NCBI GenBank assembly: GCA_016618085.1
Contig: JABLTG010000051.1
Coordinates: 42,925-106,924, forward strand
Reading direction: 5' to 3'
DNA length: 64,000 nt
Origin: Neovahlkampfia damariscottae
Lineage: Eukaryota; Heterolobosea; Selenaionea; Neovahlkampfiida; Neovahlkampfiidae
In this document: positions 1 through 64,000 of the stretch, piece by piece
How positions within the stretch are numbered: position 1 is the stretch's first letter
How the letters are laid out: every line of letters starts with the position of its first letter
Made by a program: the position numbers and the translations under genes
Notes under the pieces: model-generated
Databases searched by the model: none
What the model saw: only the letters and a program-made list of their open reading frames with translations
What the model was told of the DNA's origin: nothing

Positions 1-700
1 AAAAATCAAATTCAACATCAAGAAAAGCAACTTTAATTCTTGCGAAACAATTGAAAGAACTTCAAAAAAATCCTGTTGAAGGGTACAAATATTTGATTAT
101 ATTTAATTCTAAAATAGATTCTCAGGTATGAATTCAAAAAATATTAAAAAATTATTAGCTGGTCTTGTAGATGAATCTAACCTATTTGAATGGGATCTAC
201 TTGTTTATGGTCCACCTGAAACAATGTTTGAAGGAGGTTTGTGGTAAAAAATTCAATTTTTCTTCTAAACGTTTTAATTGAGGAAAGCGAGTTTGTCTTT
301 TCCGTCTGATTTTCCTGATAATCCACCTGTAATGAAATTTAAAACTGAAATATGGCATCCAAGTAAGTATCAAATTTTAATTTCAAAGACTAACGTTCAA
401 AAGATATTTACAAAGATGGTAAAGTGTGTATTTCAATACTCCATGCATCTGGAGATGATGAGTATGGATACGAAAAATCTTCAGAAAGATGGAATCCAAT
501 TCTGTCTGTTGAAGCAGTAATTTTATCAAAAAAATTAATATCAAACAAAATAGATTCTTTTGTCTGTAATTTCAATGTTAGCACACCCAAATATTGAAAG
601 TCCAGCTAATATTGATGCTGCTACACAATTTCGAGATGATCCAAAGGGATACAAGAAAAAAGTAAAAAAAATTGTTGAAAAATCAATGGATTGTTTATAA
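1..700 (+). CDS. UBE2G1: Ubiquitin-conjugating enzyme E2, UBE2G1/Ubc7-like (5' partial)
   Basis: This is an E2 of the UBE2G class, which receives ubiquitin from E1 on a cysteine and serves ER-associated or cytosolic degradation. The gene runs in from the left edge. Deduced exons are 1-82, 118-125 (only 8 nt), 159-243, 283-362, 404-516 and 554-700. Splicing these gives a continuous UBC fold with the family landmarks NPVEGFSAGL, FEGGLWKASLSFP, KTEIWHPNIY, the active-site Cys in KVCISILH, GYEKSSERWNP and the C-terminal SVISMLAHPN. The EIWHPN and GYEK motifs are closer to UBE2G1 than UBE2G2. All introns are 33-41 nt GT-AG; intron 363-403 has a clear CTAAC branch site. The start codon lies outside the window. 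Confidence 0.92.
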
Positions 701-733
701 AATTTTTATTTTTTTTTTTTATAATTTGTATTT

Positions 734-2091
734 TTACAAGGAGTTTGAAATTGAAATAAAAGCATCTGTTTGAGATACAATTGAAGCACTAACTTTTGAA
801 AGTTTCATTACTGTTTGATTTTTTTCGTTTCTTTTTTCAACAGGAATAAAAAATGTAATTGTTTCATTATTTCCTTTGATACTAGCTTTTTCTTTTGATA
901 AAGGATACATAATTGGACACATGAAATAAAGACCATCTTTATCATCTTTTGTATGAAATATGACACCAGATTGATATTTTAAATTATTTTCAAAGTTTGA
1001 TGCAAATATTTCTTTTGTAGTTTCATTTTCTTCTTTCATTTCATTTGTCACACTTTCATTTTTTAAAACATTATTCAATAAAAATTCTGAAACTTCTGGT
1101 TTGAAATAAAAATTTTCATGTGACATTTCATTATATACATTTTTTGTTGAAGGTAATTGTGGTATAACAATAGGTTTCTTCAAAATATTTCTTCTTCCAA
1201 CACCTTGTAAAACTCTTCCACCAACACCTTGTAATACTCTTCCTCCTCTATTTTGGAGTGAAGGAACAAAAGTTGTTTGTTGGTTAGAATTTGAAATAAT
1301 TGAAAATGAGCCAAATTTAAAGAATAATCCAACAGTAAATAAAAATATGAATACTACCATAGTTTTTTGATTTGAATTTAAAGGTTCATAAACATTTAAT
1401 CTTGTTCTTAATGTTTCATTCTCTTTTTTCAATTTTTCATTTTCATCTTTGAGGTGAACAATTTCTTGTTTGAGTGTGAAATTAATTTTTTCAAATTCTT
1501 GAAGTTGACCTTTTTTTATTTAGAAAATATTTTAGTCTTACCTCTTTTTTTTTCTCTTGAAGCCTGAGCAGATAAACGATTTCTAATCATTCTTTTCTGT
1601 TTCTTCCATTCTTGTTCTTCTTCAGTTGACTTGAATTTTTCTGGTTTATTTGATAAAATGTCAAGTTCTTTTTCTCTTTCTTCTCGTTTTCTTTTTGATT
1701 TGGTATTTTTTTCTTCACAATTTCCGTTAAACAATGATTTTTCTTCTTTTATATTTTGTGTGTCCAAAGAAAATAAATGTTGTTCAGGTTGAATAAATTC
1801 TTGTTTTGAATCCATAAAATCTAAATTTGTTGAATTATCAAAACCAAACGAAGGAATTTCTTGAAATAAAGTAGGTTGGTGAGGTGGTGTACTATCAGAT
1901 CCAGAAGAACTGTCTTGAACAAAATCAAAATCTTCAAAGTTATCTCCATTTTCGTTTGTTAATTCACCGAAAAGGCTGTCCAAATCAACTTGTGCTGATG
2001 GAAGAGGACTTTTTTCAATTAAAAAGTCATATGAACCTAAATTGGTGTGAATAGAGTTCATGGTTTTACCAATTTCTTTTAATTCGTCCAT
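734..2091 (-). CDS. ATF6/CREB3-like membrane-tethered bZIP transcription factor
   Basis: This is probably an ER-stress factor that is released by intramembrane proteolysis and moves to the nucleus. Exon 1 is 2091-1542; a 32-nt intron at 1541-1510 splits the bZIP. Across the junction the basic region reads KRMIRNRLSAQASREKKR, which satisfies N-x7-R and resembles ATF6. It is followed by a leucine zipper ending EKLKKENETLRTRL. About 12 residues later comes a single hydrophobic span (MVVFIFLFTVGLFF). The remaining roughly 200 residues would be lumenal and carry several N-x-S/T sequons. The N-terminal 180 residues are acidic and Ser/Thr-rich, as in an activation domain. The lumenal stem has a tandem GGRVLQGV repeat and then RRNIL, a possible site-1-protease RxxL site. 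The ATG at 2091 is the first in frame after the CCAAT element near 2170. Confidence 0.85.
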
Positions 2092-2227
2092 TCTTATAAC
2101 TTGATTATTTATTTTTAGCTGAAACAAGTGGAAGATTGTGATTGGTTGTTTTTTTCGAAAAATGTAATTATTGGTCAAATGATCAAAGATGAAAATGAAT
2201 TGCAACGTTGATTTATTGTTAATCATT

Positions 2228-3579
2228 TCATTCTTCAAACTTGAAAAATGTTTCATTTTGAAATTCTGGTGATGTTGATAATTTTGATTTGACATCAACA
2301 CTTAATTTTTTTGATATTTCGTGTTGTTTTTCATTTGATACAATTTTAAAATTCTTTGAAACAATATTCATATCTATTTGTAATTGATCCCAATTTTTTG
2401 ATGGAATTTCAGCACCATGGAATTTACAAACCTCTCTACCACTGAGACAACCAAGACGAGCACATTGTTCAAGTGAATATCCTTCAAACAATCCATATAA
2501 AAAACCACTAATGAATAAATCACCAGCACCTGTTGTATCTTTTATTTCTTCTTTTTTCAATGGAACTGATGCACATTTATATATTTCATCTCTTGACTTC
2601 AAAATACATCCATCCTCACCAAGCCTTTTTGAGTTCAATTTTAGAAAAATGAAAATAATCATTACATAATCACAGCAATTTTACAAATTGAAGATAAAAA
2701 TTCTAAAGACTCTTCCAATGTTCCATCATGAATGAAAGATGCTTCAGTTTCATTACAAAAAACGATATCTACATATTCATCTAAAATATCTATAATGTAT
2801 GTTCTAAATTTGATTAATGAATTAAATCAAACTTGTAATTTTGAACAATTTCAAATGAACCAAGATCATATGAAATCAAACAATTTTCTTGTTTTGCATA
2901 TTTTAATGATTTCAAAGTTAAATGTTTATGATATACACCATATCCTTCAACATGGAATAATTTAATTCCATAAAAATCTTCTTGCATTAAATCACCAACT
3001 AACATTTCTTCTGAAGCACCTAAATAAGTTCTCATTGTTCTTTCACCATCAGGAGTAATTAAACAGATACATTGACCAGTTGGTAAGTTGACAGATGTTG
3101 ATAAAATTGGTATGACACCTTAAAATTTAAAAATATTGAGAAATATTCAAACCTCTTTTTGAAATTGCTTCAGTGTATATTTTACCCATTTTATCGTTTC
3201 CTAATTTTCCAATGATAGCACAAGAACCTTTTGGTAAAAGAGCAGCAAGTCCTTTTAATGTATTTGAACATGAACTTCCGGCAACAAGTTCGTATTTTGT
3301 TTCACTGTTTTCAATTTTTGAAATTAATTTTTCGAATTCCTCAAATTCTTCCAAAGTTTCAATTAATTTACTACCACCTTTTTTATTGATAGAAAGTGCT
3401 TCTAAAGTTGGTTCTTTAACATAAAACTAATTCATATGAGTTAGATATTTCACATACAACTTTTTTTTAATTAATTTTTTAGTGTTTTCTTCTTTGCTTA
3501 CTTTTATCAAGAAGAGGTTGACTCAATCCTAATATCTTATACCTTTCAAAAATAAACAATAACAAATAAGGTACTTCAT
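2228..3579 (-). CDS. PfkB-family kinase, adenosine-kinase-like
   Basis: This ribokinase/adenosine kinase fold phosphorylates a nucleoside or sugar. The N-terminal strand KILGLSQPLLD matches the adenosine kinase start. Further along are AGSSCSNTLKGLAALLP (PfkB signature 1 region), IIGKLGNDKMG, and the ATP-binding/catalytic signature 2, DTTGAGDLFISGFLYG, with the catalytic Asp. The 5' end is highly split: coding exon 1 is only ATGAA (3579-3575), exon 2 is 3542-3502, and the frame to the body at 3426 closes only with a 2-nt exon at 3459-3458 between introns of 42 and 31 nt. With it, the spacing from PLLD to KGGSKLI matches the family. A single 88-nt intron (3501-3414) is an alternative that shortens the protein. 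The CCAAT element at about 3609 is 30 bp upstream. Confidence 0.85.
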
Positions 3580-3628
3580 TGAGTCGAATTAAAACAGTGA
3601 AAGATCTTTGACCAATCAAAAAAACTAA

Positions 3629-3953
3629 TCATTCCAATTCATTCACTTTTGGATCAATTTCCCATAATAGATATTGAACACAAGGTACTATTGAAAGATA
3701 ATAAAGGAATGGACTGTCCACTTTCTCAATCAAGTGAAATGTATTTATTAAACATGAAGTTGAAACAAATATGTTTACAGCTGAACGAAATACAAAGATC
3801 TTGAAAGAATTAGATTTATTCAAACATGTGTTGAATGATAATCTTTGTATTCCTTCTCAAACTTTTTGAACAAGAAAAAAAAAATAATTTCCTCTTCTAA
3901 TCAATTAACCTCATCAAACAAGATTTAATAAAGAGTTTATTCTTGTTTCAAAA
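3629..3953. other. Unresolved segment, possible small split gene
   Basis: No gene is certain here. On the minus strand a 3629-3800 frame encodes a hydrophobic stretch (ending IDPKVNELE) with no in-frame ATG. A 26-nt intron at about 3793-3818 could join it to an upstream FEKEYKDYHSTH-like exon. On the plus strand an ATG at 3709 could join across a 46-nt intron to a helical stretch ending at about 3870. Neither model gives a recognisable protein. Confidence 0.25.
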
Positions 3954-4990
3954 TTATTTCGTACTACTTTGAGATATTTGTAATTCCATCTCTTCTTTCC
4001 AGTTCTGATATTTCTTTGGAAAATCTAAAAAGAATTTAAAAAAAAACTACTTTGTTTACCTATACTCTTTTTAAAAAAATATTTTGAAGATGATGGTACA
4101 GTTTTTGTATAGTAATAGAAAGGATTTGTCAGTGTAATATAATGTTCATGTTGTTGTACAAAAGTTTCAGATTTTTCACGATAAGCCTGAATTAATTCTT
4201 GTGGTGGTATATCACTACTTTTTGAGAATGTATTTCCATTTAATGAATCCATAATTGGTGTTGGTGGATTATCTTCTAAAAGTTTTACCCATTGACTTGT
4301 TATTTTTTTTTGAATAACAGGCTGAAATAAAGTAAATAAAAATATTAGAAAGTCAAACCTTCATTTTTACTTCTAAAGATTGTAAAGCATTTTGAAACGC
4401 ATTTGTTTCAAGTTGAGTCAATCCTTTTGGTTGATTCTTTAAAACTTTTGTTGGTTCTTCTTCTTCAACAAGTTTTGTTCTTCTAAAAAAAGTTTAAGTT
4501 TTAAATATTTTTACTCTTGAGGTATTTTATCTTTTTTTGGTGAATTCATTGATGAACTAGGTGTGGACACTGATTTTTTATGTTCTTTTGTTTTTTTTGG
4601 TGAAGTTGGAGCACTTTTTTCTTTTCGCTCAGGTGGTGGCGAATCTTGTTGTGAATCCAAGGCAGACTTAACTGCGTTCCACTTGTTTTTTTTTTCTTCG
4701 TCTTCTTTTTTTTTCTTTTCAATCAAACCGGAGAAATAGTGAAGAGAAGAATAGGCTCCTTTTGTTTTTTTTAAATCTTCAAGTTCTTTATCTCTCTCTC
4801 TTGCAGAGAGAAAAGATGAATTTCCTTGTTGATTTGTTCCAACTTTTTGTTCAAATTTCTTTGCCAGACTGGCTATTTTGTTACCAACTTTATGTTTTGG
4901 TGATTTTAATGGTGATTCATGTTGCTCTAACCCATCTAAGTTTAGAGTAAAATTGTTCTTAATTCCATCAGATGAATCTGTTGTGGTCAT
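3954..4990 (-). CDS. Low-complexity charged protein of unknown function
   Basis: I do not recognise this protein. The ATG at 4990 (MTTTDSSDG) is about 35 bp downstream of a TGACCAAT box at 5026. The first exon, to about 4511, encodes a Lys/Glu/Ser-rich segment with an AKKFEQKVGTN helix, a possible LSARERDKELEDLKK coiled coil and a SPKK/SPPPER-type phosphorylation-rich tail. After a short intron near 4485-4510 come GLTQLETNAFQNALQSL and later ITSQWVKLLEDNPPTPIMDSL. A further exon has aromatic-rich text (HEHYITLTNPFYYYTKTVP). The last exon ends KYQNWKEEMELQISQSSTK at 3954. At least three introns of 30-45 nt are needed. No enzyme motif or membrane span is visible. It may be a cytoskeletal or scaffold protein, but nothing in the sequence settles this. 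Confidence 0.6.
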
Positions 4991-5165
4991 CAATGAAAAA
5001 AAAAAAGCAAAAAAACGTTTAATTTTGACCAATCATTTCTTTCAAGTAAAAAAGGTATTTTTTTTTTCCTATTCCTCATCTAAAGCGATTTATTCATTAG
5101 GAGTTGTATAAATTTCAAATTTATTTTTCTCCAATATTAAGATGATAAAAGTATAAAAAATTAAT

Positions 5166-6580
5166 TTATTTTTTTTCACTGTTGTTGCTAAGGTCTGACG
5201 ATAATGAATTTGTTTTTGAAAGTCTCTTATTTGATAAAGAAGTAGAGTTTTCTTTTACTGCTTGATCCACCCAATAAAGCAAAGTTTTTTCAATTTCGTC
5301 ATAAAATTTTTGTACATTTCCCAGATCTGTTGCTTGGAGTAAATGAATAGACATACGATCCAAATCTTTCTTTTGGTCAGCCTTTCGAAATTTCTTCAGA
5401 AAAACTTTAATGATAATTGTAAACCACTTACTTGTTTTATGAATTCTATTGCATTTTCAAAATTTTGACCTCCTTCATAATCTGAAAAAGTATCTTTCAA
5501 TCCATTTTTATCTTTCATTTTCTTTTCTAAAACATCTTTTTTATTCAATATCAAAATTATTGGAGTATCTCTAAACCATTCTCCATTTATTGATTGTTCA
5601 AATACTTCCAATGATTCTAACATTCTATTTTTTGTTGAATCTTCATAACAATTTTGATCATAATCTGATAAAGAAGCGACGTAAATTAAAATAGAAACAT
5701 CTTTAAAACAATTCTTCCATTTTTTTCTTTCATTTTGTTGACCGCCAACATCAACTAAATTAAAAGCCTATTGTTTTTTATTAAAAAAATAAAATATTTT
5801 TGTTACAAAATTCTTAATATTAAATTCAAAGTTGACTATTCCTAATGTTTTTTTTCTACAATTTATAATATCTTCAAAACTAAATTTATATCTTGGAGTG
5901 AATTTTTCTAAGTTTTGAATAAAACTATGAGTGATATTTTTTTAATTTAAATTCTTTTTCTTACTATTCCATTCCATCAAACACATGTTTGTCATATCGA
6001 TAAAGATAAAAAGTATCCAAAAATTTCTTATCTTTCCATAAGGATACAAGTTTTTGATGTAAATCATTATCATAATTAAATGAGTCATGTAATTCTAAAT
6101 CAGTTGACTGAAATGTATTTTCTAAACATTCAAATGATTTTACAATTTCCTTTTTAAAACTGTGAAAAAAAAAAGTACTATACCAGACTTTCTTTGTTTT
6201 CAAATGGTTCATCTGGATACAGTTCTTGACATTTCTTTATAAATACTATTGTATTTGTTATTAATAAATATGGTATAATATTATCATAATCACTAACTGG
6301 AATCTCATCTTGTGATATCAGTTGTTTTAATTGCAAAAATATAGTCTTAAATTTAGTTTACTTTTTTCTTACAGATTTTCCAGATTCACCTTATAATATA
6401 GGTTATTCTTTTTTTTTTTTATAATTTTACCTGTGCCCAACAATAATAATTTATGTTCTTCTTTTTTCACCGTTTTTAGTTTACCTGAAGATGGTCTTCT
6501 TCGTAGATTATCATTTATGAGCATTTGTTTCAATAAGTTTCCTTTAAAACAAGTTAGTTTTTAACTCTTTCTTTACCCAT
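5166..6580 (-). CDS. Heterotrimeric G-protein alpha subunit, divergent C-terminus
   Basis: This is a GTP-binding alpha subunit that signals from a 7TM receptor. The ATG at 6580 reads MG|N across the first intron, giving an N-myristoylation consensus (MGN). Deduced motifs are P-loop GTGESGKST, split by two introns; switch I CRKKTLGIV with its Arg; switch II LVDVGGQQNERKKW; DYDQNCYEDSTKNRM; and the guanine-specificity motif LNKKD. The usual TCAT box near the C-terminus is LLQATD. The canonical receptor-contacting C-terminal helix is followed by an extra Ser/Asn/Lys-rich tail of about 35 residues. CCAAT sits about 38 bp upstream. It is one of two G-alpha genes in the window; the other starts 2.3 kb away on the opposite strand. 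Confidence 0.9.
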
Positions 6581-6693
6581 TTTGATATCTCTAAATCCAA
6601 AAAGTGTTTGATTTGATTGGTTGACTGCTTTTGGGAATAAAAAAGTTTTTCATAAACGAAAGAGTGAAATAAAAATAAAAAATAAAAATATTT

Positions 6694-8727
6694 TTAATAA
6701 TTTTTTAATTCTTCAATTTCAATTTTTTGTTTTTCATTTTCCAATTTTAATTGTTCAATCTCTAAATTTTTCTGTTTCAAAAGTTCTTTTAATAATTTAA
6801 TTTCTTCTTCTTTTTCTAATTCTTTATTGAATAATAAATGTAAAATATCATCAATATTTGGTCTTTCTTTCCAATTTAAACAAATACACTTTTTTATAAT
6901 TTCCATCTTTTTTAAGAAATTAGAAAAAGAGTTGGAATTACATATTTTGGGTATTTATAATTCATATAATCTGGAATGACACCCTTTCTTAAATCTGATA
7001 AAACATATGATCTTTCTGTTTTTGTTTTAAATGGATGTAACATTTCAAAAAATATGATACCAAAACTAAATATATCTGATTTTTCGTTATAATGTTCTTT
7101 AATATCTTTTAAATTTGATTGATGATAATTCAATTGTTCAGGTGAAGAATATGTAAATGTACCAACACCAGTTGATCTTTTTTGATTTTTATCTTTTTTT
7201 GAATTCAATTCAATTTTAGTGGTCAATCCAAAATCACCAATCTTTAATGTTCCACTTTTTGATTGAAAAAATTAAAAAAAGAAAGAAAATAATATATTAC
7301 TTTGATAAAATGAAAATATTTGATGGTTTTAAATCCCTAAGAAAAAAAAAGATATTAATATATTCTTCTTACCTATGAATATAACCTTTTTTATGAATAT
7401 GATTTAATCCTTCTAATATTTGTTTTAGATAATATAAAATTTCATTTAAATTTATAAAATTATCATTTACTCTTTCATTTGACCAAAGATATGATTCTAA
7501 TGTTTCAGGTAAACATAATTGCATTTGAATATATAAATTCATTTCAAATTTTAATTTTTTCTTATTAAACATTGGTGATAAAATATCTTTGATAGGTGAT
7601 GATAATTTGGTTGTATTAATGATCATTTTACCATCTTCAACCTCTTTTTCATCAGAAATAGTTTCATCTTTTTTGTCATATTCTTCACTAAATAAATCAT
7701 CATTCTTTGAATCTTGAGTATATTCTTCTTCTTCTTCTTCTTCAGATTCAAATGATTCATCTTCTGAATCATAATCATCTTCTTCTTCTTCAACATCTTT
7801 TATATCATCATTTGATGATTTTGGTTCAAACCATGCTTGATTATAATTTACAATATTTTTATGATCAAATGAAGCCAAATATTGTACTTCTTTCACAACT
7901 TTTTCATATCTATTAAAAAAATGAATAAAATAAGTTATATACGCTTTTTCTAAATCATTTAAACTTTTAAAATGAAATTTAATTTTCTTTATAGCATATT
8001 CTTGCATATCAATTTTATGAACAACTTTATTTGAGTTTAGTTCAATCAAAAATATTTTTCATACCTCTATAAACAGATCCAAATCCACCTTTTCCAATTA
8101 CTTCTTTTTCTAAAAAATCTTTTTCATATCTTGATGATGAGAAATTTAGAAAATTGATCATTGGAAAATATTTTGATTCATTGTCAACAATATTCATTTC
8201 AACAATTGAATTTAATGATTTACTCTTTTTTAATGTTGTAAATTCAGATGATTCTCTTCTCATTTCTAAAAGAAAATTTTGTCCAAATTCTTTAATTTTT
8301 TGAAAATCAATAGTCGTTTTGGAAATATACTAAATATTGTTTAACATCAATAATCCTTACTCCATTTTTGTGTAATTTATCACATATTGAAGCAAAAAAT
8401 TTTGGTGAAGGATCAACTCCGAAACTTGAAAAGAAATTAAAAACGTATTTCTGTATTTGGTACCAATAAGTGCATAAAGCTAAACAATTTGTTAAAATCC
8501 AATATGAGAATACCTTGCAAAAGAAATAACAATAAGATTTCTTTCTTTTCAAATTTTTTATCTTTCTCCATTTCTTTTGTTACATCAAAAGAAAAGTGAG
8601 AATTAAAAGAAGAAATAATTGGTTCTAATTCAATGGGTGATTTTTCTGACGTTTCTTCATATGTTCGAATGAATTCATCAATTATATCTCTTTGTGATAA
8701 TCTTTTTTTTGATGTACTTCTCTTCAT
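6694..8727 (-). CDS. EIF2AK1: HRI-like eIF2-alpha kinase
   Basis: This kinase phosphorylates eIF2-alpha to reduce translation under stress. The ATG at 8727 (MKRSTSKKRL) is preferred because the upstream in-frame start is GTG. Spliced N-terminal text ILLLFLLQALC...FFASICDKLHKNG matches the helical N-terminal domain of HRI. Then come SSRYEKDF, the glycine loop GKGGFGSVYRG, YAIKKI, and an acidic insert of about 130 residues between lobes as in PERK/GCN2/HRI. The C-lobe has YIQMQLCLPETLESYL, IHRDLKPSN, GDFGL, VGTFTYSSPEQL, and a C-terminal coiled coil (KNLEIEQLKLENEK) like that of HRI. There are at least seven introns of 31-41 nt; one exon (8464-8479) is 16 nt. Haem-binding residues cannot be judged from sequence alone. 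Confidence 0.87.
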
Positions 8728-8924
8728 TTCAACGCACGACACGTGTCAACTGGAAAAATAATGATTGGTGGATGAATCGGAGAGAATAAGAATTAAAATC
8801 AAGACTTGAATTTCAATGTGATATGAGCAAAAAGTAAAAAAAAAAATAATTTAACGTTAAACTTTTTTCATTGGTCAAAAATCTTCCAATAAAACTGAAC
8901 TGTTACATTTGCAACTAAAAAAAA
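8728..8924. promoter_or_regulatory. Divergent promoter between eIF2-alpha kinase and G-alpha genes
   Basis: This 197-bp gap separates two ATGs pointing outwards. It holds a TGATTGGTGG element near 8760, facing the kinase gene, and CATTGGTCAAA at 8869, about 50 bp before the G-alpha start, with a second CCAAT at 8886. No other signal is clear. Confidence 0.5.
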
Positions 8925-10061
8925 ATGTGTTTTAGTGGTGATTTAACAGAAGATCAAAAAGCTGAACAGAAACAAAATGGGAAAATAGGGAAACAACTCA
9001 GAAAAGATTTTGATGAGGACTCAAAAGAAATTAAAATTCTTCTATTAGGTAGTGGTGGAAGTGGAAAAAGCAGTTTGACAAATATTTTTTGTTCTTAATT
9101 TTAAAAAAGCGATATTTAAACAAATGAAGATTCTTCACATGGGTGGATATAAAGATAAAGAGTTATTGGACTTCAAAGCTTTAGTTCACCGAAATGTATT
9201 TGATACTTTTATACAATTAATTGAAGCATGTGAAATGTTTGAACTTGAAATTGGTTCAAAACACAAAAAATTTGTTGAAGACCTTGAAGAATTATTAGAT
9301 GTGACAACATCACCTGAACTTACGAGAGATTATTTTGAACCACTATCTGAGTTATGGAATGATGAAAGTATTCAAGCTGTTTTTGAAAGAGGAGCAGAAT
9401 TCAATTTATTAGACTCAGCTCCTTATTTTTTAAAATCATTGGACAGATTATCATCAGAAAAATATATACCAACTGTTGATGATATTTTACGTACAAGATC
9501 AAAAACAGTTGGAATTGTTGAACAACGATTTAAATCAAAAAATCAAGTTTCTTTTTTTTTTTTTATTAATTTTTGTATCAGAATTTATTGATGGTTGATG
9601 TTGGTGGTCAAAGAAATGAAAGACGAAAATGGATACACGCATTCGATGGTGTAACAGCTATTATATATGTTGCTAGTTTGGCAGATTATAATCAAGTTTT
9701 AGAAGAAGACTCAACAACCAATAGGATGATTGAATCTTTAACTTTATTTAAAGATATTTGTAATGATAAATCATTTAAAAAGAAAACTTTTTTAATTTTT
9801 TTTAACAAAGATGATATTTTTAAAGAAAAAATACAAAAAGTTGATTTGAATGTTTGTTTTGAAGAATATAAAGATGGTAAAAATTATGATAAAGCATTTA
9901 AATTCATTCAAAATCAATATGAAAATCAAAATCTAACAAAAGGTAGAAAAATATTTTCACACGCAACAAATTCAACTGATACTGATTTAATTAAACGTGT
10001 TTTTGATGTTTGTCAAGCTGTAATTTTGAAACAATTATTAGCTGAAAATCAAATGGGTTAA
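8925..10061 (+). CDS. Heterotrimeric G-protein alpha subunit
   Basis: This is a second G-alpha, separate from the one at 5166-6580. It begins MCFSGDLTEDQ, so it lacks Gly2 for myristoylation but has Cys2 as a candidate palmitoylation site. A 39-nt intron interrupts the P-loop; the spliced text reads GSGGSGKSTIFKQMKILH. The helical domain follows, then switch I RTRSKTVGIVE with its Arg. An intron at about 9547-9581 precedes switch II LMVDVGGQRNERRKW. The specificity motif is FFNKDD, and the TCAT-box position reads SHATNSTDTD. The C-terminus ends KQLLAENQMG with no Cys at -4, so pertussis-toxin-type ADP-ribosylation is not expected. Length is about 350 residues, normal for the family. Confidence 0.93.
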
Positions 10062-10183
10062 TCATATATATAATTATTAAAATGTTATTTTTTTTTTTAT
10101 TTTTCATTTTTGACCAACCAAAACCTCCTTGAAGAACAAAAAAACTCAAAAATACAAAATCACAATCATATACCAAGTAAATA

Positions 10184-11318
10184 ATGAAAAGAACAATTTC
10201 AATGCAAATAAATCAACTTTCAAAAGAAGGTTGGTTACAAAAAAGAGGACAAATAAAAAAAACATGGAAGAAAAGATATTTTATTTTAAAAAATGTATTA
10301 ATATTATCTAATTAATCAAATAGGACCTTTTATTTTATTTTCAAGATAATAAAGACTCACTTCATCCATTAGTAAGAATATCAATTTAATTTATCAAAAC
10401 AAAAAAAAAAGGGAATAATATATTTAAAAAATGCTACAATAGAAAAAGATCCAAAAGATTCAGTTAAACATTCTTTTGTTGTTCATTCAGATAAATCATA
10501 TTTTTTACAAGCCTCAAGTTCAGAAGAAAAATATTTTTGGATTTCATCTTTAGAATTTAGAATATCAAATTTATCAAGTTTGTAAGTACCTCTCAAATAA
10601 TATTAAATCCTATAAAAGAGGAGTTGATCAAAAAGTAAAAGAATTAACTGAAACAACTGAAGATTTACAAAATGAAAAATTAAAATATGAAAAGATTGAA
10701 AAATCAATTAATGAGATTGTAAAACCATCAGATCAATTAATATTTCTTTTATCAAAATTTATACAAATGATGAAAATATTTATATCCAATGGGAATGAAC
10801 ATGATATTGAAGTTCAAAAAAAAATAAATTCATCAAATATATTAGAAGCATTTAATAAAAGAGTAATAATAAATTCACAAGTAAGTTAGTTTCAATGAAG
10901 TGGTTTTAATTTTGATTGGTTTAAAAAGAAATGTCAAGAATTAAATAATTTATTAATTAATCAAGATAAATTTTTAAAAAAAGATGAAGAATATTTAAAT
11001 AGAGAATTAAATTTAATTTTAAAAAAAATAAAAGAATTAAAAAATGAAATGATTGAAATTAAATATAATTGGATAGAAATGATGGATTTAATTGTAAAAT
11101 CAATTTCAGATTTAAAAATGGAATGTTCTAATTTAATTTCAAAAGAAGAGAAATCAACAATTGAATCAGATTTATTAAATGAATTATCAAAAATTGATCA
11201 ATTAGAAAATGATTTAAAAAATTATAATGTAAAAGAAAATCAACAAATTGAAGAAATTAATACTATTTCAAGACAAAAAAAAATAATGATTAAACAATTA
11301 AAACAATTAAAAAAATGA
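10184..11318 (+). CDS. PH-domain coiled-coil protein
   Basis: The N-terminus is a pleckstrin homology domain: SKEGWLQKRGQIKKTWKKRYF opens strands 1-2, LLFYFQD and KNATIEKDPKD follow, and the C-terminal helix carries the invariant Trp in EEKYFWISSLEF. Such domains bind phosphoinositides or proteins. The KRG...KKRYF basic pattern in strand 1-2 would suit phosphoinositide binding, but this is inference. From about residue 125 on, the protein is almost entirely charged helix (VDQKVKELTETTEDL, ELKNEMIEIKYNWIEM), likely coiled coil. Introns at about 10280-10308, 10371-10412, 10582-10619 and 10880-10930 are needed. A TGACCAAC box lies 73 bp upstream. The gene converges on the degenerate helicase, with only a few bp between the stop codons. 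Confidence 0.8.
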
Positions 11319-11323
11319 AAAAA

Positions 11324-12682
11324 TTAAAGATTCATTTTGAAATATTTTTGAACTTGTTCATTTGGGGTTTGGATTGGTTGTTCATTTGAGTTTGAGTCTG
11401 AGTCTGGGTTTGAGTCTGGAGTTTGGATTGATTGTTCATTTAAATATTTTAGATATTTTCTATATGAAAATTTAAATGATTTTAAATTCTTTTTGGTTAA
11501 TTTAATATCAACTTCTTCTTCTTCTTCTTCTTCTACTTGTTCATTGGATAAACTAATTTTAGGTGATGGAATAAAATTAATTATTTTTTTCGTATTTTGA
11601 AATTTCATTTCATTTTCATTTAAAGTAAAAATTAAATCAAATTTTGTTGAATTTAAGTGATAACCTAATTGATTTGTAGTAATCAATATTCCATTTGAAA
11701 TTGAATTAAATTCTGAATTTACAAAAATTCTTTGTTTCATTGAATCACCACCCTTTGTATTAGTTAAATTCAAATATATTTACATGATAATGAAATGAAT
11801 ATAATTCATTTTCTTTTAAAATTTCATAAAAATAATCAACAAAATATTTGGTTGGTAGAAATATTCCAATTTTAGAATTTAAATTTTCTTTTGAGATTGT
11901 AATTATATCTTTTAATACTTGTTTAATTGTAACTTTTTCAATTCCTTCTCTTTTTATTTCTTCAACTTTTTCATCACTTTCTAATTTCATTGAAACAAAT
12001 TCGTCTTGTTTAAAAAAATCAACTTTTTCTTCTTTTTCTTCTCCTTCTTCTTCTTTTTCTTCTTCTTCTTCTTCTTTTTCGACTTGTTTTAAAGATTCAA
12101 AAAATTCTTCTTTTTCTTTTTTTGAAATAATAATTTTCTTTGAAAATGAAGGTACAATTTTAAAAAATGAACTCAACTTTTCAAAACTTTTATCAGGTTC
12201 ATTTAAAATGATATATTTTAAATTTTCAAAATAATCTGATTGTTCATAAAATTTCAATAACCTTCCTGGAGTTGAAAATATAACTTCAGGTGAATCAAAA
12301 TCCCATTCATTTAATCCATTCTTTTGACTTGTACCACCTTATTTTATTTAATTCAATTATATTACACCTTACCAATATTAACATTTGTAGTTATTGTGTT
12401 GTCAAGTTTTTTGAACTCTTTTTGAAAGTCCAAACAAGAATCTCTAGTTGGTGATAAAACTAAAACTCTAAAACCATTATGTTTTAAATCTTTTTCTTTT
12501 TCCATAAAATCTTTAACATTTGAAATAATATTTGGAAAAATAAAATTTGTTTTTTCTTTTGTATTGGTATGTTCACTCTTTAAAAAAATATGTTTTTCAA
12601 AATTGTTTAAACTATTTGTTGAATAAAATGATTTGAAGAATTTTAAATTTTTAATACCAATTATTTTTGAATAGTTGTTCAT
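11324..12682 (-). CDS. Degenerate DEAD-box-like protein, probably mitochondrial
   Basis: The overall order follows a DEAD-box RNA helicase, but the catalytic motifs are eroded. The N-terminus (MNNYSKIIGIKNLKFFKSFYST) is basic and hydroxylated like a mitochondrial presequence. The Walker A position reads HTNTKEKT instead of GxGKT. Motif Ia is LSPTRD. A GG is kept before TSQKNG, and motif Ib is STPGRLL. Motif II is NEPD instead of DEAD. An acidic Glu-rich insert follows, and the second RecA lobe has GILITTNQLGYHLN where motif V (ITTDxxxRGxD) is expected. No HRIGR-type motif VI is visible. It ends with a Gln/Pro/Ser/Asn repeat tail. I infer an RNA-binding scaffold without ATPase activity. Confidence 0.65.
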
Positions 12683-12859
12683 GCTTTTTGGTGTTGAAAA
12701 ATTTGTTGAAAAAAAAACGAAATTTTATTGGTCAATTCACCGGAGAATATATTTTGATGTAAATTCATTGTGATACTACTTTTGATTCATTATAAACCCT
12801 CATTTAGTTTCATTATAAAACTTCTTTTGATTCAATTTTAGTATCATCATTCCATCATA

Positions 12860-14324
12860 TTATTGATAATTTAAATGATTATTTCTATTTAAAACTAATA
12901 AAAATAAATCTTGTAATTCAAATTGATTCAAAATTTCATTAACTTTTTTTTGAATTTTTTCATTTTTAATTTTAAATATAGATCTAATTAATTCATCAGC
13001 ATAAGCACAATTATGAACAACATGTGAAATGAAATTAATATTTTCTTCTTTTAATAATAAATTTAATAAATTTTCATCAATCTTTTTTTCATCTTCAAAA
13101 ATTAAATTATTTAAAATTTGAAATGATTTTTGAACAGTTTCAAACATTGAAAATGGTATTTTATCATTTTTTGTACCAAATTTTAAGAAATTTAAAACTG
13201 ATAAAAATATTTCTTTTTTTACAATTTCTTTATTTTTTCCATTTAATTTCTTTTGTAATAATTCATTTACATTTAAAATTGAATTCTTAATTTCATCTTC
13301 TAATTCAAATAAAACATCATCACCAATAATAGAATTATCAAATATATTATTTGGTATTTCTTTTAATTTAGTTATTTTCATTAATGATAATTTATTTGGA
13401 AATACAATTATTTTTAAAAAATCATTAATATATTTCTTTAATGTTAAATTTAAAGATGGCATTGAATTAAATATATCTAATGATTCAAACATTTGAATTG
13501 AATAATTAAATTCAGGTTGTTGTTTAAAACAAAATTTAATTTCATCAATCAATCCACTGTGACCACCACCAATACTATGACCACCACTATGACCACCAAA
13601 GTATATAATTTCAATTTCAATTTTTGAATAAAATTTAATTTCATTTATAATACATTTTAAATCTAATGGTAATACTCTTGGTCTAATCATATATTCTAAA
13701 TTTAATTCATCATTTCCATTTCCTTTAAACTCAAAATCAAATTCAATAATTGTATTCTTTTCACTATTATAAATACATTCAATATTATTAATTTTAAAAT
13801 CATTTTTTGATATTATTGAACGTAATTCAATCTTTTCTAAAAAGTTAGGTTTGAATTCTATTAAAAAGAAAATTTAAAAAAAAAATTTGATTTGGTTCAA
13901 CATACCATCCATTGATTCATTTATAAAATCAAAATCTAATTTTGATATTAAATTTGATATTATTATATTTATAACTTTGTTCATTCCTTTTTCATTTAAA
14001 TTTGATTCAATTTCATTGGAACTAGTTATTCTTTTCATTCTATTTGAAAAATATCCACTGACAGAATTATTACTACCATGACTCAAACTTCCTCTCTTTT
14101 CTATTTTTTTTTAAATTTTCTTTAAAATGGATCACTTTACCTCTTTTATTTGGTGTCGTTTGATTTTCGTTTGAAATTAATTTTGAAATATAATGTAAGG
14201 TTGTTAGTGTCACTAAAAACCAAGGTACACTCAAAAAATAACCTAAAAAGTACCCTTTTAAATGTTTAGAAATTTTAAGATTCTCCAAACCAACAATCAA
14301 ATAAAAAAAATGAAATACGTCCAT
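12860..14324 (-). CDS. Membrane-anchored SMP-domain lipid-transfer protein
   Basis: The start MDVFHFFYLIVG overlaps the CCAAT element itself (GACCAATGG). A hydrophobic N-terminal span (GYFLGYFLSVPWFLVTLTTLHY) would anchor it in the ER. After a Ser-rich linker comes text resembling a synaptotagmin-like mitochondrial (SMP) domain: NKVINIIISNLISKLDFDFINESM, then NFLEKIELRSIIS, FDFEFKGNGNDELNLEYMIRP and strands around LPLDLKCIINEIKFYSKIEIEI. This is the TULIP-fold lipid carrier found at ER contact sites (TEX2/Nvj2/E-Syt). The C-terminal 230 residues are unassigned helix. An odd Gly/His/Ser-rich loop (GGHSGGHSIGGGHSG) is inserted within the SMP region. Introns lie near 13860-13905 and 14090-14142. 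TEX2-like is the best guess; the fold call is moderate. Confidence 0.55.
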
Positions 14325-14430
14325 TGGTCAACTGAAAAAAGATGGAAGAACGAAATGTTTTAAACTATTTTTTTTGTTTTGATAAAAAAAACCTGATTTG
14401 AAATTATTATATTTTATTTGTATTATTAAT

Positions 14431-15132
14431 TTATTCAGTTTTTTTTTCTTCAACTTTTCCTCTGCCTCTACCTCTGCCTCTTCCACGACCTCTTCCACCT
14501 CTAGATCCTCCTTTTTTTTTCTTTTTTTCTGCACTTTCACTTGATTCATCTGTTTTTGATTCATCAGTTTTTTTTTCTTCTGATTTTTTTTCTTCAGATT
14601 TTTTTTCGTCTGTTTTTTTTGCAGGTTTTTTTTTTGGTTTTTTCTTTGGTTTTTTTTCTTCTTTTTTTTCAGTTTCTTTACCTTCTTCTTCTTCATCATC
14701 TTCATCTTCAATATGAACTTCTTTTACTTGTTCTTTTGGAATTGGTTTTTGATAACCGATATGTTTAGTATCCAATGTTTTCAAAGAAAGTGTAATTGAA
14801 ATTGATGAAACAGTACGTTTTTTTTCAATTGTTGGAAGACCTTGTTCTTCAGGTTGGAATTCTTCTGTGATTTCATTTGAATCAAGTTCAGTAATTTGAT
14901 GAAGTCCTTCCACTCTATGTTTAACAATTTCTGCAATAGTAATTCCTTTGTTAATTGCTTTTCCCATTGCTTTGATTACAACTTTATCTTCTTTATTTTC
15001 TTGTAAAAGATTTGTTGCATAACTGATGTAAGATCTTGTTTTTCCAGTTGATGTGATACGAATTTCGTTTGGATTGATTTTTTCATCAGTTTTTGTGGTT
15101 TTCTTGACTTTAGTGTATTTTCCGTTTTGCAT
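14431..15132 (-). CDS. Alba-domain RNA-binding protein with RGG tail
   Basis: Residues 20-90 form an Alba domain: NEIRITSTGKTRSYISYATNLL, then VVIKAMGKAINKGITIAEIVKHR and GLHQITELDSNE. Eukaryotic Alba proteins bind RNA and belong to RNase P/MRP (Rpp25/Pop6) or to cytoplasmic mRNPs. After the fold the protein has an acidic stretch (EDEDDEEEEGKE), then Lys/Glu/Pro repeats, and ends with an RGG-type box (GGSRGGRGRGRGRG). This Alba-plus-RGG layout is known in plants and several protists and points to mRNA binding, rather than the compact RNase P subunit. It is intronless, 233 residues. Confidence 0.88.
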   Translation of the reverse strand: MQNGKYTKVKKTTKTDEKINPNEIRITSTGKTRSYISYATNLLQENKEDKVVIKAMGKAINKGITIAEIVKHRVEGLHQITELDSNEITEEFQPEEQGLPTIEKKRTVSSISITLSLKTLDTKHIGYQKPIPKEQVKEVHIEDEDDEEEEGKETEKKEEKKPKKKPKKKPAKKTDEKKSEEKKSEEKKTDESKTDESSESAEKKKKKGGSRGGRGRGRGRGRGRGKVEEKKTE

Positions 15133-15557
15133 GACTGAAAGTGCTGTTGAGGTTTTTGATTATTTTTAGAGCTTTTGATTGGGTGTTTCGGAAGTGGTTA
15201 AGCGAATCAATTTCTTTAAAATTTTCAAATGAAAAAAAACTTCTCAATTTTAAATTTGAACTGTTAAAAAAAAATAACCTCTCCACATTTATTTCATAGA
15301 ATTGCATTGAGAGGTTTCAATTTTGAGATGAAAAAGAATCAAAAGTACTCCTACCTTTTATTTAGTTTCAAACAAAAAAAACAGTATCTTGATAGTGTGT
15401 ATTCATAAATAACTATTGGTATTTTTTCATTGTTGAAAAACCCAAATTTGATTCAACGTCTCTTATTTTTGATTTGTTGATTTTCTTTAACGTTTTTTTC
15501 TCTACCAATAAATTCACGTGGTTTTTACTCGGTATTCAACTGTCAAATAAATCCGGA
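15133..15557. other. 425-bp divergent intergenic region
   Basis: This lies between the Alba gene and the surface-protein gene, which point away from each other. I see a CTATTGGTATT element near 15414 and AT-rich DNA with no convincing gene. An open frame runs upstream of the ATG chosen for the surface protein, but with no signal-like start. Confidence 0.5.
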
Positions 15558-17834
15558 ATGAATAAGTACCTCACCCTTTTTGTTTTTGCAATTTTATTTT
15601 ATACAACAGTGCAACAAACATGCACTCTCGCTTATCAACAAAAGATTAAAAATGATTTCTCAACTTTTGTAAATGGACTGAACCAAACAAATTTGAACGT
15701 AACTGCTTTCGGAAAACAATTTCAACAATTTATTTCAGATGCAGCTGTTTGTTATTCAGACCTTCAAAACCTTGTCACAAAAAGAAATATTGCAAGAACT
15801 ATCAAAACAGATCGATGTCTCTTTGAAAAAACAACACAAAAAGCTTTGTTTGATAAAGACCCTTGTTGTAATACAAAACTTGAACAAACACAATGTTGTT
15901 TAAAAAAAAGTGTTAATGTTACAGTCGAAACTGTAAATACATTTGCTTCTGCAATTGATACAAGATGTGCCAATCCAACAAAAGCTAAACGTTTACTCAA
16001 AGGATTCATCAATAATTATCCAAGACGTTATGCTGAATGTGTTAATACTGCTGAAGAAGGAATTATTCGTCAATTCTCTTTAGTTGAAGAAGTTTCACAA
16101 TGTTTCACAGATTTATATATTTCACCTGCTGCTTGTTCTTCTGATTCAGATTGTAATCAATTTTCAAATGGAACTTGTTTACCAGATACAAACAAATGTA
16201 GTTATGGTGATGTTACAAATCCAAATCCTTTATTAGATTGTGCTTTTTCAAAATTACCAGTTTGGGTTCAAAGATCTTTTATCAATAAATTAGGATTAAC
16301 TGGATCAGCTTCTAAAAACACTTTAAGAGAAAACTTCAAAAATTTTGTTGCTCCAACTTTATGTGTTAAACCAGATGGAAGTATTGATGAAACAAAAACA
16401 ACTTCAGCTGCTTGTTTAGCTGAAAAAGTTTGTAATGTTCCAAACCCACAAAACAAAACATGTGATGGTAGTGGTATTACTGCTAGATGTTTTTCAAACT
16501 GCAACTCAATCAATGATGTTTGTACAACTACAATTCCTGTTGGACAAGTAATATGTGCTTCTGCTGGATTATGTTTAGGTCATGGTATTATGACTAAAGA
16601 AAATTGTCAAAACGGAACATTAAAAACATGCTCAAACTTTGCAAAATGTGGAAATGGATGCAATCAAACTGCTTGTGAAGCTACATCACATTGTTTAGGT
16701 GCACCAAACAATGATATTTGTGTTTTTCCATTTCAACTTTCTTCATCAGGAGACAAAAAAACTTGCGGAGCTGGACAAACTAGATTTAGAGATTTTGGAT
16801 GTTATACAAATGGAGGAACTCAATCTGCATGTGAAACTGCTGGTGGAAGATTTATTGCAAAAATTACAACACAAGCTCAATGTGAAGCTGTTAAAGTTTG
16901 TTACAATTCAAAAACAAGAACTAAAACATTAAGACCAAAATCACAATGTGATGCTTGTGGATTAGTTGAAGTTAATGTATTCAAATGGTCATCAGCTGTT
17001 TATGGTACACCACCATTTCTTCAAAGACAAAAAGTTGTCACTCCAGCAATGGTACCAAAGAACAAATTTATTAGATCACTTCAATTAAAAAAATTAGTAC
17101 AATTCTTTACAACTGCAATTGAATTTAGTTTATTCCCAACTTATAAAACATTAGCTCAATGTATGTTTGGACCAGTCTTTCCTGTTTTAGAAACATTTGC
17201 TTGTGATTGTCAATCAGGAAGAACTCATAATACAACAAATTGTTATTCAGCTGTTACTACAGCAATTGTTGGTTCATTACAATCATTTTCAGGTGTTGAA
17301 CAAGAATTTAAACAATTTCAATTTTCATTAAAAGTTGCAAATAATTCGATCACTAAAGACAATTTAATATTGTTGGTCAAAAATCAAGTTCAAGAAAATA
17401 TCAAAACTCAAAGTTATTATGATAAATTTAATATCTTTTTTGAAAACGCAGCAGAAACTGGTATTGTAGTTTCAAGTGGATTTCAAGTTGCAACACAAGA
17501 TAATTCACCACTCAATGCTCCTGTCAATATTTGTATTGAAAGAGAAACTGAAACTGTTGTTCCTACAGGTTATACAACTCCAGCTATTGCTACTGTTGAT
17601 GCTTCAGGAAATGTAGTTAACACAAATTTAAAAATTACAAACTCAGATACAACAACTGAAATTTGTGCTGATGTCTCTCAATCAAATGTTTACTATGCAG
17701 CATTCTTTGGAAATTCAGCTACAACTTCACCAGGAGCTTCACCACAAGCATCAAAAGGAACAAGTGATTCATTCAAATTGAACTTTACAATTGTATCAAT
17801 TGTTTTATCATTTGTTATTTCTTTATTCTTTTAA
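15558..17834 (+). CDS. GPI-anchored cysteine-rich surface glycoprotein
   Basis: This is a single exon of 758 codons. The ATG at 15558 starts a clean signal peptide (MNKYLTLFVFAILFYTTVQQ); the in-frame extension upstream would bury it. The mature protein has dozens of Cys, with recurring C-x5-6-C modules such as CSSDSDCNQFSNGTCLPDTN and clusters of CNQTACEATSHC type, and many N-x-S/T sequons. The C-terminus ends with a Ser/Ala/Gly stretch (TSPGASPQASKGTSD) and a hydrophobic tail (VSIVLSFVISLFF), the layout of a GPI-attachment signal. It is richer in Cys, Thr and Ala codons than its neighbours, as expected for an extracellular protein. Its role, adhesion or protection, cannot be inferred. Confidence 0.8.
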   Translation: MNKYLTLFVFAILFYTTVQQTCTLAYQQKIKNDFSTFVNGLNQTNLNVTAFGKQFQQFISDAAVCYSDLQNLVTKRNIARTIKTDRCLFEKTTQKALFDKDPCCNTKLEQTQCCLKKSVNVTVETVNTFASAIDTRCANPTKAKRLLKGFINNYPRRYAECVNTAEEGIIRQFSLVEEVSQCFTDLYISPAACSSDSDCNQFSNGTCLPDTNKCSYGDVTNPNPLLDCAFSKLPVWVQRSFINKLGLTGSASKNTLRENFKNFVAPTLCVKPDGSIDETKTTSAACLAEKVCNVPNPQNKTCDGSGITARCFSNCNSINDVCTTTIPVGQVICASAGLCLGHGIMTKENCQNGTLKTCSNFAKCGNGCNQTACEATSHCLGAPNNDICVFPFQLSSSGDKKTCGAGQTRFRDFGCYTNGGTQSACETAGGRFIAKITTQAQCEAVKVCYNSKTRTKTLRPKSQCDACGLVEVNVFKWSSAVYGTPPFLQRQKVVTPAMVPKNKFIRSLQLKKLVQFFTTAIEFSLFPTYKTLAQCMFGPVFPVLETFACDCQSGRTHNTTNCYSAVTTAIVGSLQSFSGVEQEFKQFQFSLKVANNSITKDNLILLVKNQVQENIKTQSYYDKFNIFFENAAETGIVVSSGFQVATQDNSPLNAPVNICIERETETVVPTGYTTPAIATVDASGNVVNTNLKITNSDTTTEICADVSQSNVYYAAFFGNSATTSPGASPQASKGTSDSFKLNFTIVSIVLSFVISLFF

Positions 17835-17943
17835 ATTATTAAACACTTTTTTTTTTGATATTTATTTCTTTTTTGTGAACATTCTACTTTATAAATTTTG
17901 AAAGCATTGATTGGTCAATTCAATTTTTACATTGCACAAAAAA

Positions 17944-18991
17944 ATGAAAGTCGATGATTTGGTTTATGACTTTGGAAATTTAACAGCATTAGATACACAT
18001 CCTTTAAACATAGAAGAATATAAGTAAAATAAAGAAGATATAATTAATATTCTTAAAGTAAAAATAAAGAAGAGTATTTATTAAATAGTTCAACTGAAAA
18101 TGTACAACTTTTTGTAACAAAATTATTTGAACAAAATGATTTAGAAGAAGATGAAGAAGGTATTCATTTTGAATTACCATCAAGTGAAATTAGATTACCA
18201 AGAGAAAAATCATTACCAAAACCAAAAGAACCAACTCGTTGGGAAGTTTTAGCGAAAAAAAAGAATATTTTGAAACAACCAAAAGATAAATTAGTTTACT
18301 CTGAAGCTCATGATGAATTTAGAACAAGATATGGATATAAAAGTAAAAACGAAGGTGAAGATCAAAGAAATTGGATTGTTGAAGCAAAACCTTCTGATGG
18401 TAAATTATTAAAATCATTAATCACTATTATTTTTTCAAAGCATTAGGAATTGATCCATTTTTAGAAAAAAGATTAAAGAAAAAAAAAATGAAAGAAGTAC
18501 AAAGTGTCAATGAACTTTCAAACATATCTAAAAGAGCAAAAGCAGAAGGAAGATTAATTCCAAATGCTATTAAAGAAGCAACATCAAGATCAGCAAAAAA
18601 GAAAAGACAAAAACATAATTTGGATTTATTAGAAGTTGCAAAGTAAGAAAATAATATTGTGTTAAAACTTTTTTTTAGAAATTCAACTGCATCTATTGGT
18701 AATTTTGATAAAAAAGTAAAAGGAGAACCAAAAAAGAATGAAATTCATACAAAAAATAAACAAAGATTTGCACCAAATTCAATTTCATCTGCTGAAAAAA
18801 CAGAACAATCAAAATTATTAAATAGAATTTTGAAAACACAAGATGAAAAGAATAATAGAAAATTAAAATCAAAAGCATCAAATGTTTATCAAAAGAATAT
18901 TGAAAAACAATCAAGAATGAACAAAAAAGGAGCATTATTAGGTCAAAATAAATCAAGATGGTATTTGAATAAAAAGAATAAAAATGATTAA
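17944..18991 (+). CDS. RRS1: Ribosome biogenesis regulator RRS1
   Basis: RRS1 is a nucleolar factor that helps load the 5S RNP onto pre-60S particles with RPF2. The diagnostic core is LPREKSLPKPKEPTRWEVLAKK followed by KDKLVYSEAHDEFRTRYGYK, matching the family block around PKPxPPTxWExFAxxKGI and the following RWGYKR. The N-terminus (MKVDDLVYDFGNLTALD) also fits. The C-terminal half is Lys-rich (nucleolar). Three short introns are deduced: about 18027-18061 (35 nt), one near 18400-18445, and one near 18645-18678. An ATTGGTCAATT element at 17910 is about 34 bp before the ATG. Confidence 0.9.
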
Positions 18992-19093
18992 ATTATCTTT
19001 GTTCAATGAAGAATGTATTCAGTAAATCTCAATTCCAAACCTAAACAAAACCTAATCTCATTCAACCGATTCCATCACAAAAAATAACATTTT

Positions 19094-21501
19094 TCAAAGA
19101 TTGAATGATTTTATTAATTTAACTTTCTTCTTTAAAATCAATTCAATTGAGTTAAATTCATCTGATAATTTTTTAAAGTCATCATTCAAATTTGATAAAA
19201 CTTTGAACATTTTGACAGTTTGATTAAAGAATTCAAAACCTTGTAATAAATCTTCTAAAGGTGATTCTAAAAATGGAAAATTTAAATTTAAATTTTTTAA
19301 GAATTCTTTTAATTCTTCTTCATTTTTAATTTCCAAAATTTGTTTTGAAATTAAACCTAAAATATTATTGGTTGAATTTTCTCTAAAAAATGGTAATTTT
19401 GATGAAAATTGAAATAAATTTTGAGGTGAAACTAAAACTCTTTTTCTTAAATAAGAATCTAAAAATATCATTTCAATTAAATTTCTAAAGATTTTATAAT
19501 TTTGATTTACAATTGATTGAAATGATGTTAAATCTTGATCAATAAAATTATTCCATTCTTTTTGATTATCTTTTTTAAAATTCATTTGAATTAAACTTAA
19601 TACTCTTGAAATTAATTTAATTTGTTTTTCTGTTAATTCATCATTGGATGATAAATTAGTTGTACCTTCAAGAACATTTATATTTTTTGGTTTTGATATT
19701 AATGAAAATGGTGATTCAAATTCATCAACATTTAAGATTCCACTTCTTGCAATTTGAAGTAAAATGAAACTTTCTTCTGAATTTAATTTTGAAATTGAAA
19801 TTGATTTTATAAATATTTCTTCTTCTTGTTCTTTATTGAAAATTAAAAATAAAAATTTTAAAAGAATTGAACATTGTGATTCTTTTAATGTTTTAGTTGT
19901 TATTGTAACTTCTTTTTTTTCTCTTTTAAAATAAAAGTTATTTGAAATGAATTGAAAATCAGCTCTTGATTTTTTATTATTTTTTAATAATGTTTTAATT
20001 TCATCTTCTTTTAAATTCCAAATTGGAAATGTAATATTATTTAAATATTTTTCATTTTTAATTAAAACTCTATCAGTAAACTTAAACCAATGAACTAATT
20101 TTAATTCTTCATTGAATGATCCCTATTGGTAAAAAAATATTAACCAATTAAAAACTTTACCTAAAATTTGTGTTAAAAAATTTCACACATTTAATTTTAC
20201 CTTTGATTGATCATCATTTAATAAATTTTTTAAAATTTCAAAAGATAATTGAATAAAAGGAAATAAAAATTGAAATGTATTTTTTCTTAATTGAATTGAA
20301 TCATAAAGAGGAATAGTTTCATAATAATTTTTTGTTAATAAAATATTAAAATTAAAAGGTGAAATAACTCCTTGTGATAATAAAAAATAAATTTCATTTG
20401 GAAATTTTGAACCTAAAATTAAATTCAAATCTTTTGGACATTTTTTTAAATTTAAAATTTGAATTTCTAAATTTGAATTAAATACTAAATGATTCTTAAT
20501 TAAACATTTTGATTTTAAAAATTCATCTAAATAATTAGTTCCATCATTTATTCTTTCATTTTCAACTAAAATTAAATTATAACCAGATTTGAAATATAAA
20601 ATTAATTCTAATAAATTTGAGAATACATTCTTTAAATCTAAATTCATTAATGAAATTGTATTAGAAAAGAAACATCCACTTAATAAACTTAAATCTAAAA
20701 ATTGTTCATTATTTAAATTCATATCTTTTAAAACTTTCTTTTTACAAATCATTTCAAATCTTTCTTTTTTTAAATTTAAAATTAAATTTATATTTTTAGA
20801 AAATAATAAATTTTCATGTCCACCATAAATATAATCAATATAAAATGAACTTTCTTTTTTTTCTTCAATATCATCATTATCTTCTTCATCATCACTACTA
20901 CTATTACTACTTTGATTTAACCAAAAATTTAATTGTGCAAATGCCAAATATGGTGCTCGGAAAAATTCAATTTTATTTTCTTGTAAAATTTGAAATAAAA
21001 TTTGAATTTGATCAAATGTTGTAGTTTTAGAATTTAAAAATGATGTTTTTGATTCTTCTTTTTTTCCTAATTCATACTTTTTTTATATAAGAAGTATCAA
21101 TAAGTGACTTACTTGTGTCCATCCTTGTCTTTTTTTTGTATCTTTTTGAAGAATACCAATAGGTTCTCTTTCTTTTAATTGTGTACTTAATCCATTAAAA
21201 ACGAAAATTGGAGTAATTTCAAGTTGTCTAAAAAAAGTTTGAATTTATAAATATTTGTTACTTGAAGAAATCTAATTCTTTTTGAATTAAAGCTTTGAAT
21301 CCTAATGATATTCCACCAATAGCAACTAAATATGGTTCGTTTAATTGAGCTGTAACTTTCTTTAACCAGTAAAATGCGTCAATTCCAATTTTTTTATTTT
21401 TTAATTTTGAAGTAAAATCCGTTTGGATTAGATTTCTTTCAATTAAAAACTCTAATTTTTAATTTAATTTTTGAATTACTTTCAAAATCTCTGATTGGCA
21501 T
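19094..21501 (-). CDS. MKT1: MKT1-like post-transcriptional regulator (XPG-N/PIN fold)
   Basis: The N-terminus has the XPG-like layout of Mkt1: KIGIDAFYWLKKV, EPYLVAIGG, GFKALIQKELDFFKQLEITPIFVFNG, then an XPG-I-like block FFRAPYLAFAQLNFWL and FYIDYIYGGHENLLFSKN. Mkt1 proteins act with Pbp1/ataxin-2 on mRNA stability and translation and are not active nucleases in yeast. The metal-binding acidic residues of FEN1 are largely missing here too. The long C-terminal half (about 500 residues) matches the expected extent of the MKT1 C-terminal domain. The first exon is short (MPIRDFE), and introns occur at about 21450-21475, 21235-21265, 21080-21110 and 20125-20200. A CCAAT (ATGCCAATCAG) overlaps codons 1-4. 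Confidence 0.75.
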
Positions 21502-21608
21502 GACCACAAAAAACCTCCTCTGGATAAAATTTTTTAATTGGTTCAAAAAATCAACCAATTAAAATAAAATAGAAGTTGTTAACAAATTATTGAGTGATAT
21601 TACTGAAA

Positions 21609-22562
21609 ATGAGTCAACCAAAAAGAATGAGTATTAGGAATTCATTTAAAGGATTATTCTCTTTGAATAAGAACAGAAGTAGTAAATCAGGAACAACAAC
21701 ACCTATAACCATTGAAGAAGAAGAACAAGTGGCAATTTCAGGTCCAATTGGTTTTCAAAGACATGTTCATGTTGGAGTTGGAGAAGATGGTGAAATAGTT
21801 GGAATTGATAATTTATTAGGATATATTGCGAAAACAGATAAATTAGAGAAAGCCAGTTGGGATAAGTTACAATCACAACAAAAAGAATTGAATGAATTAA
21901 CAGATCAAAAAGAAGAAGAAAGTGATGTCACAGAAACAAAAAAAGAAAACAATTTTGAAAATAAAATCGAAGTCATAAAAACCAATAGTAATTCATCATT
22001 GCTGATAAAAGAGAACAAAAATAATGATTCAATATCAAATTTACATACTGTAAAAACAAGTGGAAATTTAAAAAAATTGAATGAAGAAGAACAAGAATTA
22101 GCTGAAGATAAAACTAAAAAATATATATGTAATTATAAAAATGAACAAGAAAGAAAAGAACATAATAGAACTTTACTTGTTGGAAATCCATTAAAAGTTC
22201 ATTTTACAACTCAAAAAGCAATGGAAAAAGGAATGATTTTAGAATTAAACACAAAAAAATCATTAGACTCTTTGGAAGTTTTGTTACTTTATTATTTATC
22301 AACAAAGACTTTTGTAGTTGAAATTTTATCAGAAAAAACACCAATTTTGAAGTAATTCTATTCATTTTATTCAATATTATTTTGTAGGGAACATGTTGTT
22401 TTACCTTTAACAGAATTGGTATCTTTAAGAAAACAAGGTGTAAAAACATTGATCATACCAGATTTAAATGGTGACATTTATTTAGTTATGAACTGTCCTC
22501 AGAGTTGTTTGGCATTTAGAGATGCATTTAGTTCAAAAAATTCAAAAGAAATTTCGAAATAA
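21609..22562 (+). CDS. CRIB-motif Cdc42/Rac effector
   Basis: Around residue 45 the protein has ISGPIGFQRHVHVG, which fits the CRIB consensus ISxPxxxxHxxHVG used to bind GTP-loaded Cdc42 or Rac. It is preceded by a basic, Ser-rich N-terminus (MSQPKRMSIRNSFKGLFSLNKN) that could contact membrane. The middle is a Glu/Lys/Asn-rich linker. The C-terminal 120 residues (RTLLVGNPLKVHFTTQKAM to LIIPDLNGDIYLVMN) look globular but unassigned; no kinase domain is present, so it is not a PAK. One 36-nt intron lies at about 22353-22388. The ATG at 21609 is preferred; the longer frame uses a non-ATG start. Confidence 0.8.
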
Positions 22563-22628
22563 AAATTTGTAAAAACACTTTGTTTTGACCAATTATAAAT
22601 TTTTCCAACTCTGAAAATAAAAAGAAGA

Positions 22629-24464
22629 ATGAGTCACAACTTGAAAGATAAATATTTAAAAACACATGTTTTTCATGATGAAAAATCTAATTTTACATTA
22701 AATTTATCCGGAATTGAATCTTTAGATAACTTAGAATCTGTTTTACATCAATATCGTTATTCAGTTGAACACGCTCTTCAAAAATTTGAAGATATTGAAG
22801 TTTTTGATTTTTTTATACTGAATTATTATCTAGAACGGAAAAATAGTGAATAAGACCTGTGTAAAAGAAGAATCTGAAAATCGTTCAGTTGATCAGTTCG
22901 TTAACTAAAAATATTTCTAAAATGATTAAAAATAGTTATAATTTGAGAAGTAAAGTAGAAAAAGTGAAAGGAAAGAGTTTAAAACATTCAATTGAATATT
23001 GGAAAGAAATTCAAAAATCTATTTCAAAAATACTTGAAGGAGAAGTAAAAAATGAAAACAAAGAAAAATATACAGATGTGGTTTTTAATGGAATTGGTGG
23101 ATCTTATTTAGGTCCTTTAATGTTATTAGTTGCAAATAAAGGAATGGACTATAATTTTAATTCAGATTTACCTATGAGAATGCATTTTATTGCAAATACA
23201 GATCCAGATTCATTTAAATTACTCTTAGGTAAGAAAAAAAATAATTAAAGAAAAGATAAACTTAATCTCAAAACTACTCTTATGGTTAATATGTCAAAAT
23301 CAGGATCAACAGCTGAAACCAAAGGAAATATGGATTCATTTAATGAACAATTAGAAAAGTTAAATTTACCTAAAGGAAGTCATAATATTGCAATTACAAC
23401 ACCTGATTCAAAATTTGATAAATACGCAAAAGAACATAAATTTATGAACATATTTTATATGAATAATGAAACAGGTGGAAGAATGTCAGTTTGTTCTGCA
23501 ATTGGAATGGTACCATGTGCATTTGCTAAACTTAATTTTGAAGAATTTTTAAATGGTCAATCACACAGTAAGCAAAGAAATGATATCTAATTAATGATAA
23601 ATAAGTGGATGATTTATGTAGAAGAAAAGACACAAAACAAAATCCAGCAATGTTAGTTGGTATTGCAATTGATAAAATGACAAAAACATTTGGTAGAAAA
23701 AATATGATTGTTTTAGGTTACTCTGATTTCTTAAAAGAATTTGCTCATTATCTTCAACAATTATATATGGAATCATTAGGAAAAGAATTCAATGAAATTG
23801 GAACACCTAATGCAGAAGGACAATCTGTATTTGGTGGTATTGGTACTGGTGAACAACATGCATTCATGCAACAAATTCAAAAAGGTGTTGCAGATGCATT
23901 TGTTAGATTTGTTTATTTTATCAAACGTAAAAATGATTTTAAAAATGAAAAGTCTGGTTCAATGGGAAGACAATTACTAGCATTTGTAAAAGGTACAGAA
24001 GATGCATTAATAACAAATGGTAAACCATTCATTTCATCAGCATTTGAAGAATGTTCAATGTTTAATCTTGGAATGATGGTTTCAATGGAAGAAAATATTG
24101 TTTCAATTTTAGCTGCATTTAGAAATATAAATGCATATGATCAACCTGGTGTAATTAATCTCTCCATCTTCTAATGTTACTGTTTTAGGTTCAAGATGGT
24201 AAATTAGCAGCAGATCAAATGAATTTTGTTTCAAAAAAAATTGAAGAAATTATTTTAAAATTAGATAAAGATTTTGAAGGTGATGCCTCAGATGCACAAA
24301 AACAATTTGATTTAGAAAAAGAACCAATATTTTTTGTTGATGCAGTTTTGACTGATATTTATGCAAATTATGAACAACAACTCGGTTACAAATTTGAAAA
24401 TAAATCAATCAAAAGAAGTTGGAAAGATGGAAGATTCATTTATGCAATTAAAAGTAAAATTTAA
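22629..24464 (+). CDS. GPI: Glucose-6-phosphate isomerase
   Basis: This is the glycolytic enzyme interconverting glucose-6-P and fructose-6-P. Spliced text includes ALENG-type IENGKIVNKT, VDHYNLRSK, FNGIGGSYLGPLMLL, the phosphate-binding MVNMSKSGSTAETKG, PAMLVGIAIDKMTKTFG, EFNEIGTPNAEGQSVFGGIGTGEQHAF with the catalytic Glu region, and INAYDQPGV near the end. Introns at about 22801-22834, 22878-22919, 23230-23256, 23572-23607 and 24151-24189 restore the frame. The GIGGSYLGP and YDQPGV versions and the length (about 540 residues) resemble the bacterial/plant-type PGI group more than the animal one. The CCAAT at 22587 is 35-40 bp upstream. Confidence 0.92.
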
Positions 24465-24501
24465 AAACTTCAATTAACTTCTGTATTTTTATCCAATCAG
24501 A

Positions 24502-25270
24502 ATGTTTTGTTTTTCTCTCAACGCCATTCTTTATGTCTTTGAAAGTGAGGATTTATTTAATGAATTTTAATTTTTAAAAAAGTACAACTTTTGAAAGAGT
24601 CAGAGGTTGATGGTTCAAGAGTAAGAGAAAGAGAAAGAGAAACCAGAGAAGAAGCAGAACTTTCATCTTATTTGAGACAAATTGATGAAATGGAACAAAG
24701 AGAAAGAGAATTAAATCCACAAATTGTTGAAAGAGAAAATATAATTAGAGATCAAGACCGTGCTTATCAAGAAATGGTTGAAAGAGATAGACAAATGGTA
24801 AACTTAAACATTCTTATTCATTTAAAAAGCAAATGGAAGAAGAAAAAAAGAAGGAAGAAGAAAAAAGAAAGGAAGCAGAAGAAAAATTAAAACAAGAAAA
24901 AAAGAAAAAAGAAATTGAAGAAAGAAGGGAAAAATTAAAACTGAAGTATCAATTGGAACCTAATCCTGATTTTGAAGATGATTTAATTAAAATTATATTC
25001 AAATTTGAAGTTAAAAGGATTCAAAGATATTTTAGAAAAGAAGATACATTTGAAGTAAGAAAAATGTATTCAAAAAAATATTAATTATCGAAAAAGGACC
25101 TATTTGAATTCTTGGATATTAACCAGGTGAATGTGGATAAATGCCAACTTGTTATTCAATTTCCACCTGCAAAATTTACTCTCGAAAAAAATAAATTCGA
25201 AAAAATTTGTCAATATATTAAAGATAGTTCTCAAGTATTTCTTGTAAGAGAAGAAGAAAAAGAGGATTAA
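24502..25270 (+). CDS. UBX-domain protein of FAF/UBXN type
   Basis: This is probably an adaptor for the AAA ATPase p97/Cdc48. It has the family helix IIRDQDRAYQEMVERDRQ (compare EQDxAYxxSLxxDR in FAF1/FAF2/Ubx2). A long Glu/Lys coiled coil follows, then a C-terminal UBX domain: DDLIKIIFKFEVKRIQRYFRKEDTFEDLFEFLD, later CQLVIQFPPAKFTLEKNKFEKICQY and VFLVREEE. The p97-contacting loop reads FPP rather than FPR. Neither UBA nor UAS domains are present; the N-terminus is short and hydrophobic (MFCFSLNAILYVFE). Introns near 24545-24582, 24795-24825, 25055-25095 and about 25125 are implied. A CCAAT lies 8 bp before the ATG. Confidence 0.7.
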
Positions 25271-25402
25271 TGCGATTGTACATCAAAACAAATTCAAAAT
25301 TAATGGAAAAAATCACTGGAACATATTCTACCAATCACAATTGATATTTTCAAGTATAAAAGCAGTTGAGCCAGTAAAAAAAACTAAATCATTATCAAGT
25401 GC

Positions 25403-25870
25403 ATGCAAAATCTCGAAGACCAAAACATTTTTGAACATTATTTTGATTTTTCGGTCGAATTCTTTCAGGATGTTTCGAAACAAACGACAATGGACGCGGA
25501 AATTCGAATCCTTCAGCATAGCAAGTCCCTTCATTATTCAAATATCGCACCAATTCATGAAATTAATTCATCAGAATACAAAGAAAATTCAAGTGCTGCG
25601 TCGAACTTGATGCCAATGCTTCAGTTGGAAAAAATCCCAAGACGCGCAAAACATAATCGTTTAATGGATGCAAAAAAGAAGAACAATTGGGAGAAAATGT
25701 TAGCAATTGAAAACTATAGAGGTAATTGAATTTGAATATCTGAAATATCAGAAAAGCGTTTGAAAAGAAAAAAATTTGGATTATCAAAGATTATTAAATA
25801 CCCTCAAAGAAGAGATTTAGCAAAAGAAAAACCAAGAGTTGGTGGGAGGTTTATAAAAAAGGAGAAATAA
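25403..25870 (+). CDS. CCT-domain (CONSTANS/TOC1-type) nuclear protein
   Basis: The C-terminal 40 residues, formed by joining an exon ending ...AIENYRE across a 30-nt intron (about 25721-25750), read YREKRLKRKKFGLSKIIKY, then PQRRDLAKEKPRVGGRF. This matches the CCT domain (RYREKRKxRxFxKxIRYxxRKxxAExRPRxxGRF) known from plant CONSTANS, TOC1 and ZIM proteins and present in some amoebae. In plants the domain binds DNA together with NF-YB/NF-YC in place of NF-YA. The N-terminal 100 residues are unassigned. A CCAATCAC element lies about 70 bp upstream. Given the many CCAAT boxes in the window, a link with NF-Y is tempting but is inference only. Confidence 0.75.
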
Positions 25871-25937
25871 ATTATAGGACTTGTAAATAAAAATTTGAAT
25901 TTGTTTGTATATTTTGATTGGACAACCATTTTTATGA

Positions 25938-28915
25938 ATGAACAGAGAAGATGAAGAAGAAGAAGTCATAAATTTCTATGAAAGTTTAAGAAACAAAATC
26001 ATAAACAAAACTGAAAAGAAGTGGCTATTGGAACAATACACAACAATTGAAGAAATAATTGATGAAAAAGATATGAAAAGAAAAAAGAGAATCTTTAAAA
26101 AACTTTTAAAAATTTTGATAAAAGAAGGATTACTACAAAATGACTTGATAAAAATTAAAGATTTAAAATTGGAAAATAATTTTGAAACTAATAAAGGAGT
26201 GTTGTTTGGAAAGTTTGAAAAAAAAGAAAATACCAAAATTCATTTAGGTAATCAAAAAGTGATTTTAAAATATTTTCAAAAAGGATCAATATTTTTAATA
26301 CAAGGAGAAGAAGAAATTGTAACAGAAATTATTGACCCAAAAATAGAAATATTAAATGAATATTGTTTAATTAAAGAATGGAATTATATACCTTGTTTAA
26401 TTGAATTACCTTCAAACTCTCCACCTTCAATTGAATTTTCATATTTAGAACTCAATAATATTTTAATTTTAAATGAAAAAGAAAAAAGAAATGAAGAAGA
26501 ATTAGATAAATTTATATCTATTAAAGGACATATTGAATCTGTTAGTCCATTTTTTATTCAAGAAGAGAAACATATTTCATTCTATTTGGAAATATTTCAG
26601 ACAAAAAGTTATTTCATTTTGTTGAAAGAAGATCAGTTATCCCTAAGGAACTTTTTAAACATTGGTGATTATGTTTCTTTAAAGAATTTAAAACCTTTTA
26701 AAATCATGAATGAATTTAGTATTTTGGTATCAACCAATCAAACTAAATTTAAAAAATTAAAAGAAGAAGAAAAAACGAAAAAAGAACAAAATGATACATT
26801 AATAAATTATGAGGGTAAAATTACAAATTTATTAGAAAATGGAATTTATGAAATTGATGAAAAATATATTCTATTTTTAACTCATTATTCTTTGAAGAAT
26901 TATGGAAGAGGTTTAAGAATAAATTCCGAAATTAAACTATTCAATATTCATCCCATTTGGTTATCAACTAAAAGAAATAATTCATTTAAAAATGAATTGA
27001 TGATGAATGAATCATTGGATGACTTGAACCAATCATCTGGTTCGTCAACAGGTGACGAAAATGAATTGATTGGGTTTGGATTATGTTTTAAGAGTGACTT
27101 ACGAATTAAATCCTTTTCAAAAACGAATTCAAATTATTTTCCTTTGATTCAAAAATTTTCAATTTTTTATTCATTTTTTAAGCATTATTCAATCTATGAA
27201 TTTTATTTCATTTTTAAAAATTATAAAAAAATAGAAAAGTTATTTGATCTTTCTCACAAAAAGATATTGAAAATATTAAATTTTAATTCAGAAATGAGAT
27301 TAATGAACAACAAGATGACGGATGATATTATCCAATCACAGCCAAGAATCATTTCAAAAGAATTTATATTTCATGATAAAAGTACATGTCAAATGATAAA
27401 AAATGAAAATAATTTAAATTTGATTAATATATTTTCACCTTTAAAATTAATGAACGAATCAAAAGAGATAATAAATTTAAAATCCAATACAAATAATTTG
27501 ATATTGGGAAAAATTAATTTTAGTGATTCTAAAATTAAAAATGAATTAAAATTTGATACATCTAATTTTGAAATATCATTATATTTAATTTCTCAAAACG
27601 AAGATGGAGAAATTTCAAAATTATCCAATGATATTTATTTAATTAAATCATGTTATTTTTTAAATCAAAATTATTTTTTAAAAGACTTTAAAAAATTGAA
27701 GAATTGTTGTTTAATTGTTGATTTAAAGAATATTGAAATAATAAATAAATCAACAAATGAGAATGAAGGGGAAATAAAAAAAAGAAAAAAAGAAAATGAA
27801 ATAATATCAAATGAATATATTGATATTATAGTTTTATATTTAAATGAATTATTAATTGAATGTTCTAATAACCTAAAAATAAAATTAAAATCAGTTGATT
27901 GGTTACATTTTTTAAATATTGGACATTCTTACAGAATATTTAATTTAAAGAAATTAGATAAATTATTTTATATTGAAGATGATAAAGAATTGAAAATTAA
28001 AAAATTAAAAACTAAATTAAAATTAAAGAATGAAATATCAAATTTAAATAAAAAGAATAATGAAATTGTTTCGTTTTCTGGTTTAATCATTTCTATTTTT
28101 AAAAATGAAAATGAAAATATAAAAATACGAGTATTAGATTCAAATTATTTACAAGATGAAAATAAATTAAAAACGATAGATATTTATTTTAAATCATTTC
28201 CAATATTTTTAAAAGAAGGAAATACTTATCATTTTTATCGTTTATTGAAAAAAGTATCAAAAAATGATAAAATATATTGTACAATAGAATCAAATTCATT
28301 TATTGAAATTATAAAATTTGATGATCAAATAAACACCAATGAAAAGTTTAATTTGATTTTAAGAAATTTAAAATTTAAAAATTATAAAGAAATTAAATTA
28401 AAAAATTTAGAAAAAGAGAAGAAATTAAAAATAAATGAATATAATTTACAATTTAGAATTAAAGGAATTATTTTATATTTTAATAAAATAATAATTATTA
28501 AAAAGTAATAGTTTTAAAAATAATTCTTAATAATTTTAGATGTAGAGAATGTTTTAAAGAGATAAATGAATGTAAATGTTTAAATTCAATTTCATTTTTT
28601 TATTGTAATTCAAATTGTTTTATTGATGATGGTACTTCATCATTTTTACTTTTTATTTCTGATTTTAAATTTTTAATTCAAATTTTAAATTTAAGTTCAA
28701 ATGAAATTAAAAATAATATTGGAAATGAATTTAAATATGATAAAAAAATTGAAAATAATTCAAATTGGATTCAATTAAAAATTAAAAGTTTAATGGAAAA
28801 CTTTGAATTTTATTGTGATTTATCAAAAGAAAATAATTTTTTGAATTTAAAATTGATTGAATCAATAAATTTGAAAAATGAATGTAAATATTTAATCAAT
28901 AAATTTAGAAAATAA
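25938..28915 (+). CDS. CTC1-like OB-fold telomere protein (tentative)
   Basis: This is a long Lys/Asn/Ile-rich protein: 856 codons before a 40-nt intron near 28507-28540 and about 125 codons after it. Repeated patterns such as FISIKGHIESVSPFFI, DYVSLKNLKPF, YEGKITNLLENGIYEI and IVSFSGLIISIF look like OB-fold first strands. Right after the intron comes a possible zinc ribbon (CRECFKEINECKCLN, then a YCNSNC pair) followed by IDDGTSSFLLFI, the layout of the C-terminal OB-fold of RPA1, Teb1 and CTC1. Large size and several OB folds favour CTC1 of the CST complex, which works at telomeres with DNA polymerase alpha. The assignment is by pattern, not close similarity. Confidence 0.5.
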
Positions 28916-28987
28916 ATATTATTTTGATTTGAAATAAAATGATTGGATGTTTAATCAACCAATCAGATATATTTTTAAAAAAAGAAG

Positions 28988-30170
28988 ATGAGTGAAAAAA
29001 AGAGAATACTTATTCTTGGTGGATGTGGTTTTGTGGGAAGACATCTTGTTAAAAAATTAATTGAAGCTGATGTTGCTAGTCATATTAGAATTGCTGATAA
29101 AAAACAACCAAAAACTAATTATATGTCACCAGACTTTTTGAAATATTATGAAAATGAAATTGTAAAAGCTATGCAAGCTGATGTTGGAACAAAAAAAGGT
29201 GTTGAAAAAGCTTTTGCAAGTGAAGAAGGAAAATTTGATTGGGTTGTAAATTTAGCCGGTGAAACAAAATATGGTCAAGAAAAAGCTGTTTATGATAAAA
29301 ATATTTATGAATTATCTTTAAATTGTGCAAAGGCTGCAGAAGAAATGGGTGTTGAAAAATTCATTGAATTCTCAACAGCTCAAGTTTATGCTTCCACAAA
29401 AGTATTTCAAAACGGTTTTTTTTTTAATTTTATTAGAAACCAGCAGTTGAAACAGATAAAACAAAACCATGGACAGCTTTAGCAGAAACAAAATTAAAAG
29501 TTGAAGAAGCAATAAAAAAAGAATGTCCAAAGTAAGGAATACAAATATTTTAAACCAATCAAGATTAAATTTCATCATTGTTAGACCATCAACTATTTAT
29601 GGTGTTGGTGATGTTAATGGATTAATGCCAAGAATTATTTGTGGTGCAACATATACTCATACAAAAGAAAAAATGAAATTTTTATGGAGTGGAGATTTAA
29701 GAATTAATACAGTTCATGTTAGTGATGTCGCATCTGCTACTTTGTTATTATTACAAAAAGGAATCAATGGTGAAACATATAATCTTTGTGATTCATGTGA
29801 CTCAACTCAAGGATCAATTAATTCACTTCTAGAACAAGTATTTGGAATTGAAACTGGATATTTTGGATCAATTCTTTCAAATCTTGCTTCTTTAAAATTA
29901 AGTGATGCTGCTCAAACTGCGAATGATAATCATGTTAATCCATGGTCAGAAATGTGTCAAAATGCAGAAATTCATTTTACACCATTAACTCCATATTTGG
30001 ATAAAGAATTACTTTTAAATACACCACTCTTTGTAAATGGTAATAAGATTGTTGATTCACTTGGATTTAAATATGAACATCCAAAATTATCAGTAGAAGA
30101 TATTCAAGAAGAAATTCAATATTATGTTGATTTGAATGTTTTTCCAAAAGTTGAAAAACTTAAAAAATAA
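28988..30170 (+). CDS. Atypical extended SDR, NAD-dependent epimerase/dehydratase family
   Basis: The Rossmann motif is LGGCGFVGRHLVKKL (GxxGxxG), with the adenine Asp in IADKKQP, NLAGE, FIEFSTAQVY, VRPSTIYGVGD and NTVHVSDVASA. In the usual YxxxK position the text is ALAETK, so the catalytic Tyr is replaced while Lys remains. As I recall this is shared by a small eukaryotic subfamily with the same KPWT...K context and TQGSIN, NPWSEMC landmarks, so it may be a family trait and not decay. Substrate is unknown. Two introns, about 29402-29437 and 29531-29563, are removed to keep frame. Two CCAAT boxes lie at 28942 and 28962. Confidence 0.8.
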
Positions 30171-30212
30171 AAAAAAGTATTTTGTTAAATTATATTGTCT
30201 TTTGAATTTGTG

Positions 30213-30270
30213 GATTTGGTTTGAGTTTAGGTTTGAGTTTGGGTTTGGATTTGAGTTTGAGTTTGATATT
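30213..30270 (+). repeat. Degenerate GTTTGA/GGTTTG short tandem repeat
   Basis: Runs of TTTGAG, TTTGGG and TTTGGA units fill the gap between the convergent SDR and WD40 genes. A related run lies at about 11350-11430, where it encodes the Pro/Asn/Ser/Asp tail of the degenerate helicase. Confidence 0.6.
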
Positions 30271-30274
30271 AAAT

Positions 30275-31711
30275 TCATTTTATTTTTTTTAAAATTACTA
30301 AACCTGAATTTGTTGCTATTAACAACCAATTTCTTAATTCTAAGTTTGTAGATGGATTAAATTTCAATTTATTTATCCATTGTTTCTCATCAAAGACAAT
30401 ATTTTTTTTATCTTTTTTAAATGATTTTGTTTTTATTTCAACATTTTCATTTATATTCAATATTTTAATAGTATCATCTTTAGGTTTTGATTCATAACAA
30501 TTTTCTTTTTTGAATATTTTTAATTTCACATTTCCATTTAAACAACCAAATGCAAAACAAGAATTTGTTGAAGACATTGAAATATCATTAATTGGACTTT
30601 GATCATTTACAATAGTTTTCATTCTTGAATCTGATTCAACAATTTCTAATTGACATATATTTCCATCATGAGAAGTTGAAAATAATGAATTAACTCTCTT
30701 TCCCCAACAAATATTTGAAATCCAAGAATGTGTTAAAAGTGAATAAATTATAATTCCTTGACTAATTTCATTCAAATTCCAAAATTTTAATTTATTATCA
30801 TATCCACATGTAACAAATATATTTGAATTAATATTACATTTTGAAATTGATTTAATTGATGTTGAATGTGATTTAAATTGTCTTATTGGAATCAAAAATG
30901 AATTATTTGTTTTTAATTCATAATTTTGATTAAATTTCCAAATAATTATATCACCATTAGAATATCCTGATATTAATCCTTCATTTATCCATTCTAAACA
31001 TGTACATGATGATTCAAACTTATTCATATTTTCAAATCCTTCAATTTTTAAATTTATATTTTTTTCTTCTTTTGGTATCATATAAACACCCAAAGTACCA
31101 TCTGAAAATGAAATACCTATTATTCCAATTTGTTTTTTATTTTCAAAATTCTTTTTATTCATCCATTTTAATTCATTAATAATTCCATGTTCATGATGTA
31201 TTATAGCTCGAATTTTTAATTCAATTTTATTTTCATTAAATGAATAAATATAATATTTTCCTTTTCCTGAATATTGTTTTTTACTTAAATGATATTCATT
31301 TTTATTATAAGGTGCGACACAAATATATTGTTCATTAAAATTAAAACTCCAATCAATAGAATATACAGGTGTATCAAAATTTATAATGATTAATGATTCA
31401 TTAATCTTTTTAATACCATAGGTTTCAATTTCAAATGATTCTCCATCAATTTGGATTTTTCGTTTTTTATTTTCGTTTTGGATTTTTAGAGTTTCTAATA
31501 TTTTTGGTTCAAATTGTTGAATTGTTTTGGATACTTCAATATTGTTAGTTTTGACAAAATCAATTAATTTTTTTAAAGGATCAACTGACTCAACTTTTTT
31601 TTTTTTTTTGCTTCTTTTGTCATTTTCTTCTGATTCCGATTCAGTTTCTTCATCTTCTTCAGAGACATTTTCTACTTCTTCTTCTGTTTCTTCTTTTCTT
31701 TTTCTCTTCAT
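30275..31711 (-). CDS. WD40 protein resembling TFIIIC subunit GTF3C2/tau91
   Basis: This is an intronless 478-residue protein. The N-terminus is highly acidic and basic by turns (EEEVENVSEEDEETESESEE then KKKKK). A WD40 propeller follows, with opening text SIDWSFNFNEQYICVAP, INELKWMNKK, CTCLEWINEGLISGYSNGDIIIWKF, FVTCGYDNKLKFWNL and SLFSTSHDGNICQLE. The order (acidic N-terminus, diagnostic SxDWxP-like start, H/S-rich interblade loops) resembles the TFIIIC beta subunit, which helps recruit RNA polymerase III to tRNA genes. A generic WD40 scaffold is the alternative. The CCAAT at about 31741 is 30 bp upstream. Confidence 0.5.
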   Translation of the reverse strand: MKRKRKEETEEEVENVSEEDEETESESEENDKRSKKKKKVESVDPLKKLIDFVKTNNIEVSKTIQQFEPKILETLKIQNENKKRKIQIDGESFEIETYGIKKINESLIIINFDTPVYSIDWSFNFNEQYICVAPYNKNEYHLSKKQYSGKGKYYIYSFNENKIELKIRAIIHHEHGIINELKWMNKKNFENKKQIGIIGISFSDGTLGVYMIPKEEKNINLKIEGFENMNKFESSCTCLEWINEGLISGYSNGDIIIWKFNQNYELKTNNSFLIPIRQFKSHSTSIKSISKCNINSNIFVTCGYDNKLKFWNLNEISQGIIIYSLLTHSWISNICWGKRVNSLFSTSHDGNICQLEIVESDSRMKTIVNDQSPINDISMSSTNSCFAFGCLNGNVKLKIFKKENCYESKPKDDTIKILNINENVEIKTKSFKKDKKNIVFDEKQWINKLKFNPSTNLELRNWLLIATNSGLVILKKIK

Positions 31712-31835
31712 TCCAAAAAATCAACGTTTTTTTGTATTGTCCAATAGTTTTTGATTTAGAGAAAATGAAAAAAAAGTGAGTGCAAGAAAATATTAGAATT
31801 TATTATTAATTAGACATATAATTGAAACGAATAAA

Positions 31836-32131
31836 TTAATTTTCGTTTTGTTGTAATACCAAATCAATTAATTTCCTCAAACCTTCTTCTCCTTTCTTTA
31901 TATTTAAGTTTACTTTTTCAACATGTTTAACCCTTTTATTCATTCTAAATTTTTGTCTAATCTCAATTTTTATTTCCTTTTCGAATTTTTTTAATTTAAT
32001 GAATTTACTTCTTTATTCTTCAATTTATTGGCTGTTCGTAATAATTCTTTATATAAATTGAGTGTTTTAAAATATGATTTTGGATTCAAGATTGACTTGA
32101 ATTGTATTCTTTCAACTCCAAAAATTGGCAT
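31836..32131 (-). CDS. LYR-motif mitochondrial assembly factor
   Basis: This small two-exon gene encodes about 85 residues. The LYR-type motif sits in SYFKTLNLYKELLRTANKL (L-Y-K form). After a 36-nt intron starting at about 32008 comes EIRQKFRMNKRV and then KGEEGLRKLIDLV, matching the helix arrangement of Complex1_LYR proteins (LYRM/ETFRF1 class). Family members bind acyl-ACP or the Fe-S machinery and help assemble respiratory complexes. The ATG at 32131 (MPIFGVERIQF) is 10-15 bp from a CCAAT shared with the divergent small gene. The longer upstream frame runs into that neighbour and is rejected. Confidence 0.75.
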
Positions 32132-32169
32132 AATTCTATTGGACAATATTCCAAACTTGAAGAAGAACA
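32132..32169. promoter_or_regulatory. 38-bp bidirectional promoter
   Basis: This is all the DNA between two divergent start codons (32131 minus, 32170 plus). It contains TATTGGACAATATTCC, a CCAAT-type core in either orientation, and little else, so one CCAAT element may serve both genes. Confidence 0.5.
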
Positions 32170-32334
32170 ATGTCGTTTCTACGAATTCCTTCAATTTTAT
32201 TTGCAAGTCCAATACTACTTTATCTATCATATAGACAATATAGAATCAAAGAGAATCGTAAAAATGGAATATTTGAACCTGAAGTCGAAAAAAAACGAAA
32301 AGGAAGATCTGACTATCGAGATTATTGCGATTAA
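32170..32334 (+). CDS. Small single-pass protein (54 aa), possibly mitochondrial
   Basis: I do not recognise this protein. It has a short N-terminus, a hydrophobic span (IPSILFASPILLYLSY), then a strongly charged tail (RQYRIKENRKNGIFEPEVEK and KKRKGRSDYRDYCD). This is the shape of small inner-membrane assembly factors. It shares a 38-bp promoter with an LYR-motif gene, which supports a mitochondrial role by association only. Its 3' end nearly abuts the ELOF1 stop on the other strand. It is supported by position, an intact frame and its composition. Confidence 0.45.
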   Translation: MSFLRIPSILFASPILLYLSYRQYRIKENRKNGIFEPEVEKKRKGRSDYRDYCD

Positions 32335-32342
32335 AAAAATAT

Positions 32343-32849
32343 TTAATAATTATCAACAGAATGTTTTTTTAAGAATAAATCAGGATCATCATCTGAATTT
32401 ACTCCTTCTTCTTCTTCGTAATCTTCTTCTTCTTCTTCTTCCTCTTCTTGGTGTTTTTTTTGTTGAATTATTTTTTTTCTTTTTTTTGTATAATCTTCTT
32501 CTTCATATTCTTCTTCATATTCTTCTGGATGTTCTCTTTCATTTTCTTTTTGACATTCATCAATCCATTCAGAAAAAACATCCACAGCGTCAGTTAAATA
32601 ACTAATTGAGGTTTGATAGTTTGTACCACATATTCTACAAAGTACTTTACCTGTTGAACTTTTTCTGTCCATTTTACATTCAACACTAGACGAAGCATTA
32701 CCTGTAAAAAAAAATAAAAAAAAAAAAAAAAAAAATACAAAAAGGACAATCAAAAACATTTGGAACCACTGATTTAGCCTGAACAAGAGTTTAAAAATGA
32801 AATCAATTACTTTTTTTGGTGGAGCTTTACGCACTTTTCTTCGACCCAT
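32343..32849 (-). CDS. ELOF1: Transcription elongation factor ELOF1/Elf1
   Basis: ELOF1 is a small zinc-ribbon factor that rides on RNA polymerase II and helps in elongation and transcription-coupled repair. The start MGRRKVRKAPPKK is the family hallmark. Two introns (about 32779-32810, and one at about 32702-32746 that contains a long poly-T run in the coding strand) join to give NVFDCPFCNASSSVECKMD, then STGKVLCRICGTNYQT, DAVDVFSEWIDECQ. All four zinc ligands (CPFC and CRIC) are present. The acidic tail after residue 85 (EEYEEEYEEED to DDDPDLF) is much longer than in animals but like that of yeast Elf1. Confidence 0.92.
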   Translation of the reverse strand: MGRRKVRKAPPKKVIDFIFKLLFRLNQWFQMFLIVLFVFFFFFFLFFFTGNASSSVECKMDRKSSTGKVLCRICGTNYQTSISYLTDAVDVFSEWIDECQKENEREHPEEYEEEYEEEDYTKKRKKIIQQKKHQEEEEEEEEDYEEEEGVNSDDDPDLFLKKHSVDNY

Positions 32850-32956
32850 TTGAGTTGATTTGGATTGGTTCAAATTTAAAAAAAAAATGAGGAACAAGTT
32901 CAAACTAAAGAAAACGAAATCAATTTTCGTGAAAGAATACGCCCAATGAATTGATG

Positions 32957-33160
32957 GTTATTGTGATAAAAGTGGCCAATTCGATTTAATTTTGCCAACA
33001 GCTGTTTCTAATTTAGCTTGAAGAATCAAAGTTTTTTGTTGTGGTGAATCATTAAGTTGTACTGTTTTTTCTTCCGGAAAATCTTTGTACAATGGATTTG
33101 GAACATGGGTGTCAGGGTAAAAGTCAGGAAATTTCTTGATCTGTCTTGTTCATTCTCCAA
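32957..33160 (-). CDS. Small conserved-looking ORF without a clear start
   Basis: Between ELOF1 and the hydrolase gene a minus-strand frame reads KKFPDFYPDTHVPNPLYKDF, then EEKTVQLNDSPQQKTLILQ and ends GKIKSNWPLLSQ at about 32957. The composition is protein-like. The only nearby ATG (about 33152) is in a different frame and no GT donor lies between, so the 5' end needs an unseen exon, a 1-nt assembly error, or a frameshift. I do not recognise the protein. Confidence 0.4.
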
Positions 33161-33245
33161 TATGAAAAATATGATTGGAAGAAAAAAAAAATGATGTTGA
33201 AAATTAGAGCTTTAAACACTTTTCGAAAAATAAAAACAAAAAAAT

Positions 33246-35252
33246 TTAATCTCTAGCAGCTTTTTTGTTCATTTCTTCATTTCTTTTGCTATCATGATTT
33301 TGTGAAGGGAATTTCATTCCAGTAGTATGACATTGTTTCTTTGTCAAACCTTGATAGTGACCTCCTTCAAGTTTTGAATATTTATTTTCAGATGTTCCAT
33401 CATTTGGCCAACTAAGAACAGCATTAACTGCAATACTACACCAACTCCAATCTCCATATTGTGTTATATATGAATAAACTTCTTTTCTAACAGCCATTGG
33501 TAAATTTGCTAACCAATTTCTACTTCCATCTCTTGTTAAATCAAAGTTATTTCCACAACCATATCCAAGTCTTTCTCCTAATTCAGCTAAAGATCCAGCT
33601 AAACCAGAACCTAACCATGGAGTACCAACAGTTTGAATTCTTCTTGAATTATCTAATGATTTATTATCACTTGTTGAGATTAAATCACTTGTTGACCAGT
33701 AATAAGCTAAAAGATGTGTTGTTGCATGTCCACCTTGTGAATGAGCTACAAATGAAACACCTTCTTTATGTGGTTCAATAAATGATTTTAATAATAAAGC
33801 AAAATCATCAATAGCTCTATTTGCACTTGGATCATTAAAAGCAACAAAGTTTTCAAATTTATCTGTTGTAAATGGATTTCCACCTGCACAATAACCATGT
33901 GTAAGAACAATTTTTCCTTTTCCTTTTGCTTTTGTTTGATATTTTTTTGGTCTATTTCCCATAATCATATCTTCTGTTAAAACATTATTACTTTTGTATA
34001 ATGGAATAGCTTTTTGAATTTCATTAAAGTTATCATAAACAACTTTCATTTGTTTTGATGTTGTAATATGAATACTTTTTTGTCCATGTTGAATATAAAC
34101 ATTTTTTAAAAGATTTGGTGTTTGAACTTTTGATGTTTTATGTGTTAACCATTTTAAGTTTAAATGTAATCCTAAAAAGTATTCATTATTTTCATTTTTT
34201 TCAATTAATGACATTCCTCCTACCCAAGCTATTGGTGTTTCATTATCCCAAACTTCAGCATAAGCTTTGTATTTTTTACCAACAAAGTCTTTTGCATTCT
34301 TGTCTAATTTTAAATTGAATTTAACTTCATTTCCAACTAATTTTCCAGTTGCAAGTTTTTCTAATTCAAATTTTTCTGAAACAACTTCAATAACATGTTG
34401 TGTTGTTCTTAAGAATGGAAATCCTTCTTGATTATTTCCTCTCATAACAACTTGAGCAACATATGTACCTTCTTCTTGAGCTTCAATTTCAGCACCATAA
34501 ACACCATCATTAACTTTTTCATCAGCTGAATTACCATCATCTTTCATTTTAACAATTTGATTCATTCCATTTGGTAAAATTAATGACATGTCAATATCTG
34601 AGTTTTGAAATTTGATTGATTTTGGTTTTGTTAAAGGAGCAAGTGATTTTGAATTAAAAGCAGCATAAAGGCGTGTAGTTAATCCAATTTTTGATCCAAC
34701 ATGAGATTTATAGTTTGTTGTTGTTGAGTATGCTTTAAAAACTGATCTATTTTCAATGACAACACCTACATGAGCTTTATTATCAAATGGTAATTCTGAG
34801 TCTTGTTTTGTATGAATTCTAGCCATCCAAGGACCTCTTTTATCAGTTTCAAATTTATATTCATATGTAACAGAAGGAACTGAAGCTTCACCCCAACCAA
34901 AAGTACTTTCATGAATAACTGGTTCATCTTTTTTTAAATTTGAGTATTTTGAAGGTTCTTCTAAAGTTAATTTGATATTTTTAAATTTTGAAGCTAAAGT
35001 TACAGAGAAATATTCTAAAGAATCAACAAATAATTCACCTTTCCATTCATATTCGAATTTCTTTCCAGGAACTTGTTGTAAAAAGATTGAGAGTACAGAA
35101 CTATCAGAATCTGAAGCTGCCATTTCAGGTGTTGGCAATTTGTAAGCAGGAAACTCTGAAGGTTCTCCTTGATTATGTTTAAATTCTTCAACTGTGATTG
35201 CTGAAACAAACACAATGATGCATAACAATAAGACAGAGATACAGTTTTTCAT
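33246..35252 (-). CDS. Secreted alpha/beta hydrolase, conditioned-medium-factor-like
   Basis: This is a single exon, 668 residues. A signal peptide (MKNCISVLLLCIIVFVSA) is followed by about 390 residues of beta-rich sequence, including DIDMSLILPNGMNQIV with KDDGNSADEKVNDGVYGAEI, which resembles a bacterial-type Ig-like choice-of-anchor repeat. The C-terminal half is an alpha/beta hydrolase: VLTHGYCAGGNPF (oxyanion region), the nucleophile elbow VSFVAHSQGGHA with Ser, TVGTPWLGSG, and a later Asp/His set ending at QNHDSKRNEE. The overall layout recalls Dictyostelium conditioned medium factor relatives, secreted proteins also found in heteroloboseans; that link is from memory and tentative. Two CCAAT boxes (35284 and 35301) precede it. 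Confidence 0.75.
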   Translation of the reverse strand: MKNCISVLLLCIIVFVSAITVEEFKHNQGEPSEFPAYKLPTPEMAASDSDSSVLSIFLQQVPGKKFEYEWKGELFVDSLEYFSVTLASKFKNIKLTLEEPSKYSNLKKDEPVIHESTFGWGEASVPSVTYEYKFETDKRGPWMARIHTKQDSELPFDNKAHVGVVIENRSVFKAYSTTTNYKSHVGSKIGLTTRLYAAFNSKSLAPLTKPKSIKFQNSDIDMSLILPNGMNQIVKMKDDGNSADEKVNDGVYGAEIEAQEEGTYVAQVVMRGNNQEGFPFLRTTQHVIEVVSEKFELEKLATGKLVGNEVKFNLKLDKNAKDFVGKKYKAYAEVWDNETPIAWVGGMSLIEKNENNEYFLGLHLNLKWLTHKTSKVQTPNLLKNVYIQHGQKSIHITTSKQMKVVYDNFNEIQKAIPLYKSNNVLTEDMIMGNRPKKYQTKAKGKGKIVLTHGYCAGGNPFTTDKFENFVAFNDPSANRAIDDFALLLKSFIEPHKEGVSFVAHSQGGHATTHLLAYYWSTSDLISTSDNKSLDNSRRIQTVGTPWLGSGLAGSLAELGERLGYGCGNNFDLTRDGSRNWLANLPMAVRKEVYSYITQYGDWSWCSIAVNAVLSWPNDGTSENKYSKLEGGHYQGLTKKQCHTTGMKFPSQNHDSKRNEEMNKKAARD

Positions 35253-35356
35253 TGCTTCTAGTCTTAAGTGAGGTTAAATTCTTATTGGTTTATTTATATG
35301 ATTGGTTAAAAAAACAACGAATTTTGGTTCTAAAATTTTTAATTTTTTTAAATTTT

Positions 35357-36583
<1,227 letters not shown>

Positions 36584-36920
36584 TTGATCAATTCGTCCAA
36601 GATTAAAATGATTGGTCAATTACCCAAGTGAAAAAAATTAAATTTTACAAAAGTGGAAATGAATCCTGTTTGAGTTGTACAAAATTCCGAAGAAGAAAAA
36701 TTAAATGATAATGAAGAGAAAGGTATACTCTGTAAATGCATGTTCACCCACGAACTACAAATTCATAATTTGACAAAAAAAATCGAAAATAATTCGACAA
36801 GAAACCAAGGAGCAGTGAAGAAATAGTTTTTCAAATCTGTTCTGTTTTCATTCTTTTTTTGTGCAATATAAATTAGAGAGTTTAAAAAAAATAAAAATCT
36901 TATTTAAAAAATTACGACTT
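36584..36920. other. Intergenic segment of about 340 bp, no confident gene
   Basis: It contains the PKA-side CCAAT box and then about 300 bp with several mutually exclusive tiny plus-strand frames, for example one starting at 36709 (MKRK). With a 60-70-nt intron this frame would give a peptide of about 28 residues with a hydrophobic end. None is convincing. A noncoding RNA cannot be excluded. Confidence 0.4.
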
Positions 36921-37172
36921 TTAAACAGCACCTCCTAACTATTTAAAAAATTAAACAATAAATATTAAACTCACTTCTATCATATCCATTTCTTCTTGTG
37001 ATAAAGGTTTTCTTTCAATGGACCATACAAACTGCGATTTACTTGGAGGGCGAACAGTTGAAGTTTGATTTACTTGTTGTGGTTGTTGACCTTTTCCAAC
37101 ATTCATTAATTTCTCTAATGGTGTATTGAATGGTCTTTTACCGTATCTAAAGCGGATCATCGGTACTCTCAT
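36921..37172 (-). CDS. KGD4: 2-oxoglutarate dehydrogenase subunit KGD4/MRPS36
   Basis: This is a short protein (about 72 residues) that in yeast and animals tethers E3 to the E2 core of mitochondrial 2-oxoglutarate dehydrogenase. The N-terminal RVPMIRFRYGKRP aligns with the PLIRFPxRR block, and after a 36-nt intron (about 36937-36972) the C-terminus LSQEEMDMIELGGAV matches the family's SQEEMExIxxGGP ending. The two conserved ends with a variable Gln/Ser/Pro linker are exactly the family plan. It lies just downstream of a CCT chaperonin gene on the same strand, with about 75 bp between them. Confidence 0.82.
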
Positions 37173-37249
37173 GACTTCTTACTTCAGTATTTCTGTTGAG
37201 ATTTTAAGAAAAATGATTTTATTGGATAAAATTTTTTAATTTTTATTAT

Positions 37250-39013
37250 TTACAAAAGACCAAGTTCTTCTGGTGTTAATCTTGGTTCTATTAATATATT
37301 TTCATCTATTCTTAAAATTGATTCAGCTGCATCAACAGACGAAGTTAAAATACTTTCTAAAATTTTCGTTGGTTCAATCACTCCTTTTATTTCATTATTT
37401 TCTTCATTTATTTGTAGAATATTTTTAATTTTTCCATTATTTATATCAATACCATACCAAATATTTTCATTTTTTTGATGTTTGAATCTTAATTCAGACA
37501 ATAATGAAGAATCAAAACCTGCATTTTGTAATATGATCACTGGAATGGTTTCAAGTGAAATAGCAAAATTTTCCAGCACTAATTGCATTTTATCTTTGTA
37601 ATTAAACATTTCATTTCTAATTCTTTTTGAAATTTCAATATACATTGAACCTGCACCTCCAATTATTTTTTTACTTTTCAATATTTCATTTAGCACACAA
37701 ATTGAATCATGAAGACTTCTTTCACATTCATCTAAAATAACTGGTGTTGGAGCTCTCAATATTATGCTTATCCTTCAATTTTAATTTTTCAATTTTCTTT
37801 AAATTTCTTACCAATTACAGCCTGATATTTTAATGAATGAAGAATCAGAAATAAAACAAGTTTCTACAGATTTTGCATGTCCAAAATTTAAATTTTCTTT
37901 TAATGAATTTGAATTATAAATTGAGGTTTCTGTTGCAATTGACAAAGTTTCTAATTTTCTTAAATCAATATTTCCAAAACATAAAATATTATTTGAATTA
38001 AAAAACCTTTAAAAATTAGAATTAATTTGAATTTACTCTTCTACTTCTGATGATATTGGACTTGAATTAAAAATTACATTAATTTTTAATTTTTTAATTT
38101 TTTCGCAAATTTCTTTCATTTTTTTTATTTCAAAATTGGATAATTCCTCTCCTTTTAAATGAGAATCAACTTTAAATTTAGTTTCAAATATCTTTGTTTG
38201 ATAATTTCCAAATTCTATTTTTGAAATTAATATTTTCGCATTTTCAATTTTTTTTTTGTATTTTAATTTTTTCGCAACTAAAATTCCATCAAATAATTCA
38301 GTCTCTTCAAAACTCTTTCCAATGACCTTTTCAACATTTAATCTCCTTATCAGTTCCTTATTATTGTGATTATCCTTTTTATTTTCTTTATTTAAAATTT
38401 CATTTAATCTCAAAATAGATTCAACAATTAGTTCAGAGAAATATTCAGAGGAAATGGTTAAAATTTTTGAACTCAAAATTGTTTTCACAATTTCTTTCAA
38501 TGTACTCTTATTATTCAATAAATCAATAGAAATTGATTCCTTTTCCAAAATATCCAGAGAAATATCTAAACACTTTCTATAACCCTTTTTTGAAAAAAAA
38601 TTAAAAAAAATTACAATTTACATAGGATATGGTAGATGGATGTATATTCATTGTTAATAGTGATTTTGCATTTCTTAATAATTCACATGCTTATAAAAAA
38701 GAATAAATAATTAGAGTGTTGAATTACTTAACAAAACAACTGAAGTAGTTCCATCACCTATAATTTCATCTTGTGTTTTAGATACTTCTAATAATAATAA
38801 AGCTGCTGGATGTTCAATATTCATATTTTTCAAAATAGTTATTCCATCATTTGTTATTAAAATATTATTTTGTTTATCAACTATTAATTTATCAAAACCA
38901 CATGGTCCTAAAGTAGTTGATAACTCTTTTGATAATAATAAACAAGCATCAATATTTAAATCCAATAGTTTTGAGCCAGACAATCGAATAGTATTTTTTG
39001 AAAATAAGTCCAT
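37250..39013 (-). CDS. CCT/TCP-1 chaperonin subunit
   Basis: This is one subunit of the cytosolic TRiC ring, which folds actin and tubulin. Landmarks are LSTTLGPCGFDKLIVD, NDGITILKNMNIEHPAA, GDGTTSVVLL (ATP site with catalytic Asp), the apical region around NAKILISKIEFG, DECERSLHDSICVLNEIL, IIGGAGSMYIEISK, NAGFDSSLLSELRFKHQ, WYGIDINNG and AAESILRIDENI near the end. WYGIDINNG is like the eta subunit, while GVIEP and ILRID recall alpha, so I do not name the paralogue. Short introns lie at about 38697-38725, 38585-38620, 38005-38033 and 37770-37800. The ATG at 39013 is used; the ORF upstream starts on TTG. Confidence 0.88.
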
Positions 39014-39059
39014 ATTTGTGGTGTTCAACCAATAAGAATGAAGAATTAAAAAGAGAATA

Positions 39060-40112
39060 TTAAACTAATTCATTTACTTTTTCTTTTTCAATTTCTTTCT
39101 TTTCTTGAAAATACTCTTTTTTTTCAAAAGAATATAAAATTCCACCAAATACTACAATAAAAACACCAATCCTTCCCATGAAACTCATTTGTTGATTAAA
39201 AAACAGTTCACCTAAAATTGATAATGGTATCTTATTTAATGATCCAATAACACTATAAGTAGTTGCAGATGTTACTTTAATACACCAAAATGATGAAAAA
39301 GCAATAAAAGGTCCATCAACAATTAATCCTAAAAATAAAAACAATGCAGTTTGATCTGAGAAATTAAAATTTACAAGTGAAGGTATTTCATTCAAAATTC
39401 CAGCAAAAAAAAATAATAAAGGAAATGAAATTAAATTGTTATAAAATAAAGGACCAAAGTTACCAAGATTAACACCAGTTTCGTTTAATAAATGTTTCAT
39501 GTATAACTTGACATTTAATATTTTTTTTTTAATTACCAAATAAGTTGCAGTGAAAAAAATATTGCTAACTGTCCAAACGAGACCAAAATTTGTATAAAAA
39601 TTTGAAATATCAATACCTAACAGAATTAATCGGTAATTTAATTGTTACAAGCAAAACCATTTCCAATTACAATTAAAAGAAAACTAGCATAAGAATAAAT
39701 TGATAGCTTTTTTCCAAAGAGAATATTTTCTCCAATAGCAGTGATAATAATCGCTATATTCTTTAAAACGGTGAACAATGGAATTGAGATATATTGTAAA
39801 CTTTTTTAAAAAATTAATTCTTTTTTTTTTGAACCTCAAAAGTGAAGTTGAAATCATTCCAATAAATAAAAAAGCTAAAGGTATCCATGAGATCATAATA
39901 TTGTGATTATAGTCAGGGTAAGAAATAAGTCCAAATTGTTTTCCTAAAACAACGACAATAAAACCAAAAAGTGTCTGAAGTGCTAAAATTGAAAAGTTGA
40001 GAGAGGAATCATGCATTCCAACAAACCCTTTGTTCAGTAGTATCATGGATATCGATGAAACAGAGTAAGCCATGATACTCATCATTTGAAACGACATTGT
40101 TTTATCCTTCAT
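39060..40112 (-). CDS. GDP-mannose transporter (nucleotide-sugar transporter)
   Basis: This is a multipass Golgi/ER membrane protein importing GDP-mannose for glycosylation. Two signature motifs of Vrg4/GONST-type carriers are present: the FYNN motif (GPLFYNNLIS) and the GALNK-type motif, here GSLNKIPLS. About ten hydrophobic helices alternate through the protein. The N-terminus has MMSIMAYSVSSISMILLNK and the C-terminal tail is Lys/Glu-rich, a possible ER-retrieval or COPI signal (EKEKVNELV). Two or three introns (about 39800-39835, 39620-39655 and 39545) are required. Convergent-divergent spacing places its CCAAT (CTATTGGAC) near 40131. Confidence 0.85.
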
Positions 40113-40294
40113 TGCCTTTGGAAAACAATTCTATTGGACAAAAAAATTGCTTGTTTTATACTTTTGTGGTTGTTTCACATTTCATATGAATAGAAATTTG
40201 AGATGAAAAGTTTAATGACATGGAATTATTGGTCAGTAACCATTTATAACCGTTTTGAAAAATTGACCAATTATATCCCTTGTAAAAAAACAAA

Positions 40295-43210
40295 ATGACT
40301 GAAGAAGTAAATGTAAAAAAAGGACCTGTCAAAATGTCTAGAAGAAGACCTGCTATGAATAAAGGTTCAGTTTTATCCGAGTTGGATTCAGTAGAACAAC
40401 AACAAAAACAAGACACTTTAACAACTGTCAAAGAAGACATAAAGTCTGAAATTATCAAAGAAGAAGATGTAAAAATTGATGATGAACCAAAAAGAGTTCA
40501 GGTTATGCCATCAACAACTCAATCTTATGAATTAGATGAAGAACCGGCTTGGCAAAAAAAACTTAAAAAAGAAAAAGATGAAAGAGTTTTAAAATGGATT
40601 CAAACAATGGCACCAAAATTAAAATTTCCTGACATAAAGGATTATTCAAATGAATCATTAAATAATGGTCCATTTTTATTGGCTCTCATCAGATACTTTG
40701 AACCAAAAGTAATAAAAGAAGGAACAGAAGAAACTGTTGAAGCAGCACTTGAAATATTTAAAGCACTTGATATCGAAGCAAATGATCTTAAAACATTGAT
40801 ATTCAAAGCACATGAAAATTTTACCAGTCCTGTTTACGAAGGAATTATTCGTCAAAGAAATATTGAAGCACGAGTAGAAGCATCATTAAATAAACCAAAG
40901 AAAAGTTTAGCAAAACAAAAAGATTGCATGACTATTATGAATTTTGATGATGCTGACGAAGCTATAAATGCCTTAGAAGACAATGAAGGAGAAGGTATTG
41001 ATTGGGTTCTCTTTAGTTATGAAAAAAATGATGCAAAGAAATTCATTTATGTAGCAAAAGGATTTGAAGGTTTAGAAGAAGCAAGAGATCATCTTATTAA
41101 AGATACAGTGAACTATTTAATAATTAAAACATTTATCACAAGATCAACAGGTGCAGCTCAAGCAAAAGTAGCACTTGTTACATTATTAAATGGAAGAGTT
41201 AAACCATTAATGGTATACGATTATTATTTAATTGACCTTTTTTTAGAAAGCTAAAAGTGGTGCTCATTCAGCTTCACTCATTGTAACACTTAGACCAGTT
41301 GTCCATATTGATTTGTAAAAAATAGAAAATAGTTTTAACCATAAATTTAAAAGTGAAAAAAAGAGTGATGATGTTAAAGATTTGGAAATAGATAACTTGT
41401 TTTTAGGACAATTCAAAGATATTGCAACATCATCTGTAAAAGCAAGAAGTAAAAGTCTTATGCCAACAAGTTCAAGTAATAGTAGTAGTAGTGGAAATTC
41501 AACACCTATTAAATTTGACTCTGGTAAAACATCAACAACAAGTAGTCCAAAAGTAAAATCAGGTACAATTGCACCATCTTCAACAACACCATTTTTAAGA
41601 AGAGAAGCACCAGTTTCAAATGTTAGAACACGTAGAGTTAGTGGAAGAGTTAGTGATTTATCATATGAAGATCCAAAAGAGTTGGCATCTGTTTTTGCTG
41701 ATCTTGGAAAAGGAAAAATTCAATGGATGATTTTATCATATACAGATATTCAAAATAATCCATATATTTTAAAAGTACACAGTAAAGGAATTGGTGGATG
41801 TGATAGTTTTAAAAAAACATTTGAAGATCCACAAATTTATTTTGTAATTACAAGATTAGATCAAGAAGAATCATTAGAATCAACACTTGCAAAATATATT
41901 TTAGTTACATTTGTTGGACCAAAAGCACCACCATTTTCAAAATCACTTTCTTCAGGACATCGTAATGTTTTAATGGAATATTCAAGAAAATATGTTTCAA
42001 TTGGTGCACAATTTCAACCACATGATATTTCAGAATTAACTGATGATGAATTGGCATCAAAAATATCTGGAACCAATGTAAATTCAGGAAAACAAGTTGA
42101 ATATGTACCAAGAACAGTAACACCATTTAAATCAAGAACACCAAGTAAGAATAACATAATTTAAAATTCATTTTTTCAGATGGATCACCAACTTTAGGTA
42201 ATAGTGGTTTTGTAAGAAAGAAAGCGGGTTCATTCATTCAAATTGCAAAAAGTGAAGAAGAACAAGAATTTAGTGGAAAAGAAGAAATTAAAAATAAATT
42301 AAAAGAATTAACAGATGATAAAATTCAATATTTTCAATTAGGTATCAGTGGAAAGAAATATAATGAAATATCAATTATATCTGAAGGTACAGAAGGTGCA
42401 TTAGAAGAAGACTTTTTAAAATTACTTCCAGAAGAATCAGTTTGTTATTTTGTTTTAAAATTTTCATTTTCTGAAACTGGATATGGAATGATGACAAAAT
42501 ATGTATTTATTGATTGGATTGGAAGTAAATTAAAACCATTAGCAAAAGCTAAATTTACTGGTATTAAACCATCTGTTTCATATTTTATAAATTCAATAAC
42601 AAAAATGAATTTAGAAATTCAAACAAGTTCTATAAAAGATTTAGAAAAAGAATCAGTTTTAGCTAAAATTACAGGATCAAGAAGAAGAGGATCTGAAATG
42701 GTTTTAGCAGTTAAACAAGATAAATATAAAAATTTGGGAAAAGATAAAATTGAATTAAAATTTGAGAATAAAGAAAAAATTGAAAGTTTAGTTGAAAAAA
42801 TAACACAAGAAGATGAAAAAATGAAATGGTGTGTTATGGGTTATAAAGGTGATTCAGCAGATACAATTGAAGTAAAAGGTTCAGGTGAAGGTTTAATTGA
42901 TGAAATGAAAAATCTTTGTAAGAAGGATAATGTTTTATTTTTCTTTTTTAAATATCGTTATGCGAGATCATATCACAAAGATTTTGATCATTTACATAAA
43001 AATTATTTTGGTTTCTTTCATTGGACTGGAAAAGAAATTAGTTTATTAGAAAAAGGTTTATCCAGTCATCATTGGAATTCTTATACAAAACTTGTAACTA
43101 GAAAATTAGATAAATTACAACATTCAATTCAAGGTTCACATTATCATGCAGATGATGTAAAAGATATTACAGATGAAAGATTTGTTTCTGCTTTACGTTT
43201 ATATGATTAA
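40295..43210 (+). CDS. Actin-binding protein: CH domain plus repeated coactosin/ADF-H domains
   Basis: After about 95 disordered residues comes one calponin-homology domain (RVLKWIQTMAPKLKFPDIKD, FLLALIRYF, AALEIFKALDIEANDL). It is followed by a series of ADF-H folds of the coactosin type. Each has a GxxxxDWVLFSYE-like strand, a KFIYVAKGFEG-type turn and an (A/K)xxLVTxxGxxxxxLxxA helix: about residues 205-345, 455-590, 625-775 and 790-900. Coactosin-like modules bind F-actin. Ser-rich linkers (SSSNSSSSGNS) join the first two. Introns at about 41210-41250, 41317-41352 and 42147-42180 restore the frame. I know no standard protein with one CH and four ADF-H domains; the last repeat is the most divergent (KNYFGFFHWTGKEISLLE). 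Confidence 0.78.
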
Positions 43211-43303
43211 ATATTTGTATTTGAATTTGTGTGTGTCGAAATACTTTATCTTTTTAATTTTGGAATCATCCAACAGATTCATTGGTCAAAAAAAAAATAA
43301 GAA

Positions 43304-43993
43304 ATGAATTTGTTGAGAGGAAGTGTTTCATTATTGACTGTTTTGATAATTCTAACTTGTTTCAATGCTTATAATGCTGAAGAAAAACCATTTAATATCA
43401 TAAAAGTAATGAACGGTGAATGGAATTTAGATGTAAGAGTTTATAAAAGTTTTGGTGTTGAATTTTCTGCTGTAAATTCAACAATGAATATGACAGATGG
43501 TGTACATGTTGATTCTTCAGTTGGAAATTATCAAGAAATTACAAAAGATGGAAAAGTTGAACATCAAGTTCATGTGTAAGCATAAAATAATATTAAAAAA
43601 AAAAGTGAAGCAGAAAATGATTTAGAAGGAAATTTTAAATTTGTTGATATAATAGATAAAGATTCAGATGATTTTGGTGACTTGATTAATTTTAAATTTT
43701 CATTTAAAAATATAGGAGGAAATTCCTTTTTTATTTCCGAAGGTAATTTTGAAGGAAAGAAAGGAAAAGGAAAATATGAATTTATATTTACATCTCCAGT
43801 CTCATTTATATTGAAATTTGAAACAAAAGATGAAATAATTAGATACATTGGAAAAAAACATGAAACAGGACCAGAACCATCAATGCTTCAAAGATTTGGA
43901 CCAACTTTAATGATTGTAGGTTTTATTATAATGAGTAAACTTGTTCGTTCTGGATTTGGACCAGCTGCACCTCCAAGACAATTAAACAAATAA
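43304..43993 (+). CDS. Small type I membrane protein, ER-type, unassigned
   Basis: A signal peptide (LLRGSVSLLTVLIILTCFNAYNA) is followed by a beta-rich lumenal domain (GEWNLDVRVYKSFGVEFSAV, N-x-T/S sequons) and, after a short intron near 43577-43604, more beta strands (FKFSFKNIGGNSFFIS). A C-terminal hydrophobic helix (FGPTLMIVGFIIMSKLV) and a short polar tail (GFGPAAPPRQ) complete it. The size (about 220 residues) and layout recall EMC7/EMC10-type ER membrane complex subunits, but I see no decisive motif. ATTGGTCA at 43281 is 23 bp before the ATG. Confidence 0.6.
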
Positions 43994-44026
43994 ATAAACG
44001 GAAAATTCATTTTTTTTTTTGAACCA

Positions 44027-45713
<1,687 letters not shown>

Positions 45714-45827
45714 ATATTTCAAAGGATCAATCTTTTTTCATCTGCAAAACCAAAAAGGATCTTCACCGAGAGATCGCACAAAGAAAAGTATTTTTTTTTG
45801 CATCAAAAGAAACGGCAAAAATTATGT

Positions 45828-45909
45828 GACTGCGGTGGGATTCGAACCCACGCTCAACGAATGAAGCAGGACCTAAACCTGCCGCCTTAACCACTCGGCC
45901 ACACAGCCT
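45828..45909 (-). tRNA. tRNA-Leu (anticodon UAG)
   Basis: This is an 82-nt class II tRNA. The 7-bp acceptor stem pairs GGCTGTG with CGCAGTC, with two G-U pairs, and the discriminator is A. The D arm is intact, the anticodon stem GCAGG/CCTGC encloses TTTAGGT (anticodon TAG, reading CUA), there is a long variable arm, and the T arm has GTGGG-TTCGAAT-CCCAC with the B-box GGTTCGAATCC. No intron, and CCA is not encoded. Confidence 0.97.
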
Positions 45910-45925
45910 GAAATATAAATTAAAA

Positions 45926-46078
45926 TGATTGCAAGAAAGCCCATGCTAGGTTTACATTCTGAGATGTTGAATTCAAAAAAAAGTTGTTGTATTGGCACCC
46001 TACGGTTAAGTTTTGTTCGCATGGAAAACGCTGTTTGGTTTGCTGAAACGTCACATCAAGTTGAAAACCAAGGTTGAA
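45926..46078 (+). other. 50-codon ORF or noncoding segment with raised G+C
   Basis: Between the tRNA and the TRAF-like gene a 50-codon frame starts MIARKPMLGLHSEML and ends SHQVENQG. The DNA is clearly less AT-rich than normal intergenic sequence here and ends just before the next gene's CCAAT box. It has no match that I recognise and could equally be a small noncoding RNA. Confidence 0.3.
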
Positions 46079-46120
46079 TAATTCTTATGGAGACAACAAA
46101 AAAACAATTTCATTGGACAA

Positions 46121-47988
46121 ATGGGAATAGAAAAAAATTTGTTTGTCAAACCTCCTTCTCAAATTTTGTTTTGTCCTCGTTGTTGTAAAATCTATGACAA
46201 TTGTGTTGAAACTAAAGATGAAAAATGTTGTTTCACTTGTGTAAAGCAAAATGAAAAAGAGTTAAAAAATGCAGAAAACATCAATCAAGTAATTAGAACT
46301 TTGGAAGTATATTGTAAGAACAAAAAATTAAATTGCCAATGGATTGGAAAGTATTATGAATTAAAAAATCATTTAACAACTTGTGCATACAAACCAACAA
46401 AGTGTTCAAATCAACCATTTTGTACTTGGTTTGGGTCAACATTTGCTTTAGAAAATCATTTAAAAACATGCTATTATAATAAATGTGATAAATGTGATAG
46501 AATTATTCAGGTTTGTTTTTTTGTTCACTTTTTTTACCTTCACAGGTGAGTAGTTCAATTTTTTGAAAGCTAATTTATTTTAGGTAAGTTGCTTTTATCA
46601 ACCTAATGATCATTTAGGAATCTGTTAAAGTTGAAGAAATAAAAAAAATCAAATTAGAAAATGAAAATTTCAAAGAATTATTTCAAAATTTAAATTCTGA
46701 AATTGAATTTTATAAAACAGAAAATAGATTATTACAAAAAGAAAATGAAAAAGAACATTCAAGAAATAAAGAATTAAATCAACAAATGGATTTATTAGAA
46801 ATTACATTTCAAGAGAAAATCCAATCATTATTACAAGAAAAAGATATTTCTTTAATGAATGAATTTGTTAATGAAAATTTCGATTTATTAAGAGAACAAT
46901 TTGTTGAAGATAATATTCGTTTAAATCAAGAAATTAGAGAATTAAAGAAAAAAAATGATGAAATTTTGAACGAAAATTTGAAAATTAAAAAAGAAACAAC
47001 GGAAAATTTAGAAAGTTTTCGTGAAAAGGTAATTGAATTAGAAAAGGAAAATTTGATATTAAAAACTAATGAAAATTATAAAGAATTATCAAAAAAATTA
47101 ATTACTAAATGTGATTTATTAAATGAACAAAATGTTTTATTGAGAGATGATATAAAAAATTCAATTTTTGAACTTTTAACAAAAGATTCAATTTTAAAGA
47201 TATCAACTGGTGTAAGTCTTCCATCATTCTTAGTGGTTCAATTATTAAATAAATTTCAAAAATTTGTTTCAAATCAAGATGAAAAATATAGAGTTTTAAT
47301 TTCAGATGGAATTCATTGTCATCCTGCTATTATAGAAGACGAAAACTCAATTTTAATTTCATCAGAAAAATTGACACCATTTTCGATCATTTTAATTAAA
47401 TGTATCAAAACTCAAAAAAATGATATTTTAATAATCAAAGATATTCAAATATTGAATTCAAAATGTGATTGGTTAATTGGAAATCCAATTAGACTTGATT
47501 CAAGTAATAATATATTTTTGAATATTTTTTAAAATTCTAATAGAATCATTCATTTGGAAAATATCAAAAAATCAAATTATTAATAATTTTCTTTCTCCTG
47601 TATTTACTATTAAAGGTATAAGTGGACATATTCATTTTTTAAATTCTTAGGGTTTGAATGGCAATTACAAATTTCATCTTCAAAAAAACAATTTGGTTTA
47701 TTTTTAATATCAAAAAATAAGAAAATCTTGAAAACTGAATTTAATTTTATGATTCTTGAACCAAATGGAAATAATCATTTTAGAGGGTAAATATGATGAA
47801 CTAGTATATTCATTCTAAATTTATGAAATAGAGCTGGTACAAAATTATTTACTTTTGAAAAAGATGATCAATCAAAAGATGCAGGTTGGAATAATTTCAT
47901 AAAAAAATCAGATTTAGAGTCATATTTTGAAGATGATTTAATTTCAATTTGTGTTGGAATTACTCAAATTCAAGAAATTGGAAAATAA
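46121..47988 (+). CDS. TRAF-type zinc finger / coiled coil / RPA70N-like / MATH protein
   Basis: Domain order from the spliced sequence is as follows. A Cys-rich N-terminus (FCPRCCKIYDNC, CCFTC) resembles a degenerate RING. Two TRAF-type fingers follow (NCQWIGKYYELKNHLTTC, CTWFGSTFALENHLKTC). A coiled coil of about 200 residues comes next. Then a block like the RPA70 N-terminal OB fold (YRVLISDGIHCHPAIIED, SIILIKCIKTQKNDILIIKD). A MATH/TRAF-C domain is last (SFIWKISK, LSPVFTIKGFEWQLQI, GWNNFIKKSDLESYFEDD, ICVGI). TRAF-MATH proteins act as trimeric signalling adaptors or E3 ligases; the RPA70N-like block would add protein or DNA binding. The first intron is a chain of three (46511-46617); others are at about 47487-47528, 47616-47650 and 47788-47831. 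Confidence 0.75.
46511..46617 (+). other. Three abutting introns with zero-length exons
   Basis: The non-coding stretch between codons ...RIIQ and ESVKVEE contains two internal AG|GT junctions. It divides exactly into 46511-46545 (35 nt), 46546-46583 (38 nt, branch-like CTAAT) and 46584-46617 (34 nt, CTAAT), each with its own GT start and pyrimidine-AG end and each of the local standard intron length. Confidence 0.6.
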
Positions 47989-48050
47989 ATTTTTTATTGG
48001 TCAAAATTAAAGTCGTTGAAAAACTTTGTTGACATCAAGAAACAAAAAAA

Positions 48051-48966
48051 ATGATTAATAGTATTTTTATAATGAATTTGTCAGGTTATCTTTTCTTTCA
48101 AAAGGATTTTCTGAATCCAGTTGATGTTTGAAATTTTATTTTTTTAAATTAATAGAAAAAACTTTCATCTGTACTTGTTACCATGTTAACCTTTGCAAAA
48201 AAATCAACAAATAGAAAAATATCATATATAGAATTAGAAAATATTGCCGTTTCTTTGACCGTAGAAGAAGACTTACCAACACCAATTGTTTGTGCTATTT
48301 TTCATGATGTTGGAGATGTAATGAAATTTAAAATTAAAAAAAAAAAAAATAGGGTGTAGATTTTGGATTATTATTATCTTCTCAAATTATACAAAGATTC
48401 ATTTCAGAATTTGGACCAAAATTTACAATTACAAGTGTACCAAAATATAAAGGATTTTCATCAAAAATACCTGAAATATTTAGAAATACAACAGCATCCA
48501 TTTTGGCAAAATGTAAATTCATAAATATTTTTTTAACTTTTTCAAAAAGTGGGTAAAAAAACAAAATATTTTAAAATAAAAAAAGAAAAAACAAGAGGTA
48601 TAAAATTTGCAACTTTAATTAGTAATGGTAATTTACCATCAACCAATACCGATTTAAGTGTTTCTGCAAATTTAAAATATCTATTATCATCAACACATGA
48701 TTTAACAACAATATTTGATGATGAATCATTCACTGAAATTGTATTAGAAGGTATTTGTGAAAAAAATGAATTAAATAATAAGATAATGAAGGATCACTCA
48801 GAGTTATACAAGTTGTCAAAGAAACATTTTTAATTGTACGATCTGTTAAATATATAAATGAAAGAATAGTTGACTCTGCAATTTTAAAATGTATTAATTT
48901 GATCAAATTAATTGATACATTGATAACCAAAACATCAGGATCAAAATCAATGTTTTTATTAAAATA
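48051..48966 (+). CDS. Longin-like protein of unknown function
   Basis: The N-terminus NSIFIMNLSGYLFFQKDF followed by SSVLVTMLTFAKKS, ISYIELENIAVSL and PIVCAIFHDVGDGVDFGLLLSSQII looks like an alpha/beta longin or roadblock-type fold used in membrane traffic. A middle segment (KYKGFSSKIPEIFRNTT) and a C-terminal globular part (GSLRVIQVVKETFLIVRSVKY, KLIDTLITKTSGSKSMFLLK) follow. Introns at about 48125-48157, 48321-48352, 48513-48550 and 48752-48790 are implied. I cannot assign the family with confidence. ATTGGTCA at 47996 lies 55 bp upstream, directly after the preceding stop. Confidence 0.5.
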
Positions 48967-48971
48967 AATGT

Positions 48972-51869
48972 TTATTGAAGAACAATTTCAAAAACATCTT
49001 TATAATAATCAACAAAATGAACAATCATATCACTTTTAATTTCATCTTCTAATTCATTCCAATTCTTTTTATTTCCGATTGGTAATATAATTTCTTTAAC
49101 ATTTGCTCTTTTTGCACCAATCACTTTTTCTTTAATTCCACCTACTTCTAGAACTTTTCCTGTCAATGTAATTTCACCTGTCATTGCAACATTTTTTTTT
49201 ATTCTTTTATTTAATGCTAAAGATAATAATGAAGTTACAATTGTTATTCCAGCAGATGGACCATCTTTTGGTGTTGCACCTTCAGGTAAATGTAAATGAA
49301 TTGAATTTTCATTAAAGAATGAATTATTTTGATCTAATTTCATTAAATAATTCTTTGCAACAGTCATTGCAATTGTAGTTGATTCTTTCATTACATCTCC
49401 TAATTTACCTGTTATAATAAATGGTGATGCTTCAACATCAATATTTATCATTGATTCTAAATAAATTAAAGAACCACCCATTTCTGTATATGCTAATCCC
49501 ATTACAACTCCAATTGGTGTTTTTTCATAATATCTATCTGATGTAAATATTGGTAATCCAATCATTGATTCTAATTCATTTGATGTAATCTTTTTGATTG
49601 GTTTCTTTTTTGCAATTGAAAGTGCTACTTTTCTACCAATAGATTCAATTTTCTTTTCTAAATTTCTAACACCTGCTTCTCTACAATATTCTTTAATCAA
49701 TTTATTTAAAATTTCATCTGATAAATTTAATTGACTTTTTGTTAATCCAGTTTCTTTAATTATTTTTGGAATTAAATATTTTTTTGAAATTTGAACTTTT
49801 TCTTCTTGAATATAACCAGATAACTCTAAAACTTCCATTCTATCTAATAATGGTTTTGGTATTGTTTCTTTTAAATTTGCAGTACAAATGAATAATACTT
49901 TACTTAAATCAAAAGGTACATCTAAAAAGTGATCCAAAAATTTGGTATTTTGTTCAGGATCTAATACTTCTAATAATGCAGATGCAGGATCACCATGTCC
50001 TTTTCCTAATTTATCAATTTCATCAATCATAATAACTGGATTTTGATATTTACTTAATTTTAATAATTGTATAATTTTGCCAGGCATTGCACCAATATAT
50101 GTTCTTCTATGTCCTTTAATCTCTGCAACATCTGACATTCCACCAACTGAAAATCTAAAAAACTCTCTATCCAATGCTCTTGCAATAGATTTTCCAATAC
50201 TTGTTTTTCCTGTACCTGGTGGTCCAACAAATAAAATCATTTTTCCTTGTACAGTTCCTTTTAAAGAACCAATAGCTATAAATTCTAAAATTCTTTCTTT
50301 TAATTTTTTGAGACCATAATGATCTTCGTTCAAAATTTTTTCAGATGATTTAATATTAAATGATTCTTTTTTAAAAATACCCCATGGTAATAATGTAATC
50401 CAATCCAAATAATTTCTTGTTACATTAAATTCAGCAGATGATTGGTCTAATGATTTTAATTTTGAAACTTCTTCATTATAATTGGTCATTACATTTTCAG
50501 GTAATTTTTTTGATTTTATTCTTTCTTTAAATTTTTGAATTAAAGATACTTTATCATCAACTTCCATTCCAAGTTCTTTTTTTATAATTTTCATTTGTTC
50601 ATTTAACATATAATTTCTTTGTGTTGCTTGTAATTTTTCATCTAAATTTCGATGAATTTTTAAATTCGTTTTGACTGTTTCTAATTCAGTTTTTACAACA
50701 TATAATGCTTTTCTCATTCTTTCATTTAAATCAATAGTTGAAAGAAAATCTTGTAAAATATTAATATCATTGGCTGTTAACATAACTGATACATTTGCTA
50801 CATCATTTGGATTGGTCAAATCAATAAAATCAATAAAACTTAACAATTGATCACGATGCATTGGTGATATTGAAGCTAATTCACGTATCATACTCATAAT
50901 TTCCATATTTTGAGCTTTTAAAATGTGATCATTTTTATCAAATGGTGAGTCTTTAATTTCTTCAATTTTTAATGCAATTCTATCACTCTCTACTTGTTCT
51001 AATATTCTAATTCTTCTAATTCCTGCAAACATGGCAAAATTTTTTCCTCTTTCATCACTAAAAACTTTTATAATTCTAGCTAAAACACCAATCTCTTCTA
51101 AGTGTTCCATTTTTATATCTGATACTCTAACTTGTCGATAAGTTGATTTTACTTTGAATAATCCAACAACTATTGTTTTTTTAAAAAATATTTCATTTCA
51201 TACCTTTATCACCTTTTTGATCTTGTAATATATTCAAATATCGAGGTAATATTGGTCTTATTGTTACATCTGTTGGAAAACAAGGTCTACCAAATAAAGG
51301 AACAACATCAACAATTGAAGGTGTTGGTATAGTGGACCATGGTGCTATTTCATTCTTGTCTTTTTTAATTTCTTCTAAAACACTCTCTTTCATTTTTTCT
51401 CTTTTTTCTTTTATCTTTTCAATTAATTTTCCAATATCTTTTTCATCTTTTATTTTAAATGTTTCGTTTTCATAGGATATTGTTTCATCTTCAGAATTAT
51501 CTTTTAAATCTTTTACTATAGTATCAATTTCTTTTGTTTCTTCTTTTATTTTTTTTTCATCAACTTCTTTTTGAAGTTTGTTCAACATTTCATTTGCTTC
51601 ATCTCCTTTTTCTTTCATTTCTTTGACTAATTTTTCTAAATCTTCAAATTTTTGATCTTTTTCTTCTTCTTCTTCAACTAAGTTATTTTTTTCATCTTCT
51701 TCTTCTGATTTTTGAAGTTTAACAGTTGTATGAAACTAACTTTTTAATTTTCTTTTTTTTTTTTTACTGATTTTTTATTCAAAATTGTTTTCTCTCTTGA
51801 ACTCAAAAGAAATGTGGATTGATTTTTACAAAATTTTGTTATTTTGGACGTTGTTAGGAACCTCTTCAT
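48972..51869 (-). CDS. LONP1: Mitochondrial Lon protease
   Basis: This is an ATP-dependent matrix protease. The ATG at 51869 starts MKRFLTTSKITKFCKNQ, a classic presequence. An intron at about 51730-51769 follows, then an acidic coiled region, the Lon N-terminal domain (VPLFGRPCFPTDVTIRP), another short intron at about 51173-51205, and the helical NTD (LVKTELETVKTNLKIH). The AAA module has Walker A GPPGTGKTSIGKS and Walker B PVIMIDEIDKLG, with FICTANLKETIP and LDRMEVLELSGY. The protease domain has GVVMGLAYTEMGG, GDVMKEST, catalytic Ser in PKDGPSAGITIV and catalytic Lys in GGIKEKVIGAKRA. It is complete and full-length. Confidence 0.95.
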
Positions 51870-52048
51870 TTCTCTTCAATTTATTTTTATTGCGTACTCC
51901 GATTGGTGGTTTAAAAAGTTAACAAAAAATGTTGAAGTTTTTAACAAAATTGGATTTGTTGATTATAAGAAATGAATCACTGTTAATAATTTCACAAGAA
52001 CCAAAATATTCAATTAAAGATGTTACAAAAAAATTATTTATTTTTTTT

Positions 52049-52408
52049 TTAACTTGTGAGAACAAGTGGTGTCTCACTATGGTATGAAAGAATATCCTCC
52101 GATTCATTTGATAAAGTTTTATGACTTTCTGTATTTTCAGTGGAGCCTGATCCTCTTTCTCCATTTTGTTGTAAAGCTTGTTCACTTTCCAAAGATTCAA
52201 AACTTAGTGGTTTTGATGATTCCATCGCGTAATGTTCAGAAAAAACTGATGCATCAGATTCTTCTTCGGAATGTACATTTGCAAGAGTAACACTTTCATC
52301 TCTCAAAGTATATTCGCTTGATAAAGCTGTATAATCTTCGAATTCGTATGAAATAACTGTACTAATTAAAAGCATAAAAACTAATGCAAGAACAAGGCTA
52401 AACTTCAT
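52049..52408 (-). CDS. Small secreted acidic protein
   Basis: The protein has 119 residues. A clean signal peptide (MKFSLVLALVFMLLISTVIS) precedes a Ser/Glu-rich acidic mature chain (SEEESDASVFSEHY, SLESEQALQQ, LSNESEDILSYHSE) with no Cys. There is no recognisable domain; it may be an extracellular phospho- or glycoprotein or a calcium-binding matrix protein. The longer frame upstream lacks an ATG that keeps the signal peptide. ATTGGTCA at 52447 is about 40 bp upstream, in the divergent gap shared with DCN1. Confidence 0.65.
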   Translation of the reverse strand: MKFSLVLALVFMLLISTVISYEFEDYTALSSEYTLRDESVTLANVHSEEESDASVFSEHYAMESSKPLSFESLESEQALQQNGERGSGSTENTESHKTLSNESEDILSYHSETPLVLTS

Positions 52409-52557
52409 TGTGTTGTTTTGCTTGTTTAAAAGTAAGGGGTTTTGATTGGTCAAAAAATAAATTAGAGCCAATTTATTGGATGGTTTCAGTTGACCCATTT
52501 TCAAAGTTTTTATTGTTTTGTAAAAAAATTGTAATTTATTTATTGATAAATCCAATC

Positions 52558-53446
52558 ATGTGGCTATTTAAATCATTATCAGGTCAAAAAGAAGCAACGG
52601 AAGATATTGATAGTTTCAAACAAACGACTGAAACTCAAGAGAAAAGAGAAACGTCTTCTCCTTCAACATCAAAAGATGAAGTGAATACACCTGTGATTTT
52701 AGAATCCAGTATACCAGTTAAAGAAGAACAAAAGAAAAAAGAAGATAATTTTGTTGAAGAAATGACACCTGAGGGCGGAAAAGTATCTCAGAAAGCAAAA
52801 CTTGATGTTTTGTTTAAAAGATATATGAGTATTTAAAATTATAATTTAATTCATGTTCAGAGGCAAGTAATGATGAAGAAGAAATTACGGCTGAAGGAAT
52901 TTTTTTATTTGCATCAGATATTGAAATAGATCCAATGAAAGTTGATTTACTTGTAGTATTTTGGAAATTAAATTGTAAACAACAGGTAATTTAAGATATC
53001 ATTAAAAACTAAAATTTATCAAGTATACAATAACCAAAGATGAATTCATTAATGGATTTACAAATTTAGGATTAATTACACTTTCAGAATTAACTAAAGG
53101 TGTTCCAAAATTAAAAGATCAATTTAAACATGACAAAAAGAGTTTTTCAAAATTTTATAAATTTGTTTTTGATTATTCAAAACCAAATCCAAATGCGAAA
53201 GTTTTACCAATTGAAATAGCAGTACCTACATGGAAATTACTATTGGAAGATCGTTATAACAGAGTTGACGACTTTTTAGATTTCATTGAAAACGAATTCA
53301 AAAAATCTGTTTCAAAAGATTTATGGGATCAACTTTTACGTTTTATGGATGAAAAAGAAATTGGTTCAATTAATTTTGAAGAAGAAGCTTGGCCGATTGC
53401 TATTGAAGATTTTGTCACATTTTTGAAAAATAAAAATAAAATTTAA
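52558..53446 (+). CDS. DCN1-like cullin neddylation factor
   Basis: DCN1 proteins promote NEDD8 transfer to cullins. The PONY domain is recognisable: EITAEGIFLFASDIEIDP, VDLLVVFWKLNCKQQYTITKDEFINGF, PTWKLLLEDRYNRVDDFLDFIE, SKDLWDQLLRFMDE and the diagnostic acidic end NFEEEAWPIAIEDFVTFL. The N-terminus is a disordered Glu/Ser/Thr segment instead of a UBA domain. Short introns lie at about 52828-52860, 52985-53021 and one nearby. The CCAATC element abuts the ATG (52552-52560). Its stop codon overlaps the stop of the convergent MDM12-like gene. Confidence 0.85.
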
Positions 53447-54140
53447 AATTCAACAACTATAGGTTCATTTTGAACTTGTTTCAATCCATCTACTAAAAGA
53501 CCATCAACTTGACTTTGAATAACAACTTGAACAAGAGGAATTTCTATTAATGCATTAAAAACAAATTGATGTTTTTACCTGTATCAAAATTACTGTGCAC
53601 TTCAACACTTTTAATAATATCATTCAATATTTGAATGGTTAATTTTCCTTTTGGTTTCTTATGCTTTATTGTAATTGAATCTAAATCATATTCTATTAAA
53701 AATCGAATTCTTCCATCAACTTTTAAATTTACAATTTTTAAATCCAAAGGCATAATAACCTCTTCTTCTGAAGTGGTGGTTTTTGAAAAATATGAAGAAA
53801 AAAAATATGAATCTCTTGGTTTTGATGCCTTTTGAAAAAAGTTTTAAGAAAAAAAAAAACGAACTTGATTTATATTGACTTTAGTTGAAGCGTTGACAGA
53901 AGCATCACCATCATATTTTATTTTTAATACTATACATACTCTTTTGTCAGATAATTCTTCAATTGCTTCCAATTTCAAATATGGTTCAACTGTACCAAAA
54001 TCAAAACCTTCTAATTTTATCTTGTCAACAAATTCATCTATTTGAATATCTGCCTTATCAATTAATTCTTGTACTTGATCTTTTATTGAATTTACTAATT
54101 CTTTATCCCAAGAAATTGGCCAGTTGAATTGTAAAGACAT
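53443..54140 (-). CDS. MDM12: Mdm12-like SMP protein of the ER-mitochondria contact complex (ERMES)
   Basis: Mdm12 bridges ER-bound Mmm1 to mitochondria and carries phospholipids. The N-terminus SLQFNWPISWDKELVNSIKD followed by IKLEGFDFGTVEPYLKLEAI and VCIVLKIKYDGDASVNASTK is the Mdm12 pattern (IDW..., VxxFDFGxxPPxIELxDI, xYxGD). It continues with the SMP strands MPLDLKIVNLKVDGRIRFLIEYD. An insertion (SYFFSSYFSKTTTSEEEV) matches the variable loop expected before PLKL. It has no membrane segment, as for yeast Mdm12. Introns lie at about 53830-53866 and 53545-53582. ERMES is patchily distributed in protists, so this is informative for the lineage. Confidence 0.8.
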
Positions 54141-54187
54141 CAACAATCAAATAGACCAATAAAAAAAAAAGAACAAGAAAAATGGAT

Positions 54188-55030
54188 TTATATTTTTTTA
54201 AATTTTAAATAATGAAAATCAAATTTTTGTCCTAGTACTTTTTTATAACCACCATCTTCTTTTTCACATTTTAATTCATCTGGTTCATTTTTACAATTCC
54301 AAATCAATTCCCAATCATTTTTTAAAAATTCAAATTGTTTTATGCACCAAATTTTATATTCTTCATCATCAGTTGTTATAAAAATGAAATGATTTTTCTT
54401 CAATTTTTGATGAAGAAGTTTCAAAAAATCAATTTGAACTATTCTTTTTTTTATGTTGGTATTCCAAGGTTCAGGAAATAAAATAAAAATTGAATTTAAA
54501 GTTGAATTTGAGATATAATTTTCAATAAAAAAAGTTGAATCAGAACAAATAATTTTTGAATTCTTGTCTTCGCATGTTTGAAATACTCTATTCAAAGCAG
54601 ATATACATCTCTTAATTTTTACATCAATTCCAATCCAACTTTGTGATTTATTTTGATTAGATTTGGAAATCAACCAATTTCCTGATCCACAACCTATTCA
54701 ATGAGTATTCTATCATCTGCTCTTTACCTATTTCAAAGTTTATTGGAAGATTATTTGACCATTCCTCAAAATTGAATGTTGAATCTATTTCAAAATTCTT
54801 TTCATAGATATTTTTTTCAAATTCTCGGTGATAAAAGAAAAACTCTTCATGATGTAAGTGTTTTCCACTTAAAATTTCTTTATATTTTTGTTTCAAAGTT
54901 TTGTTTCCTTTTAGACCAGCATGTATTGTGCACCTGAAAAAATTAAATTATTTGAAAGAAACTTTTCTTGTTGGGTGAATGTTTTACGTAATTTTAACTG
55001 TTTGTTCAACAATACACGACAAAATTTCAT
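54188..55030 (-). CDS. trmB: TrmB-like tRNA (guanine-N7) methyltransferase
   Basis: This SAM-dependent enzyme would make m7G46 in tRNA. Spliced text gives INFEIGCGSGNWLI (motif I), QSWIGIDVKIKRCISALNR, the hallmark IFILFPEPW with KKRIVQIDFLKLLHQKLKKN, and FIFITTDDEEYKIWC. FPEPW corresponds to the catalytic FPDPW. The deduced start MKFCRVLLNKQCTIHAGLKG is basic and may target mitochondria. The sequence is closer in feel to bacterial TrmB than to METTL1/Trm8. The first intron uses a weak GTTAAA donor, so the exact 5' structure is uncertain; the ATG at 55030 lies within CCAATG. Another intron is at about 54694-54728. Confidence 0.78.
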
Positions 55031-55365
55031 TGGCAGAAAATAGATTCGAATTCAAAATACATTTATTTTCCAATTGTTTCAATTTTTTTTATTTTAATTT
55101 TAAAAATGTAATGTCATGGGTATTGAATAAACAAATAATTTAAACTATATGTATGACAGATTTCTTGACCTTATTGAACACCTGAGATTAATTAATCATC
55201 AAATGACTCTTAAGGTCCATTTATTTAAAAATGTTTGAATTGCTTTCTGTGGTGAGAATCAAGAAAATTTAACTCGGAGTATGTGAAAAAATAGAAAGAA
55301 ATATTATGGGTTGATTTAAAGATCTTATTTCATTGGTCGATAAAAATAAACAACCTACGGGAACG
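55031..55365. other. 335-bp divergent intergenic region
   Basis: It separates the TrmB-like and nucleotidyltransferase/F-box genes. It has CCAAT elements at both ends (55029 and 55332), AT-rich runs and a palindrome-like ATTAATTAATC near 55185. I see no gene. Confidence 0.45.
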
Positions 55366-58338
55366 ATGAAAGAGAAAGAAGGTATTCACACATTTGACTA
55401 ATCATATGAAGAAGTACCTGAATTTGTAACCAAAGTAGCCGATATTTTAGAAGAAAAACTCTATGAAAAAAGAGATTATCCAGAGTTTTATATTTTTGGT
55501 TCACGTTTGTACGAAATGAGTGACGAAAAATCAGACTATGACATTTTTGTTCCTTTTAATGGTCGTTTTAAAAAAATAGAACTTCAATTTGAAAAAGAAG
55601 AATTCAACATTCACATTAAAGACCAAAATACTTTTTCAAAACTAATTGAAGAACAAGATCCGTTTTGTTTGACAATACTTTGGACACCAGACAAATTTAT
55701 TTATAAAACACCACAAAATGATTCAAGATACACAAGACCAGAACCAGATTTACATTTCAATCAAGATTCATACTGTTTGAATGGAAAATTACTCCAAAAA
55801 AATTTTATTGCTGAAAAGAACCTTTGTCTTCACAAATCAGAAAGATACTTCAAAAATAACAAAAGAATTTCTTTAAAGAATATGATTCATGCTATTAGAT
55901 ATTTATTATTTGGAAATCAAATTATTGAAAATAGAAAAATAGTTGATTATACAGTTGCAAATGAATATCAAAAAAAAATCTTTGAATTATCATTTGATAC
56001 ATGGAAAGAATATTATGATGAATTTTCAAAAATTTTACAACAAGTTGAAGAAAAATTTAACAAAAACGTGAATGAATATTTTAAAGAAATTGAATTTTAT
56101 GATAAAAAACCAAAAAATTCATTAAGTACTTTAGAATATTTAAAGAATCACACTTTGGATGAACTGTCTCAAAATTATGATATCAGATATAGGGTTGAAA
56201 AGAAAACAAAAAATATCACCTTAGATACTCGTAATGGAAAATCTGAACATTTAATCCAACAAGAATGTTATTCACTTTTAATTGATGAAAAATTCAATTG
56301 TATTTCATGGGCTGGACTTAACACTTTATATCATGGTGCGGAAAAAGCACCAAAATTAAATTATGAAAAACTTTTCTACAGTCCAATAGATGCTAAAGAT
56401 AATAATGTCGTTGTTTATTATGATCAAACTAAAAATGAATGGAATTCTGATGGTAGATGCTCTTCTGAAGTTTTGGGAAAAATTGCAGATTGCTTTCCAG
56501 AATTGAAATCAAAATGTTTTGTGCTTGTTGAAGATGAAAATCAAGAATTATTTTTGGATAGAGTATGGGACAAAACAACATTTACAGAAGATGATTTACA
56601 ATTTTATTCCAAAATATTAGATTCTTTAAGTGATATCGTTGACAAAGAAGAAGAAGAAGAACCTTTAATTGGTAAACCATTCAATATCAAAACAGTTCAA
56701 TACATAGAAACGGACTTGAAGAAAATCAACATATTTCTCAGTGAATATAGAGAGTATAGACCTATTGAACTATTAGTCAAAGATAACCAAAACAATAGAT
56801 GTATTTTTGGATGCCCTGCAAATAAAATTGTTCCACAAATCCAAAAGAAAGAAATCTCCGAAAATGATGGATTTTTGATGTTGATTAAATCACATCCAAA
56901 ATATTTGGATGAAATTGCTGAATACCTTCAATTTGAAATTGGTTTTCGCACAACAATGAAATTTGATATCTTAGTTAAACAATATCGTCAAATGATTGAA
57001 AAAATTCAAATTCAATTTGATCAAGGTATTGAAGATGAAGCTTTAAATGAGATATTTTTACATTTGAAAAATCAAAGAGATATTCATGAATACTTTATTG
57101 AAAATGATTTTAAAGTTTTAAAAAATTTAATTAATTTCAAATTCAAATCAAAAAAAATGATTCCATTTTTACATGATCAAAATTTATGTGAATTACTTCC
57201 AGTAGAAGTTTTTGAAATCATTTTTTCATTTTTACCAAAAAGAGAAATAAAATACCTATCATTAGTTGTATCAAATTCATTTAATTGGATTAGAAATAAT
57301 GAATATTTAGTTTCTTTAATTTTAAAAAATGTAAAGAAATTATATGACAGAGATACTTTTGAAAGTATTTTACCATTTTTTGAAACTTCAAAATTTGAAT
57401 TATTTTCTAGAATGTTACCTTATTCAAAACAACAAATTGGACAAACAATATCACTTTATGATAATCTTTATTTATTAAAACCAAGAAAATTGAATGAATT
57501 AGAACTTGAATTATTCAATGTTTATAATGAAGAAAAGAAATTGAATTCACATTCTATTGTTTCTTATAATCAATTTTTAGAAAATTTAGAAAAGTATTTT
57601 AAATTCAGTAAATGGAAAGATTCAATTAATTGGAGACATTTTCGTATCATTGGTGGATCCATTTTGAAATGTTTATTAAAAAAATCATTTGAAACTGAAA
57701 AACAAGACATTGATATTTTCTATTATGGTGATTATTATTCATTTGATTCATCTTATTATGATTTTTATATTGCAATGGATAAATATTCACCAATGGAAGA
57801 TTTTCATGATGACTATGTTGATCGTGTGAGAACTATGTACCTTGAAATTGATGATGTCTGTTTGAATTTTCAATTTATTCTTTACAATAGCAACAAGAAT
57901 AGAGATCATTTCTTTCAAATTCTTGATCAAGATTGTTGTCAAGTTGGATTTGATGGTAAAAGAGTCATTGCAAGTTATTCATTTATTCAATCATTAAATA
58001 CTGGAACAATGATGAATTATCATTTACAAGTTGATAATTATTGTGAAGAAAATACTTTTAATAGAATCAAAAAATATATTTCTAGGGGATTTACTTTTAT
58101 TTCTCCAAAGAATTTTGATTTTGTTAATTGTTCAAAATTTTATGAATTTGGTGAAAAACTTGAAGAAAATTCAAAAGAAATTGAACAACAAGAAGATTTT
58201 GTTGAAGAAAAAGAAGAAGATGATTCTGATGCATCTTATGGAGACAATGATGAATATTCAATGGCCGAAAAAGCTTTTGAAGAAAATAGAGATGATTTAA
58301 AAGTTAAAGCAAAAGCAAAAGATTTATTACTGAAATAA
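55366..58338 (+). CDS. Nucleotidyltransferase / F-box / nucleotidyltransferase-like protein
   Basis: The protein has about 980 residues. Exon 1 is 16 nt (55366-55381), followed by a 30-nt intron. The N-terminus is a polymerase-beta-type nucleotidyltransferase: FYIFGSRLYEMSDEKSDYDIF (GS at 35-36, DxD at 47/49). The middle (about residues 597-645) is an F-box: LLPVEVFEIIFSFLPKREIK. From about residue 745 a second nucleotidyltransferase-like motif appears: FRIIGGSILKCLL followed by KQDIDIFYYG (GGS then DxD at about 771-773). The C-terminus is acidic. This suggests a protein that adds NMP groups to a target held by, or degraded through, an SCF ubiquitin ligase; that is inference. Both NTase motifs keep the metal-binding pair. 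CCAAT is 34 bp upstream. Confidence 0.75.
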
Positions 58339-58404
58339 TTTGACACATTAAAAAAATCTATTTTTTATTTGTTTTTAATTGGTCAACTCTTTCACTTTTT
58401 CAAC

Positions 58405-59634
58405 ATGCCGACAAAGTCCTCATCACTCTCAGTTTTTGTTGTCAACCAACTGATGGTAATTATGACAGCAGTACTTTTCCCACAAAATTTGCTTCCTGTT
58501 TCTATTTTCTTCATTTTAAGAAACTTCATATTTATTTCTTTGGAAAAAACTTTTGGTGATGTTATTGTCAATACAAAAAGTAAATTACTTTTGGTAATTT
58601 ATCATTGTATAAAAATGGTTGGCGTAATTATTCCATTTTATATTATTTTCACTTACAAATTCAAAACAACATATTTTGTCACAACAGAAAATGAAGCGTT
58701 GCAAAATTTTCCTGAACTTTTAAATTTGGTATCTATGATTCCATGTATTGTCGGGTTACAAAGTTTTTTCACATTGAACAACAAAAATCCAACTCCAACT
58801 TTAAATGAAACAATTAAAGTTATAGCCACTCTCATCGTTTGGAATATGATTAGAATTTATCCAGGGTAAATTAACATGTTATTTAAATCATTTGATAGTG
58901 TATTTGATGAAAAATTCACACCTGGGAATGAAATTGATAATGTGTTAAAATTTGGATTCGCTGTTACTTTTGTTGTGTTCATCAAAAATGTTACTGAAGT
59001 ATTTTTCAAAAAACCTACAACTGATGTAGTTGAAACACCAAGTAAAATAGATCTTGTAATTGATTTATTTTGATTATTCTAACTTTCTATTGCAGAAGGT
59101 ATTTCATTCAGAAAATATTCTCTTTCACATTTCACACTTATTGGAAAATATTTCAATTGTCAAGACTTATGAAATATTTTTGGTCATTTTGATTTCACTT
59201 CAAACTGATTTTTATACAATGATTTTATTTATTGTGGTTGCAACACCACTTCAACATTTGAAAAAATACCCAAAAATTTATGAATTAAACTTCACTTCAA
59301 TATTTTTTAAAGCTGTTCAATTTGGATTATTTGTTGCAGGAGCTCTTGTTATTTATCAAATGGAGACATGGGATTCTGTTACTTTCAAAAATGATTTTTT
59401 TGTTTGTATTGCTCTTTTATTGGCTTCTGAAGTTATTGATGCATTCATTTTTCATAGCATAACAAAGGTTACATTTGACTTGGAAGTTCTCTTTGGAAAT
59501 GGAATTATGTGTTGGATTGTGGCAATACATCGGGACAGTGTCTTTGGGATATTGAAATATGGAATGACTATTTCATTTGTAACAAATTGTACTGCGTTCA
59601 TTTGCTTTGTTTTGTTCATTTTAACAAAGAAATA
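58405..59634 (+). CDS. Multipass membrane protein, unassigned
   Basis: This is about 370 residues with roughly nine hydrophobic helices (LMVIMTAVLFP, LLLVIYHCIKMVGVIIPFYIIF, FGFAVTFVVFIKNV, YEIFLVILISLQTDFYTMILFIVV, FFVCIALLLASEVIDAFIF, FVTNCTAFICFVLFIL). Polar loops are short; one reads KKPTTDVVETPSKID. Two introns (about 58867-58899 and 59057-59092) are spliced out, and the second has a CTAAC branch site. No transporter or channel motif is obvious. It is possibly a TMEM-like or sterol-sensing family member. ATTGGTCA at 58378 precedes the ATG by 27 bp. Confidence 0.7.
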
Positions 59635-59906
59635 AAGTTTGGGCTCATCATTCCTAAAACAAATTTCAAAGAGCCAATCATTTTTTAGAGAAGCAAAAAT
59701 GGATATCAAAAACATCTAAAAAGGAAAGTTGAAACATCAAAATACAAAAAGCTCTAATTTATCATTTGAAGTGGATTTTGTGAACAAAATTTCTCAACCG
59801 ATTTTTTTCCGAACCAATCCAAATTGCTTTATTTTTAGAAAAAGTTCAATTTGCATCTATAAATAGAACGAAACTCCGAAGTTTTTTTGTCCAACAACAG
59901 AGAACA

Positions 59907-60821
59907 ATGCTCCAAACAAATAACTCTAACAGTAATAATTATGAATAAAACTAACCTAAAGACGTAAACTGTGCACATCCTTGTACGTTTAGAGGTCTAT
60001 GCGTGGATTGTGGCTCAAATTTACAAAATTTTGATTCATACGAAAAAAAAGAGTCTTTAGATTGGTTGAATTTACCAGGCTTTGAAGCACATCAATCTTA
60101 CCTCATCGAGAACCTGTATGAAGACGATAACGAGAGACTTATTCAACAAAAGAAGCTTAGACTTGTTCTAGATTTGGATGAAACTCTGATTCATACCAAA
60201 AAAGTCTCAAAAAATGAACACATTGAAGAAGATTTGATGGACATTGTTGAACACATTGAAGAATCATTTGTTGAAGAATTTTACGAAACACAACAACAAC
60301 AAATCCACTTTCAAAGTGAATCATTTTTTTCTTACAAAGAAGAAATACCGCATGATACTTTTCAACTCGGAAATACATGGTACAGGGTATTACTTCGTCC
60401 TGGAGTTGAAAATTTTTTATCAGAAGTTTCAAAAGATTTTGAATTATACGTTTATACACACGGAACTACCGAATACTGTCACAAAGTATTGAAATTTTTA
60501 AAAAAAAGAATGGATTTTTTAGGATTACCATTCAACCTTCAAGCAATTCATTCAAGAAAAACTCAAAAAAGATTTAAAAAAAATTTGAAAAAAATGTACT
60601 GTAAAAGATCAATTTCAGTAATCATTGATGATAATCCAAATGCTTGGAGCTTAGAAGATCAAAATTCAATTTTAACAGTAACACCTTTTAAAGGTGATTC
60701 AAATGATAAAGAATTGATCTATCTTTATCAATATTTGATCAACGTTCATGGATTGTTTTTTGAAACTACTTCAACTAAACCAGATGTTAGAAGAGTTTTA
60801 GCTAAAATGTTGAACGATTAA
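59907..60821 (+). CDS. FCP1/SCP-like CTD phosphatase
   Basis: This is a HAD-family Ser phosphatase for the RNA polymerase II tail or related substrates. Joining the first exon (MLQTNNSNN) across a 30-nt intron gives a short zinc-binding module, CAHPCTFRGLCVDCGSNL, as at the N-terminus of Fcp1 (CxHxxxxxxxCxxCG). The catalytic DxDxT motif is LVLDLDETLIHT. It continues with WYRVLLRPGVENFLSEVSKDFELYVYTHGT, the C-terminal SISVIIDDNPNAW with the second Asp pair, and ends without a BRCT domain. A TATAAATAG sequence at 59859 is 48 bp upstream of the ATG, one of few TATA-like elements in the window, with CCAATCC near 59814. Confidence 0.85.
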
Positions 60822-60895
60822 ATTATAACATGTAACACATATGTACAACAAAAAATATAAAAAAACAAAACAAAAATTTAAAAAAATAAAAAAAT

Positions 60896-62221
60896 TTAAA
60901 TTAAAATATTATTCAAATATTCATCATTTCTTATTTTCTGGAATTCAATCAAAGAAGAATAGGTTTGATCATAGATTCCAAGAAAAAGAGATTCTTCATT
61001 TGGAGCAAAGGTTATTCCAGATATTTCACCAAAAACATCAAGTATTTGCTCACTTTTGTAATTTTTAGTTGCATCATAAATGTGACCAAAATCAGCTGCT
61101 TCAGAAACAGCCAACAATGTCCCAGATTTATTATAAGTAACAGATCGAATTGATGATATTTTTCCTGGTAAAGTATATAAACACTCATTTGATTTTCTGA
61201 TATCCCAAATTCTTGTTGTTTGATCTTGTGCTCCTGTAGCAATTTCAAATTCTTTTGTAGGATTCCAACAACTTGAAAATGGATAATGAGTATGTCCATT
61301 TAAAGTACAAACAGTTTTTCCAGTTGATTTATCTAATATGGGTATTTTTAAATCATCTAATAAAACTGAAATTAATTTTTCATTTAATTTTGAAGCTGTT
61401 GCTTGATTTACACAAACTTCAAATTTAAATGTTTCTTTTAAACCAAAATTTTCATTGAGTATTCTCATTGTATCATCATTTGAAGAAACTATTATTTCAA
61501 ATGAATTTTCATTTTTTTTTTGATTCAATTCAACAAAATTTGAAATTGAATTCTCATTTTCTGATATTTTTTTTTTGAATAATACTTCATCTTTCTTTAA
61601 TGATTTTACAACTAATTCACCATGTAATCCTCCACATACTAATAAATTCTCATTTCCAGTTAAACTAACAATTTTTATATTTTCTTCTGTTAGATCAAGT
61701 ATTTTTTCATTCTTTCCATATTCCGAATCATGATATAAAACTCTATTCCATTTCCAAATAGTTGATGTATTATTCATGTGTAAAACTTCATTTTTTGAAA
61801 TTGATTTAATCATATGTCTCAATTGAAAATGAGTCATTTCACAACGAGCTGATCTTGTATTCAATTTGAATTTATAAAAACAAGAATCATCTTCTACTTT
61901 CGTCATTTTATCCTTTTAAATTATATTAAAAAAAAAAAAACAAAAAATACTTCATCAAAAGAAAAAAATTCATCGTTTTGATATTCTTTGTTGAATATTT
62001 TATATCTTTCAATTCTTTCATATTTGAATCTAATGTTTAAATTATAACTTATTTTACTTTGATCTTGGGTATCTTAAACTAAAACTCATTCCTTGAATAT
62101 CTTTTCCTTGTTTCGCTTGATTTTCAGTTGTATCATGCAAAAAACGAGTTATATTTATTATATTATGTTTTAAATTCCATAAATCAGGGTTTTTTCCTTT
62201 TTCATAATTCTCTATTTCCAT
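60896..62221 (-). CDS. WD40 protein of the SPAC2A9.03/plant uncharacterised family
   Basis: The N-terminal exon has MEIENYEKGKNPDLWNLKHN and KQGKDIQGMSFSLRYPRSK, the family's GKDIQGIPW block. After an intron at about 62020-62057 comes FKYERIERYKIF. The second exon (after an intron near 61912-61950) has FKLNTRSARCEMTHFQLRHMI, then blades such as NLLVCGGLHGELVVKSL, STGKTVCTLNGHTHYPFSSCW, EIATGAQDQTTRIWDIRKSNEC, VSEAADFGHIYDATK and DVFGEISGITFAPNEESLFLGIYDQTYSSLIEF. Molecular function is not known to me; yeast and plant homologues are listed simply as WD proteins. The TGATTGGTCA box at 62257 is 36 bp upstream. Confidence 0.8.
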
Positions 62222-62381
62222 GGTCGAATGATTTGTTGTTTTGTACAATGTGTTGATGATTGGTCAATATCAAATTTTTAATAGTACATAATCCAAAATT
62301 ATTATTACTGTTTCTATTTGATTCCAAGAATTTTTTCATATTTAATCTTGCAAATAGAATCTAATTTTTGTCCAATCAACG

Positions 62382-63287
62382 ATGCACAAATTCTTGTTGG
62401 TGTTAGTCGTTTTTTCATTCCTGTTTTTCACCATCAACGCAGTTCCTGTCCGTTGTGGTGAAGTTACTGTTGATGCTTTGGAATATGAAGAAGAATTAGA
62501 CATTGCAGATGATCTTGATGAAGATTTAGATATGTTTCAATTGGCAAATCCTTGTAAAACAGGTAAAGTCTGTGTTCATTACTGCAAAAGACCAAATGGG
62601 TCAATTTCATTGAAACATAAAATTTACTTGGCTGATTTTGTTCAACATTCCATTGGAAATGAAGTTGACAAAACAAAAGCATTTGACGAAGCATGTATCA
62701 AAAGAACAATGACAAAATCATTTAGAAATTTGTTATTAAAGAAAGCATTGATATTTGTCATCAATAAAATCAAAAGGAATCCTAAGGCACATTCAAGAGT
62801 CACAAAAAGTTTTCGACTTGCAAAGAGAAAATGGAGAACACTTTTGAGATACCTTGAAGCTGAAGGTACACCACTTGAACAATATTTTGGACAAATGGCT
62901 CAAATGTTCAATACATTTGGTAAAATTTGTGTAAAAGAAAAACATTGGAGAAGAACAGTTGGTCAAAAATTAAAAGATTTTCTTAATAGTGGATATGATA
63001 GAAGTGTGCAAAAAGAAAAGAACAAATCTTTAAAAAAATACTTGAAAAATAAATTCAAAAAGTTAAAAAGTTCAGAATCAAAAGCTAAAGATTTAAATCT
63101 TTCACGTACAATGAAAGTTTTGACAAAAATGTATATTCGTAGATTCAAAAGAATTATTCTTGCATTAGATGCGGATAAACGCTATTGTGTTTGTGATCAC
63201 TACACATCACAACCAGGAATTTCAGTTCCACCACAAGTAACTGAAAAGATCAACACTCGTTGTTCAGAAAAAATGAAAGGAAATTAA
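62382..63287 (+). CDS. Secreted basic helical protein, unknown function
   Basis: Single exon, 301 residues. A signal peptide (MHKFLLVLVVFSFLFFTINA) is followed by an acidic segment (EYEEELDIADDLDEDLDMF), which could be a propeptide. The mature part is Lys/Arg-rich and helical (KKALIFVINKIKRNPK, RLAKRKWRTLLRYLEAEG, LKKYLKNKFKKLKSS). Cys pairs near the start (CKTGKVCVHYC) and end (CVCDHY, NTRCSEK) could form disulfides. The acidic-pro/basic-mature layout is seen in secreted antimicrobial or pore-forming peptides, but nothing here proves that role. It lies next to the Fanzor gene, with tail-to-tail orientation. Confidence 0.65.
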   Translation: MHKFLLVLVVFSFLFFTINAVPVRCGEVTVDALEYEEELDIADDLDEDLDMFQLANPCKTGKVCVHYCKRPNGSISLKHKIYLADFVQHSIGNEVDKTKAFDEACIKRTMTKSFRNLLLKKALIFVINKIKRNPKAHSRVTKSFRLAKRKWRTLLRYLEAEGTPLEQYFGQMAQMFNTFGKICVKEKHWRRTVGQKLKDFLNSGYDRSVQKEKNKSLKKYLKNKFKKLKSSESKAKDLNLSRTMKVLTKMYIRRFKRIILALDADKRYCVCDHYTSQPGISVPPQVTEKINTRCSEKMKGN

Positions 63288-63289
63288 AT

Positions 63290-63420
63290 GTTAAATTTCG
63301 TTTAAAACTACTTTTGGAAATATATTTTTTTTTTCCGCTATCTTAAAACTGACTTTTCTGTTCATTCTGATTAATCAAGTTTCTTTCGGGATAGGACCGT
63401 CGCCAACAGTACTGGCAGTT
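63290..63420 (-). ncRNA. Candidate 3' guide-RNA (omega-RNA) region of the Fanzor element
   Basis: The last 45 nt of the nuclease ORF (63378-63420) are strikingly GC-richer than the rest and include palindromes CAGTACTG (63408-63415) and, at the stop codon, TGATTAATCA (63368-63377). In TnpB/Fanzor elements the guide RNA scaffold overlaps the 3' end of the ORF and continues downstream. The position fits; the RNA itself is inferred. Confidence 0.35.
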
Positions 63421-64000
63421 TTTGGATTTCCAATAAAATTTTGTATATTCATCAGAAATATATTTCTTGCTCCATTATAATCTCTTGGAAGAGAAAAATT
63501 ACAATATTTACAATTGAAATGATCTTTTTTTCCAAGTTTCCAATCTATTTTTCCACATGATCCACATGTACAACTGGTATAATGTTCTGAAACTTCATGT
63601 ACTTGAACAGAATCTTTTTGAGCAAGATGTTTTAGTGTTTGACGAAATTGAAAATGAGACCAATGAAGCATTTTTCTCACTGTTGTACTATGAATTTTTC
63701 TTTCCCATTTTTTAATCATTCCTTTGACTGGAAATTTTGAAATCAAAATTTCATCATTATTTTCACAAAGATCTTTGGAAACACTTTTATGAAATGCTTC
63801 TTTCAATCCTTGAATTCGGTTTTGATATTTTTGATATTTTTTCTTCAATTTATATCTTTTTTTTTTTAATTTTTTTATTTCTTCTTTTGACATTTTATCA
63901 TTGGACTTATTTTTATCAATCTCAGATTGAATTTTATCACATTTCAACGCATTTTTAAATAATTTTGAAACATCACCTTTTTCATATTCCGTAAATTTTC
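63375..64000 (-). CDS. Fanzor (eukaryotic TnpB) RNA-guided nuclease, N-terminus outside window
   Basis: The frame is open from the right edge to a TGA at 63375. C-terminal TnpB/OrfB landmarks are all present: a Lys-rich helical region, KEAFHKSVSKDL preceding the RuvC-II strand, the zinc ribbon YTSCTCGSCGKIDW...CKYC (two CxxC pairs), and RuvC-III LPRDYNGARNIF with its Asp. The RuvC-II Glu expected in an ENDxIVVEDL-type block is Ser here (NNDEILISKF). Glu residues occur about 48-51 positions later in VHEVSEHYTS, just before the zinc ribbon; this matches the rearranged active site described for Fanzor proteins. RuvC-I and the wedge/REC region lie beyond the window. No intron is seen in this part. 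Confidence 0.88.
   Translation of the reverse strand, partial: KFTEYEKGDVSKLFKNALKCDKIQSEIDKNKSNDKMSKEEIKKLKKKRYKLKKKYQKYQNRIQGLKEAFHKSVSKDLCENNDEILISKFPVKGMIKKWERKIHSTTVRKMLHWSHFQFRQTLKHLAQKDSVQVHEVSEHYTSCTCGSCGKIDWKLGKKDHFNCKYCNFSLPRDYNGARNIFLMNIQNFIGNPKTASTVGDGPIPKET

Follow-up and report, generated by a model that had tools for sequence, protein, structure and literature searches.

The 64,000-nucleotide stretch of the Neovahlkampfia damariscottae genome analyzed here (the window) ends within a genuine copy of an abundant Fanzor element that we class as non-autonomous and IS607-type (Table 1). We consider it likely (roughly 80%) that this element is moved in trans and that its autonomous kin carry a transposase gene, tnpA, dual-coded with the nuclease gene. 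The window copy is one more Fanzor; the unexpected part is the nested transposase of its relatives.

Table 1 Features of the Fanzor element and related sequences in the window.
Feature	Position	Strand	Basis or remark
Right part of Fanzor-only IS607-type element	63335..64000	-	right-end match 63335-63354 (contig 106259-106278) to contig end
G+C-richer right end, presumed reRNA scaffold and recombinase site (putative function)	63335..63434	-	G+C 0.40
Fanzor C-terminal 207 codons	63375..63998	-	upstream part lost at contig end
Ser87 (LISKF), site of canonical RuvC-II Glu	63738..63740	-	alignment of relatives
Glu138 (EHYTSCTC), displaced/alternative RuvC-II Glu	63585..63587	-	invariant column in two alignments of relatives
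Zinc ribbon CxxC...CxxC	63501..63566	-	sequence and Pfam
Asp173, RuvC-III (RDYNGARNI)	63480..63482	-	sequence and alignment
Terminal GG, presumed IS607 crossover dinucleotide	63335..63336	-	GG rule: PMC6188088, PMC10711439
Host flank, A-rich; candidate guide segment, should the copy be expressed	63315..63334	-	
Solo left end of window family	32940..32997	+	56/58 bases; diverges after 58 bases

The Fanzor ORF is open at its 5′ side and, since the window ends at contig position 106924 of 106924 bases, runs off the end of the contig. It contains a single Pfam family above the cut-off, PF07282 (Cas12f1-like_TNB; E 3.6e-16, residues 115-180). An earlier note, made from the letters alone, had read it as a Fanzor with an intact zinc ribbon and RuvC-III Asp, and both are indeed present: a C4 ribbon (CxxC...CxxC) and Asp173. 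Its description of the active site was likewise accurate: Ser87, in LISKF, occupies the column where TnpBs usually carry the RuvC-II Glu, and the alternative Glu that it placed about 48-51 residues downstream, beside YTSCTC, is Glu138, 51 residues after Ser87 and six before the first CxxC, which matches the pattern E-x6-CxxC. The window copy is cut off before the RuvC-I motif and differs from the other copies by a frame change in its last codons, with a stop at ...PKET. The longer sister copies (L003, L004, L005), like relatives, hold the RuvC-I Asp as ALDPGVRTF (DPG), so the missing Asp that the earlier note had considered can be set aside. The DPG of the sister copies, the displaced Glu, the zinc ribbon and the RuvC-III Asp confirm, at the level of sequence, that the window ORF is a Fanzor or displaced-Glu TnpB with predicted nuclease activity. 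It is most likely of the Fanzor2 kind. The closest known systems include mimivirus Fanzor2 (L79, PDB 9b0l), whose structure is the best-matching solved fold, and IS607-type Fanzor2 elements. A rearranged active site is a known Fanzor hallmark, with the displaced-Glu pattern described by Yoon et al. (PMC10711439), and the displaced Glu of the window Fanzor is therefore not itself new.

Searches of the same genome scored 150 matches (from 156 candidates, counting both of its Fanzor families and fragments), so the Fanzor tail in the window is not a chance resemblance. Comparison of copies showed that the element starts with CGGCYAATGAATTGATGG... directly after an A and finishes with ...GTCAGTTTTAAGATAGCGG. 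A genome scan allowing at most two mismatches returned 95 sites for the left-end pattern and 105 for the right-end pattern, and none for the reversed patterns. One copy, L003, is complete at 1870-1871 bp, and its sole gene is a Fanzor split by one frame change; phmmer (E ≤ 10) found no tnpA in it. Because L003 is without this serine recombinase, we name the window family a non-autonomous IS607-type element and not a full IS607. The N-terminus of its Fanzor, MSKQLKLDSFW, like MSKQLTLDSFL and MSKQLKLDSFL (P0007, P0008), resembles a PCNA-binding (PIP) box.

Ten copies have both ends, with lengths of 121, 560, 560, 568, 578, 578, 578, 587, 1160 and 1870 bp, and the shortest retains about the last 100 bases of the element. 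The solo left end in the window has no matching right end in a scan within the window. GG stands at both ends of the family. The base preceding CGG is A in all 37 distinct left flanks, while the first base of the 53 right flanks, among them that of the probable chance match L044, is A in 30, T in 18, G in 3 and C in 2. None of the 25 longest of the 98 inverted pairs in L003 joins both ends as terminal inverted repeats would, and the flanks of all ten two-ended copies, compared by eye, share A only, or AA in some, and no target duplication. With 19 of 30 loci having a match at most 210 bases from a contig end, we considered telomere or retroelement targeting and rejected it, since two-ended internal copies exist and the ends sit on differing flanks; the assembly breaks at the repeat. 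No close relative of the window Fanzor was confirmed among 33 stretches of viral contigs. The element is adjoined by a 301-codon ORF with a signal-peptide-like start (window 62382-63287, plus strand).

Among named Lon protease hits for the host, Naegleria, Willaertia and Andalucia reach 50-53%, a level that chytrids and others match. The genome also encodes serine recombinases (PF00239; eight matches, six above the cut-off), and a second Fanzor family, 41% identical to that of the window, shares its elements with such a gene (L091, L104). The ends of this recombinase-bearing family read CTGAAWCGG... and ...AAGTGGGTG. Compared in register, the left ends of the two families agree at 32 of 60 bases (p 0.0001) and the right ends at 11 of 20 (p 0.0097), both against single-base shuffles; a local alignment of the right ends was not significant (p 0.158). 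IS607 elements are described as having neither inverted repeats nor target duplication and as undergoing exchange at GG (PMC6188088, PMC10711439). As the window family shows neither feature, and its left ends resemble those of recombinase-bearing IS607-type elements, we infer that it belongs to the IS607 type, is non-autonomous and is mobilised in trans.

A serine recombinase encoded elsewhere in the genome would recognise both ends and, judging from the anatomy of the ends and the recombinases present, would move the element by GG exchange without inverted repeats or target duplication; internally deleted copies with both ends would be carried along. The Fanzor, guided by a right-end RNA with flanking host DNA as the guide, would recut the vacated site, and the known role of TnpB suggests that the element would thereby be kept and multiplied. 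The left flank predicts the target-adjacent motif of the Fanzor, which would be ACGG or part of it. At a further locus (L106, C263), an IS607-like right end for which no left end could be recognised is inserted next to a gene with EGF-like repeats; set by eye against a neighbouring repeat, its flank points to an ACTG target supplied by the host.

The abrupt rise in G+C that had been noticed over the last codons is real, with values of 0.48 at 63385-63434 and 0.22 at 63435-63534. The accompanying proposal, that this tail and its palindromes form a guide RNA scaffold, is plausible by position, with a small hairpin present, and gains nothing from fold and covariation. The usual Fanzor stop codon is 8 bases short of the right end, a region in which known IS607 TnpB elements carry the reRNA, and the tail is kept in the 121-bp derivative. 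A small hairpin reads GCCAG/CTGGC in the majority of copies and includes a G-U pair in that of the window; across the 53 right ends (34 unique rows), 50-53 preserve the pairs of the main hairpin, mostly unchanged or with one-sided G-U changes. Against this, the last 100-150 bases fold no better than dinucleotide shuffles (z-scores of -0.03 and 0.02 for the window copy and -0.46 for L003), no assured copy has a compensatory pair, the single two-sided change being in the probable chance match L044, and the same segment is the recombination end, so its retention could equally reflect recombinase binding. A right-end guide RNA is plausible from its position, and we give even odds to a structured guide RNA being the reason why the tail is kept.

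We surveyed relatives by alignment-based scans with a cyanobacterial-type search alignment, and took the best 80 of 494 confirmed prokaryote stretches (all 80 with cyanobacterial titles) together with 41 viral-contig loci. In this set of 121 loci, 110 hold both genes (phmmer). When the most extensively overlapping ORF pair is taken for each, tnpB is read in frame tnpA+1 in every one of the 110. Where the tnpA match covers at least 450 bases (78 loci of the set), at least 90% of it lies inside the tnpB ORF in 55 loci and 59% in the lowest case, and the tnpA of these autonomous relatives thus lies 59-100% within the 5′ part of the Fanzor/tnpB ORF. In cyanobacteria, viral contigs and the protist, the two frames share about 300-600 bases of DNA. 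In L091, from the same genome as the window, a 243-codon recombinase frame and the Fanzor frame (228 codons) are open over the same 0.7 kb, while synonymous shuffles of its tnpA average 6.2 Fanzor-frame stops and none of 2000 was open; no copy with both frames intact throughout was found among the copies of this genome that we examined. The displaced-Glu pattern is present in 79 of the 110 two-gene loci of the set. Viral contigs account for 28 of the other 31, and the tnpB ORF pieces of these 28 nested loci (within L195-L227) have no recognisable CxxC zinc ribbon.

Selection on the overlap was assessed in 56 of the 78 loci, chosen to be less than 90% alike and without regard to openness, from the same best 80 of 494 plus 41 viral loci. 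Frame +1 contains 58 stops where 243.8 are expected from synonymous shuffles preserving the protein and codons of tnpA, and the control frame +2 contains 688 where 699.6 are expected. Frame +1 is open throughout in 27 loci (0.26 expected); the other 29 carry one or more tnpB-frame stops, which nearly all fall within the first 40% of tnpA. Some loci thus overlap completely and others in part. This first 40% holds 56 of the 58 stops, leaving 2 in the distal 60% against 172.5 expected. The distal depletion is found in cyanobacteria (1 vs 96.5, 36 loci) and viral contigs (1 vs 74.3, 20 loci) taken apart, and, when all 56 loci are divided by the displaced-Glu pattern, in those with it (1 vs 107.7, 39 loci) and those without it (1 vs 64.3, 17 loci). 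Nine ordinary plasmid IS607 tnpA genes, as controls, have 109 stops vs 116.9 overall and 73 vs 77.9 distally, and two plasmid tnpA genes of cyanobacteria outside that sum (L238 and L240) show no depletion either (5 vs 6.6 and 17 vs 16.5). Over a nested tnpA, the tnpB frame is kept open beyond chance.

A comparison by codon position agrees with this. For nine pairs that are 80-90% alike, divergence in the overlap is 0.139 at tnpA third positions (second positions of tnpB), and downstream of it 0.288 at tnpB third positions. The most variable positions of the overlap are still tnpA third positions, so tnpA is the stronger constraint and the tnpB frame the weaker. Between L091 and L092 there are 17 differences over the 702 bases of the overlap and 80 over 695 bases downstream, a contrast that fits dual coding and could also arise from mosaic recombination. 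The overlap changes between L091 and L094 (34 third-, 24 first- and 9 second-position) show the distribution that is usual under one tnpA-like constraint.

The overlapped segment may also have outlived tnpA. An N-terminal motif, P-[FYW]-W ... SW, persists in 9 of the 11 loci without detectable tnpA in the set (best 80 of 494 plus 41 viral), which do not represent nine independent losses since they fall into about four groups by N-terminal sequence. N-termini of the window family type match the overlapped N-termini over a 20-column motif only (hhalign probability 7, E 0.0049), with a score of 23.6 compared to 6.4-12.9 for 20 column shuffles and 13.0 for the reversed profile; a stronger match (probability 93.4) was set aside as it spans the start of the nuclease core. 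AF2 orders just residues 90-107 and 131-140 within the overlapped part of P0118, and the solved mimivirus Fanzor2 chain enters the alignment at its residue 53, ahead of the core. Frame constraint, retention without tnpA and partial order in models make the N-terminal segment of nested loci a putative protein segment. In the autonomous relatives (same genome, cyanobacteria and viral contigs), tnpA would be dual-coded in frame +1 with the N-terminal part of the Fanzor/TnpB, and a motif that arose by overprinting would be kept as protein in tnpA-less copies; the window family, with a similar motif and no tnpA, may be among these. We lean towards the view that, in the DPG-type displaced-Glu IS607 TnpB lineage behind Fanzors, the nuclease N-terminus was born by overprinting of the transposase gene, and that eukaryotic Fanzors kept it after the recombinase was lost.

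The same evidence bears on two other explanations of the overlap. The tnpB frame might be open over tnpA through composition or codon bias only, with the long ORF an accident and TnpB beginning downstream of tnpA as it does in ordinary IS607. In its favour, the two ORFs have been described as overlapping in part (PMC9956272, PMC6188088), and for plasmid A of Trichormus variabilis RefSeq starts TnpB internally, at 2569, in an ORF that opens at 2041 (L239). The synonymous shuffles, with about 172 stops expected and 2 seen, the ordinary tnpA genes at their expected number, the motif kept in tnpA-less loci, the order predicted for P0118 and the early start of the mimivirus alignment together make this improbable, in our estimate the least probable of the readings considered. 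Scarcely more credible is that the overlap serves programmed frameshifting that joins TnpA and TnpB. The +1 relation is constant, and in L136 recombinase and nuclease core share one frame, but the open +1 frame covers most or all of tnpA, far past a slip site, and in several loci has its own first ATG close to that of tnpA.

A different origin for the window element, namely capture of a Fanzor1 by some other eukaryotic transposon (Helitron2, Crypton or an unknown one) in place of descent from IS607, is unlikely, though less so than either of these. Many transposons carry Fanzor1 proteins, and non-autonomous Fanzor elements resembling Helitron2 have been described (PMC3627910). SPu-1 of Spizellomyces punctatus, a Fanzor1 element, is Fanzor-only and about 2 kb long like the window family, but has 33-bp terminal inverted repeats and putative TA duplications (PMC3627910), of which the window family has neither. 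The best-matching solved fold is a Fanzor2, and IS607 recombinases accompany the sister Fanzor in the same genome, with similar left ends. A Helitron search gave no match, which proves little because its control gave none either.

Three observations touch on how nested loci are read and annotated. L136 (Candidatus Paraprochloron terpiosi) encodes recombinase and nuclease core as a single one-frame ORF, through fusion or a frame change. In L137-L140, L142, L155, L158 and L091 the tnpA ATG is followed at 7-10 bases by the first ATG of tnpB/Fanzor, a spacing that would permit leaky scanning in a eukaryote. For L239 (Trichormus variabilis ATCC 29413 plasmid A, 2041-3774), the gene table lists no tnpA, yet a tnpA-like frame is present at 2172-2624.

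The non-autonomous IS607-type reading places the window family among known systems as follows. It differs from mimivirus Fanzor2 and IS607-type Fanzor2 elements in having no recombinase gene, about 100 copies and internally deleted derivatives. Elements of the TnpB-only IS1341 type likewise have a nuclease gene alone between their ends and are presumably moved in trans (PMC3627910), but the window family has a eukaryotic host, IS607-like ends and a displaced Glu. The cyanobacterial ‘pro-Fanzors’ (PMC10711439) have DPG and the displaced Glu in common with the window family and share the nested layout of its autonomous cousins; they differ from it in carrying tnpA, dual-coded. Ordinary plasmid IS607 elements (Levilactobacillus, Agathobacter, Thiodictyon, Acidiphilium, Vibrio breoganii, Stanieria and Microcystis) resemble the nested loci in having tnpA upstream of tnpB on one strand; unlike them, they have annotated tnpA/tnpB overlaps of 4-50 bases (seven records), and none of the seven has DPG or the displaced Glu. 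IS607 ORFs have been described as often overlapping (PMC6188088) and as partly overlapping or separate (PMC9956272). The main text of PMC10711439 makes no mention of overlap, nesting, reading frames, N-terminal parts or extensions, and we found no report of tnpA nested in tnpB in the consulted parts of the open IS607/TnpB/Fanzor literature (including PMC9956272, PMC8612924, PMC6188088, PMC10711439 and PMC11071296).

For the window family, the roughly 100 element ends and the deletion forms amount to a natural experiment on which end sequences suffice for spread. For its relatives, a transposase and an RNA-guided nuclease that share DNA in two frames offer a testable origin for the Fanzor N-terminus and a physical reason for both genes staying together, as well as a correction for gene annotation and for TnpB constructs that start at the core without the N-terminus. 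If overprinting is true, nuclease and transposase would be physically tied, which would account for the length of Fanzor N-termini and for the way annotation can drop or shorten one of the two genes.
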